This document shows, in pieces, positions 1-64,000 of a stretch of 64,000 bases of DNA (positions are counted from its first letter, which is position 1; each line of letters begins with the position of its first letter). The notes below the pieces were generated by a model that saw only the letters and a program-made list of their open reading frames with translations, was not told where the DNA came from and did not search any database. The position numbers were made by a program, and so were the translations under genes. Source of the stretch: Schizochytrium sp. TIO01 (Eukaryota; Sar; Bigyra; Thraustochytrida; Thraustochytriidae); assembly GCA_004764695.1 (NCBI GenBank), contig SMSO01000031.1:6939261-7003260 (forward strand), read 5' to 3'.

Positions 1-771
1 TCTCTGTAGCAGGTTCTTTGTCACTCCTGGTGCTACCGGCCTGCTGCCACAATGACTGGCGTGTGGCTCCGCTTCTTGGCGTGGTACCTATGGAGTATGG
101 CATGCGCCAATTATGATAGTTTTTTGTTTTTGTCTTTGTTTTTGTTTTTGTTTTTGTTTTTGTTTTAATTATTCTAATTGCCATTTTAAAAAGTATCCTA
201 CATCACTATGACGCTATCTATGTTTCTTTCTAAACAGACCCACATACTATACAATTGTAAGAAAGAAAGAAAGAAAGAAAGAAAGGGCGAGAACTTGTTT
301 AGTTGCCATAGATGGATAGGAGTTTGCCGTGAGTTTGCAGAAATCGCCACGGACAAGCAAACAAACAAACAAACAAACAAAGAAACCAACAAACACACGA
401 CTTCAACAGGCAGATGGATGCGCTGCCTCTTGCAGCTACAAATTCCTATTTTCCTGAGGCCGAGTGCCGCAGCTTCCAAAGAGACAAAGTGAGCTCGAGG
501 AGGTGGCGAAGAAATGTTTTCAGTGCGCTGCCTTGCAATCGATGCCTTCCTTTTGACACCACGAGTTCTTTTCTTCTTTGAAAAGAAAACAGGAATAAAA
601 ATAAAAGTTAAAAGATGGCATGAACTAGCTACTGCTTACGTAGGGGTTCCTACGCTGACAATACGGCCGCAAAAAGAAATTACTAAGAGAGGAAACGTAT
701 TACCAACTATAAGTTTAATTAATCAAAATAAAACAATACCACTGGTCCTGGAGGGAAAGAGGCGGTTATTT

Positions 772-866
772 GCGCAAGTGGGTTATACACCCTACTATAG
801 GGTATTTTGACATGTCACAAGTGAGTTATAGCCCCCACAAGTAGACTAAACCCCCCGCAAGTGAGT
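772..866 (+). repeat. Dispersed CAAGTG/CTATAG element, copy A
   Basis: The segment contains CGCAAGTGGGTTATA, CCTACTATAGGGTA, CACAAGTGAGTTATA, CACAAGTAGACTA and CGCAAGTGAG within about 95 nt. The same words recur near 11.0, 38.5, 48.2 and 50.6 kb. It has no coding potential that I trust. Its function is unknown. Confidence 0.4.
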
Positions 867-3309
867 GCGCTGCGCTGCCTGCTATTTCTCTAAACTTGCT
901 CACTTCGGCCTTCATCCTCCACGGTCGTGCGAAGCAGACTTGAGGATCAGATGGAGCTCTGTATCTTCAGGCCAACTCTTTGCTTCCTTGGCGCAGTCCG
1001 CGCCGCTGAGCCCCGCATCGCTTCAGGCGGTGCCTCATTCTCAGCGAGGGTGGATGGCACCATCCATTGATTGTCAGATGGCCATTTTTCTTTTTCATGC
1101 GCTGTCTCGCAATGCGTGTGGCTGTGAGGGTGTGTACAAAACCATCGACTATGAAAGCGGGACTGCTTCCACCCTTATCGACTTCTTCGCTGCCGCTTTG
1201 AGTTCTGTTTGATTGATCTTATTACCTTCAGTCCAAACGAATCCTCAGAACTAAATCCTCGAACCGACTTGAAGCAGGTTCTGCTGATCCGAGGATAAGG
1301 GTCGAGGGAACCCCACACCAGTCAGTATGTAAGTATGTATGTATGTAAGTAAGTAAGTAAGCAATTCAGGCAAGCAGCAGCTCAAGCAATGCATCAATCG
1401 ACCAATGCGATGGTCGATGGGTGGGTGGATGGGTGTGTGGATTGCCCAGTTGTTTGATCAGGCTTGGCCGCCTGTGTCAGTCAGTGGCAGGCAGCTTTGG
1501 CTGAATCAGGCACCAGGAATTCGTATCGTAGTTCCACGCAATCTTAAGCAGCAGGAATTAAGGAGTCGCGAGTTGTTAGTATGAACATAAACAGACAGAA
1601 TCACACCGCAATAATCACGGTGACCAAATATATATCAGAATAAAGAATAAATAAAAATGAAAAGGACTGCGATATTGCAGTATTGCAGTATTTTCATTTC
1701 TCTTTTAATTAAAATGATATAAAAAAATGAAAATTGAAAAATAAAACTTTATTAACAAAGGATCAGACGAAATAATAAGTGGTCGCGAGGACGTTTTGCT
1801 TATAAGTACTAGTGTGGCAAAGGGCAAAGTGAAACAAGAGCAGTTTTATACTGCAGATATGGTTTGCGAGCTGTAGCAAATTGACAACACGTGTCAATTA
1901 ATTCCTAGTTTGCTCTGGTGCATTGCATTGGCTTCTTACAAATATCTGAGCATGTTTTGGCAGTCTGTATCGTCTAATATTGTTGAGCAAGCCTCTGAGG
2001 ATCATTCGCTCATTTCCGGGTTGAGGTATAGCAATTGATTCAAGATCATCTGATCAGAACTAGCTTGCTCTGCAAATGCCAACGTGCATTCATCACTAGT
2101 TCCACGGTATCGTGAACATTCAATGCCGGAGAACTTCTAAGCTCGGCAACTCGAAGCTTTTGTTTGTCATAGGAATACATACTTACCTACATTGCTCCTC
2201 TTCAGTCAAAGAAAGTGGAACCAAGAATAACAACTTTATAGGAAGGAGAGAGGAGGCCTATCTCATTTCCGCAGTTCTAGCTCCTGTTGCGTCGCCATTG
2301 TTGCTCGCAGAAGAGAGAGGTCGTATCAAAAGGCATGCGTGTTCCTGTTGGCAGGACTGTGCGACGTTTTCGAGATATAGCTCTGGCTTTGCATGGCCTC
2401 GAGCCATTTGAAGATGGCTTCAAATTCTTTTTTATGAAGATGAGTTCCAGTTCAACTTGCATTTTTAATTTTTTAATTAAAGAAAGAATAGAGGCAAAAA
2501 AGCAAAGGAAATAAGCAAAAAAAAAGGGGGAATAAAAAATGAATGGATTATCGTGAGCTTTCAGATTGGCATTCACATATTCTGAAAATCTAAAGGACTG
2601 AGCACGAGATAATATGATGAAATAGATTGCCGTGGCCATTCTGGCCCTGCTGTAAACGATCTCAAAGTGATACCTCTCAGTTCTATCCCGAGAGCAGAAG
2701 CTCAACTAAAATGTTGTGAGTAGGCACGTAGCAGCTTAAAAAAAATATTAATGCGTGAATTTTAGGACAACTGAAAGTCCAAACTCAAGCTTCGCCCTGT
2801 GGCCCATCCGCCCAGAGCCCTCCACGCTTGAGCTTGCAAAGCTTGGGAAATCGCAAGAGATGCCTCATAGCGATGGTAACGGTCTTGGTCTTAAACGTCT
2901 CCACCGTCAGGCATGCTACGGCTGAGTATCGAGGTGCCATTTGTTCGTGGGCATCGCCAGACCTTACGCAATCCATTAACCTTCTCCTCAGAGTAACGCA
3001 TACTACAAACTACAAGGCGCTACATGGAGGAGATGCCACCCTTTACAACAAAACAACACATAGCAACACTGTAACCATAGGCCAGCTAGCGTAGACCCGC
3101 GTGAACGATCATTCGGTCCCTCCTTTGAGACGCCGCTCACTCCACTCGAAGCAGCGATTTATTCCAAAATGGAAACAACTTCTTGGAAAGCTGCTTAGTT
3201 TCTGAGCTCCTTTCAGAAGATGGTTTAAGCCGCCTTGGTCACCAGGTACAGCAATTATGCACTACCTACCTACTCCAACACCGTCACCAGATACATAACT
3301 GTGCATAGG

Positions 3310-3412
3310 CTTTGTTTGTTTGTTTATTTGTTTGTTTGTTTGTTTGTTTGTTTGTTTGTTTGTTTGTTTGTTTGTTTGTTTGTTTGTTTGTTTATCTGTT
3401 TATTTATTTATT
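3310..3412. repeat. GTTT/TATT microsatellite
   Basis: About 100 nt of tandem TTTG units pass into TTTA-type units at the right end. The ORF across it encodes only a Leu/Phe/Val/Cys repeat and is not a gene. Confidence 0.95.
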
Positions 3413-5942
3413 CGTATGGATACGTGAATGCAGCGACAGGAATGCCTGATAGGAGTTATTCATCCGCAAGCCGAGAGAACTAAGTCATCCATCATCAATC
3501 GCAGACAGCAGATTGACCTCGATAGCACAGGCCTTCTACAGCTTCTACAAGTACCAGAAGTAAGAGCGTCGAGGCGCCTCATCAATTATGGAATATACGC
3601 GCAGGTACCTAATGCTTATTAATTGTTTGTTATATAGCAGGGTTTTTAATGTTTGGTTTCCCTCTCACTCTCACTTTCGCTATTCTATTTTATAACAAAA
3701 ATGTTTCTGTGTTTCTAAAAGTCATGGGAGATCGATGTTTTGATTTTAGATTAAAAAACACTTAGAGTTCTAAATAACTCGAGGTAAAGAAAGAAAGGTA
3801 TGAACACACGTATAAACAATAATTAAACAAGTAAAAGAATTGAATAAGACGCTTAGTAGTCTACTATGAAGGCTGTATCGTTAATTAATTATCTTTCATG
3901 TTTAAGAAGGAGAAAGAAAAAGAATTGTAGTAAGAAGAGAATGATTTTGTTTTTTGTTTGTTTTAGTTTGTTCCTGTTAAAAACGTTTTCATTGACAAAG
4001 TTGTTATAAATCTGCGTTTTGATACATGATACAAATTAAATGAGCACCAGGAGAGAGACTTGAGAGGACCCGACAGACCCCGAAGAGGCGAGCGAGCAGA
4101 GCCAGCTGCAGTGCCTTCTGCCGCCCAAACAGCCCGAGTAGGACCCACCTGGCGAGGAGTGGAACCTCTGCTAGGCCCAGGCCCATCTCCCCGCCCCAGT
4201 CTCTGCTGGGCCTGCGCGACCTCCGCTCGTTCACTCGTCCATTCGATCTCTCGATTCTCTTTCATTCTCTGTTTTCTCCTGCTCTTTTCAAAGTCATCCA
4301 TTCACCCATTCAATCCTCTCGACCCCGCTCGACTCCGTTCCGTGCCGCTGGACTGCGAGCAGGCGAGGGGACGCGCCGCCGCTTGAAACTACGAGCTACC
4401 TGCAGGATCCTGCGCGTAGAAGGCAGCTCTCGTTTGCATCGGCGGTCTTGTTGGCTGGAGAGATTGATTGGTTTCATCGTCCTTTCCAGGCACTGGAGGG
4501 GACCTCGCGACCGCACTGTCTGCAGCTCGAAGGAGCCCGCTGTGCTGCGCAGAGGCGCTGCGCAGAGGACCTAGGGGATCCCAGGGGCCCAGTTCCGCTG
4601 CCGCAGGGCGCCGCACGGACCGCAGGACCCTCCCGCCGACCGCTGCGAGCTAGAAGATCCCGCCGTTCATTCATTTCCTTTTCCCTCTTCTTCGAGTCAT
4701 TCGTTCGTTCATTCTTTCTTTCTTTCTTTCTCTCTCTCTCTCTTTCTTCCTCTCTCTTTCTCGTGTAATAAATAAAGTGAGCGATAGATTGGTTGGAACT
4801 AACTATTATTGAGTTTGTCGATCGATCAATCAATCGATCAATCAATCAATCGATCAATAGTTCGGATAGATAGATAGATTGCGTAGAACGATAAATTGCT
4901 TGTTTTGAGGGAGGGATTCAGAGTCTCTTCAGGGCGCGCTTCGTGAGAGCACCTTGCGAGGGCTCGCTTGCTGTCGTGGAATCGCTGCAAGGGACCGAGT
5001 CCAGGGCGATTGACTGGCTGGTTGGTTTGCTCTTGTAAAAGAGGAGTTCCATTGGTTGCGGAGACCGGGTAATTAAACTAAAGAAACAGAAAATCACGTT
5101 TTGACTGGATCTGACTGGTGGAGATTGACGCAGAGGAAGCCACACGCGGTTGCGGAATCCGCCTCTCGGAGCTTTGTAACGCAGTTAGAAGTATTCAGAA
5201 TTCTGCCTCGTTTCAACGATCGGGTTCTTGGACTGGACTGAGATTGGGTTCTACGGACTCGGTTTATATAGAATAAATATTAGGCTGGAGTTCTGCCTCT
5301 CTCCGTGGAGCTATAACTCGCCAAGCGTTGAGAGTACTTAAGAGTTCTAGAAGTGTTCCGGAACTGGAGAAAGAAGGCACCGCCAAGACACCACGTGAAG
5401 TCCGCGTGGAGAACGGGAATTTCATAAATAGTTGGGTAGTTAGTATCAGCTAGGGACGGATTTGTTCAGATATTCCCGCTGGAACCACCAAGGATCTCTT
5501 CGACTCACACGTGTACTCTCCATTGGTGCCAACCGATTAGAACTAGGCTGGACAAGTGTATTAGTCGCGACGGGATCAGTAAGAACAGCAGCACCAGCTG
5601 CAGTAGCGGCAACACCAATACAATACGAAGAAAAAAGCACAAAGGCATCGTTTGGTGGGTGGACATTTTGTTTGCCGGCAGTTCTTGAACGTTTAAAAAC
5701 CATCGTCGTTTGGCATCTTCGAATCATACTTTTTGAGGCTCATTCACCTGGTCAAAATCAACTGTCTGCGTAGCTGCTGTGTCCATTCTCCCTCTTCTCA
5801 CTTTCTTGGAATTCGTTTGTCCTTTCTTTTCTTTTTCTTTTAGGTTTATAACTCTGGATCGGAGGAAAGATCGTCATCCAAAAATTGCTCACTTCCGGTA
5901 CATACAACTAGAAACTCCCCGTCGCAAAATTATATCGCACTC

Positions 5943-7592
5943 ATGATGACTACAAATAAACGACCTTTACCTGCGTCGTTGACGTTCAACGGCGCATCGC
6001 CTTTGAAAAAGGATACTTTTGTCCAGGATCACTTGGGCAAATCTTCGTTGGATGAACCCCTTCACGATAACTCAAACACTATGCCTTCACCAACTAATCT
6101 CGGTGTTAATCAGCAAGAACAGTATCAACCCCATGAGCATGCACCAGATTCGACAGAGGCAGTTGCAGCTGCTGCAGCGCGCAGCATGGCTACTCGCAAG
6201 GTAACAAATCGCGACTTCAAAAGAATTATGACTCTTGGAACAGGTTCTTTTGCACAAGTTGTATTGGTGCAATCTCGTCTTCGCGCGGACCAAGGCAAAC
6301 TTTATGCCATGAAAGTTTTGGACACTCAGAAAATTATCAAGCAGAAGCAACAAGTACATACAATGACCGAACGCAGCGTTCTCGGTCAGACTTCCAACCA
6401 TCCCTTCATTGTCTCGCTCAAATATGCCTACCGAACACCCACAACTTTGAACCTTGTCATGGACTTTTGTAGTGGAGGCGAGCTGTATTTTCATCTCTCC
6501 CGTGTTGGACGCTTTTCCGAAGCACGCGCCAAATTTTATACTGCTGAACTTGTTCTTGCTCTGGAGCACCTGCACTCATTTGACATTGTCTACCGTGATC
6601 TTAAACCAGAAAATGTCCTCATTGCTAGCGATGGTCATATTATGCTCGCTGACTTTGGTCTCTCCAAGGAAGGCATTCGTGATTGTACAAACGGCACAGA
6701 TACTTTTTGTGGTACTCCAGAGTATCTCGCTCCTGAGGTCCTCTTTCGTACAGGACACGGTACAGCTGTTGATTGGTGGAGTCTTGGTATTCTTTTGTAC
6801 GAAATGCTCACAAGTCTCCCACCATGGTATTCTAAAAATCGGCACGAGATGTTTGATGGAATCTGCCGGCGGGATCTCGTTTTTCCTGATCCTGCCAAGC
6901 TCCACATCTCCTCCGAGGCAAAAGATCTTATTCGTGGATTATTGCAAAAAGACCCTCATGTACGTCTCGGTTCCGGTCCGATCGAGATGATCAAATGTCA
7001 TGCATTCTTTTCAGATGTGGACCTTGAAGCTGTTCTGGCAAAGGCTGTCCCAGTGCCATGGAAACCTGACCAAGGCAAAATTTACTTCGACGAGGTCTAT
7101 ACCCAGCTGCCCTTTGATCTTGGTCAGTCAAAATCATCGCGAAACGGCCAAATTGGAAAGCCACCTCTGGCACCTGGTGCCTCTGCCTCTCCGGTGAGCA
7201 TGCGTGACGAGATGATGGCAGCTTCTCCTCTCTATCCGTCCAGTTTTATGGAGCGTGCATTCAGTGGTTTTAGCTACACAGATCCTAATGCTTTACCTTC
7301 TGTTTCGCCTCACAGTCTTGCTAGCAATGGATGCGGCAGTATTGGAAGTTCTCGAATTGCTCGTTCTGTTGCATCTCATTTTGCTGAGCGCCCTCCCACT
7401 GCAGATTCCACAATCTCAACAACCCCGCCAAATCCCCATCACCATCATGCAAATGGACATTATCAATCCTCCCTGCACCATGTCACCAACCACACTGCAG
7501 ACTCAAACCATGCTCATCAAGGTGCTGAGGATTTCGCTGGTGGTGACGATGACTGCCTTGGTCAATTCTCACTTGAGTTGGAAGAAATGTAA
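5943..7592 (+). CDS. AGC-family Ser/Thr protein kinase, S6K-like
   Basis: A complete 549-residue AGC kinase. Residues 1-90 are low complexity with no PH or other recognisable domain. The kinase domain runs from about 91 to 355: glycine loop GTGSFAQV (99-106), VAIK-type lysine K124, helix-C Glu E143, catalytic loop YRDLKPEN with D219, DFG at 237-239, and activation-loop T254 in DTFCGTPEY, the expected PDK1 site. An AGC tail follows. The C-terminal hydrophobic motif FSGFSY (440-445, S444) resembles the S6K form, so regulation by PDK1 and a TORC-type kinase is likely by family knowledge. The tail between kinase domain and hydrophobic motif is longer than in animal S6K, and the usual turn-motif site is unclear; S416-P and S428-P are candidates. 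The last 100 residues are His/Ser/Asn-rich. The start is the first of two adjacent ATGs. Its substrates cannot be read from sequence; Akt/SGK-like is the alternative. Confidence 0.93.
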   Translation: MMTTNKRPLPASLTFNGASPLKKDTFVQDHLGKSSLDEPLHDNSNTMPSPTNLGVNQQEQYQPHEHAPDSTEAVAAAAARSMATRKVTNRDFKRIMTLGTGSFAQVVLVQSRLRADQGKLYAMKVLDTQKIIKQKQQVHTMTERSVLGQTSNHPFIVSLKYAYRTPTTLNLVMDFCSGGELYFHLSRVGRFSEARAKFYTAELVLALEHLHSFDIVYRDLKPENVLIASDGHIMLADFGLSKEGIRDCTNGTDTFCGTPEYLAPEVLFRTGHGTAVDWWSLGILLYEMLTSLPPWYSKNRHEMFDGICRRDLVFPDPAKLHISSEAKDLIRGLLQKDPHVRLGSGPIEMIKCHAFFSDVDLEAVLAKAVPVPWKPDQGKIYFDEVYTQLPFDLGQSKSSRNGQIGKPPLAPGASASPVSMRDEMMAASPLYPSSFMERAFSGFSYTDPNALPSVSPHSLASNGCGSIGSSRIARSVASHFAERPPTADSTISTTPPNPHHHHANGHYQSSLHHVTNHTADSNHAHQGAEDFAGGDDDCLGQFSLELEEM

Positions 7593-8575
7593 AATCGTTT
7601 ATCATATCTTTAGCCAGTCTCATACATATATAAAAGATATTTTTTTAGATCAAAATCCTCCAGAATCCAACAGGCGTACAACAAGAGAAAATAAGTTCAA
7701 GAAAAGGGCATTGGTTTTTCATGTGTTGCGCAGCTTATTGCCGTGTCCATCATATCTGTAAGGATGACAATTGCAAAGTCCTTTCCTGTCTCTGTTGGCG
7801 CTCACGAGTTCAGCACAGCAACTACATACGTCGTACAGTTCCCATTTCACTAAACCATCTTCAGCACTTGGAGATAAATTCATTATGATCTTGGTGAATC
7901 TTGCTAACTTTCCCTCAAAAGCATATGCAATGAATAATACTTTCAGAAGAAAAGAAATTACGCATTGCGTGTCTAATTTGTTTTCCTGGAGTTTTTCAGG
8001 ATCTTGAAAATTTTCCACGCTGGAGTTCTGACATTGTGAAGAATGATCTAGATATTCATATTTTAACTTTTGGAAATCGGCAAATTGAGGTTAGAGATGG
8101 CTCCGATAGTCATCAAGGATGTAAGAACGTCGAAGTTATTTTGAAAAGGAGTCAAATAATATCTTAATCTGAATCTTTAAAATATGGCAAAGATAGACAT
8201 TTGCGTTCTTCAAGAGTTCTTGAAAAAAAAAAATGCATTTTGTTTCGGTCTTAATTGTTCGAGCGTATCGATCTTTTTGTCAAGCGTAAGCACCAACAAT
8301 GGACAGTGAAAAGTGATATAAGTAAATCTTGTTTTGCTGACATAGACGGAAAAATCGCCTTTGTGCAATCGAGAAAATGGGTGAATAGGTACATGTCTCG
8401 GCGGCTGCAGATTAAAGAGTAGCCCCAGAGAGATACGAGAAAAGAAATAATCCGAAGACAGGGTGAACAACAGCGCTCCTTTTGGTAGGCATTGACGTAG
8501 CAATGTTGATAGGGACGATTTAGTGCAGCCTTGGCATATAATTGCCGCGTGAGGTTACCGCCTTCAAGCTACATC
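7593..8575. other. Intergenic region between convergent genes
   Basis: The kinase gene ends at its left and the BTB gene on the opposite strand ends at its right, so this interval probably holds both 3' untranslated regions. It is AT-rich. The short ORFs in it have no recognisable domains. Confidence 0.7.
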
Positions 8576-10687
8576 TTAGGCCGTATTGCTGGTGGCACTT
8601 GCAGCACTACTGCGAGTTTCAATCTGGCTACTACTAGCATTTGTAGTGTTTCCAGAAGCAGCTGTGACATTTCCAGGAGTTGTTGAGGAGCTCTCATCCT
8701 GGCCAGACGCCGAGTCTGTCTGCGAGGAAGTTGAGGAGGAGGAGGAGTTGCTAGTTGCAGTGGTGGCTACAGCAGAATTAAGAGTAACGGAAGGGGCTGG
8801 TGCAGGTGCCGATTCTGTGTTCGTTGAATCCATCTGTGACGAGGAGGAGGAAGAAGAAGATGAAGACGAAGACGAAGAGGAGGAGCTCGCAATAACCACT
8901 GGGCGCGCAGACGATGCAGAGTTCACAATCGCAACAGGTACGGATGACACTGCGTCTGGTGCTTTATCTCTCGAGTAGGCAAAAGACGGAGCTGAAGTCA
9001 CGCCATGACGAGGAGGCAACGGTTGCTGTTGAGCCGGGGAGTGAAGACCGTGACAAATAGGCACTCGGGGAGCAATCTGGCGAGTTGTACGAGGGCGCTT
9101 CTTTGGAGGATTGCTGAGGTCCACGACCGAATCAAGAATCTCGCGCATCAGATTGGCATCGAGACGTGCGTAATCCTCAGAGACTTCGCTAATAATTTTG
9201 ATATTTTCGGATATAAAATGGAGAGCGTGGCGCTTGAGCTCCGGAGCATGTGAAGCATCCGCAACGTTCAGAACACTAGCAGCATTATGCACTGTCAGGC
9301 CCCGGGCCAGTGTTACGGTGCAAAGACTTTTCAGGCTCTGCACATCGTAGCGATTAGCGAGCACCAGTAAGTCTGGAGCAAGGTGGAGCTGCGAAGGCTC
9401 AATAGAATCTGTATACATGAACTGCACAAAAGCATGCAGGGCATCGGGGTCAACTTCTTTGACCTCGACAATGTTATTTTGCGATTCGCGCAATTTAGAG
9501 CTAAACATTGCGTCGAAGACAATGCTTCGAGCAGCAAGAACCACACGATGGACTTTGATAATCTGATTTTCACAGTGGAGCTCCACATCAGTGTACTTGC
9601 CAGCTTTGTATAGTTCGGCGAGAGATCTCGCGAGTTGCGGTTGATATGCGCTTAGTGCTAAATCTCTAGCCTTGGAGTCTTGGCGGTTGATGTGTTCAAG
9701 CAGGAGGTCGCGGATTAGTTCGAGGCGTTTAGTAACGTCGTTAGCAATGACCTCTGCACCCCTCGTGATCTCAATGAATTGTAGCACAAGACCAAGGGAG
9801 TCGTAACCCTCCGGAAAGAACGACTTGGTTTTCCCAGCTGCTGTCTGCAGGTACCATTCCCCTTTATAGCGACAGACCTTTTCGATATCTGCGCCATAAT
9901 CAAGCAAGGTAGTGATGAAGTCTTTCACAAAGTCTGCAGTTTGAATACCATTGCGACCTTCTGATCCCTTCCACGTGGGCATCTCCAAAATCGCCAGGTG
10001 CAGTGCCGTGCCGCCTTGTCTTTGCTCTCCATCCATGTCATACATGTTGATGTTTATGTCGCGGTGCTCGAGCAGGCACTTGACGGTGTTGAGATCACCG
10101 ACCGTAATGGCTTGCCAAAAAGATTTTTGTGACGCATTTGCTTTGCCGCTGGAGACTGCTGCACTGATGATCCCGTCATGCTCAGCCTCGAGCTGCTGTG
10201 CATGCGCGTGAACTGCGTGGTGAATTTGAGCATCTACGGCTGCAGACACGTGCTGCATTTGCTGAGCCGTTGGTTCTTGCGGCGCGGACGTTGCGTGTTG
10301 GATCGCCATGGTTCTGGAACCCAGACTCCCCGGCGCGTGCGCATGGATGGGCTGCATGGCGGTGTTCTGGTCCTGGGAGTGCTCCTGCAGGTCCGCAGAT
10401 TCCTCCAAATTTGCAGCGTCTGATGAATTCGAAGAACTCGACGCCCCTTGCAAAATCAATTCTGAATTCGCGTTTCGATTCGAGTCCGGCAGCTGGTCTC
10501 CGCTAGTTTCTCCGTTCCGAATTTCTTCTTCTTCTTGATCTCGCAGTTCCCGAGCCCCTCGAATTACCTGCTCTTGTCCTTGTTGAGCTCCTCTTGCTCC
10601 TTCTCGCTGCTCTCGTGTGCTGCCCTCTCGCCCTTGCTCCCCAAGACCCAGTTCTTCTTCGGATGCCACGTGGGGGCCGCTGCTCAT
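8576..10687 (-). CDS. Ankyrin repeat and BTB/POZ domain protein
   Basis: A 703-residue protein when started at the first ATG of the frame; the open frame extends upstream only through a GTG. Residues 1-185 are Gln/Glu/Ser-rich and likely disordered. About 188-270 has ankyrin-type sequence (SFWQAITVGDLNTVKCLLEH; GGTALHLAILE; LLDYGADIEKV). A BTB/POZ domain covers about 357-460 (YTDVELHCENQIIKVHRVVL, FVQFMYTDSIEP, LLVLANRYDVQSL), followed by a BACK-like helical segment to about 525. A basic PPKKRPR (527-533) could be a nuclear localisation signal. The C-terminal 170 residues are Ser/Thr/Ala-rich with a long poly-Ser run. By family knowledge, BTB proteins of this layout (SPOP/NPR1/ABTB-like) dimerise and often act as substrate adaptors for cullin-3 ubiquitin ligases. 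The specific target is unknown. Confidence 0.9.
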   Translation of the reverse strand: MSSGPHVASEEELGLGEQGREGSTREQREGARGAQQGQEQVIRGARELRDQEEEEIRNGETSGDQLPDSNRNANSELILQGASSSSNSSDAANLEESADLQEHSQDQNTAMQPIHAHAPGSLGSRTMAIQHATSAPQEPTAQQMQHVSAAVDAQIHHAVHAHAQQLEAEHDGIISAAVSSGKANASQKSFWQAITVGDLNTVKCLLEHRDININMYDMDGEQRQGGTALHLAILEMPTWKGSEGRNGIQTADFVKDFITTLLDYGADIEKVCRYKGEWYLQTAAGKTKSFFPEGYDSLGLVLQFIEITRGAEVIANDVTKRLELIRDLLLEHINRQDSKARDLALSAYQPQLARSLAELYKAGKYTDVELHCENQIIKVHRVVLAARSIVFDAMFSSKLRESQNNIVEVKEVDPDALHAFVQFMYTDSIEPSQLHLAPDLLVLANRYDVQSLKSLCTVTLARGLTVHNAASVLNVADASHAPELKRHALHFISENIKIISEVSEDYARLDANLMREILDSVVDLSNPPKKRPRTTRQIAPRVPICHGLHSPAQQQPLPPRHGVTSAPSFAYSRDKAPDAVSSVPVAIVNSASSARPVVIASSSSSSSSSSSSSSSSSQMDSTNTESAPAPAPSVTLNSAVATTATSNSSSSSTSSQTDSASGQDESSSTTPGNVTAASGNTTNASSSQIETRSSAASATSNTA

Positions 10688-13357
10688 GCTAAGCTCCGCC
10701 GCCTTCACCTCCAAGATCCCGCTCTGACCCACGCGTCTCGCGGACCAGGTCGAGAGCGATCGCTAACAGCAAAGCCTGAACAACACAAGGCCAACAACAC
10801 AAGCAAACAAAGACGGAGAAGAACGAGAAAGAAGACTTCTATGCTACTTCGCAAATAGAACGCCCAAAGAACGCTCTCTGCTTTCTCCCCTTTGGCCCCT
10901 GCGTTCTCTTCGCGCGTTCCGTTCCCTTTGCGGCGCAGACAAAAGCCTAGCAGGCCGGCCTAGGCGTTCTCTCCGGGCGCTCCGCTTGCGGCAGAATAGC
11001 CTACTGTAGGGCGGAGAATAGTCCACTGTATGGGGAGTTATGTTTCACTTGTGGAGAGGGTTTGCTCCACTTGCGAACTCGTCGTTGCAAGTCGAGAATA
11101 GAAAACAGGCGGAGACGAAAACAGCGCGACGCGGCGGCAAGCAAGCGAGCGAGACGCACCGCGCGGAAGGCCGACCGGGCGGCAGCGGGGGCCTGGCAGA
11201 GAGGCCGGGGGGCGCGGGGAGGGTGCTGGCACCGCCGCGGCGGGCTCTCGCGGTCTGCGGCGGGCTAGCGAGGGCAGGCAACGCCCTTCCTTCGGCAGGC
11301 TCGGCTCTGAGCCTTTTTCCTTTCCTTCTTTCCTTTTCTTCGACTGACTTGCTTTTCCGCACTACTGCTATCGACTATAGCTATTACCTTAGGACTCCAC
11401 CACTACAGTTTAGGTTAGGAGGCCGGTACTCGTACAGAGCATGATATCGTTATGATTTGTGTTATGATTATTGTTATGATATTTAATAAGGACAAAGGGG
11501 GGAGACCGCGGAAAGTTAACGTTAGGAGGGGAGGGCGCAGACCTTCTAATTGAACTTACTGTTAAACGAGGGTTTCATAGCGGCGCTAACGTTATCATAT
11601 GATAGCAATGGGGGGCTAAGGGTGGCTTCATAGAACTGACGAACTGGATTGCTTGCAGCAGTTTGGTGCTTGGGATCATGAGGCGGTCGGCTGGAGGATG
11701 CTGATAGAGGGCTGGTGGGTGCAGGGTTCAGCCTGGCAGCTCGCAGCTGGTGGCGGTATCACCCAGCGACAGCTTTGCATTAGGAGCCACGATTCCAACG
11801 TCACGGGTTTATCTAATTATAACCAATACACAAGCATTGCTTGCACATGGACACGCCTAGGACTTCTGCCGTTGGTCCCCCCCCGGGCGGGGTGCTAGCG
11901 AAGCGGTAGGAGGTGCTAGTGGCATGAACTGTGGATGAAAGAAGTGGCGTGCGCCAGAACCGATGACCATGGATGCAGGAAATGGATGGCACAAGCCAAG
12001 AAATGGAGATCAGGGCCTGGGCTGGGACAAGGGAGGTGGATGCAGCAGGGGGATCGCTGGGTGACCTCTGTTCGGCGGGTGCCGAGATGGGTGTCTGCCT
12101 TTAATTGGCGTTTGTGTCAACTGGCTGATGGCAGTCTCCTCCATCTGGGATATCTGATGGATGGAGAGAGATTTGAGGCCCTTGGTGGACCTCGAGATGG
12201 TGCTGCTGCACAGTTCAACGGTTAGGCTGCTATGATGGTCTCAACATGATGATGAGCAAAGCATGGCACCCATTACATCACCCAGTGTGACTGTTGCAAA
12301 GCACCCATCAGACGATAGCTCCCAAACGATGGCTGCTGGTCTCTTTGGACCGAACAGCAAAAAATGCAGTTTTCATTCTATCTGCATCTAGAAATAATAC
12401 CTAGGTACTATTTCTTGAAGAAAGTCATCCACCACAACGCATCCATGCCAGGGTGTTATACAGCATGATTGAGATGCACAGCGACAAGAAGCAATCTCAG
12501 ACACTATACTACTATACTATCATGGTATGTAAGCAGGTCTTACTGCCAGGCACTGCCGATTACATAGTGTCATCTCGCACAATGATATTTGCATACTTGA
12601 CTCGAAATACATTTTGTGCATCTATTTTAAGTCAAAGTATGCAATAGGTGGCATTAATAAATCTTAAGCACAGCGATGAAACAGAAATGTTCTCTCGGTA
12701 AGGGTGGAGATAAGATTCGTAAGTGAAGAAGTTGTGGAAATACGACTTACATGGGCATATTGCTGTTGCTATTCGAATTTTAGACTATGCAGTGATGAAA
12801 AGCAAGAACAGATAGAACACGGGTATGAGATTTGAATCTTAATGATCAGGTGCTTAGCAGTACAATCGATGAAACAAGAATTGTAGAATCGTGTTGTAAA
12901 TTATCAAAGTAATGTTTCCGCTTTCGAGGTGAGATGTTTTGCAGAAAAACAAATGACGACGACTTCTCATCATCAGGGATCATAAGTAATGAGCATAAAT
13001 TAAGGAGATGGGGCAAGAGGTCTCTCATCTGTTAAGATTGAAATACGAGATTATAATGACAAATTGTGAGGTCAAATTCTGAAACTTTTTTCTTTTTTCT
13101 TTGGGGGGTGTATAAATTTGTATGGAAAAAATTAAAGTTTCATGAAATTCAAAGGTAATAGAACTTTTTATGTACATAGGATTGTAGATATTAAAAAAAA
13201 AACTTCTCCTGGAAGAATCAAACTACGGTAAATAAATGAGGTGATAATATCATACTGATAGTAGCAGGAATGCATTCCCGTTTAGCTTGTATTTATCACT
13301 CAATACAGGAAAACTCGCATTCTTAATAGATCAGCATACATTTCATGATTTAAATAT
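10688..13357. other. Intergenic region with GC-rich blocks
   Basis: This interval lies upstream of the BTB gene. About 10.87-11.0 kb and 11.1-11.3 kb are G+C-rich and generate Arg/Ala/Pro ORFs in several frames that I do not believe. A copy of the dispersed CAAGTG/CTACTGTAG element lies at 10994-11075. The stretch from 11.5 to 13.3 kb has no gene that I can support and becomes AT-rich toward the ZMYND10-like gene, whose 3' end is at 13358. Confidence 0.6.
10994..11075 (-). repeat. Dispersed CAAGTG/CTACTGTAG element, copy B
   Basis: Read on the minus strand it contains CGCAAGTGGAGCAAAC, CACAAGTGAAACATAA, ATACAGTGGACTATTC and CTACAGTAGGCTATTC. It lies about 300 nt upstream of the BTB gene start, next to a G+C-rich block. 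It shares words with the copies near 0.8, 34.1, 38.5, 48.2 and 50.6 kb. Confidence 0.4.
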
Positions 13358-15106
13358 TTAAGGCTGAGCTAGCGATAGAAAAATTGCGCCTAAGCGCACG
13401 TTGCAAGATTCAGCTGTCTCGTCCTCTTGATCGAGCAAACATTGCACTTGAGCAAGGGCGCCATTTTTAAGAGCTCCAATTTTCTCCCAAAAGTCAGTAG
13501 TACTGGGAAGAGCCTTTGCAGGCTTAGAATAGATAGTAAGATCCGTCTCACCATCAAAACCTAAACTAGACTTCACAACCATCTTAAACATGAAGTTTTC
13601 AGTAAATGGGAATGCAACGCCAATGTCGTTGTTTCCTTCGTTCGTATTGGATCCTGCATTCTCTTGGTCTTTGCTTGCGTCTGGATTGAAGAGCTGAAAT
13701 CGCAAAAACTTGCCTTTGGAAGTAACCTGCTCTGTACCTATCTGGGAAATCGGTACAAGACGCAATGCAACGCCTGTTTGAAGGTGCAAGGTTGCCTCGT
13801 ATGGAAAGTTTGTCTTGGGCTTTGGAGGTTCAGCGGCATCCTGTTCAATAGCGCCGTCTTGATCCTCCCCGATTTCTTGAATAACAGGTTCTTCATCCCG
13901 CTCAGACATATAACGACCAGAAAGAAGTTCTTCAACAGCATCGTCATTATATAAGCCAGCAAGCTGTCGAATGAGAGGATCATCGCGGTCTTCTTTGGTT
14001 TTAAATGTATTAGAGATAACATTATCAACTTGAGCTTTCCAGTTTGTTTTGCGCAAGACTGTCTCTCGGATTTCTGCGACCTGCTCTAGAACAAGTGCGG
14101 TTGATGTCGTTGCAGGTGGAGCATCCATGATAGTGATTTCGTCAAAGGTTCGTTGAAGATCAGCGAGAATAGGGAGTTGGTCTACAAGTGTTTGATTAAG
14201 ATATTTGCGTACTCGAAGAAGGGAGTCTTTTCGAAAAGAGTGGAAATAGTATCGCTTGCGCACTTCACCCTCACAAAGCAGATTGTACATAATGAGCCAG
14301 GGCTGAGCTTCTAGTGGGGTTAACAGCAGAAGGTCCTGAGGTTCTACCTTGGTCCAGATATGATCTTGGAGCTTTTCCCATTGACCCTGTTTGTTCCGCC
14401 TTGTCCAAGGCATGTTCTCAATACAGGGTACCACCATACACGGGACGTCGTGTGTGTCAAGAAGGCGAGTCATAACACTTAAAGGCAAAGAGGTTACATG
14501 CTCACAGATGAAACGCAATACAGACACAGCGGCGATGCTGCAACGCCAGTGGATGTCGTGGAGCTGGCGTTTAAATTCACGAAGTCGCCCCTCAGGAGTA
14601 TCCATATCAACAGCAGACTTCTTCATCATTTCTTCTGCTTGAAGATTGTCATCTTCGCGCATAGATAAATCTGTAAGCCATTGCAAACGACGGCAACAGT
14701 AGTCGACTACTTCAAGAATAGTCTCTCCGCACGATTGCGCTGCGTAATCATGATAAAGGACCACTTCTAACAAGTTACAAATTGTAGCCTCCTGAAAAGC
14801 CACATGATAACCTCGAATTGCGTTATTTTCTGCAAGGTGCTCTAGGATCTGGTCATTTGTCAAAACTTTCTCTCGCCATGCTTCAATCACAATGAGTTCG
14901 TGCACAATCACTTTAAGTTTGTCATGTGTCACGAGCGCCTCCAGAACAAAGTTTTCTTCATTCTTTTGTACACATTCATGGGCCTGCAGATTTAGTTTCT
15001 GCAAGATCATATGCTGCCGCATCCAGTTCGGCGAGCCGACCTCTTCAACTGCCATAGTTTCGAGCGCCTCGATCGCCTGCTCCGCCTCGTACGCTGGAAG
15101 CACCAT
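13358..15106 (-). CDS. ZMYND10: ZMYND10-like axonemal dynein assembly factor lacking the MYND finger
   Basis: A 582-residue protein that aligns by eye with ZMYND10 from its N-terminus: GSPNWMRQH, LQKLNLQA, ALVTHDKLKVIVHELIVIEAW, EATICNLLEVVLYH, VVDYCCRRLQWL, SVLRFICEHVTSLPLS, DTHDVPCMVVPCIENMPW, SLLRVRKYLNQTLVDQLP and LVLEQVAEI. In animals ZMYND10 is a cytoplasmic factor that helps preassemble outer and inner dynein arms with LRRC6 and chaperones; its loss causes ciliary immotility. The human protein ends in a Cys-rich MYND zinc finger. Here, after about residue 400, there is an acidic linker and then a 150-residue, probably beta-rich segment (about 431-582) with only two cysteines, neither in a zinc-finger spacing. 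The family assignment is strong; the C-terminal replacement is unexplained. The start is an ATG at the conserved N-terminus. Confidence 0.88.
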   Translation of the reverse strand: MVLPAYEAEQAIEALETMAVEEVGSPNWMRQHMILQKLNLQAHECVQKNEENFVLEALVTHDKLKVIVHELIVIEAWREKVLTNDQILEHLAENNAIRGYHVAFQEATICNLLEVVLYHDYAAQSCGETILEVVDYCCRRLQWLTDLSMREDDNLQAEEMMKKSAVDMDTPEGRLREFKRQLHDIHWRCSIAAVSVLRFICEHVTSLPLSVMTRLLDTHDVPCMVVPCIENMPWTRRNKQGQWEKLQDHIWTKVEPQDLLLLTPLEAQPWLIMYNLLCEGEVRKRYYFHSFRKDSLLRVRKYLNQTLVDQLPILADLQRTFDEITIMDAPPATTSTALVLEQVAEIRETVLRKTNWKAQVDNVISNTFKTKEDRDDPLIRQLAGLYNDDAVEELLSGRYMSERDEEPVIQEIGEDQDGAIEQDAAEPPKPKTNFPYEATLHLQTGVALRLVPISQIGTEQVTSKGKFLRFQLFNPDASKDQENAGSNTNEGNNDIGVAFPFTENFMFKMVVKSSLGFDGETDLTIYSKPAKALPSTTDFWEKIGALKNGALAQVQCLLDQEDETAESCNVRLGAIFLSLAQP

Positions 15107-18100
15107 CTTGGTCGATTCGAGTCACAAGAGTCCTGAACAATGTGCAAGAGAGCCTGTCGAGTCAAACCTTGTTAAATCTCGCGAGTGGGTTCCACTTTGG
15201 ACCACGGTCTGTCTGAAGGATTAACGATTGACGTTCAAGAACAAACAGAGTTAAGTCCTTGAGATCGTCGGCAAATGTGCTTGATACAGAATCAACGGGC
15301 TCCTCGTCTTATAATAAACATATAAGTTAAATCAATCAAGACTACTATTGTAATTGGTAGATGGTACTAGATTGATTGAGAGGGACCGTTCCAGAATAAA
15401 TAAGAGTAGCACAACGGACGTTTGGGCTCCCTCTTTTCATTTGTGCAATGGAATACCTGAGTATAAACAGTCACAGAAACGCTGATTAGGCATCGTAGTT
15501 TTGCTTTACCCCTCAAATATTTCAAGTTATCTGTATTACCATCGTGAAGTGCCCAAAAGAGTGGCCAATACCTTCTACAAAACGACAAATCGAAGAAAAT
15601 TAACGTAAACAGTATCTGTCTTGTATGTGAATACCACCCTTATATGAGAAACGCAAAATGTGCGCAAAATGGGTTCTTCAAGTACCTGTTCTTCTCGTTC
15701 CAGCCGTTCATTTCTCTATCCAAGGAAGGTTTTCAAATGGCTTTGAGCCTTGGAAAACGGTCTCTAGAGTACCTAGGTATGAAAGAGCTCGTCACTAACC
15801 TGAGCAACTTCAAACAGCAAACGGTCGAGACCTGATAGTCTTCAATTTCCCCAAGCTCGAAGTTCCCACTTGCTTCGGCTCGAACCTGCGGGCCAGCGCA
15901 ACTCGAGGTTTTCATAGATTACAGCGGGAGCAATTTTAGACCTGCAATGCTAGATCAATTAGGCGTGGTTTGCAGTAGCAGCGGTGTGGACGGATAGCAA
16001 ATGGAAATCATAATCAGGTCACGCGGTATGTCTCGTCAAGGTCCTCATCAAGCTCCACAATGGTTGGTTCAAAGTTGATTGCACACGCATTTCTAAAGGA
16101 GGGCTCAGATATGTTACTTGTCCTCCCTTTCGATTTTAATTCATCAGAAATCTAGCAATGCTGACCATAAAATGTGTCTTCATTCACCTGCACTGCGCAA
16201 CCCAGCTTGGTGGATTGGCACAACCCGCCGTGAGCGAAAGCAACGGCAGCAAGTTTTGATTGCAGTGCACGCCAGCAACTTGTAAGTTATCGACTCCTAT
16301 GATTTTGTAGTCATCCCCACGCAAAATACCTATTCACCCCTTGGAATACTATTTGTACTGGTGTGCACTTACTTGCCAGCCACCAGTTCTCTGCGATGAT
16401 GATTGAGACGCAAATTCGTCGTAGTCATTGGAAAAGCTTGTTCGTGAGCATGAGCAACTTGGGAAAACATAGAAAGCAAGATCCCTTTGTTTCTACTTGA
16501 CATTCATTTTTCTTCAGTAAAATAAAAATAGGTTTTCCCGAACCTTTGGAGAGATGCTTCCAGGAGCTTAAGCTGTTCTGAAAGTCATGTCTTTAGGCAG
16601 ATTTGGAGCATCAATTGATTACAAGTGCTTGCCTCTTAGTTAGTATTTAGTTCATTAAGCAATCAAAATTTAGTGTCAACGAAATCTGCGACACGAGGCT
16701 GGTGTTTGGTTTGCGTAGGACCAAACTGACTTTCGATGTGCAAAACCCGTCGTGCCCAAGGTGTGTCAGCATCATCGCCACGACTAGCTGCACCTCAATC
16801 GAGCTACGGTGCGATGATCCAGCGTTGATTCTGTAGAAATTTGATCGCTGTCGTGATGCTGAGGGGTGAGTGTCGTCGAGGACGGTTTCGACTAATTTTC
16901 GGCTTTACGAAATGAAAGGAGACTCCAACCGCATGGGTTGCGAGGCTGTGCAGGAATTGCAAAGCTTGTTTGAGTGGTTGCGGTAGCTCTCGGTTCGGAA
17001 CAAAGTTCCTCAAAGTGTAGGGAACATCCGAAAGGAAGGAAACCCAATTGCTTTTTGTAAAAAGATGGGAGTAAAAAGTCTACCAGGCCGACAGCATGTC
17101 AGTGATGATTCGCTCGATCGATAGTGACGCTGAGAACGAAATATCGAGTTAGAGTGACCAGATTTTATTTAATTTCTTCAGGCTCGTTTAGTTTTTATAA
17201 TTCTGAAAATTCACAGTGACGGCGATTCGTTTCATCGTACTTTTTGCTTCCATGCACCTAATATGTATTTATATATTTATACTATTTAACTTAATTTTTT
17301 TTAATTAAAAAAATATATATTTATCATATAATTATTTAACTTTAAAGAAAGGCGACTCATTAAAGAAAATTAAAAAATGGAAATGCATGCCGACTTCGCT
17401 GACCTTACAAGCAATCGAGCGCATGGTCAGGGTTGGGTTAAAAGTGCTTTCGTTCAAGTGCTAGCTTGGCCTTTCCTGTGTTTTGTGTTTGTTTAAGTAT
17501 TTATCGTCTAGCGAGCTAGCCAACCTGAGGTGGTACTACGGGTGTGTGTTTTCAATGATGAAAACAAAAGCGGCGCTCATGATCAGCCTGCTGGCGCGTA
17601 ATTCGCCTGACTACAATCTGCTCAGTTTAGCGACGCACAAGAAAAAGCGAGAAAATAACCAAAGGCGCCAAATCCTGCAAAGTTCTTGATGCTGATCGTG
17701 GATCGATTGAAGAAACCCCCCTTCCCCCAAAGAGAACGAAAAGCCAGAAGGTACCAGGAGATGATGAAGTCGGATTGTTAGCTAGCTACCTATTCTTGCT
17801 ATGAAATCAGCCGTTGACAGGAGGAGGCTAGATGGGAGAATTGAGAGTACTACACATCCGTGATCTCTGCAAATGCTGCTGTAATCAAGACGAACTTAAT
17901 GGGTATTCCCTATCGTCCTGTCAAGTTAAGAACATCGAATGCTTCGAGCATGCAGCCGCTTAAGATCATCGAAAAACACGCATTTGTTTTGATATCGCAG
18001 CTCGTTTGGCCGAGAATGCCATGATATCAGACTGACCCATTCGCCGTTAAACGTCGTTAGAGCCACACACAAGCTCAAAGACTTCAGGGCAAATTTTATG

Positions 18101-19635
18101 CCTCAGATGGCTCACATTTAGTATCAGGAATCGCGTTATTTGAGTATTAACTATCTTTCGAGCGGTGGGCGGGACTCTTCTTCGAGTTGAGTTTCTGGGT
18201 GATAAAACCCCTCAAGCTGAGGCAGATTAGCCATTCTCAATACTAATTTAATACTCTCAGGACACAAGGCCGCTTCCTTCATAAAGGGCTGCGCTTTCGA
18301 ATATCGGGGCAGAGTTTATAATGGAAAGCATTCACTCTGTTTAGGACGTTCGCGTTCGCATATGTTCGTCTGATTCCGTTAACTTTATCCGTCCCTCTTT
18401 TGCAAGAACTCCTGCCTCGGAGCATAAACGAGAAGCAGCAAAGATAGCTGGATTTTACAATGTGAAGGCTGCCTCAAGCAAGGCCACGGCGGTTGTTGGT
18501 GACGGCGCTGATCTCTTCTTTCGGCTCGAATGCATTAGCTTGCTCAAGTCCCTTACAACTTCAACGTTCAAGTGGCCAAGTTCTTCTCATGCTCGTTTTA
18601 TCAACTTGGTGAGTCTTGCAGGCGGAGCCTACATCTTGCTGGTGTTAGTGCTGCTGTTGTTAGTGCTGCTGTTGCAAATATAGCATCGTCACTGATGCAA
18701 AGTTCTTCATCCTGAAATAATCTCCAGAGCAAACTTCAAGACAAAATAGCATGCACCCCTCCCTTTCAACTGCTTGCATGTGCTCGGAGCGACCTCGACT
18801 GAGTTGGTACGAGCAACTCAGTGAATCAGTACGAGCAAATACACACACGCACACATCAGGAACCATAGGTACAATTGAATCGCCATCACTTGCAGGCACA
18901 CACTGACATTTTGGATAAAAATCAATGTTATTTCTTGAAAGAGACTTTCTCCATCTTTTGAGGGTAATAAGCTCAGAGAGAAAAGAAAAGAAAAGATCAA
19001 AGCATTTAAAACTAAAAAACATTTTTATCTTTAATTAAAAAAGTATACCTACATCATATGTATATTTTAATGAATGAAAGTAATGTAGTGTGAGCCTCTG
19101 AGACGTGCCAGCGAAGCAGATGATCGCGCATCTATGAAAGAAAATGAGAGTTTCCTCTTGGCCACAGAACCAATGTTTGATGTTTGGCTCTGACCTTTTC
19201 CCTGCATACCGTAGACCTTCATATCTTCTAACCAAGGAAAAGGATTTCCTGCATTAACCAAAAAACAACACGAGAAAAACAAGGTGTTTAGAAGAATGAA
19301 CATTTCTTTGTAATTATCACGTAGCCTGGGTTCTAGCAAGTATGGGTTATCTGGTTACGCGTACACCTATCTACCATGCGAATAAGATGGGTCCAGACAA
19401 GCTGCAGTTTCTAATATTGTGCTGCGCGGATACGCTTGGTTCTTTTTCTGAGAATATAACAAACCCATCACACGATGGATGAGGCTTTGTCAAATATTTG
19501 TAAGTTTGAAATAAATGCCTTTTTTCTTGTCTTTTCCCTCTAACTATTGTATAGAAAATTGGCCCGTAAAGGGTGATTTATATATAGATTATGGAAGCTG
19601 AAGTCGCTAACCTTGAAGGAAAAGCTGTTCGCTGT

Positions 19636-19637
<2 letters not shown>

Positions 19638-19670
<33 letters not shown>
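19638..19670. repeat. GCT/CTG trinucleotide repeat, 11 units
   Basis: Eleven uninterrupted GCT units sit in an intergenic stretch. No long coding frame uses the repeat. Confidence 0.95.
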
Positions 19671-19674
<4 letters not shown>

Positions 19675-21574
19675 GCCCCCTTGATGATTTAAACCCTCCT
19701 ATATGAACATTGTGAGAGTTAGTTATGAATCGGGCACCTCTCAAACCTTGTGTTTCAACGACAACGTTGAATTTATTCTATATACAATTAAAAAACACAG
19801 GAGAAAATGTAATCGAATCTTCTATGAAGCTGTCATTTTTTAATACTGAAGGTAGGTATAGACATCTAGACATGAATGTAAGGCTACTTCAAGTTGGAAA
19901 AGAACGAATGGGTGGATGCTTAAGGAAATGATTGGCGAATAAACGGTGATGCATTGAAAACTGAAGTAGTCTCACCGCTAAATTGAGAATCACCCCTAGC
20001 GCTTTACATAATTGTATGGTGGCTGGAAGAGAACAAAGTGCAACTGTATTTAGTTTAGCCAGCAAGATGAGGACTCGGAATATTTTTTTTCAATCACATA
20101 AAAGATAATAGCGGTGTTTCGCAGCGCCTCGGCACGTGAATTAAGTTTTTGCATTAAAAAAATGATCACCACCATCGTGGTTACCTATCTCATGCAGTTC
20201 ACCAGCGATTCATCATCAGCCGATGGGAACAACAACGAGGTTGCAAGCAGCATTGGACCCATCAGCTCCCTCAGCCAACCAAGTTCAACTGCACAACACA
20301 AAGTTGGAAATTCATTGCTTTGAATCGACACTGTTTTTCACACTTCACGTGGAGTCGAAAATTCGATGACTTGACGGTGATGAGAACTCCAGCACTACTC
20401 AGCCTTTCTTGCTGGCCAAATTGAATGAACGTGTACTATTCATGGGGAAGCTGCACCGATTGATTCGAGCCCATTTCTACTTCAGCCAACCAAGGCTATT
20501 GTTTTTTTTTTTTTTTTTTTTTCCTTTTTTTTCTTTTTTCCTTTTTGTCTTTTTTTTCAGTAATCCACAGGGGTTTGACAATATCATGGTGCTTTGAGTT
20601 CGCGACAGGGCAGTGTGTTTGTTCGTGACAAAGAGTTTCGTGAAGCAAATCTTTCAACTAATACTTCAAATTAAGCCGGGCTCTGTTGGCATTTTCGTCA
20701 TGGCTCCTGGCACCTTTGCGCTTGGTGCAAGTTCTCAGTCGCGATGAAAACCATGTTGTCCAATGCTCACAATGATCACACAATGACATCACCGATTCGA
20801 AACTACTACTAGGTACGACTATCTCATCTGCGCCGCTAACGATCCGAGCGAGCGCTGCTGAAGTGTTGGACTTGGCATTAAGACACCATTTGTTTTGCAA
20901 GGTTGGTAGAAATGATGACTGCGTTTCTCGTGTTATCCCTGCTTTCAAAAGTAGAAATCACAAACGGAAAGAAATCAAGACTTACCCGCTTAGGCTGGCT
21001 GGTCAACTAAGTGAGATTCTCAGATCGTTTAAATGCTCGCCTCGAACAGTGTCGGGCTCTACATGCCACCATGGTCCCAAGCCAGTTTTCGAGGAAGAGC
21101 CTTGACACAGCTGCCTGTCTACGCCCTTGGAAGGTGGGGTGATGTGAAAGAAAAGATAGCACTCGGTATAGCATAGGTCCTACAGATCGCTTGAACGAAC
21201 ACAAGACGACGCAGCGGCATGACTACATCACGGTTCGCCGTCTCAAGAGCCCGAATTGAGCATCACGACCATGCTACTCGATATGACGACATGCCAGAGT
21301 GATGACAACGGTGGCGCCTTTTCGAACACCTCGAACCAGCAGCCCACGAGTTAGTTCTTCAATCCTCCTTTCCAGGTTTGAACATGGACTAATAATCCTC
21401 AAAGAAATTCAAATTCCACAACTCTGTTTGTTTGTTCGTTTGTTTGAATGATCGATCCCATCCCAGTCCATTCAATCGCAGTCGCTCAAGAGGTTACAAC
21501 CTCATCCATCCATCCACCCAGGAAGAAGGCGTGCGAGTGCACGCTGCAGAGGCGCTCTTCCTCCCTCCCTCCAC

Positions 21575-21642
21575 GACAGCAATGATCGATTGACAGCAAT
21601 GATCGATTGACAGCAATGATCGATTGACAGCAATGATCGATT
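21575..21642. repeat. 17-bp tandem repeat, 4 copies
   Basis: The unit GACAGCAATGATCGATT is repeated four times without a mismatch, giving 68 nt. Each unit contains the palindrome ATCGAT. No coding role is apparent. Confidence 0.95.
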
Positions 21643-21950
21643 GACATCATGGAAAGGAGGTCTGCCTCCAGGCCATCATGAGGGCCCCATCTTGCGGTTT
21701 TATCGCCGCATTCCCAACTTCAAGCTCGAGCAGGCGGGTCACTCCGTAACGAACTGACCGCGTGGCTGCGTGGCCGACGCTCTGACGCAGGCTACTCTGT
21801 CGCTGCTGGTCGATCTTGCACGCACTACGGCGATACGTGCAGGCAGATTGAAGGCCATGCGATGTAGATTTGATTCTCGTTTCTCGATCTGTTCGGTAAT
21901 CAGATCCTTCGAGCTTGGTCAAAACAGGTTCCGCAAAAAGGCTCGCGTTG

Positions 21951-22020
21951 TTTTGCTTTGCTTTGCTTTGCTTTGCTTTGCTCTGCTTTGGTTTGCTCTG
22001 CTTTGCTCTGTTCTACTTTG
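21951..22020. repeat. CTTTG/CTCTG pentanucleotide repeat
   Basis: About 70 nt of imperfect TTTGC-type pentamers. The frames across it encode only Cys/Phe/Ala/Leu periodic peptide. Confidence 0.9.
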
Positions 22021-23480
22021 CCTCCTTCTCGGGAGGAAGAAAATCTATTGTTTTACAAAAGAAACGAGATTACGCACATATTCATTCACTTATTTATGCA
22101 TGCATTCATTTCATTCGCAATACCTGAGAGATGTGTTTTATTTTTAATCGAGTTTTTGAACAATATCCTGTGTATGTCGGATTTGTAATTTCATGAGGTT
22201 CTTTTTAATTAAAACCTAAATAAACAAAATAAAAAGAAAGAAACGAGAACACCAGAAGATAGAGGAAAAGTTTCGCCGAGAGAACCCAACCCTCTTTGAA
22301 CCTAAAAATTAAAAATTTAAAAAGTGTTTTCAAAAATATAAATTTAAAACAAAACTTCCTCCCTGTGCGCAACCCATTTTGCAAATTCGCTTTTCGATCC
22401 ACTCCCCAGGAAGTAAGTACGTATATACTAACTACCTACCTACCTGAGGACTTACCTAAGGAGCTTGTTACTCCTCACCTACTCGCTGTATGGACGGCTT
22501 GCCCTAAAGGGTCCCTACCGCTAACTCTACCCCCTCCACAGCCAGTCCACTACCTAGCTGGCCTGCTAGTCCTAGCAGGTGGTTAGGTGGCCACTAGCGC
22601 TCTGGTTCTTCAGCCGTCTGAGATTGAGATTCTCTGTGTTCGAGTGTCCGTTCACTCGCGTCGTTATGGAGTCCCCTTTGCGCGCCTATGCATTCGCAGT
22701 AGTCTCGCCGTCCCATCCAAATGGGCCTGTTTGTTGGTTTATCTGCTGGTTCGTGGGTACACGTAGGCAAATGCGACGAATGGGATGCTCATTCTCGCGA
22801 GAGTCGGTTGGGAAAGAAAGCAGCACAGGCTTTCTTTGTTGTGGGTACGAATCTTGGATGTCGCTCGATGAGAGCGAGGACGCTCAAACGGCGCGAGAGA
22901 TTACTGATCCATTGATTGATTGATCGATTGATGATGAATTGGTTGATGGATTGATTACTGAATTGGTGGATTGATCGATCGTTGCACTAGTACTCTCTAA
23001 AAGAAAGAAACGAACACGCGCTTAAAAGGAATCGAGAGACCAAGATAGATCCTTGAACTTGCGATGCAGAAAGGGCCTCAAAAACATAATCATGCATTTC
23101 GGACGTCATCGTCGTATGTGTGAGTGACGTCTTCGCTTCCTTTAGGCGGCCGCCTCCGCAGCATAGGATTCGCGAGGAGCCTTCAGAGGCAAACCGAAGC
23201 GAAGACCTTTCGAGTCGAGAGGGACTCAAACATTGCAGATCGAGAGATCCATGAGAGGCCTGGTCAGCGGCCAGGCAGGCAGGCGCCACCGCGCAGTGGA
23301 GACACATGCGGTCAGGACCCCCCTCAGTCCTTGCGCCATAGCAAAGAGAGATCTGCAAAGTTGTTGAAAGAAACAGAAAGAAAGAAAGAAAGAAGGGAAG
23401 AACGCGAGACAAGGAATGGAACACAGCAGACACGAAAGAACAAGAAAAGAACAGGGACAGGAACCCGAACTCGAAGTCAA

Positions 23481-23930
23481 ATGCCGCGAAAGACATACAT
23501 ACGTCCGCCGAAGCGGCCGCTGAGAGCTTCCGCCTCCAGCTCTTCGGGGCGGAGAGTGGCTCCGGAAGCAGTCTCTTCGAGCCCTCCCGCAGAGGCGCCG
23601 TACGCCGCGAGAGAGCCCAGCTTTGACAGTGGTGACACAATTCAGGTAAGCAAGTAAGCAAGTGAGTCCAAAAAATGCGACCGTTTGCGCCGTCTCCTTT
23701 CTATGTATGTATGTATGTATGTATGTGTATATATGGATCATGGAAAGAAAGAGCGATCTTCTGCGAAGAAGAACGCGAAGGCTGAGAACGCGATCAGAAC
23801 GGGGCCCGAAAACTCCGTGAAGAGCGTCTACGCGGCGCTGGAAAAGTCCGCGCTGCGCGTTCGGTTGGTGGCCAATGATGGCACGCAAACAAGCGAGCTA
23901 GCAAGCAAAACGCGACGCAGAAACGAGTGA
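23481..23930 (+). CDS. Weak candidate two-exon small basic protein
   Basis: This is a speculative model. An ATG at 23481 opens a 55-codon Arg/Pro/Ser-rich segment ending ...DTIQ at 23645, directly followed by GTAAGC, a good 5' splice site. A phase-compatible AG at 23746-23747 would join it to a Lys/Arg-rich segment ending at a TGA at 23930 (contains SVYAALEKSALRVRLVAND). The implied intron is about 102 nt, contains an ATGT microsatellite, and would give a product of about 115 residues. No known domain was recognised. All other genes in the window appear intronless, which weighs against it. Confidence 0.2.
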
Positions 23931-24265
23931 GGTCATCCGTCGCAGCGGAAAGTGGACTTCGCTACGGTTCCGCAGAAAAGAGTGAGTTTGCGCCAGAAAT
24001 TTCGGCATTTGCGCTCGCCGCTTTCCCAATTTGAATCTTCAGTTACCCAATCATCAACGATTGATTGAATTTGATTGGCAAATCGATTGATTCGAGTCGG
24101 AGTCCGCGACCATCTTTTCAAGAAATAGAAAAAGAAGGAGGTACATGCTATGGAGATACGAGACAGAGAGAGAGAGAGAGTTTGAGTGGAAACGGTCTAA
24201 CGAATAGATGCGTTTTTTTGTCTTGCTTTCTCGGCGAATCGTCGTTGGTTGCAGAGAAGATGAAA

Positions 24266-24436
24266 TCAATCAATCAATCAAGTTAAAATCAAATGAATGA
24301 GTGAATGAAAGAATGAAAGAATGAATGAATGAATGAATGAATGAATGAATGAATGAATGAATCAATCAATCAATCAATCAATCAAATTAAAATCAAATGA
24401 ATGAATGAATCAATCAATCAATCATTCGTTCATTCC
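24266..24436. repeat. AATG/AATC tetranucleotide array
   Basis: About 170 nt of alternating AATC and AATG tetramer blocks with a short AAATTAAAATCAAATG spacer. Confidence 0.9.
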
Positions 24437-26846
24437 TTCGAACAGACGCGCATTGCAGACCGGTCGGGCGAAAAATTGCTTCTGCCGCCATCTTTTCTAG
24501 GGGTCCCCACAGTCGCTGGCCGCAAGGATAGATTTCGCATCTTCTCCCTCTTGGCTTCACTGCAGCCTTTCTCAGAGAAGACGCACGAGCCCCGTCCGAG
24601 GGCCTAGCTTGGGCAACCCGTCGAGGAAAACACAGCATGGGACGCACGTTAAACGTCTCCTCTCAGTTGCAAGCAAGTCGGTTTGGCAGTCGAGATGGCC
24701 AAGTTTCCCGCAGAGCCGTGACTAGCAACGCGAACTTGCCGCCAGTGTAGACCCCCCTTACACAAGGGGGGGTAATCGCGGTGGTGGGGAGTCTCCTCCC
24801 ATGCAACTCCAGGCACAGAGTTCTCCCCAGTGAAGAGCCATATGCTGTGGGGCCGCCACCTTCTTTGCCAATACAACTCTCCCTCCCGCAATGCCCGCAG
24901 CGCCCTGTAGTTTTCTCCCCCAACCAAGTAGATACTTTCATTTTCTCTAGCTAGTAGTTTCTATTATTCATTTTTTTGAAGTCTATCAAACAATTCATAC
25001 TGTGCATACATTCATACATACATACATATTTACATACATATATACGTACGTACATACATGAGAGAGAGAGAGAGAGAGAGACCGACGGAGGGTGAAACCA
25101 ATAATAATGGGTTGTGCTCAAGAATGGCCGTGGCAAGAGCACTGAGGAGCTTCAAGAGCACTGAGTTGGTTCAATCGCTCGAGTGGTTTGCTCTGCGCAC
25201 GACGAAGGAGAAGGACGCATGCTCTGACCTTGTTCGGCGGAGCTCGTGCTGCCGCCCACGCGTGCAAGAGCTGGAAACGCGAAGCTGCGTGCGATAAGTG
25301 CGCCACTCTGGCTCCAGAGGAACTCTCTGTTGCATGTATGTATATATGGATGCATATATTGATTATTTAATTAATTAATTAATTAATTAATTAATATAAT
25401 TTAACTACTTTAAAGCAATTATTTATTTAGTTTCCTTGCTAATATAATAAGTCAGTTTGTTTTCCCACGCAACCCACTTTCTCACTACGCACGCGAACCG
25501 TGAAGAGAAAGAAAACGAAGAGGGAACACCCCTACGCCGCGTATCGAACTCCTACCGCCGGGTCTTCTTTTTCTTTTTCTTTTTCTTGGAGAGCACTTTT
25601 CAATTTAAAGACGAACGAACAAACCGACGAACGAATATAGCGCTAAGCAACTACTATGTGCTTCCCTACCTACAAGTTTTTGAAATTCCATATAAGCCTG
25701 TTCTCCGTTCTAGCCACGGGCCTAGGTCTCGATAGCCGGGTCTTACCAGGTCGCCGCTGTTCTTCCGCCGCCGTTCTCTCCATCCCAGTCAAAGACGAAG
25801 GCGGAGAAAGCAGGGAGGCCAGTGGAACGAGAGAGAACACATAGAACACCGGCGCCCTAGATCGCAAATTTCTCTCAATTAATTAATTAATTAAATGTTG
25901 ATTAGTTGTTTCAGAGCTCTCTTAAAACCAAGTCATTCTGCTCGTGGACGATGCACCGCTGCGCTGGGATCGCCAGAGGGTGGAGAAGGCGGCGCAATTG
26001 CCGACTGCGGCGGCCTTTCGCAGAGAGAGCGCGGCTTCGGGGCACAAACGCAGCGCTTTCCCGTCCCTTTGAGGGATCGAGGGCGTGAGGGCGTTGTTCT
26101 CGTCCCGGAACGCGATGGCTCAAGCAAGTTGGCATCATCATCATCATCGCTGCCGATTTATTATCGCGATTCATCGCCATTTAACTGACCTCAGTTAATT
26201 TAATTTTGTAATCTCTTTTAGAAAACTCTGTTTTAGTTCATTTTACTTTCTCCTCGTTCTGTTGAATGGAGCGCAACGCAAAAGAGAGAGGAAGGCACGA
26301 GCCGCCCTCTTTCTGAGAGGAGGGCCCCGCGCCCTCTCGGGAAAACTTCCCTCTGAGGGAGCGCAGGTTGAACAACCCGGCGGCGACCTCGTGCTCGCTC
26401 GCTTATTTGCTTGAGTTGAGTTGTTTGTTTGGCTTAATGGCTGAAGTACGCAATTCCTGCCCGCCTGGACCTGGCAAGGAGCAGGTGTCCCAGCGGAGAC
26501 GAAGCAGCAGAGGCGAAAGGCCAACAAGCGCTCGAAGGAAACCGAACAGACTGACAGACTGACAGACAGAGGACTGACCCGGATTTCGTGATTAAAGGCT
26601 GTTTGCTTTCTTTTCTTTTGCTTTTCTTTTCTTTTGCTTTGCCTTTCTTCTTCAAGAAAGTAAAATAAAAGAAAATGTCATTTAATGAACGATTTGCGTT
26701 TAACTTTAGGAGAAGAAGAGGCTTGAGGTGAAAAGGTGGAGGCAGGCTGAGAGAGAAAGAAAGGGGGAAAGAGAGAAAGAAAGAACTTGAGAAAGAAAGG
26801 GCAGAAAGCAGACGCGGTTGGTCCACGCTGAGGTCGGAGGCTCCCT

Positions 26847-26966
26847 GCTTATCTGCTTATCTGCTTGTCTGCTTGTCTGCTTATCTTCTATATTCTGATC
26901 TTCTGATCTTCTGATCTTCTGATCTTCTGATCTTCTGATCTTCTGATCTGCTTATCTGCTTATCTA
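26847..26966. repeat. Octamer-type TCTGATCT / CTTATCTG repeat
   Basis: CTTATCTG/CTTGTCTG octamers flank a core of tandem TTCTGATC units, in all about 120 nt. Confidence 0.9.
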
Positions 26967-27595
26967 AGTTGTCTGCTTCTGTGCTAATTTGGGATCTCTC
27001 GCGAGAATGAGAAAGAGAAAGAGAATGAGAAAGAGAAGAAGGATTGGCCGCCTGAAGGGCCGGAGAGAGGCAGAGGACGGACGAAGAAGCGTCCAGGAGA
27101 TGGAGAAGCGTGCTTGCCTAGAGCTGCGGATAAATCGCCGTCACGGCGGCCTCCGACTTGCTTCCTCTTCTCTCCAGGGTTTGTCTTGTTCTTCCTCTGC
27201 GGCCTGGAGACGGAAATGAATTATGGGTTGCGGCAGATCACTCTCTCTCTCTCTTACTCCCTCTCTCTCTCTCTCTTACTCTCTGTTTTACTCTTTTACT
27301 CTCTCTGTTCCTGATCGAAGAAGGCCTTCTTGGCGGCTTCTGCTCTCTTCTGGCCTTCCCTTCGTAAAGGTGTGGCGAAGACTTGCGAAAGCGAAATCGA
27401 TGAAGGGCGGGAAAAAAGAAAGAAAGAAAGAAAAAGAGAAAGAAAGAAAAAGAGAAAGAAAAGCTGAGGATAGTGTCTCAGAAGAATGGGTTGCGCGATC
27501 GACGCTTCGTTGAGCGATGAGGCGACGATCGGCCAAGAGGCACGAACGAAGATCTTGTGAAGAGCACTGACTGCTTTCTCGATGAGTTTGGGAAA

Positions 27596-27628
27596 AGAAG
27601 AAGAAGAAGAAGAAGAAGAAGAAGAAGA
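27596..27628. repeat. GAA trinucleotide repeat
   Basis: About eleven GAA units form a pure-purine tract in a noncoding stretch. Confidence 0.9.
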
Positions 27629-28364
27629 GGCGAATAAGTGAAAGAACGAATGAGTCAATGAATGAGTCAATGAATGAATGATGGAATTCTATAAGTTTTG
27701 AAAGAGGCGGCGTCGTCAAAGCGAGGCGGCAGAGGATCGGGGGGTTAGAGCGCGGCTACACGAAACGATAGGGGTGTGAGAAAGTGAAAGCTGCGCTGAG
27801 TCTTCTCTCGCCACTTGGAGGTCTGACCGAACACCGTTTTTATTTTTTATTTTATTTATAGTTAACTTGAAAAAGTTTTCATGTTTTGTTTGTTTTAAGT
27901 TTATAATCTATCTGTAAAAACTATGACTGTTTTCTGGTAGCGAGTAGAGCGAGTGGGAAGCTGTATGAAAAGCCCCGGCAGGAACCCCTCACATGAGGAG
28001 AAGCCAGTGGGGCTGTGAGGAGGAGCCCCGCAGTGTGAGGGGCAGGGCATGAGAGGGGGAGTTTGTTTTTTTTCGAATTAGGGAGGCTCTTTCTTCCACC
28101 TTTCTGTCTGGCTGGCTGGCCGACTACTGCCTTATTGAGGGGATGTGAGGGGGGAAAAGAAGCGAAAGGATGTTTATGTAATTTAAAGAAGAAAAAAAAG
28201 AAAAGAAAAGAAAAAGGGAAGAATTAAGTGTTAAAAGCTAGTCTGGTTTCGCCGAGCTCGGGCGATAGACTTTCGCATATCTGGTGAGCTAGGGAGGAAG
28301 GAGAGGAAAGAAAAGAAGAGGGCTCTTCTTTTTAAAAGTAGCTTTTAGCTCTGTGGTGGTAGTT

Positions 28365-28365
28365 T

Positions 28366-28400
<35 letters not shown>

Positions 28401-28432
28401 TTCTCTTTCTCTTTCTCTTTCTCTTTCTCTCT
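28365..28432. repeat. CTTTCT pyrimidine microsatellite
   Basis: Tandem TTTCTC units about 68 nt long lie just upstream of the small basic ORF at 28453. Confidence 0.9.
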
Positions 28433-28452
28433 GACTGCTTTGATTGATTGGA

Positions 28453-28641
28453 ATGGTTAGGTTCAAGAGCACCGGCAAACCAGCTCGCGCAGAGAATAAG
28501 AAAACAGCTCGAGCAAAGCCGCAACTCAGAGCTGACCGCGCCGCAACCAGCCAAAAGCTGAAGAAAGCCGCGAGCACCATTGCAGCAAAGCTAGACAGAG
28601 CCTGGCAGCAGACAGCGTCTGTTAGACCCGGTTTGGTCTAA
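28453..28641 (+). CDS. Possible small basic protein, 62 residues
   Basis: A short ORF starts at ATG with a favourable GGAATGG context. It encodes a Lys/Arg/Ala-rich peptide beginning MVRFKSTGKPARAENKK and continuing through an amphipathic-looking stretch (SQKLKKAASTIAAKLDRAW). The reading is not made of simple-sequence repeats, unlike its surroundings, which is the main reason to list it. No family was recognised. It could be a real small nucleic-acid-binding-type protein, a first exon, or chance. Confidence 0.25.
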   Translation: MVRFKSTGKPARAENKKTARAKPQLRADRAATSQKLKKAASTIAAKLDRAWQQTASVRPGLV

Positions 28642-29102
28642 AGACTTGCTTGAGCACAGACGTTGGCCACCGGTGGTGTGTCGATTGAGTGCGACTTAAC
28701 TTGAAGAAGAACAAGTGGAGGAAAGGAAATCAATCGTCACGAAGCGCGACGATCTTGAGAGAGAGGGAGAGAGAGGATAGAGAAAGGAAGAGCGTCAGCA
28801 GCAGCAACAGCAGCAGCGCCAGCAGTTGAAAGTGCTTGTTGGAGTTCTGAAAAGAAAAAGAAGAAGCACTTGCACAAATCTCGCTTCCTTGATAATACGC
28901 ATACTACACGTATAAATTTGGAGAACTTGCTTGAGGTTGAATAAGAAACAGACGCCTGATTCTTGAGGAGATCCGCGATCTCAACGAACTAAGGAGCACC
29001 TTCTCGTCGTATTCTTTACTTGGGAAAAAGGTCTCGTCTCTGCAGAGGCGAGCGAGCAAACCTACTTCGGTGCGTCGAGCGCAACGAGGAGAACACAGGA
29101 AA

Positions 29103-29525
29103 ATGCTTTCTATGCACATGAGGTCATGCGTTAGGCGCTCTAACTGCACCGCTGCCATTCGCGCACGGGGCTTGATGGGAAAGAGCTCCATCGCGCGCAA
29201 CGGTGGCGCCGCTTTTGCAAGCACCCTTTCGCCGGTATCGCACTTTGCGCTTGCCTCGCAGTATGCTGCCATGCCCGATATGGCCTCCAAGACTTTTTCA
29301 CGTAACTTGCAGCAGGCTGCAGTGCCTGATCCTGTCGCCGTACAGGATAAATTCTCGTCCCCATCTACCGCGGACATTGAGTTTAAAACTGAGGAGCCCT
29401 TTGTGGTTCTCGACCGACGTGGAGAGTTCTACTACGAACCTTTCCCCTGTGTCGAGTCACGTCACCCCACCTCCGCTGACGGCCGCGCCAACGGCGACGA
29501 GATCGAGGACTTGCTCTACTTGTAA
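29103..29525 (+). CDS. Uncharacterised small protein with possible mitochondrial presequence
   Basis: A 140-residue ORF read from the ATG at 29103, which has A at -3; an in-frame GTG at 29070 is an unlikely start. The first 30 residues are rich in Arg and Ser with no acidic residues (MLSMHMRSCVRRSNC..., AAIRARGLMGKSSIARN), as in a mitochondrial targeting peptide. The middle is Ala/Ser-rich. A more conserved-looking core follows at about residues 93-115 (EEPFVVLDRRGEFYYEPFP), and the C-terminus is acidic (GDEIEDLLYL). Third positions are G/C-rich compared with the AT-rich flanks, which supports coding. No family was recognised and no function is proposed. Confidence 0.5.
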   Translation: MLSMHMRSCVRRSNCTAAIRARGLMGKSSIARNGGAAFASTLSPVSHFALASQYAAMPDMASKTFSRNLQQAAVPDPVAVQDKFSSPSTADIEFKTEEPFVVLDRRGEFYYEPFPCVESRHPTSADGRANGDEIEDLLYL

Positions 29526-30946
29526 ACAATCTATCGAGATGTTCGAGACGCATTGCCAGCGCCGCATCGCATATCACACCGAGCTTGATCACGATCAACA
29601 TACAAACAAACAAACCTACGAACCCTCTACACTTAACTTGTCTTGACACCACCGAGCTATAACAACTCTCATGTATTTTTATGGCTGGATTGATTTTGTC
29701 TCAATTTTCTTTTCTCGCAACACTCTTTCTTTGAACTCGTGGTTGTAGTAGCAAGTAGTAGTCGTCTTGTTCTGTCTTGGGACCTGAAAGATAAAGAACG
29801 ACCTGCCGGTCAACACTCTCAAAACTAAGGTGAACAAGACTACCCAAGCCTTTCCATAACAAGTCTCATGTATCTTTTTGTCTTCTCCTTCTTTCTACTA
29901 CTCTTGGTTGAATATTATCTCTTCGTTATGCATTTGAAGATCAAAATCTTAATATAGTGTATACCTACTGTTGTGCTGTTTTTCCTGCAAACTGTCTCGA
30001 GATGCTTTTATTTGAGTTGATAATCCCACACAATACGGTGCATAAAAAGAGTGGAAAATTAGCCCATGGTACAAATGAATCACACAGCCATTCCGCAGTA
30101 TCTATTGTGCACGATTTTATTATCTATGAGCATTGCTTTGCAGCACAATTTTTTTTTTGCTTTTTTTGATAATGAGGTTTTGAAACAAAATTTATGGTAG
30201 ATTTGTACTCAAATCTTCTCTTTCTGCGCACAATTTATTTGCTCATGAATGGAGATAGCTTCCTTGTGGTGAAATTTCGCAGTTTCGAAGATGCAGACAG
30301 AAATCTGGACAAACGGGAAGCTGTCGCACAATAGATGGTGCTGGAATTATACAAAGGGTAGTGAAGTTGCAGTCTCTAAGCGAGCATTGGGCTTTTACAA
30401 CAAGGTGCACAAACCTGAGCTAGTTTGTCGTGAACTCCAATCTCCTTGACTTGGTAGGGGAGAAGGCGTGGAGAGGAGCTTACGAAAGTGTGCATGCCAA
30501 TTGACTCTATAAATTACAATGGTTTTTGAGTTTGTGACACTTGATTGCACAGGCGCAATGCATTTGTGTTTAGTATAGCTTGTTGATATTGCAAAGGCTA
30601 CATCAAAACTAAAATGTTATTTGTATTTCCTTTCTCTTGCTTTTTTATTTTAAATAAGAAAACTATTCAACTGCCAACATGTACCACAGAATCACTCTTT
30701 GTGGTCGCCTTTGTTACTTATATACGCAGCTCTGGCACCTCCTTGGGCTAAAGGTTGCTGTTTTTTTTTTTTTTTTTAAGTTTTAAGAGAGTAGTCATTG
30801 GTAATACCTCTCTACCTACGTACACCACCATTATTATTATTCTCAAGATCCACACTAACGAAGTTCGCTCTTGTAAAGTAAAAACTCATATCCGTCATCG
30901 CCTCGATTCACGTCATTTTCGTCAGCATCTTATCGCCTTACCCAAA
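29526..30946. other. Intergenic region
   Basis: AT-rich, with poly-T runs near 30149-30170 and 30760-30778. No gene or structured element could be supported. The right end is presumably the promoter and leader of the PSMG4-like gene. Confidence 0.6.
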
Positions 30947-31441
30947 ATGGTTCTTGCAGGCAAGGGTTCACTTCAATCTTCTTACGCTCAGGCACCGAGT
31001 GCTCCTTCTCTTGAAGATTCGGAGAGTGATGCGACACTTGGCGGTGCATCTCAAGCTCAAGCCCCACCAAGCGGAGTGCCTATCGAGCGCTTCGTGGTGA
31101 GCGACCCTGAAGACAGTGAAAAACGTGCTGCCGTGATGCTTTGGAGGCTCCGCGGTAGTTTCTTTGCCTGGGCTGGGCCAGCTGGAGCACCCCCGGTTAT
31201 GCCGCACCTGGTTGCTGGACTTGTCAGTCGCTTTGAAGGATCAACACCATTCGCTTCGACAGTCTGTGAACTCGGCGGAGTGCCTGGACAAGCTGCACAT
31301 GGAATGGCGCAAAGACTTGCAAAGAGATTGGACGATGGAAGTGGAAGTGTTGTTCACGTATCATGTGCAATTGGCGAGGGGGAGACCTCCCTTAGAGCGG
31401 CCGTTGAAACCGAGCTTGCGAGAAGAATGACGCAAAAGTAG
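30947..31441 (+). CDS. PSMG4: Proteasome assembly chaperone 4 homolog
   Basis: A 164-residue protein from the first ATG of the frame (context AAAATGG). Residues 1-60 are Ser/Ala/Pro-rich and not conserved. Residues about 64-162 match PSMG4 (PAC4) by eye: VMLWRLRGSFFAWAG resembles the family's start-of-domain strand, then PHLVAGLVSRFEGSTPFAST, HGMAQRLAKRLDDGSG, VVHVSCAIGEG and AVETELARRM. In other eukaryotes PSMG4 pairs with PSMG3 as a small beta-sandwich chaperone that helps build the 20S proteasome alpha ring in the cytosol. The human protein is about 123 residues, so this one carries an N-terminal extension of about 50 residues. No PSMG3 gene is visible nearby. The assignment rests on motif order and length without a computed alignment. 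Confidence 0.75.
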   Translation: MVLAGKGSLQSSYAQAPSAPSLEDSESDATLGGASQAQAPPSGVPIERFVVSDPEDSEKRAAVMLWRLRGSFFAWAGPAGAPPVMPHLVAGLVSRFEGSTPFASTVCELGGVPGQAAHGMAQRLAKRLDDGSGSVVHVSCAIGEGETSLRAAVETELARRMTQK

Positions 31442-32090
31442 AGACACTCACTTCTCTGTTGGCTTTCATTTGGTCTGCAGGATCCACAGATATTTAGAAA
31501 AGAGGATTGCGCTTGACCTCATGTCACTCTTGGTTGCACACGGGATAAACGTTTCTATTTACTTACATACCAGATGCAAGGTTTAGAATAGTTGAAGTAG
31601 ACTTGCAATTATGTGGCAGATGATGGCTCATTTACAAAGAAATATATTGTGCAAGTCTTTCAATGGATTCCAAGTACAAAATTATATCATTCATGCGTAT
31701 TCCATCATCAGAAAAAAAAAAAAACTCTCTGAGGGGACGAACACCAGAGCGTATGGTATACTTGTATTAAAAGACAAAACTCCAGAAATTATGTAGGCTT
31801 CATCAGTACAATTACTAATAATAGGTGTGCTAGACTGTTGCAATGGTATAGATGAAAAAAACTAGGTTGCGTACCCAATCAGAGTATGGAAACACGACTT
31901 TCCTGAACAAACTCAGAGTTGCGATTCATGGCAGGTGCCTAGGAGTTTACTTACTGCACATCTCACAGCTTACCTTAACTCTTTAGAAAGAAAAACCGAA
32001 TTTTAAAAAGTTGAAAAGATAGAAAATATATCAACAAATGACCATGCATGCTAAACTAAGGGGTGTCCATATTCAGTGTAATCATCTCGT
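31442..32090. other. Intergenic region between convergent genes
   Basis: The 3' ends of the PSMG4-like gene (+) and the AF4-like gene (-) face each other here. The stretch is AT-rich and no ORF in it is credible. Confidence 0.7.
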
Positions 32091-33104
32091 CTATTCTGGC
32101 AGGCGCAGTGCAGGCTGAGCAGTGACGACAGCATCCGTCAGATTGAGCGAGCCTCCCAACAAGTCCATTTCAGGCAGAGACTCGACTGTTTCTGCATAAA
32201 TATCGGGCATTTCATGCTCTATCCGTGTAGCCAAAGCTTCTGCTTCAAACCAAAAGTGCATACCAAGAGCAGAGTCACGTGCCTCTTTAAGCACAAATTC
32301 GCAGTGCTGTTGGTGCTGCACCTGCGCCTCTGAAGAGACATAAAAGTCCGAGCTCTGGTGAGCCGACACAGGTAAACCGGAACGCCGCAATTTGTCTGCT
32401 TTCTCGAGTTTTGATTTCGTATGGTCAATGCTTGTCCAAATCCTGTTCAGTTTTTCAGCCTTGACAGAAAATCGAGCCATTCTCACAATGGCAGAGAGTC
32501 GCGAGGCAAGCACTGCAAGACGTGCATACTGCCGAACACCCTCTTTATCCCTTTTGCTAAGGGCCTTGCGACACTTCGAAGAGCATCGGCCTGCAGTGAA
32601 CTCTAAAAGCTCCGCAGTTGTACAAAGTAAAAACACCTGATCCTCGACGGGTTTGCTGAGAATGTACAAGTGGCAGAGCTCCATGAACTTCAGACACGAG
32701 CCAAGATACACCTCATATTTGTCAGGCTCCTCTCTGACATCTGCCTCATGCTTAAGGCGGCGCGCGGCGCGACGGAGAGACTCTTCATCAGGCGAAGGTT
32801 TTCTCCTTTTATCGGTTACGTGGCGGCGTCCAACATCCGAATTAGAGCTGCTCGAGCGAAGGCGTTTGCCACCCGCATGGGCTGCCGGGCTCATATGAGC
32901 GCTGCTGTGACCATTTACTTCAGTGGTGATTGATGTGTTCGACTTCTTAGTCATATCGGATTCACTATTCTTTATGTCGGGATGATCTTTTAAGTTTTTA
33001 TGACTATCGCCCGTCCCTGCCACTTCGTAACCAGCCAACTCAAGGAGCATGTTTTCAAGCGCCCTGGATAGCTGGAACTTCGACGTTGCTTTCTTGGAGC
33101 CCAT
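32091..33104 (-). CDS. AF4/FMR2 C-terminal-homology-domain-like protein
   Basis: 337 residues from the ATG at 33104. The frame stays open upstream but there it runs into a GCAA repeat that encodes a spurious Leu/Cys/Ala stretch. Residues 1-105 are polar, with two basic nuclear-signal-like clusters (GGKRLR; TDKRRKP). Residues about 110-300 are helical and resemble the C-terminal homology domain of the AF4/FMR2 (AFF) family: RRAARRLKHEADV, then a helix pair KYEVYLGSCLKFMELCHLYI and VFLLCTTAELLEFTAG, then ARLAVLASRLSAIVRMARF with LNRI following. In animals this domain dimerises and anchors AFF1/AFF4, scaffold of the super elongation complex that brings P-TEFb to paused RNA polymerase II. The long disordered N-terminal half of animal AFF proteins, with its P-TEFb, ELL and ENL binding sites, is absent. 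Similarity was judged by eye, so a structure-based comparison is the decisive test. Confidence 0.6.
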   Translation of the reverse strand: MGSKKATSKFQLSRALENMLLELAGYEVAGTGDSHKNLKDHPDIKNSESDMTKKSNTSITTEVNGHSSAHMSPAAHAGGKRLRSSSSNSDVGRRHVTDKRRKPSPDEESLRRAARRLKHEADVREEPDKYEVYLGSCLKFMELCHLYILSKPVEDQVFLLCTTAELLEFTAGRCSSKCRKALSKRDKEGVRQYARLAVLASRLSAIVRMARFSVKAEKLNRIWTSIDHTKSKLEKADKLRRSGLPVSAHQSSDFYVSSEAQVQHQQHCEFVLKEARDSALGMHFWFEAEALATRIEHEMPDIYAETVESLPEMDLLGGSLNLTDAVVTAQPALRLPE

Positions 33105-33204
33105 CTTGCCCGAACGGGGAGAAACCAAATCAACCAGGGGCGATCCGCCAATTCCTAAATATCGCCTGCTTTCCCGAAAGATATTATTTGCTAAAAGACA
33201 CACG

Positions 33205-33239
<35 letters not shown>
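33205..33239. repeat. GCAA tetranucleotide repeat
   Basis: About eight GCAA units lie just upstream of the AF4-like gene. On the minus strand they give an open but spurious hydrophobic extension. Confidence 0.95.
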
Positions 33240-36200
33240 CAATACGATCGTATTTTCCCAGGCGCCTTTGCACACTGTCCAGTAGAAAGAGTGTACCTCT
33301 CGTTAGACAAAGTTAATATCTGGTAAGTGAGTGCAAGATTTGAACCTTCTGACTAACGTCTCCAATATCGACAACACCACACAAGTCTGGTTGAGTTTTA
33401 AGCTTAGAAGAATATGGTTTTAGGGACGTTCACGGTTGAATTCAAATACAAAGTCACAGTCGTAGATACCAACAGTTAAAGTTCAGCCCGGGTCGATATT
33501 ACAAGGCGTTCGAAAAACTATGCAGCTCTGCGCTCTGCAAGTCTGCCCTGCAACGACTAAGATGCTCGCTCCTGCGGTGCTGGTCACAAGCGATCCCTTC
33601 GCCTCGACGCCTGGCAAAGATATAAGCGTCGGTGCTGGCAGCTCTACTCGACCACCGTCGCTCGCCCGACCGGTGCAGGCAAGGCCACTGCACGAAGAGA
33701 GATGCGCAGGCGCGGCGGCGGCGGGACCGAGCGATGCGCGACTGCGAAGCCAAAGTAATTCGAAGCGAAGAACAATAGAAAACAACACTATTGAACAACC
33801 ACTAAACACAAACACTATACTATGACTTATCCGCAATACTCTTCTGTGCGTAAATGAACAATCAATCATTACTCAATTATCCCAAAATGCAGAAAATAAA
33901 ACAAAAAAAACTTTTCATTTAAAATGGCAAATCAAACGACGCCTTTCCTAGAGCCTATGGTTTGGACTAGCTGACCTCCAACTAGGACGGACATAGGACT
34001 TCTTATTGGACGACTAGGATCGACATTGGTCAAGTTTCTATTCGTGGATCGACATTAGGTCTATAGTATGGCCTCCTGAATGACAGTGTATAAGTCGTGT
34101 ATCGCCAAGTTTACTTGATAGTAGAGCAAAATAGGACTTTGGGACGCAAGTAGAGCAAACGGCGCTCGTATAGACAGCGTCACAATCAAGGACCTGATTG
34201 ATAGAGACTCTTATCTTAAGTCAAACGAACGACTGCAGTAAGCGACGGCTCTGGCTCGAGTCTTATGATCTTGCGAATCTAAAAATTGACAGAGGTTGGT
34301 CGCCTCTGATTAGTGAGCATCGATGCTTCGAGGAGAACATACTCGTCAGGAGACCTCCTCTGACCAGGGAGTGTGTATTGGTCATACCGTGAAAGCTCTT
34401 ACGATGGTCTCGTTTTATTTTATTTTTTCCCATCGCTGCGAACTTGTGATACCTACAACCAAACCAAGGGTACCCGAATGAGGATGAGCAATTTATTAGC
34501 ACTCACTCACTCAACCAATTCGACGGGGAAAATTGAAGTTTGAGAAAATACGGATATCAGGGGAACGCGTAGCGAATGAAAGTGGGTGGATGTAATGAGT
34601 CGCTGATTCCAAATGCCTTCAAGCTTCGGCGATTTTTGGCCTTCTGCCCACAGAAATTGCTGTGTTGATTGAAGCACCGTGGAGGGAATGGGAAATGGTA
34701 TAGGATTTGTATTTGCAAGCCCCCCTTACTATACTTACTAAGCTGAAGTTGGTCTGTTGAGCGTTTGGGCAACATATAGTCAAAAGAAGTCCTTCGAAAT
34801 GGTGTACACAACAAGTCTTTATATTTGGGTTAGGTGGCTTGTTAGTAAGACAAACCCGAAGAGGTCGAGGATTCTAACTAGCCAAAGTCGGCATCAGGAA
34901 CTGAGTAGTATAGATTAACCTTGAAGATTGTAACCGGAAGCCCACTTATTGTGGTTAGCTTCCCAGGCCAAGACTGAATTCTGTGGCATGTGCGTTTTCC
35001 AGTTACACATGCAGACTTTAAGAAGGTACACCATACCATGGTTCCCAAGTCCGCACAAGAGCTCAAGTGCCTTTTAGTCCAAGTTGCTTGTTTAGATGCT
35101 CTATTAGGCGAATAGAGAATGGTTTGAAGCATCACTCCAGGAACGTGCCAATTTGCGAATGCTTCAATTTTTTAAGAAGTTGATGAGGGGAATTGGTGCT
35201 TATCTGGCGTTGCTGGAGATGAAAAATTGTGCACTCTTCATCTAAGTTAGTGTGTGCTACTGGGCTTGCAAATGAATAAGCTTCTCACGAACTGCAAGGT
35301 GACTATGAATCTGTCTAACTGATGAAGAGCCTCTAAAACTGAGGTGTAAGTTTTTTCTAGCGCAGGTCATTCTTGAGATTCTTCTGCAGCCATATTTTTT
35401 TTATTCAGAAGTTTGTTTCTTTTATCTTTTGTTTTATAACTCTGAAAATCATAATTATTGGCTCCGTACTTCCTATTTTATTTCTCTAAATAATAAATAA
35501 CGTAATCGCTTCCATTAAAAAGGTCTGACTGAGATGCCGCATGGAGGTTCACCTCCTTATTGCTTCATTTCAGGCTGTGCAAGTGCAAAGCTTAATGGCC
35601 CAAAGTCTACCACGCATTCTTCACTTGTGTTACTTATTTCTCTTCTTTTTCTATTTCCCCTAATGGAAATTATTAGAACTTCTGATCTCCAAATTGGAGT
35701 AGTTTGTATTCTATATAAATGAATTGTTTTTTGTTTTATTTTGTTTTAATTAGGAGGTTGAATGTAGGTAAGAAAATGGCATGGCCAAGGAACCACCAAG
35801 CTCCAAACAATACCAGTGAAGCGAACCTTCACTATAAGCACACAAAGTACTTCAACTAGAAGCTTGGAGTCTCAGCAAGTGCTCTTTAGGCCTAGGCCGT
35901 TGATGGGCGCGTGCGCTACGCGCCTTTTATCAGAGGTGCGCAAGTGACGATATCGAGCGCACCTATGGCTGCGGCCGCGAGCAACGCAGCACTGGCCGTA
36001 CCATTGCCACGGCAGGGAGCTCTCCACCAAGAAAAAGGAGGCTTTTAAACACCAGGTTTATGATCTTCAGCGTGCCTATTCATACACCACAGCCATCTAC
36101 AACAACATCGGCAACGGGGTTAACTTTCAAAGGCCGGCTTGCGCGGCCTCCCAGGCGCGTGTGACCGCGACAGAATCAGCCAAGCTGTGGCATTGCACCG

Positions 36201-36586
36201 TGCCCGGCTTGCTCGAATTCCTTTCAGCCTCCCTGAGCTCCTTCTCGAAGTAAAAACTGCCAAACCCGTGGCGCACAGCCAAGATGCACATGCCAGGGAC
36301 TCCAACATCTGTATGAATGATGGATCCCCATTGCATCATCACCGTCTTTGTGGCATTGCATCACGGAAACAAAGACGCGCAAAATAAACGGCGGTGGCGC
36401 AGCGAGTTAGGAGCAAGCGTGCGTGTAGGCTCGCAAAACCACCAAGAAAGAGGAGGATTTAGTTCGCGCTAGATAGATTCGTGTTTATCCAGATCGAGAA
36501 CAACACTACCAAGGTTCACCGAAAAATCGCATTTTGGTTCTGTGAAAACTACCGCGTCACCTTTCTACCTAAATTTGAACTCCTCG

Positions 36587-36789
36587 CACCATTCACAGCA
36601 AGCTTCGAAAATCTAGATTCGACGAAAATCTAAATTGAGTTGTATCACATTTGCTGAAAGGATTACACTTCCAAACCACGCAGAACATGTAACACCATTC
36701 ACAGCAAGCTTCGAAAATCTAGATTCTTCGAAAATCTAGATTCTTCGAAAATCTAGATTCGACGAAAATCTAAATTGAGTTGTATCACA
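36587..36789. repeat. Direct duplication with internal 17-bp expansion
   Basis: A 63-nt sequence (36587-36649) starting CACCATTCACAGCAAGC and ending GAGTTGTATCACA recurs at 36693-36789. The second copy is 34 nt longer because the unit TTCGAAAATCTAGATTC appears two extra times. The unit contains the palindromes TTCGAA and TCTAGA. Confidence 0.9.
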
Positions 36790-37739
36790 GTTGCCGATAT
36801 ATACCATTACTGCGAAGTGGTTGCAGATGTATATTATAGACCACAGTATCAACGACTAGTATGTTGATTTGTTCGACCTTGCAATTCCTATGAATAAGTT
36901 CAGGTCAAGCTATTTTTATGGAAAGTCTTCTTTTTACAACGAAGTGTGTTCATCGTCTAATAAATGCACATTTGAATAAATCCGCATTCATACCGTTTTA
37001 TTTACCTTCTCAATTTTGATTTCCTAGCTTTCAGCCATATAAATACCCAAAGTGTGACGATACTAATAAGATTTAGATACTAGTTCGCGTTAATTAAAAT
37101 ACGAAAATGCATATGCAATGCACCAAAGTAGATGAGCAAATTTACAATCAGGTATTCAGTTTTACGCGAGCCCATCAAACACACCATCGTATAGGTGGGA
37201 ATTTCTCGGATGTACATTATGAGAGAGCTCGTTTGATGGTATCTTCAAGGTCGTTCTAGAATGGCATTGCCCTGTGTCTTTAAGAAGTAGGTTTATATTT
37301 ACTGCAGATGCAACAACTCGTTTGATCGTAACCAGTGATACAATTGAAACAAGATATGCAACATCAATATCCTCCCATCTACAATTGCTTAGCAGTACCT
37401 CCATTACAGGTTTGATCAAATCGGAGACCACTCAATGTGAATGATGAGCAATTCCAGTGCATGTCTCTAATCGTTTATCAAAAGATAGTGGGGTACACGC
37501 AGACCTTGGATGAAATCCGCTTCTACTTCATCTCAGATGTTACCTTCCTCATTTTGATAACCATTTAATCATAATCCGTGATCCACAAGATACATACCCA
37601 TCCTGTGTGCATCTATTTTCTTGGCAATCCGCACATGATCTGATTTAGTTCGTGTAATTCTCTTTCCTTGAGTTCCCTTTTTTAAACGGAAGTAGCTTAG
37701 GTCCAAGCAAAATCTGTAAACTAAGTTTCATCGTGCCTA

Positions 37740-37797
37740 AGAAAAAAGAAAAGAAGAAAAAGGAAAGAAAAGAAAGAAAAGAAAAAAAGAAAAGAAA

Positions 37798-37881
<84 letters not shown>

Positions 37882-37907
37882 AAAGAAGAAGAAAGAAAGA
37901 AAGGAAA
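37740..37907. repeat. GAAA microsatellite, about 168 nt
   Basis: A nearly pure purine tract on the plus strand. The frames over it encode only Lys/Glu/Arg or Phe/Leu/Ser periodic peptides. Confidence 0.97.
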
Positions 37908-38462
37908 ATGACAAATTTGATTTGAAAAAAAGCGAATTTGGAGATCGATCGATCGATCGATCGATCTTTCACTCACTCAGTCACTCAGTCATTCAGTCAG
38001 TCGGCCAGGCAAAGCAACGCAAGCGGTCTGCAAAGCCCACCCGCGGGCGCATCGGCTGTGGCGGAGGACAAGGTCCTGCCTCCTCGTGTTCGCGAGCCCT
38101 TCGCAGTCCTGCGAGGTCTGCGTTCAAACAGAAGAAAGGGAACTTGAGACAAAAGGAAGGAAACATTTTCAAAAAGGCACTCATTCTGTCTTTCTTTCTT
38201 TCTTTCTTCCTTCCACCCCTGCATCCTTCCCAACCCCCTGCGAACCGGGACCGGGGCTCGACTCGAGCTCTGGCTGCAGAGCCCCAGCGACCCCGCGCTC
38301 GCTCCCGGCGGCACCAGCCAGCGCCCCTCCGCGCCCTCCTCTTGCTTGGCTGCCGCATAACGCGCAACTTCTCGCGCCTGAGAGTGTTCCGTCAGCGTTC
38401 CTTATCCGTTCTTCCCCGCGGCGCGTAAGACCCCCTAGGCCCCCGCTAGTGCCCCGCACCCC

Positions 38463-38570
38463 GTATAACCTACTGTGGCGCCTCTGAATACTGTAGAGTA
38501 TCTCCGCGCGGCACAGTAGAGTATACGAATAGGCCATAGTGTGCGCACAGAGGCGCAAAGCGGCCTATTC
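38463..38570 (+). repeat. Dispersed AGAGTATAC element, copy E
   Basis: The segment contains CCTACTGTGG, ATACTGTAGAGTATC, CACAGTAGAGTATAC, GAATAGGCC and GGCCTATTC. The last three words are shared, in the same order, with the copy near 48.2 kb. It follows a G+C-rich block and lies about 550 nt upstream of the phosphatase gene. Confidence 0.4.
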
Positions 38571-39114
38571 CCTCTCTCTGAGTCAGTCAGTCAGTCAGTC
38601 TGTCTGTCAGTCAGTCAGTCAGACAGACAGTCAATCGATCTATCGATCAATTGGCGAATCACTCACGCACTCACGCACTGATTCACGCACGCACTGGTTC
38701 ACTCGCTGACTCACTCGCTGGTTCACTCGCTCCCAGAGTGACTCAGGCAGGCATTGAGAAGCAAGCGATTGACAGACTCTGAGGCAAGGGCGGGCGTCGT
38801 TGGCTCTGCGTAGGAGGAGCTCGGGTGGGCGCATCAGGCGGCGAGAAGGCTAGGAGGCTCTGGCTGCTGGTGGAGGGAAAAGGTCGCGAGGTGCTGTGGC
38901 TGCTGCCGGTGTTAAAAGACAGGTCGAAGAAAACAAATAAGCAAGCAAGACGGGCAACGCCGCGGTGCGTAGAAGCGGCAGGCGCTCGCGGCATGCGCAG
39001 GCGCCGCGCCGGGGAGACGCAGGAGGAGACGCGACACCCGATCGTGAGTCGCTGATTGGCACGGGCGGTGGCCTTGAATACGGTAGCCCTGGTGGCAAGG
39101 AAGGCTGCCACGGG

Positions 39115-40287
39115 ATGGCGAGCAGAGCATCGGAGCTTGGGCTTCTGCCGGACCTGGCGCGTGTAGGGCAGTTTGTGGACGCCAGTGCCTTCAAAGCCAA
39201 GGCACAGGCCCTGGCAAGGCTCGAAAACGGGTTCAGAGATGAATACATGTGCGTGAGGCGCCAGGCCGAGGGAGCCGAGGGCTACGCAGACCGCATCACA
39301 GAGTCTACGGCGCAAGTGAGAGCCTGCAACAGGTACTCAGACATCGTTTGTCTAGAAGACACACGAGTTCACCTCGAAACACAAGCAGAGCATGACTACA
39401 TCAATGCGAGCTGGATCCGCGTGGAAGGGATCAAGTCTATACAGTACATTGCAGCGCAGGCCCCTCTCCCCAAGACTTTTGAGTCGTTTTGGAGAATGGT
39501 ATGGGAGTACGATGTGCCTCTTGTGCTCATGCTGACACCATGGCAAGAGCACGCACATGGACGTACAAGGATCAAAGCAGACCCATACTTTCCGCAAGAG
39601 CCAGGAACTTCGGAAACTCATGGGGACTTCAAGATCACCTGCGAAGATCTCGACTTAACGAACCACGCGCAAGGACTTGACGTGCGGCGCCTTCAGCTGA
39701 AAAATAACCACAGAGACGCAGCCCGAGCGCCGATCCGCACTGTGTATCATGTTCATTTCACCCATTGGCCGGATTTTGGCAGCGTCAGGGACCTCGGCTC
39801 GTACCTAAATATGCACGCTACTGTGCGTCGCTGGGAGGAGACTGCTCGAGGAGCAACCGCCTCTACAGCTGGCGCTGCCAGTGACTCTCAAGACCCTCAC
39901 GAAGAGTCTACAACTTCAACGTTGAAACAGAGTGCCGCACCAACGGCACAGTTCAAAGCCCCCACCGTGAACCATTGCAGTGCCGGTATTGGACGCACGG
40001 GGACCTTCATTGCTATCGATGCTGTGCTGAGGTGGATCACTGACCGAGTAAATGAGGCATCAGATTCACCTGCTAAGCTCAATCTTGCAGACATTGTCAA
40101 GCAGCTACGCAACCAGAGGCCTGGCATGGTCGTCACCCTCGATCAGTACGTAATGCTCTACCAGGTTATTTATTACGCACTCTTCGGAAGCTCGCTTTCC
40201 GACGCGGCCGATGATACATCGGAGTCTTTCGAAGGGATGGATGACGCCGAGATCTACCGCTCAAAACTCGGAAAGCGACCTTTATGA
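39115..40287 (+). CDS. Classical protein tyrosine phosphatase (PTP)
   Basis: 390 residues from the first ATG in frame (upstream only a GTG is available). One classical PTP catalytic domain fills most of the protein. The pTyr-recognition segment has CNRYSDIVCL (71-80) and DYINASWI (94-101). The WPD loop HWPDFG carries general-acid D220, and the signature loop HCSAGIGRTG carries nucleophile C288 and R294. The Q-loop region VTLDQY has Q344. All residues needed for catalysis are present, so it should be an active tyrosine-specific phosphatase, probably cytosolic because no signal or membrane segment is visible. Between the WPD and signature loops there is a low-complexity Ser/Ala/Thr insertion of about 35 residues (roughly 245-280). 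The C-terminus is acidic (DAADDTSESFEGMDD). No regulatory domain identifies its target. Confidence 0.92.
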   Translation: MASRASELGLLPDLARVGQFVDASAFKAKAQALARLENGFRDEYMCVRRQAEGAEGYADRITESTAQVRACNRYSDIVCLEDTRVHLETQAEHDYINASWIRVEGIKSIQYIAAQAPLPKTFESFWRMVWEYDVPLVLMLTPWQEHAHGRTRIKADPYFPQEPGTSETHGDFKITCEDLDLTNHAQGLDVRRLQLKNNHRDAARAPIRTVYHVHFTHWPDFGSVRDLGSYLNMHATVRRWEETARGATASTAGAASDSQDPHEESTTSTLKQSAAPTAQFKAPTVNHCSAGIGRTGTFIAIDAVLRWITDRVNEASDSPAKLNLADIVKQLRNQRPGMVVTLDQYVMLYQVIYYALFGSSLSDAADDTSESFEGMDDAEIYRSKLGKRPL

Positions 40288-41303
40288 AAATCAGTTCTTC
40301 TCTCTTCTTCTACTTCCATCTTTGTTGTTCTCTTTCTCTCATTCATCTCACACTTCATTCACATCATCAATCACACATCGTTTTCCTCCCCTTTTGTCAT
40401 TCCTTTGATTTTCTCTCATGTTTTCCCCTCTCTTCATTGCTTTCACTGGCATGGTTGTTACTCATTAGCTTCATCAGTTCATGTCGCTATCGCTGGTGGT
40501 GCTGCTCTTTCCCTCCTGTACCGTTTTGGCGAAATACTAATTCTTACGATGGTACAAGACATTTTGTCTACTCCCCGAAGATCAAGGAAGTTTAATCTGG
40601 CAATGCCAACCCTGTGCATGATGTTTGGATCTTTTGGTATCAAAGGATAGGCTGTGTTGTTGTTCTTGTGGTCTCTCAGTAGTAAACCCAATATGCGCGC
40701 TAATAAGTTACTATACTCGTTGAGTAGACCCCAACGAAGGCAAAACAACATCTTAGCTTACCTCAGAATCAAAAACTTGTTTGAGAGGCCTAATTTGCCT
40801 TCAAATTATCTATATATTATTGAACAAGCGTTAAATTTCACATATTAATATTCCTTTTTTTGTGTTTCGTTTGTTATATTTATTTCCTTTTTTCTAATGT
40901 CTCGAAGCACCTTTCGTGTAAATCGTAATGGGTGCAAGCAGGCATAGACACACGAGCAAGACTAGTTATTGTCACAATCTTGTAAACGTTGTGTGCTTTG
41001 ATTTCAGAGTGTCATTTCTCATGATGCCAGGAGTTGGGCAACAAAAGAGATTTAGAATGGCAGAGGTTAAGAGTGATGATGACTATGATGACCAGGTTAC
41101 AAACCAGCATCAAAGCAATTCTACTCCCAGCCGCTCCGGTAGAATCTCCTCTCTCTACGTGTACATGTGTAGTTTTTAGGGTTTGGCTGGGCTCATGTGA
41201 GCCCCTGTCCATGTGATTGGTTATGGAATGAGCAATGCGATAAACAAGTCCTTGTGCATCATCACATTGACAAAAGAAATACAGCTAGATTTAAAAACTC
41301 GCT
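40288..41303. other. Intergenic region between convergent genes
   Basis: It lies between the phosphatase (+) and the RTWPGINKPGG protein (-). The left part is pyrimidine-rich (TCTTC/TTTC) downstream of the phosphatase stop. No ORF in it is credible. Confidence 0.65.
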
Positions 41304-43868
41304 TTAATCGCTTGTGTACTTGTAAGGTACATTCACCAGAGGGCAGAGGTCGTGCTCCTCGATCTGCTCCCTGGAAACTCCACAACCTAAGGCCGCCAGT
41401 TCGCGTTTTTGCTTGCTACAAAGAATACTTGCTTCCATAGCCTGACGTTCAAGCATCTTGTTTCGTAGCCGCATAAAGTTACCACTCGTGTGCTGGTATA
41501 AATACTTGCGAGTGCGGGGATCCAAATTGCTTGCAGGAGCTGTAGGCCGCCAAAAGCGGTTGACACGAAGACAAAGCTCTTCTAGACGTGTTCTAGATGT
41601 GTTGGCATTGCGAGACCACTGCTGGCTCAAAGCATCAATTAGGACCTTGTGAGTTTGACTGTGCTCAATCTCGAACTTACGGGCAAGATCAAGACGCTCG
41701 GCACGCTGCAACTCAAGCTGTGCATGAAGACTAGCGTGTACACTGCGAGTAGTGCCAACACGAGCACGGCGTGAGCTAGTGCTATGGCGATCTACACTTA
41801 ACACCGAGGTTTCCCTGGTCAAAGGTTCATAGTGCTTATCCTCGACAACTTGAGCCACAACCTTCTCTACAGCCTGTAACGGCTCATGACGTGCCTTGCG
41901 AATTTGGCGAATGCTGACCTGACTTTTTCGGCTACTCTCTGAGTTTGTGGGAGAAGAATTGTAACGAACGCTAGCCTGGCTTTTAGGACTCCACTCGGAG
42001 TTTGTTGGAGATGGGCTTTTGCTGCGAGCTTGTTGGCTTTGCCGATGCGAAGGACTACTTGTCTTAATCTTAATCAAAGTAGGCCTTGTACTCACTTTTG
42101 GTAGAGCGCTGCCGCTAGTGCTGCTGACAGTGGCGACTGCTGACGGCTTAGCCTTCACATCCTGCGTTTTCTCAACGCGGACTGGATTCCTCTCTGGTGT
42201 AACCGGTGCCTTCTTTTCCACAGTAGTACTGGAGCTCGTAGTTCTTGCTACAGGAGTCGTCGGTGCCTTCTTTTCCACAGTAGTACTGGAGCTTGTAGTT
42301 CTTGCTACAGGAGTCGTCGGTGCCTTCTTCTCCACAGTAGTACTGGAGCTTGTAGTTCTTGCTACAGGAGTCGTCAGTGGCCTTCTTCTCCAAAGTAGTG
42401 CTGGAGCTCGTAGTTCTTGCAACAGGAGTCATCGGGGCCTTGGTTTCTGAAGCTGCAACAGTAGCAGTAGGTCTTACAATCTCAGGTTGTGCATGCGCAG
42501 ATTCCGTCACCAGCTGTGTTGGCTTTTCTGCAGTAGTTTCTGTCTTGCCAGATTCAGAAGTACGTGCCTGCTTAAGAGGCCTGTCTTCCGAATTGCTCAC
42601 ACTGCTGCTGCCAAACGACCCCGTATCACCTTGAGCTGTGCGAATGGGAGAAGTTACGATCTTACGCTTTGGTGGGTTCCGGTTCGGAATGGCAGTGGAC
42701 TTTTGATCCGCACGCTTCGGTTCAGGCGTGTTTGCATTTGTGGCCTCGTCAGCACGAGGATGCACCAATCTTGGACTCGAGTGAGTGATCGCTGCACGAG
42801 GGGGCTTGGCTGCGAGTTGCTGCTCTCAGATGTTGGCAAACTCGATGCTGGGCGAGTGCACGGGGGAGTCGCCAGCACTAATGCCTCCTTACGAATGGGA
42901 GGCGGCGTTGAAGAACGGGGACGGGGCGGGGTCGAAGCTCGTGGAGTAGTCACAAGAGGGAGTTCGTTCGAATCAGAGCTTCGTAGAGGCGGAGTCTGTG
43001 GCCGTGAGACCTTCTTACGGTGCTTCTTGGGGGTAACACTGCCAGTAGGACTGCTGCTGCGGCTTCCAACTTGCGAAGCACTGTTTGACTCCTGTTTTAC
43101 TTTAGCTTTTTTGAACTCCTGCTCAGAAGCTTGATGGTGCTGGTCTTTATGGGTAGCATTCTGCTGCTGGACCTGATGTGAAGGGGAAGAACTCGCAGGA
43201 GGCGGTGTTGCCGGCATAGCTGAGATCGTTTTGACTCTGCGCGGTGATGCGCTAGATTTGCGGCTCAGAACTGACCGCAAAGATGTGGAGTCTCCGCTAG
43301 CCACGCTGCTAGCACCATCTTCATCGCGGTGAGACCTCGGCTGCTGCTGATAGTTGATGAAGAAGTCCCGTTCCTTGATAGGCCTCTGCGACTGGAAAAG
43401 GTAGTTCGCAGAATTGTGAATGTATTGTGGATGCACACGTTTCTCACTACCGCCGAGAACATAGCTAATGGCGAAGGAACCATCCACGTTGCACCTTGTG
43501 ATCTTGCCGACACCACCAGGCTTGTTAATGCCAGGCCATGTGCGAGACTCTACGTGAACAACATCACCGACTACAAATTTGGGAGGTTCCGGGGCAGCTC
43601 TCATTTGTTCCTGTTGTTGCTTTTGTTGCTTTTGTTGCTGCTCCAGCTTCTGTTGCTGTTGCTGCAACTTTTGCTGCTGCTGTTGCTGCAACTTTTGCTG
43701 CTGCTGCTGCTGCTGCTGTTGCTGCTGCTGTTGACTTTGTTGGTATTGGTGCTGCTGTTGAGCCTGGTGGATGCCTTGGTGCATGTTATGTCTGGGCGCA
43801 GCGCTGTCCTCAAACGGGTTCGAGGCCACGACCCGCATGGAGTTCGCCCTGATAGGCGTCGCGACCAT
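41304..43868 (-). CDS. Chromatin-type low-complexity protein with RTWPGINKPGG module; two compensating frameshifts
   Basis: An ATG at 43868 opens a poly-Gln tract (about residues 44-88), followed by a compact module at about 97-155 (FVVGDVVHVESRTWPGINKP, then GGVGKITRCN, YVLGGSEKRVHPQYIH). It reads like a small beta-barrel of the Tudor/PWWP type; that is inference. A long Ser/Pro/Thr/Lys-rich region follows. The C-terminal 150 residues are helical and conserved-looking (LARKFEIEHSQTHKVLIDAL, RVNRFWRPTAP, KYLYQHTSGNFMRLRNKMLE). The frame is broken twice. One base appears missing near the G5 run at 42800-42804, and one base is extra in the fourth 57-bp repeat near 42376-42382. The ends are therefore back in the same frame and the whole span equals 855 codons including the stop. 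Function is unknown; a nuclear role is likely. Confidence 0.7.
42205..42433 (-). repeat. 57-bp coding minisatellite, four copies
   Basis: Three exact-length 57-bp copies (42205-42261, 42262-42318, 42319-42375) and a fourth of 58 bp (42376-42433). Each encodes a 19-residue unit containing TPVARTTSSSTTVEKKA. The extra base in the fourth copy shifts the frame. Confidence 0.93.
43609..43744 (-). repeat. CAG/CAA poly-glutamine tract
   Basis: On the coding (minus) strand CAG and CAA codons give runs of 13, 6, 5 and 3 glutamines punctuated by Lys-Leu and Lys-Gln, close to the N-terminus of the RTWPGINKPGG protein. Confidence 0.9.
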
Positions 43869-45659
43869 CCTTGTACTGCCAAGTGCCGTGCCTTAGTCAA
43901 GGCCGCAAGGCCACCTGCAAACAATCAATCCAAGTTCTTGCGACCTTGCAAACCTTCTCTCCTCGGTCACAGCCCCAAGCTCTCCCGCGGCCGCCGAGTC
44001 TGCTTCACTTCGTCCAACCCTAGAGAGTCTAGTGCGTGAATTCTGTATTGATCGTCCTCAAGTAATGCGATTCCGAACTGCATCACATCGCTAATCTTCT
44101 CCTACGATCCCTCCATCTAGCCAACCCTTAAGAGGTCCTACGCCAAGAGCCCCAAATGGAAGATAAGCAGAGGGTTTTTCCCCGTGGCGGAGGGGAAAAA
44201 AGGCCTCTAGCACCCCCTAGCCGAAACGGTAGGCCCCGGGCGGTGGTTAGAGCGGGCAGGGGAAAAACTGGGTTAGCGTTTAGGGTAGGTGGCCTCTAGG
44301 AGGCAGGCGAGGCTGCCGTGGTTAGAGCCTTTTAAGATGACGCTCGAACAGCGATAATAATGGAAATGAAAATTGGGGCTATGAAAGACGAACTTTGGTG
44401 AAGAAATGAGAGCTCGCGAGCTCATTTGGTGGCGCAGAAGATGAGGTCGAGCTGGCGAGGAGTGCAGGAAGACGCTGGCTTTGAGCCGACATGAAGTATG
44501 GACACGCGTACGATGATTTGCCGAAGAGGCGGTCTCGGCTCTGTCTGAAGCGCTTGCTTGTAAGCGGCGAAAATGAAGTTTACAAGCTAAATGCGAACTT
44601 GGGATTTCATGTAAGAGGCGGCTGCGAAAGGATAGATTGGAAAGCTCCTCACAGAGGATCTTTTGCAGAATTGGAAGCCTTAAAACCAAATTGGCGAAGC
44701 GCCCATCACTGAACTCTGTTGGTACTCTTCTCCTGTCTTGGGGTCATCATACATAATATGGTCGAAGTGTACACCAAGTTCTGTATTACTGTAGTTGATA
44801 TCTTTATGACAAGTCGCTCTCACTAGCTAAAGGCTACTCCTTGAAATCCTTTTGCTTGGGTCAATACTCAAAGCAAAGCAAGCACAGAGCCATTCTCATG
44901 GGCTGCTGATGTCAATACTTTGAGTTGGGGAAACATACAAGCCGTAATATAAATTGTCATTGTTACATAAATCAGCAATGGAATCACAATAGTAGTCGCA
45001 ATGTATAGGTACGTTGAGTCCTGACATTTTTCTGTAAAGAAAGTAGAAGAAGTCTTCACCAAGATGCATCAGGCCGCTGTCCAAGGAAAGATCTGCATGT
45101 AATGTCATGCTCTTCAAGCGGATCACAGGAAACCTTATAATTAGAAACTGATTAATAACAGAGCTTGAAAGTTTCTATGCACTTAATTATTTGAGCAAGG
45201 GCTTTTAGAATCCTCTACAAAAAGAATGTGTGGCTTCTCCCATAGATACCTCCTTCCAGTTTGGGACTCTGTACATATTGAAAGTTTACATAACATGGTA
45301 CATGGTATATGTGAGCAAGGGAGCAAGGGAGCAAGGGAGCTAGAGAGCAAGGCATCAACGTAGACTAGAACATATGAAGACAAAGAAAGGCGGGTCAAAA
45401 AGACATATCAATGATTGGCATGACAGATCAGAAGCAGAGATGGATGGGTATGACGACCCGATGGTTGGTTATGGCAGATCTCACAAAGAGTCCATGTCTA
45501 TAAAATCTTGCGACTTCGAGTTCAGAGGGCTCGCACGTGCCCAGAGCAGGCAAAAACTCGGGCTACAGCGATACAGATAAAGTCGTTGTCGTACATGGGG
45601 GAGAAAAAGATAAATGTTTAGATAAGTAGACTTGCCGGCGTGGACATCGTCATAATTTT
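43869..45659. other. Intergenic region
   Basis: It is bounded by the start of the RTWPGINKPGG gene and the 3' end of PUS1. Small ORFs at about 44491-44712 and 45374-45580 (+) start with ATG and are not repeats, but have no recognisable domain and I do not call them. A short GAGCAAGG-type decamer repeat lies near 45312-45345. Confidence 0.6.
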
Positions 45660-47372
45660 TCACCTTGCCGAAGATGCCGATCGTGGCACAAAATCCTCCT
45701 GAGAGGAAGAGGGAACAGAGTCACTGTCAGCATTGTTTTTGTTTTTGTTATCGTAGTTGTTGTCGTTGGAGCTTGAGTTGGATTTAGCAGAGATTTCTGC
45801 TATTGATGAAGGTTTTGATGATGAGTCTGTGCGCTCTCGTCGTGCACGCCAATCGGCGTAGCGCTTGACTGCTGTATCAACGACCTCAGGAGTAAAGTTG
45901 GGGGCAAAAATAGTATCAAAGAGGCGATTGAAGGACTCCCAAAGCCCGCGGGAGTTAATCCTGGAGTCAAGCACCTTGTTGATGGTATCCTCATAAAAGT
46001 GCTCCATTTTCTCCGTCATGACCTCGTTGATGACGAGCTCAGGGGCGGCAAGCTCGCTGGGCCGCAACGGGTTAAAGTGGGTCTCGGCCAAGAGCAATGT
46101 CTCCGAAGGCACAGCAGGGAACCTCATCCGTGCAGGCGGGGCCAAGAGCACCTCTGCAAAGATACTCGGGATATCAGCGCGAACCATGCAGATCGCTGTT
46201 CCAATAAGATGGCGTATCTGATTGATCATGAATGAGTTCGCTTTGATCTCAAATCGAATCGCTGGTGTCGAGTTCGGGCTCAATGAGAGCGGTCCAACAA
46301 CCTTGAACTCATGAATATGCCTATAGTGCGCTGATGTGATCTGGTCCGAAGGCAGCTGCGGCTCGAGCCAGCGAAGTGATGACAGCTTGTTGCGCTTGGA
46401 TTCATCGTCATCGCCACTTTCATCCGGCTGAAGGATGCCGAACTCGTCGTCATCGTCATCTTCCACATCGTCCTCATCATCGTCCAAGTCCATATTGCTA
46501 GGGTAGTTGCCCCCGTGGCGCTTTCCGCGGTTGTTTCCCGAACTACCATGACGTCCCATAGAAGCGGAGTGAGCGTTGTCAAAGTGATAATCTGCGTTAT
46601 CCAAAAGGAGTCCATCGGACTTTTCGCGAGCCCGAGCGCGACGCCATCCGCGGCGGTGCCCGTGTCGGAACTGATAGAACGAGCGCTTGGTAAAGTTGTG
46701 GAAAGTACGGTTGCCTACGAATTTGTTGAGAATGTTCTGAAGGCGCTCGAGCTTGACCTCATCTGCAGGTGATCCATCCATGCCAATCATCCACGCGGGT
46801 AGGTAGTAGTGGTACGTGCGAGAACGGCAGAATCCCCGCGCCTGAAAGCTCTTGGTGACCCTTTGCACAGAGAAGACTCGAACGTCCTCAGGCAAAAACT
46901 TATTAATATTTGTCGCGAGCTCGAGGCCCATCGGATCGCTCTGCCACGGATTATCGCTGCGAAGCAAGAGGTCTGTGCCAATCACATTACAAACAGCGTG
47001 GGCGCCTTTGTCTGTGCGGCTGCTCCGCGTCCAGCCGAGCTTGAAGGGCCGCCGCATGTTCGCGCCGCTGATGCCTCCAGACTCATAAAGAGCGCTCATG
47101 AGCACCTCCTCGACGGTCTGGCCTTTGGCACATTGAAGATTCAACTGACTGCCCTTGAACCTCGAGCCCACGTATCCGTGGAAGATTGCCACACGGCGCT
47201 TACGTGGAGCAACGCCAACTTCACCAGCAGGGATCCCTGAGCCAATGCCATTCATGTCTAACGCAGTCTCGTCAAACCATGCACTCAATGCGCGCACACC
47301 ACGTTGGGTCAGCTGTGGCATACGTGTGAACTTCACAGGCCGCGCAGCAGCTGCTCCAGCAATGGAAAGCAT
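45660..47372 (-). CDS. PUS1: tRNA pseudouridine synthase, PUS1/TruA family
   Basis: A 570-residue TruA-family enzyme. It converts specific uridines in tRNA (and, in the PUS1 group, some other RNAs) to pseudouridine. The first core half runs from about 58 to 200: VAIFHGYVGSRFKGSQLN, then SSRTDKGAHA with catalytic D121, and RSRTYHYYLP with the conserved R-x-Y-x-Y pattern. The second half starts with RTFHNFTKRS (222-231) and resumes at about 345 with HEFKVVGPLSL, FMINQIRHLIG (381-391), and a typical C-terminal helix. Between them is an insertion of about 110 residues, first Arg/His/Gly-rich and then strongly acidic (DLDDDEDDVEDDDDDEFG). The first 35 residues are Ala/Arg-rich without acids, so mitochondrial import of some product is possible. 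The tail from about 525 is Ser/Asn-rich. Confidence 0.92.
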   Translation of the reverse strand: MLSIAGAAAARPVKFTRMPQLTQRGVRALSAWFDETALDMNGIGSGIPAGEVGVAPRKRRVAIFHGYVGSRFKGSQLNLQCAKGQTVEEVLMSALYESGGISGANMRRPFKLGWTRSSRTDKGAHAVCNVIGTDLLLRSDNPWQSDPMGLELATNINKFLPEDVRVFSVQRVTKSFQARGFCRSRTYHYYLPAWMIGMDGSPADEVKLERLQNILNKFVGNRTFHNFTKRSFYQFRHGHRRGWRRARAREKSDGLLLDNADYHFDNAHSASMGRHGSSGNNRGKRHGGNYPSNMDLDDDEDDVEDDDDDEFGILQPDESGDDDESKRNKLSSLRWLEPQLPSDQITSAHYRHIHEFKVVGPLSLSPNSTPAIRFEIKANSFMINQIRHLIGTAICMVRADIPSIFAEVLLAPPARMRFPAVPSETLLLAETHFNPLRPSELAAPELVINEVMTEKMEHFYEDTINKVLDSRINSRGLWESFNRLFDTIFAPNFTPEVVDTAVKRYADWRARRERTDSSSKPSSIAEISAKSNSSSNDNNYDNKNKNNADSDSVPSSSQEDFVPRSASSAR

Positions 47373-48110
47373 CTTGATAGTCGAAGATCAAGACGATAAT
47401 AATAGAAAGCCAAGGGTGAACTCAGCCGATGATATCGGCGAGGAGAGATATTGTTAATCCGGAGAGATCAGGTGATATTCAGGTAGCGATAGCTTGGGGG
47501 TAATTAATGCGAATATGGCACTGAGTTATAGGCTCGAAGAGATCTTGTGGCCACGAATAGGTAAAGCACCAGAGTTTGCAACTTCTTGAATCGCAACGCG
47601 AACCAAGTCTCTTCGTGTAAACTCAACACGAGAAGCTAGTTTGAAAATGCCTGCAAAGGGAGTACTAACACCCTCTGTATTGCCGAGAGACCTTCCACGT
47701 CCACGAAGCGAGCTTGAGCCTGCACGTACGGTGGAGACCTTCTCCACGCTCACGAGCAGCAAGCAGCAGCAGCAGCTGAGCAAGCAGCAGCTGTTACGAC
47801 TAGTTAGGTTTTATAGTAGGACTCCCCCTCCGGAGCACCTGTGTTCTGGCACAGCCGCAGCGGCAGCGAAGACGATGCGACCAAGGCCGAGAGCGAGAAC
47901 AGGAGCGGAGGGGACTGCTCACAGAGGAGCAGGGGCGATGTGGGCGGCGGGGTGGCCGCCTGCAGGAAACGCCGCGAGCGAGGCGCGCCGGTCCCGGCAA
48001 TCTCCTGCCGCTGCAGTCGCCGCTGCCGCAGGTCTGACTCTACTGCTACGTGAGCAACAAAAGTAAAGCAAGGAAACTAAAAGTCAACTAAAAACAATCG
48101 AGAGGATTGA

Positions 48111-48220
48111 AAGTAGAGTATACCCAAGTGAACTATAGAAAACCCAAGTTGGCAAAACCAGCGGAAAGTGAGTTAAACGGCCTGCCACTATAGAGTATAC
48201 AAACGCCAATAGGCTATTCA
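48111..48220 (+). repeat. Dispersed CAAGTG/AGAGTATAC element, copy C
   Basis: It contains GTAGAGTATACCCAAGTGAA, CTATAGAAAACCCAAGTTGG, GCGGAAAGTGAGTTAAAC, CACTATAGAGTATAC and CCAATAGGCTATTC. These words match those near 38.5 kb and, on the opposite strand, near 11.0 kb. Like those copies it adjoins a G+C-rich block. Confidence 0.45.
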
Positions 48221-48520
48221 TTCACTCACCCCTGGCCAAGGCAGAAAGAATCGCCAAGTCTACATAGAGCCATCCATAGGTAGAGCCAAGATAAGATAAC
48301 TTAGCAAGAAGCACAAATCACAGACAGCAGAGCAAGCAAAGCTCACTTTTGCTCATCTCTCTCCGTCTCTATCAGCAATCGTCTGCCTATTCTTACTACA
48401 GCATTGCATTCTTTCTCGATTACTACTCTTCTTTTGGTTACTACCACTTCTTTCCTAGCACTAGCAGCTCCTTAGTAGCTCCTACTGACACAGGATGCAA
48501 TTTTCACCACCGTAGTATAA

Positions 48521-48722
48521 TTTATTTGTTTATTTATTTACTCATTCATTCATTCATTTATTTGTTTATTTATTTATTCATTTATTTATTCATTTACTCA
48601 TTCATTCATTCGTTTATTTATTTGTTTATTCATTTATTTGTTTGTTTTTTTGTTTGTTTTTTTATTTGTTTGTTTTTTTGTTTGTTTTTTTGTTTGTTTT
48701 TTTGTTTGTTTGTTTGTTTATT
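48521..48722. repeat. TTTA/TTTG/TTCA tetranucleotide array
   Basis: About 200 nt of imperfect tetramers, passing from TTTA/TTCA to TTTG with interspersed T-runs. The frames encode only Phe/Ile/Leu/Cys periodic peptide. Confidence 0.95.
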
Positions 48723-50607
48723 AGCTCCAAAAAGCCTCTCTTAAAGGACAGCGCCTAATGTGGCAATGCTGCAAGCTGTCGCCTGCCTGCTAAACCCTTA
48801 GCGTCTCTGCTTTCTGGAGCAGCTCTGATCGCATGCCTTCTCTCCCTCTGCCCTCCTCTAGAGCTAGCTAGCTGCCTTGGATGCCAAATCACATCTTCAT
48901 TCATGCCGGCAATCGATTCACTGCATCTATTCTGCAAACAAATGTTGTCTCTAAGCCCACTAAGGCAGCCATAGGACCTCCGCAGATTAGCACGGCCAAC
49001 CCGGGATAGGGGGCCTCCTACCGTAAACACTAGTCCTCCTCATCGCACAGTGGTAGAGGAGGCACTGCTAGCAGCAGGTAGACAGTCCTAACTAAGTGAT
49101 ATATAATGGATACAGCTAGGAGTAAACCAAGAAAGAAAGAAATGCAAATGTGGCAGATAATCAATCATCGATGGAGTGGTCGATCGATGGCGATCGATCA
49201 ATTACACCGATAGCTGCGGCAGGCCGATCATTGGGATAACGTGCAGGTCGAAAGCTCACGTACGTCTGCGAATTCTTGGATCAACAGCGGGAGCCGTGGA
49301 CCCGCACTGATTGGAGAGGACCAGAAGATCTGCCTGCTCGGTCCGTGGGAGCAACGCGGCGGAGCGCTAGCTTGCGCATAGGCATAACCTTAGGAGTCCC
49401 GTGATCTGCTCCTATTTTCTGTGCGTGCGTGCACCTTGTTCTAAGCGGAGAATCAAAACAATTCAATGACTTGAGCTGAGTGTGTATGTATGTATGTATA
49501 CTCTGCCGAGCGGAGACGTTCTAAGCGGAGAACCCAATCAATGCGCTGAGTAAGGGAGGAGTTCCACAGAGCCGAGAGGCGATGTCTTCATCGTCGGAAA
49601 CACTCTCACGAACACCATTAGTATTCCCCATAAGCTGAGGGGACTCTTAGCAGGAGTACTACTAACTGAGCCCTACGGCGCCTGCCTAAGCAAGGGATTA
49701 CTTGGCTGCCAAGCTCGAGGAGATTGAAGTTGATTGCCAAAGAGCCAGGCATGGCAGCGTGGCTGGTGCACAGGGCGGTCGGCAGACCAGGGTTGGGGGC
49801 GCATATGTCGATCGATATGCGGGAATGTTGAAGCGCCTACGATGAGCGTGTGCTCGCAGACACCGGGTCGCAGCCAAATTGCAAGTTCTGTGGGCGCAGG
49901 CGGGTTAAGCCTGATAAGGCGATTAGCTCACCCCTAGATTCGGGGCTCTCGGCCCGTGGGAATTTAGGACGGGACCAAGACAACCCCGAAATTGGGGCTG
50001 TGGGAGCTGCTAGGGGAAAAGCAGGCGTACTAAAATGGGCGGTACTGTCGCGGCTCAGACGGTACCGTATTATATTTGGCGGTATGATTGATTGATTGAT
50101 AGGTGGAGACTGCCTAAGAGGAAGCTGTCTCTTGAAGACAGTCAGTCTCCCAAACGGCATTCTGTGCGTGCAGAAGATCTTGCGCCAGGGAAAGACAAGT
50201 CCGCGAAGGACTCGTGCATGGCAGGAAGAAGAAAGTCAATCATGGTTGGGATGGCCTCCGAACGAAAGCCCACCGGGAAGAAGTCTGGGATGACTGTATG
50301 AACCTTAAGATTTCTAGCAAAATTGCGCTTTTCAGGGCAAACTGTAAAGGTACTTTAAGCACGTACGTGTGGCCAAAGCTGAGCGAGTGAACGATGACGG
50401 TGGTGTTTGTTTAGGAACTCGTACACGCTGGAAACAAGTCACGACAGGAGCTAACGATGCCGAACACGGAGCTGGCCTGTCATAAGAACCTTTGGGGCGC
50501 CGTAGCCTTTAGAAGATGGTTTCGTTATGATGCAATCACTACGAACCTACATCAGCCATCATGAGGTACATAGGTTTGTACTGCGTGCAAATGATCTAAA
50601 GAGAAGT

Positions 50608-50692
50608 CTGCAAGTGGAGTATAGGGGTATAACCTACTTGTGGATTTATAAATCAGTTGTGGGATACTAAGTATCCTGCGGACAAGTGAAAC
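50608..50692 (+). repeat. Dispersed CAAGTGGAGTATA element, copy D
   Basis: It contains TGCAAGTGGAGTATAGGGGT, ATAACCTACTTGTGG, CAGTTGTGGGATACTAAGTA and GGACAAGTGAAAC, and lies about 220 nt upstream of the SPRY gene start. Confidence 0.4.
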
Positions 50693-50908
50693 AAACGAAT
50701 GATTGATTGACTGTATCATCCATCATCCGCCTCGTCCTTGCCGCGGTGATTGCAGATCGTCAACAACAGCGCGAAGGATACACGAGCCCCTAGCTGGTTG
50801 TTCGCTCCGTAGAGTTCGCCTCGTTTTTGCACCACGTTCTCTCGCGTGAAGCACTTTCTCCGGCGGCAGGTCCACAGAGACGGCGACGGAGACAGCCCAA
50901 AGGCCACC

Positions 50909-51901
50909 ATGACGGACTTCATGACCACCATGACGTACTGGAAGTGCGAGGACACTGGCCTCGTCAAGGCCCGTGACAACCAGGTATGGACCGAGAAGAA
51001 GCCCACCCAGTCCACCCGCATGAACGCACTCTGGAAGGAGGGCCGCGGCCTCTCACCGAGCCTCCCGGACGCCCAGTACTTTGAAATCACCATCTTGGAG
51101 GCGCCTGAGGGCAAGGCCAACCCGGTCTCTATTGGCCTCACGGATGAGGCTCACTTTGCTTCTGGCTGGAACTTCAAGGGCATGTCCTTCGCCGGCAACT
51201 TGAGCGACGGCAGCGGCCTCCTCGCACAGAACTTTGGCCCCGGCGTCAAGCAGGGCGACGTTGTTGGGTTGCGCATGGAGCTCGTTTTGCGCAAGAACAA
51301 GCGCTACGACCTCGAGGTCTACTACTCTGTGAACGGCGAGGGCCTCGGAAAGGCATTCTCTATCCAGGAGGTTGATATCGTCAACATTGGCGCTCTCTAC
51401 CCCGCCGTTGGCTTCAGCACTGGCCCAGCCAAGGTGGTTATTGAGCGCAAGTCTGCGCCTGAAGCCCAGACCCTTGAGCGCTCTGGAGCCGAAGACACTC
51501 GCGAGTCCGTGCAGGGAGGATGGTCCACGCCAGCATCAAGCCTTGTGGGCGAGGACTCCGATGAGCTTCCGCCCATCATCGTTAAGGTCGACTTGGAGGG
51601 TGACAACGCAACTGTCCAAGCTCGCGTTGCAAACTCCATCACCACTGGCGTCTCTGCGGAGAAGCCCCACAAGTCTTCTGGACAGGCCATGTCCACCAAG
51701 ATGATGCCTCCCCCCAAGGTTATGGCTCTCGAGGAGGCCGTCACCAGCATGCTCACCTCCATCGAGGATCTCGAGCTCGTTGACGGAACCCTCAAGATTT
51801 CTCACAGCAACGGTGAGAGCATCCAGCTTCAACCCTACGATGACCTTCACGAGCCCATTGTTATGGAGCAGATCCACTGGATGCAACGCACCGACCAGTA
51901 A
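50909..51901 (+). CDS. SPRY domain protein
   Basis: 330 residues from an ATG in a textbook context (GCCACCATGA); the upstream open frame offers only a GTG. Residues about 54-180 form a SPRY domain: AQYFEITILE, NPVSIGLTDEAHF, GWNFKGMSFAGNLSDGSG, FGPGVKQGDVVGLRM, YYSVNGEGLGKAF and LYPAVGFS follow the usual strand order of the family. SPRY domains are protein-interaction modules found in ubiquitin-ligase adaptors, RanBPM-type proteins and histone methyltransferase subunits; no second domain here decides among these. The linker 185-260 is Ser/Glu-rich. The C-terminus (about 275-330) is conserved-looking (SMLTSIEDLELVDGTLKISH, IVMEQIHWMQRTD). Codons are strikingly C/G-ending compared with neighbouring genes, which may indicate high expression. 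Confidence 0.88.
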   Translation: MTDFMTTMTYWKCEDTGLVKARDNQVWTEKKPTQSTRMNALWKEGRGLSPSLPDAQYFEITILEAPEGKANPVSIGLTDEAHFASGWNFKGMSFAGNLSDGSGLLAQNFGPGVKQGDVVGLRMELVLRKNKRYDLEVYYSVNGEGLGKAFSIQEVDIVNIGALYPAVGFSTGPAKVVIERKSAPEAQTLERSGAEDTRESVQGGWSTPASSLVGEDSDELPPIIVKVDLEGDNATVQARVANSITTGVSAEKPHKSSGQAMSTKMMPPPKVMALEEAVTSMLTSIEDLELVDGTLKISHSNGESIQLQPYDDLHEPIVMEQIHWMQRTDQ

Positions 51902-52952
51902 GTAAAATCAACCCCAAGCAGCTTACATGAGCGCCTGAATGTGATCATGTATGCATGCCTCAACGCAAGAACAGATGATAAACGCACCACCACAAAAGCG
52001 TTATCTGCTTAGATACTCTTCTCATTGTGGGTTCATCCACCTACCCACGAAGATCTTCGACGACCCATTTTCCACATTCTTCTTCTTCTTTCCTTTTTTT
52101 CTTTCTTTACTTCTTTTTTTTTCATCGAGCCTGGGTGCCTGGCTCCACGTTTGAGCACCCATGAGTGTCATTGAAGCTTCTTTTTTATTAGTACCTGCCC
52201 AAGCGGTTCTTAAATATCCTCCATTCAGTGACTATCTTTTGACATGTATGCGTGATGATGATGACCTGATTTCTTTGACTTTTCTTTCTAATAAACCATT
52301 CATTTATTGGCGGATCTCTATCGAAATCCACGTGCGACGCGTACCTTGGCCATAGTGACTAGGTAGCCCCTAAGAGGAAAGGGCTTGCTTTTTGGTTATC
52401 AGAACTCGTGAACAAAACAAAGTACTTCTCGCATTGCTGCTGCGTGATATGAATTGAAGCTACCCGAAGAGGATTTCCAGTAGAGATATAAGTAGAAGAT
52501 AACGCAAACGTAGAAATAGTAATTTGAGCGTATATTCTCATTTTCATTTTTGCAATATTCAAATCGAAATGTAAAATTAGCTTATGCTTGTTGTTATATA
52601 TACAATAATTAATCCATGTCCACCATTCATGAAAGATCTACCAGGGTATGCAAGATATTATTGTGCATTTTCTTCATCTCTTTCACGTGTCATGTGTCAT
52701 CTTTGTGACTATAACAATAAAAAATCTGAAACAAAGTATTCTATGGATGAGTCAACAAGCACGTTTAAGTACCATACACAGATGTGCAATAAAAGGTTTA
52801 GCTTTTTGGAATTAATAAATGAGTAAAATTTGAGATATCTAAACACAGAGTACCATGAATTTTGTTTGTATAACGTAACTTTAGGTGGGAGCGTGTCCCC
52901 TGAAGGTTTGTTTACCTAAACAAACAATAACAAAAGATTGTTCAATTCTGCA
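51902..52952. other. Intergenic region between convergent genes
   Basis: It is the 3' flank of the SPRY gene (+) and of the NELF-B gene (-). There are TTC/TTTC runs near 52078-52122 and no credible ORF. Confidence 0.65.
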
Positions 52953-55900
52953 TTACAAAGGTCCAGTCTTAGACCTCTTCAAGGTCTCCTCGACACCTTC
53001 CATGGCTTGGTCAAGTGGCCGCTTGCGAGAAGCCAGAGGATATGCTCCTCCAGTGCTTGCAGCGCCAGACATGGGTTCCGCAGCAGGTGAATTGGCAACA
53101 AACGGTGACGGCGCGTACGGAGACGGCGATGGGGACACAAAAGGTGACGGCGAAGGGGAAGGTGACGGTCCAATTTGGTTATCCTGCGACCCAATGAGCG
53201 GAGGCAAACCGCACTGCGTTCGCATGGTAGGCATGCGTCGAAAGATCTTTTCATACTGCCTTCGAGCCCGCTCGAAAGTGGGTGAGCAATATCTTTCATA
53301 GATAATATCTTTGAGTTCAGGCGAGGCCATGATCGTTGTGGGTTCCATGTCGTTAGCGCTGCCAGAAAGGCTTATGAGTGCAGCACGCGCGAACTTTAGA
53401 ACCTCACTTTGAGAAAGAGTGTGCAAAGCATACTCGAGAGAGAGCAATCGAGTCAAGTGTACATGAGCCCACGCAGTCTTGGTCGGGTCAGTGTCACGCG
53501 GCGCCACTCGAAGTACCTCTGGCAGGAAAAGTGACTCAATGGCATACGTGAGAGATGAAGCAGGCAAAGGTGCTTGCTGGCCCGTACCTGAAACGTGATG
53601 AGTTACTACTCGCGCATTAGGCCCAGGACGACTTGCAAATGATTGGTAAGCTGGACCGGACGTTGTGTTTTGACGTTGTGATTGGATGAAAAAGCTTGTC
53701 ACCAGAGAATGCAAAAACGCGGGGTGCTCAGCCACAATAGCTCCTTGTTTTTTGATGAGATCTTGAATCAAAGGCAAGACAGCAACGTCGCGGTGACAAA
53801 TCCGCTGGCAGTAGAAATGAAGGACAGCATTGCGGGTAAACCAATCTGTCTTCAAAGAATCTGATATGCATGGATCAATTAAATCCTTTAATCGATGGGC
53901 ATCAATTGAACTTGAATCGCCACCGCCTGCAGGGGAGGCCTTGAGTCTAAACTCTACAGCTTCAGACATAATCAAGGCAAGTGCAGGCAAAGTACGGCGT
54001 TCTGCATCTGGTTTAAGAGGTTCAACAGTAAGCTCGTGCTGGCTTGCTTCCCGCACGAGCTGGTGCGCCCGTGACCCCACTTGCAAAAGCCATGCAATGT
54101 TCTTTGTCATGTCAGAATCGCGAGGAAGCTGTTCACGCCGAACTACATCCTCACCAATCAAGAACCAAAGGATGTTGGTGAGAGCATTGACAGTGAACCC
54201 ACTTGCCAAGATCATCGCTGCATCACTAATGGTGCGGCGATTTCGACCCGAGCTTTCAATAAAAGCAAATTTTGCTTGAAGTTCCTGTTTTATCTTTTCA
54301 CGGCGCTCATCTTCCTCTCTAGCACGTTTGCGTTCTATTTCCTCCGCAGACATACTCTTACCATTGGCAGCCGCTGCAGCAGCAACCGCAGCTTCTTCCT
54401 TTGCCTTTTCTTTACGGGCTTCCTCTTCTTCCTTAGCTTTGCGCTCCTCCTCTTTGCGTTGAGCTTCTTCAATTGCACGTTGGTGCAAAGTTGCATTTTG
54501 CAGTTTCTGGGCGGCTGCGTTTAAGTAACGTTCAGACTTATTTTTCATGATACTCCGAGCACTTTTGGCAATTTTGTGATTCATACCATTGAAAGCAATT
54601 GCGTTATCTGCAATGAGGTGCAGGTCAGCACGCATTTCATCGACGGAGTCGTACTCGCGCTGATGGATTTTGTCTTCAATAGTTTGCAAATCCATTGGTT
54701 TTTTTATCACAGCCTCGTACGCACGTTTTAATTGCGGATAGGTGACAACTACGGGGTGATGAAATGAGCGATCACGGTCCAAGTTGCGGATTTTCTTCCA
54801 AGCCTCATGAAGTACGGTAGTAAGATCAACAATTTTTTCTGGTGCCCGTGGTTGGTTGGGGTTAACGCCTCCTCCTCCTGCCTTGGTGTTGATAGGTCCA
54901 TTTGCAAATACTTGGTTTGCCGAGGAATAAATGTCTGAAGTTGATGCAAAGGCCGATGCAAGTCCGGGTTTGTGTTTGCCGTTGAGGATCTTTGTTAGCT
55001 CGTTAACCACAGTACGCTGCAGCGTCGCAACATTTATATCGAGTGATGCGCGAGCAACATGAATGCAGATTTTCTTAACATAGGCATCGAGGTGCCATGC
55101 AAAGTCATGACAAGGTTCTGTTGCCAAAACAGTTTGCTGGGCATTGATGTCGTGTAGACCCATGAGCAGATCCGCTCGAAGAGCACAAAGGCGGAGATTT
55201 CCCGATTCTGCGAAGAGCTCCCTCACCCGGTCAGTAATAAACCTGTATAGTTTTGCCGACGACCCAATAGATCGAATGAGCTCTTGCAGCGGAGTGCTTT
55301 TTTGGCGTCGTTTGTGTGGCTGAGGGAAATTCACATCAGGAAACATTTCATCACACCATGTAGTAGCAGCCGAGTCGTGCACGAACCTGTCAATGATGGG
55401 TTCCACGTGTGCCATATACGTTTGAGGGTACTCCTCCCAAAGGACCTGACGTGTATGCTGAGGTAGTTTCTCGAGTGCCGCAGAATCCAACTGACTTAGT
55501 TGCTCCAAAACCGCTGCAGAAGGCTCTGTCGTAGCTGCCAAAATTTTGAGCGGAATCTCCTCCAATGTCGGATGTGCCAAAAGCGGAAGTGTCTCTTCCA
55601 GCAGGGCTCGGAGTTGGGCTGGAGTTGCAGATTTTACTTGCGTAAGGAGCTTTGCCTTGAGATTTTGAAAAAGACCTCGCATGAGCTCATTTCTGCGCAT
55701 TCCAAGTACCTCTAGAAGCCAAAACACAGGCTCGCAACCTACAAGCGCGCTCCCATGTTCTCGCTGGAGACTATCAATAAAGGCGAGCGGGTCCTTGGAA
55801 ATCGAGAGTCCACGTCTAACAAAATCTTGTGAAAGCAAAAGGCCCCTTTCTGCGTCGTTCTCAAGGTCTTCAAGACTGTTGTTGTCGTCGTTGTCCTCGT

Positions 55901-55979
55901 CGCCATGACCGCCATCCTCGTGATCTTGGAGACCCTCTGCGTTGCAGGTCGCCTCGGACATGTCTACGTCCTCGCCCAT
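52953..55979 (-). CDS. NELFB: NELF-B (COBRA1) homolog with an embedded bromodomain
   Basis: 1008 residues from the first ATG of the frame. An acidic leader (1-45) is followed by the first NELF-B half to about 310: SAKLYRFITDRVRELF, LRLCALRADLLMGLHDIN (263-280) and PCHDFAWHLDAYVKK match the family's most conserved stretch. A bromodomain then occupies about 384-487, with YEAVIKKPMDLQTIEDKI in the ZA region and NAIAFNGMNHKIAKSA with N464 at the acetyl-lysine-binding position (Phe in place of the common preceding Tyr). A long Glu/Lys/Ala/Arg helix, probably coiled coil, follows (497-574). The second NELF-B half resumes at about 585 (DAAMILASGFTVNALTNILW, QLPRDSDM). The tail has SP repeats and a bipartite basic signal near the end. 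NELF-B is a core subunit of the complex that holds RNA polymerase II at promoter-proximal pauses; human NELF-B is about 580 residues and has no bromodomain. The continuous frame supports one polypeptide. Confidence 0.88.
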   Translation of the reverse strand: MGEDVDMSEATCNAEGLQDHEDGGHGDEDNDDNNSLEDLENDAERGLLLSQDFVRRGLSISKDPLAFIDSLQREHGSALVGCEPVFWLLEVLGMRRNELMRGLFQNLKAKLLTQVKSATPAQLRALLEETLPLLAHPTLEEIPLKILAATTEPSAAVLEQLSQLDSAALEKLPQHTRQVLWEEYPQTYMAHVEPIIDRFVHDSAATTWCDEMFPDVNFPQPHKRRQKSTPLQELIRSIGSSAKLYRFITDRVRELFAESGNLRLCALRADLLMGLHDINAQQTVLATEPCHDFAWHLDAYVKKICIHVARASLDINVATLQRTVVNELTKILNGKHKPGLASAFASTSDIYSSANQVFANGPINTKAGGGGVNPNQPRAPEKIVDLTTVLHEAWKKIRNLDRDRSFHHPVVVTYPQLKRAYEAVIKKPMDLQTIEDKIHQREYDSVDEMRADLHLIADNAIAFNGMNHKIAKSARSIMKNKSERYLNAAAQKLQNATLHQRAIEEAQRKEEERKAKEEEEARKEKAKEEAAVAAAAAANGKSMSAEEIERKRAREEDERREKIKQELQAKFAFIESSGRNRRTISDAAMILASGFTVNALTNILWFLIGEDVVRREQLPRDSDMTKNIAWLLQVGSRAHQLVREASQHELTVEPLKPDAERRTLPALALIMSEAVEFRLKASPAGGGDSSSIDAHRLKDLIDPCISDSLKTDWFTRNAVLHFYCQRICHRDVAVLPLIQDLIKKQGAIVAEHPAFLHSLVTSFFIQSQRQNTTSGPAYQSFASRPGPNARVVTHHVSGTGQQAPLPASSLTYAIESLFLPEVLRVAPRDTDPTKTAWAHVHLTRLLSLEYALHTLSQSEVLKFARAALISLSGSANDMEPTTIMASPELKDIIYERYCSPTFERARRQYEKIFRRMPTMRTQCGLPPLIGSQDNQIGPSPSPSPSPFVSPSPSPYAPSPFVANSPAAEPMSGAASTGGAYPLASRKRPLDQAMEGVEETLKRSKTGPL

Positions 55980-57897
55980 AGCGGGGGCGGGGCGGACGCA
56001 AAGAAGAACTAACCCAGCAGCGGCCGCGCAAAAGGGTGCCAAGGACAGTAATGATAAGCCAAGTCGCAGCTATGAGGTTTCGATCTAATCTGATGATCCA
56101 TCAACAAAGATAAAAGAACAAGACTGACCAAACCGATTGATAACAGTAGGAGTACTCTAGAGAAGTATGCAAAAAATTGCGTTAAGTATCAAACTAGGCA
56201 TAGTAGTAGTAATAGAAGTTGTTGTAATAGGTAATGAACGAATTAAAGGATGGGAAATTAACAACATGTGAAGGAACTGGGAGAATCTCTTATTCAATGA
56301 ACTATTGTCCACCATGAAAATTTGGGTCATGCCGCTGTTTGGTTAAAAACAGAATATAGGAAAGAAGCAGGCACTCACCCTGTGCAAGTTAGATCTATAC
56401 AAGCATTTGAATTGCGAAATCAATCGCGCTTGAGATTTATTATAACCAGAATGTAAGGGAAAATGGAAAACGTATTGAAGAGATTCGCGGTATTCTATAG
56501 GGCAATAATCTTCTACAGGATATTAAATATAGCGATTTAGATTGGAATGTTTCTATTAAGGTCACACGTGTATCTCTGAAAATCAAATTAGGTTTAAGAA
56601 AATGTTGGCAGAGAAACACTTTGTTTGGACACGATTTCTTAATTGGTGATGCACACGGACGCGATAAAATATTACCGAATTGACTATTTTATACCTGATT
56701 TGAAACCATTACGGTTCTATTTTGAATGCAACGTGTAAGAGCGCCAGATATCCTACTGCGTAGGCGTACTTAGGATAGAAACCACTACGTTCATATTTAT
56801 TTTAGAGGTCTCATTGATACAAACTGGTTGCTTTGTAGTATTATAACTCAAGCTAAAATTGCATTTTTGCTTAATTACCTACTATGAAAGTACTTTCCTC
56901 GTCTTCAATATCTTCTTGTGGGCGAGAAACTTTTATATCCTCAGATTTCAGAATAATTACCAAAAGCTCTTGCTTAAGAAGCGATTATCCTAAGGGATGC
57001 ACACTCACTAAATGAAATGCCGAAAATACAAGAAAGTATGCTTGGTGTAATACTTTGCTTGTAGAATTGGATATGTTGAAAATCAATATGCTTTACATCA
57101 GAAATTTTACTTCGAACCCCGTGGGTATAGATGGCACTGCACTATACCGTGTTTGAGAGATTAAAGAATAAATATAATTATTCATAACATATATACCTAG
57201 TGTTTTGCAGCCTATGGTTCATCACGAAGAAATATATAATTGCACAGAACATGAGAGTAAACAAAGTAATGTAAATTTATCAGTAATTTAGATTGAGTAA
57301 ACATTTGATTATGTTAGTAGAGGTCTACAAACATCGTCATTCAGATGGTATGGCAACTGTGCAAGTAGTAAAAGGTTCACTGCTACCATACCTGTAAGCA
57401 CTTAAAGAAGTGCAACAGATAAATGTATCCAGGTGCCTTTTGCGGTGGGCCAAAGTTTGCAAAGCATACTGTCTCGTATTTTTTAATACCCTAGCAAGAT
57501 ATAGGTGTAGGGTTGACAGGCCAAGGATAGTAAAATGGATTGCTGAAATAGACACAGGAAAAGTTGGTATTATTTGTAGAATTGAGGCGGATGAAATTGT
57601 GAAAAGTATGTGAAGAAAAGGTACGGAGTAGAAAACGAGAAAAGAAAACGAGGCTAAGATGCTAGCTGCAACAGGTATTCCAGGATGATCAGGTAACAAC
57701 AAGCCAATGGCACAGCGGCATGCAAACACTTATTAACGAGCATGTTATGCGCGCGAGAAAAATAGAATTGACGCGAAGTGGGGAACAAAACGAGAGCGTC
57801 TTCAGTATGAGGGCTCCCACAAGGTGATACATCTCGGGTGTGGGAGCAGGTATTTTTATGTTGACGTGAAAAGAGGAGGAGATGAACAGAGGCTCAA
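55980..57897. other. Intergenic AT-rich region
   Basis: It lies between the NELF-B start and the 3' end of the CNB-RGS gene. A short minus-strand ORF (57337-57729) has hydrophobic stretches but no recognisable domain, and is probably chance. Nothing else could be supported. Confidence 0.6.
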
Positions 57898-59604
57898 TTA
57901 GAGCTCAACCTGCTCAGGGCGGTGCTGCTCGTAGACACCAATCTGAGTCATGAGGTCATGGAAGTACTCTGAGTTCTGGAAGCGAGCAAAGGTATCCTTG
58001 TTCATGAGACTGAATACCTCACGTTTGGCATCCGAGAACATCTTAAAGTCGAACTTTCCAGCGTCAACCTTGGCCTTGATGGCAGCGACAATAGGAGCTG
58101 GCAAGTTAACCTGGTTAGGCGCATCCTCGGCAATGTAGTTGTTGTAAATTTCCATAGCCTGCTCACGAAGCATGGCCTGCTTCTTGTCAGTGATGACACT
58201 AGCCTCGACGTGAAGAGCACCAAGCACAGACTTGCGCACACGGCGTCTGGAGATGTTCTCAAGTTTTTCTACAGCGGCCCAGAAATCGACGTTCTCAGTG
58301 GCAAACTCCTTGGCAATGTGTTTCTGGAAAGCCTCTCGGCCAAGGTGGTGACGAAGGACGTCCTCCAAGGTGGCACGGGATCCAAGAACACGGAGAGAAA
58401 TTTCCGCCAACACAGCGGGTTCGCCGACAAAGAGTGCACGGAAGTCCTCCTGGGAGCATTCAAGCATGTAAGCGTCCTCCTCGTCAGAGACCTTGACAGT
58501 GGCCGAGTGAGGGGAGTCAGATACAAGACTGATCTCACCAAAGTAGCCGCCAGGTCCAAGTCTGCGGACGTGGTTGCCGCCAACAAAGACATCCACTGAT
58601 CCACGCGTAATAATGAAAAACTTGCGTGGGGTAGTGCCGCCCTCCTCGAGGATAATAGATCCGTGCGGGTGTCTGTTCATGGCGCAGACCTCAGCAAGTA
58701 AGTGCTGCTTGCGCTTGGACAACGACTTGAACACAGGGATCTTCTCAGAGACAACGTTGACGGTGGCACGCTCATTAACGCTGCGTTCGAGACGCTCACC
58801 GAGCGTGGGGAGAGACTTGATGAAGTAGCCAAACTCTTCGCGGCCCAACGAGAAGAGCACACATTCCTCAAGAGTGGTGATGGTGGCGTTACGAGGCTGA
58901 TCCTTGAGCAGCGAAAGCTCTCCAAAGGTGTCACCAGGCTTGAGACGAGTGAGCTCCACGTACAGTCCAAGTTCATCCTGGGTGGTGACCACAAGAGATC
59001 CACGCGAAAGAATGTAGAAGCGGTCACCGACCTCACCTTCATGGATGATGGTGGTACCCTTAGGGAGGACCTCGCACTTGAAGAGACGACCGATGAGGTT
59101 AAGCTGCTTCTCGTTGACGTCACTGAGGAAATCAATCTCGCGGAGACCACTTGCGACGATGGAGCTCGCTGTAGCGTTAACCCAGCGCTGAAGATTCTTC
59201 AGGCAAGCATCGTTCTTATACTTGTCATAGACGCTGCGCGGAAGCACAAGCAGGACCACATCGGAGATGGCGTCCACAGAAACAGAGCGAGGGGTATCGT
59301 AGATCAGTCCAAACTCGCCGAAGGCCTCGTTGGCGGACATCATGCGAATCTTCTTCTTAGATCCATCTTCTCCCTCAGCGATGAAGTTGACGGCGCCCTT
59401 GGCAATGAGGAAGAGCTCGTCGGCCTTATCTCCCTGTGTGATGATGCGGTCTCCCTGGTTGTAGCGGCGCACCGTGAATTTCTTCGCGGCCTGGGCGACG
59501 TGTGCCGGGGAGAGGTTTCTGAAGAAGGTGTTTTCGGCGAGGAAGTCCTTGACCGAGAGGTCCTCGTCAATCATTTCATCGGGCTTGGAGCCTGAGCAAC
59601 CCAT
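57898..59604 (-). CDS. Acylated protein with three cyclic-nucleotide-binding domains and an RGS domain
   Basis: 568 residues. The N-terminus MGCSGSK fits N-myristoylation at Gly2 with palmitoylation at Cys3, so membrane attachment is likely. Three cyclic-nucleotide-binding (CNB) domains follow: about 27-130 (cassette FGEFGLIYDTPRSVSV, E97/R106), 158-265 (FGELSLLKDQPRNATI, E229/R238) and 290-395 (FGEISLVSDSPHSATV, E357 but His366 where Arg should contact the phosphate). Residues 411-555 form an RGS domain (TLEDVLRHHLGREAFQKHIA, then EFATENVDFWAAVEKLE; C-terminal FSLMNKDTFARFQNSEYFHD). RGS domains speed GTP hydrolysis by G-alpha subunits. There is no kinase domain, and no inhibitor sequence like that of PKA regulatory subunits was identified. 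The layout suggests a cyclic-nucleotide-controlled terminator of G-protein signalling; this is inference. Codons are strongly C/G-ending, suggesting good expression. Confidence 0.93.
   Translation of the reverse strand: MGCSGSKPDEMIDEDLSVKDFLAENTFFRNLSPAHVAQAAKKFTVRRYNQGDRIITQGDKADELFLIAKGAVNFIAEGEDGSKKKIRMMSANEAFGEFGLIYDTPRSVSVDAISDVVLLVLPRSVYDKYKNDACLKNLQRWVNATASSIVASGLREIDFLSDVNEKQLNLIGRLFKCEVLPKGTTIIHEGEVGDRFYILSRGSLVVTTQDELGLYVELTRLKPGDTFGELSLLKDQPRNATITTLEECVLFSLGREEFGYFIKSLPTLGERLERSVNERATVNVVSEKIPVFKSLSKRKQHLLAEVCAMNRHPHGSIILEEGGTTPRKFFIITRGSVDVFVGGNHVRRLGPGGYFGEISLVSDSPHSATVKVSDEEDAYMLECSQEDFRALFVGEPAVLAEISLRVLGSRATLEDVLRHHLGREAFQKHIAKEFATENVDFWAAVEKLENISRRRVRKSVLGALHVEASVITDKKQAMLREQAMEIYNNYIAEDAPNQVNLPAPIVAAIKAKVDAGKFDFKMFSDAKREVFSLMNKDTFARFQNSEYFHDLMTQIGVYEQHRPEQVEL

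Positions 59605-64000
<4,396 letters not shown>

Follow-up and report, generated by a model that had tools for sequence, protein, structure and literature searches.

The negative elongation factor (NELF), which keeps RNA polymerase back at gene starts, is not known to sense chromatin other than through partner proteins, and the BET protein BRD4 has a role in pausing. Crosslinks divide human NELF-B (PMC4940160) into an N-terminal module of residues 85-291, followed by the hinge at 291-438 and the C-terminal module at 438-519, and the NELF-BE lobe is reported to form the downstream edge of the mammalian complex, near the nucleosome (PMC11881899). NELF has been called metazoan-specific (PMC11881899), and NELF-E is reported in metazoans only (PMC11482795). 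Recognition of acetylated histones has been reported for the bromodomains of TAF1, a component of TFIID, and the first one (BD1) carries a basic RKR patch for DNA (PMC12599243).

The window analysed here, a stretch of 64,000 nucleotides from Schizochytrium sp. TIO01, one of the marine, single-celled thraustochytrids, contains a homologue of NELF-B in which a bromodomain interrupts the COBRA1 domain (Table 1). The frame runs from ATG to stop without interruption, and an alternative TTG start upstream gives a reading of 1029 aa, which was used in some searches (subtracting 21 gives the 1008-aa numbering). With the 1029-aa version, Pfam matched COBRA1 in two stretches (94.6 bits, E 7.9e-27; curated cut-off 22) and Bromodomain between them (67.2 bits against a cut-off of 21.7, E 1.3e-18; 413-496 in the 1029 numbering), in frame and without stops. 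When the 64-Mb genome was searched in all six frames, COBRA1 matched at this gene alone, where profile positions 35-174 (75.7 bits) and 172-283 (23.5 bits; cut-off 22) flank the bromodomain; that is, the profile breaks at a single point and picks up again at the same point. These results bear out the initial annotation, which had described a NELF-B homolog with a bromodomain built into one uninterrupted frame. Chance similarity to COBRA1 or Bromodomain was rejected on the E-values and on the architecture common to the relatives.

Table 1. Features of the NELF-B homologue, with coordinates in the window and residues in the 1008-aa numbering.
Feature	Residues	Coordinates	Strand	Remarks
NELF-B homologue with internal bromodomain		52953..55979	(-)	single open frame, 1008 aa
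N-terminal NELF-B/COBRA1 half	54-310	55050..55820	(-)	aligns to solved NELF-B 16-279
First linker	311-384	54828..55049	(-)	poorly conserved; 8/74 columns invariant, 5 rows
Bromodomain	385-480 (Pfam part 392-475)	54540..54827	(-)	N464, Y421, F463, PMD 428-430
Charged second linker	481-580	54240..54539	(-)	variable length and make-up; 9/100 columns invariant, 5 rows
C-terminal NELF-B/COBRA1 half	581-764 (approximate borders)	53688..54239	(-)	solved NELF-B about 295-465
Further C-terminal region	765-935	53175..53687	(-)	conserved among relatives; no Pfam match
Ser-Pro repeat tail	939-965	53085..53165	(-)	in 4 full-length members compared
Bipartite nuclear-localisation-like basic stretch (putative)	985-1004	52968..53027	(-)	by eye

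Among the closest known proteins are the solved NELF-B chains (PDB 7ycx chain f and 8uhg chain V), which we take to be human and in which the two COBRA1 halves follow each other as they do here. The single-sequence match covers 16-279 of the solved chains (query 75-331 in the 1029 numbering) and then 282-357, and a profile of five rows aligned to 14-276 and, beyond the bromodomain module, to 294-465. Depending on the alignment, the gap between the halves is thus 2 to 17 residues in solved NELF-B and about 255 to 276 here. The halves had been described as directly adjacent in known NELF-B proteins, which agrees with the 17 residues that separate them in the solved chains, against about 270 here including the bromodomain. 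By alignment, the insertion sits at the border between the N-terminal module and the hinge of human NELF-B.

A COBRA1 match was found on each side of the bromodomain, and the C half is the weaker side. Cut out alone, it scored 20.9 bits, just below the COBRA1 cut-off of 22, and its separate i-Evalue against solved NELF-B in phmmer was 9. At E<=0.1, 4 of the 5 C halves matched COBRA1, and a profile built from all five returned 8 PDB rows with E<=1, 6 of which are NELF-B (E 7.6e-4 to 9.4e-4), the remaining two being DIS3-like exonuclease (E 0.86 and 0.9); NELF-B is the sole significant solved match of this profile. Since both halves score, we take the COBRA1 domain, which is split by about 270 residues, as an architecture variant and not as a loss of NELF-B membership.

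Protein searches yielded at least five relatives from 8000 scored candidates, 3 from 5336 and 5 from 434, and it turned out that these were always the same five proteins, 42-99% identical to the query over the covered part. All of them (5 of 5) carry both COBRA1 and Bromodomain in Pfam, so the architecture looked for elsewhere is found in every database relative retrieved; animal NELF-B is not among these, and the set bears no evidence on the fusion in other lineages. P0001 adds little, being 99% identical to the query over 97% of its length. P0002 (64% over 94%) comes from the thraustochytrid Hondaea fermentalgiana (Labyrinthulomycetes) and is named Negative elongation factor B; it has the same architecture as the window protein, but its first linker is longer and its second linker richer in Pro/Gly. 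The others are 42% identical over 93%, 43% over 87% and 48% over 67% of the query. P0005 (684 aa) seems to be partial, and P0003 has a single COBRA1 stretch only, on the N side.

Over five rows (the window protein and P0002-P0005), 77 of 266 columns are invariant in the N half, 31 of 96 in the bromodomain and 41 of 184 in the C half, compared with the linker fractions in Table 1, and segment-wise pairwise identities agree with this pattern. Between the window protein and P0001 there are 7 substitutions, none of them within residues 385-480. The bromodomain is therefore conserved like the NELF-B halves, and the linkers are not; the module of ~270 residues consists of two variable linkers flanking a single conserved bromodomain. 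GC3 ranges from 0.34 to 0.46 across the segments with its minimum in the charged linker, and the overall GC of the flanks is 0.35-0.37, which is weak evidence either way.

The second linker had been taken for a long charged helix. Its i+3/i+4 salt-bridge pairs exceed those of shuffled sequences clearly in the window protein (41 vs 19.8), P0004 (45 vs 31.1) and P0002 (25 vs 14.1, with 10 Pro/Gly), and less so in P0003 (12 vs 10.2) and P0005 (18 vs 14.9). The charge stands, but with an excess so uneven among relatives the segment is better described as a variable linker than as a constant helix, and a rigid charged lever arm was rejected as a constant feature, not being kept in all relatives. 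The sole NCBIfam match, which covers the charged linker, is to a transposase model and far below threshold (14.2 bits, where the cut-off is 270); it was disregarded.

The acetyl-lysine pocket is canonical as judged from its motifs. Residues F406, P409, V410, Y421, P428-M429-D430, Y443, D452, N459, F463 and N464 of the pocket and ZA loop are invariant in the five rows; among these, N464 had already been pointed out in the initial annotation. The roles of such residues follow the consensus given in PMC3326523, and the correspondence to that consensus is our own reading of the motifs. Because the pocket is canonical, binding of acetyl-lysine by this bromodomain is likely.

As for its kinship, the best solved matches of the bromodomain are polybromo and the TAF1 bromodomains (PDB 3uv5 and 1eqf). 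The top E-value of polybromo sums several weaker domains, the best single one scoring 29.8 bits vs 42.9 for TAF1 BD1, and for all 5 rows human TAF1 BD1 ranks first or second among the matches. The motif YNGPKH of TAF1 BD1 resembles FNGPKH in P0002, P0004 and P0005, and differs more from FNGMNH in the window protein; besides, the loop is 3 residues longer in the alignment with TAF1. The genome contains 33 bromodomain matches, 30 of them with loci, including the NELF-B gene itself. The closest of the 29 others to each of the five rows is L030, from a polybromo-like region of the contig that also carries the NELF-B gene. When these 29 are placed in a tree together with the five NELF-B rows, NELF-B joins L030 with 98/99, the NELF-B rows holding together with 75/89. 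In a tree of 27 rows, for which two human TAF1 domains were added and nine long rows dropped, NELF-B, TAF1 and the TAF1-like L022 are grouped with 95/92, and L030 lies elsewhere on a long branch. An origin from the polybromo-like gene, suggested by the first tree, is not upheld in the second and was rejected; an affinity to TAF1 is likely but not settled. Human TAF1 has two such domains, within TFIID; here a single one lies inside a pausing factor.

Two loci of this genome deserve mention beside these trees. The polybromo-like region L046 (G000 C30:7984000-7993500), at a distance of about 1 Mb from NELF-B, has two long frames that overlap, one containing 4 bromodomain stretches and the other 2, and it is its L030 domain that resembles the NELF-B bromodomain. 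The TAF1-like locus L047:3872-9499:-, recognised by a DUF3591 match, has a single bromodomain match vs two bromodomains in human TAF1, and its frame reaches the end of the stretch examined.

Among the partners expected for a pausing factor, NELF-C/D (TH1) occurs twice, in copies that agree at 1101 of 1111 residues and are perhaps two haplotypes, and genes for Spt5 and Spt4 are present as well. The NELF-A_N, HEXIM and INT_SG_DDX_CT_C profiles, the last of which we take as a mark of INTS6, had no match in the genome, but controls were equally silent, so this does not amount to absence. The label metazoan-specific is contradicted for the two core NELF subunits by the NELF-B gene described here and by a published survey of NELF, whose main text mentions neither a bromodomain nor a stramenopile.

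The N-terminal extension of NELF-C/D contains a WW-like stretch at residues 204-231 (L041:1795-5127:+ and the near-identical copy L042:1926-5258:+; G000 C14 and C6). In the L041 copy it scores 17.6 bits with Pfam WW (E 0.0041), short of the 26.9 bits required, and it matches the YAP2 WW domain in PDB (E 0.0065). It is a possible second reader domain on NELF. In the NELF-B tails of the 4 full-length members, SP/TP motifs number 9, 11, 12 and 11, and shuffled tails average 2.6-3.6 and reach 7-9 at most; judged from these motifs, the tail is a possible kinase target. Near the NELF-B gene, the frame 57898-59604(-) combines three cyclic-nucleotide-binding stretches with an RGS domain, and 50846-51901(+) has a match to the META domain (30.2 bits vs a cut-off of 24), a family found mainly in bacteria.

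The BET proteins of BRD4 type resemble the NELF-B homologue in having a bromodomain on a pausing-linked protein, but they are separate proteins in this genome and carry an ET domain, for which the NELF-B homologue itself gave no match (ET/BET in Pfam, E<=1). Three ET-domain matches were found in the genome. One frame of 646 aa contains a bromodomain and ET; a second BET-type locus, L043:2099-4220:-, has them in different neighbouring frames, probably with an intron or frame break in between; and the third match lies in a zinc-finger frame (27.3 bits, just above the cut-off of 24.5). The initial annotation had suggested that the bromodomain on NELF-B would replace the indirect link through BET proteins. 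This is not supported: the genome keeps BET-type proteins, so nothing seen here calls for a substitute, and replacement of BET by the NELF-B bromodomain was rejected.

We propose that the NELF core may contact acetylated chromatin through the bromodomain of NELF-B, which would bias NELF at acetylated promoters, and we give this reading a probability of roughly 60%. NELF-B and NELF-C/D would form the core pausing complex on RNA polymerase II, provided that polymerase pausing occurs in Schizochytrium sp. TIO01. The placement of the bromodomain we infer from the sequence alignment and from papers on the mammalian complex: held on two flexible linkers, it would hang from the NELF-B lobe, which would be the downstream edge facing the nucleosome as in mammals. 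Because the NELF-BE lobe is near the nucleosome there, the bromodomain could reach histone tails, probably those of the +1 nucleosome, and may bind acetyl-lysine on them. The lobe may differ here, since NELF-E, a part of it, is reported only in metazoans. A candidate ligand would be a histone tail, perhaps that of H4, which is a ligand of TAF1 bromodomains, or an acetylated transcription factor. NELF would thereby be held or placed at acetylated promoters, and histone acetylation would bear directly on pause residence or release, either by prolonging the pause or by aiding release.

The main rival to histone-tail reading is that the folded bromodomain reads an acetylated non-histone partner, such as Spt5, the polymerase or NELF-C/D, and works inside the complex instead of tethering it to chromatin. 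We consider this unlikely, though bromodomains are reported to bind acetylated non-histone proteins as well (PMC3717722) and the insertion adjoins human K278, which is crosslinked to NELF-A and NELF-C (PMC4940160), so that it may sit near NELF-C/D. In mammals the lobe is reported to lie close to the nucleosome (PMC11881899), and TAF1 bromodomains reportedly recognise acetylated histones (PMC12599243); both points speak for a histone tail instead. As NELFB has a reported cytoplasmic role (PMC10591015), a non-chromatin role is also possible.

It is less probable still that the bromodomain has a mostly structural function or contacts nucleosomal DNA, depending little on acetyl-lysine, as the basic patch of TAF1 BD1 does. 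In our own reading of the alignment, the positions of the RKR patch are occupied by RKR in P0005 and by RRK, VKR and RKD in P0002, P0003 and P0004, so the patch is kept fully or partly in the relatives, but the window protein (HQR) keeps only one of the three basic residues, and an invariant acetyl-lysine pocket would be needless for pure DNA binding. A gene-model artefact, that is, two genes or a misread intron whose mature protein lacks the bromodomain, can practically be dismissed: introns or frame breaks seem present elsewhere in the genome, as between the L043 frames, but a removing intron is disfavoured because this frame is continuous and the domain matches the halves in conservation. 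In addition, both domains occur in all five database records, which come from several sources, and the gene is the sole COBRA1 locus found. On this comparison of sequences, the insertion is an old, selected feature.

Returning to histone-tail reading, a wider and doubtful extension of it is that the thraustochytrid NELF core has been rebuilt as a chromatin- and phospho-sensing brake. The TAF1-like bromodomain of NELF-B would tie the pause to the acetylated +1 nucleosome, the WW-like domain of NELF-C/D would read phospho-Ser-Pro or proline motifs, and the Ser-Pro tail of NELF-B would be the kinase target for release, so that together they take over what NELF-A and NELF-E do elsewhere.

The fusion had been thought undescribed. 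Among the literature matches listed, none describes it, but the architecture is already visible in databases, where the P0002 record lists both Pfam domains. In conclusion, the fusion is firm as anatomy, and the mechanism given here is a proposal. If acetyl-lysine binding is true, NELF-B with a conserved built-in pocket would have acetylation wired directly into a pausing factor, and a point mutation of N464 could separate acetylation sensing from pausing. The gene also shows that extra domains can be accommodated in the NELF core, a point relevant to how pausing gained regulation in evolution.
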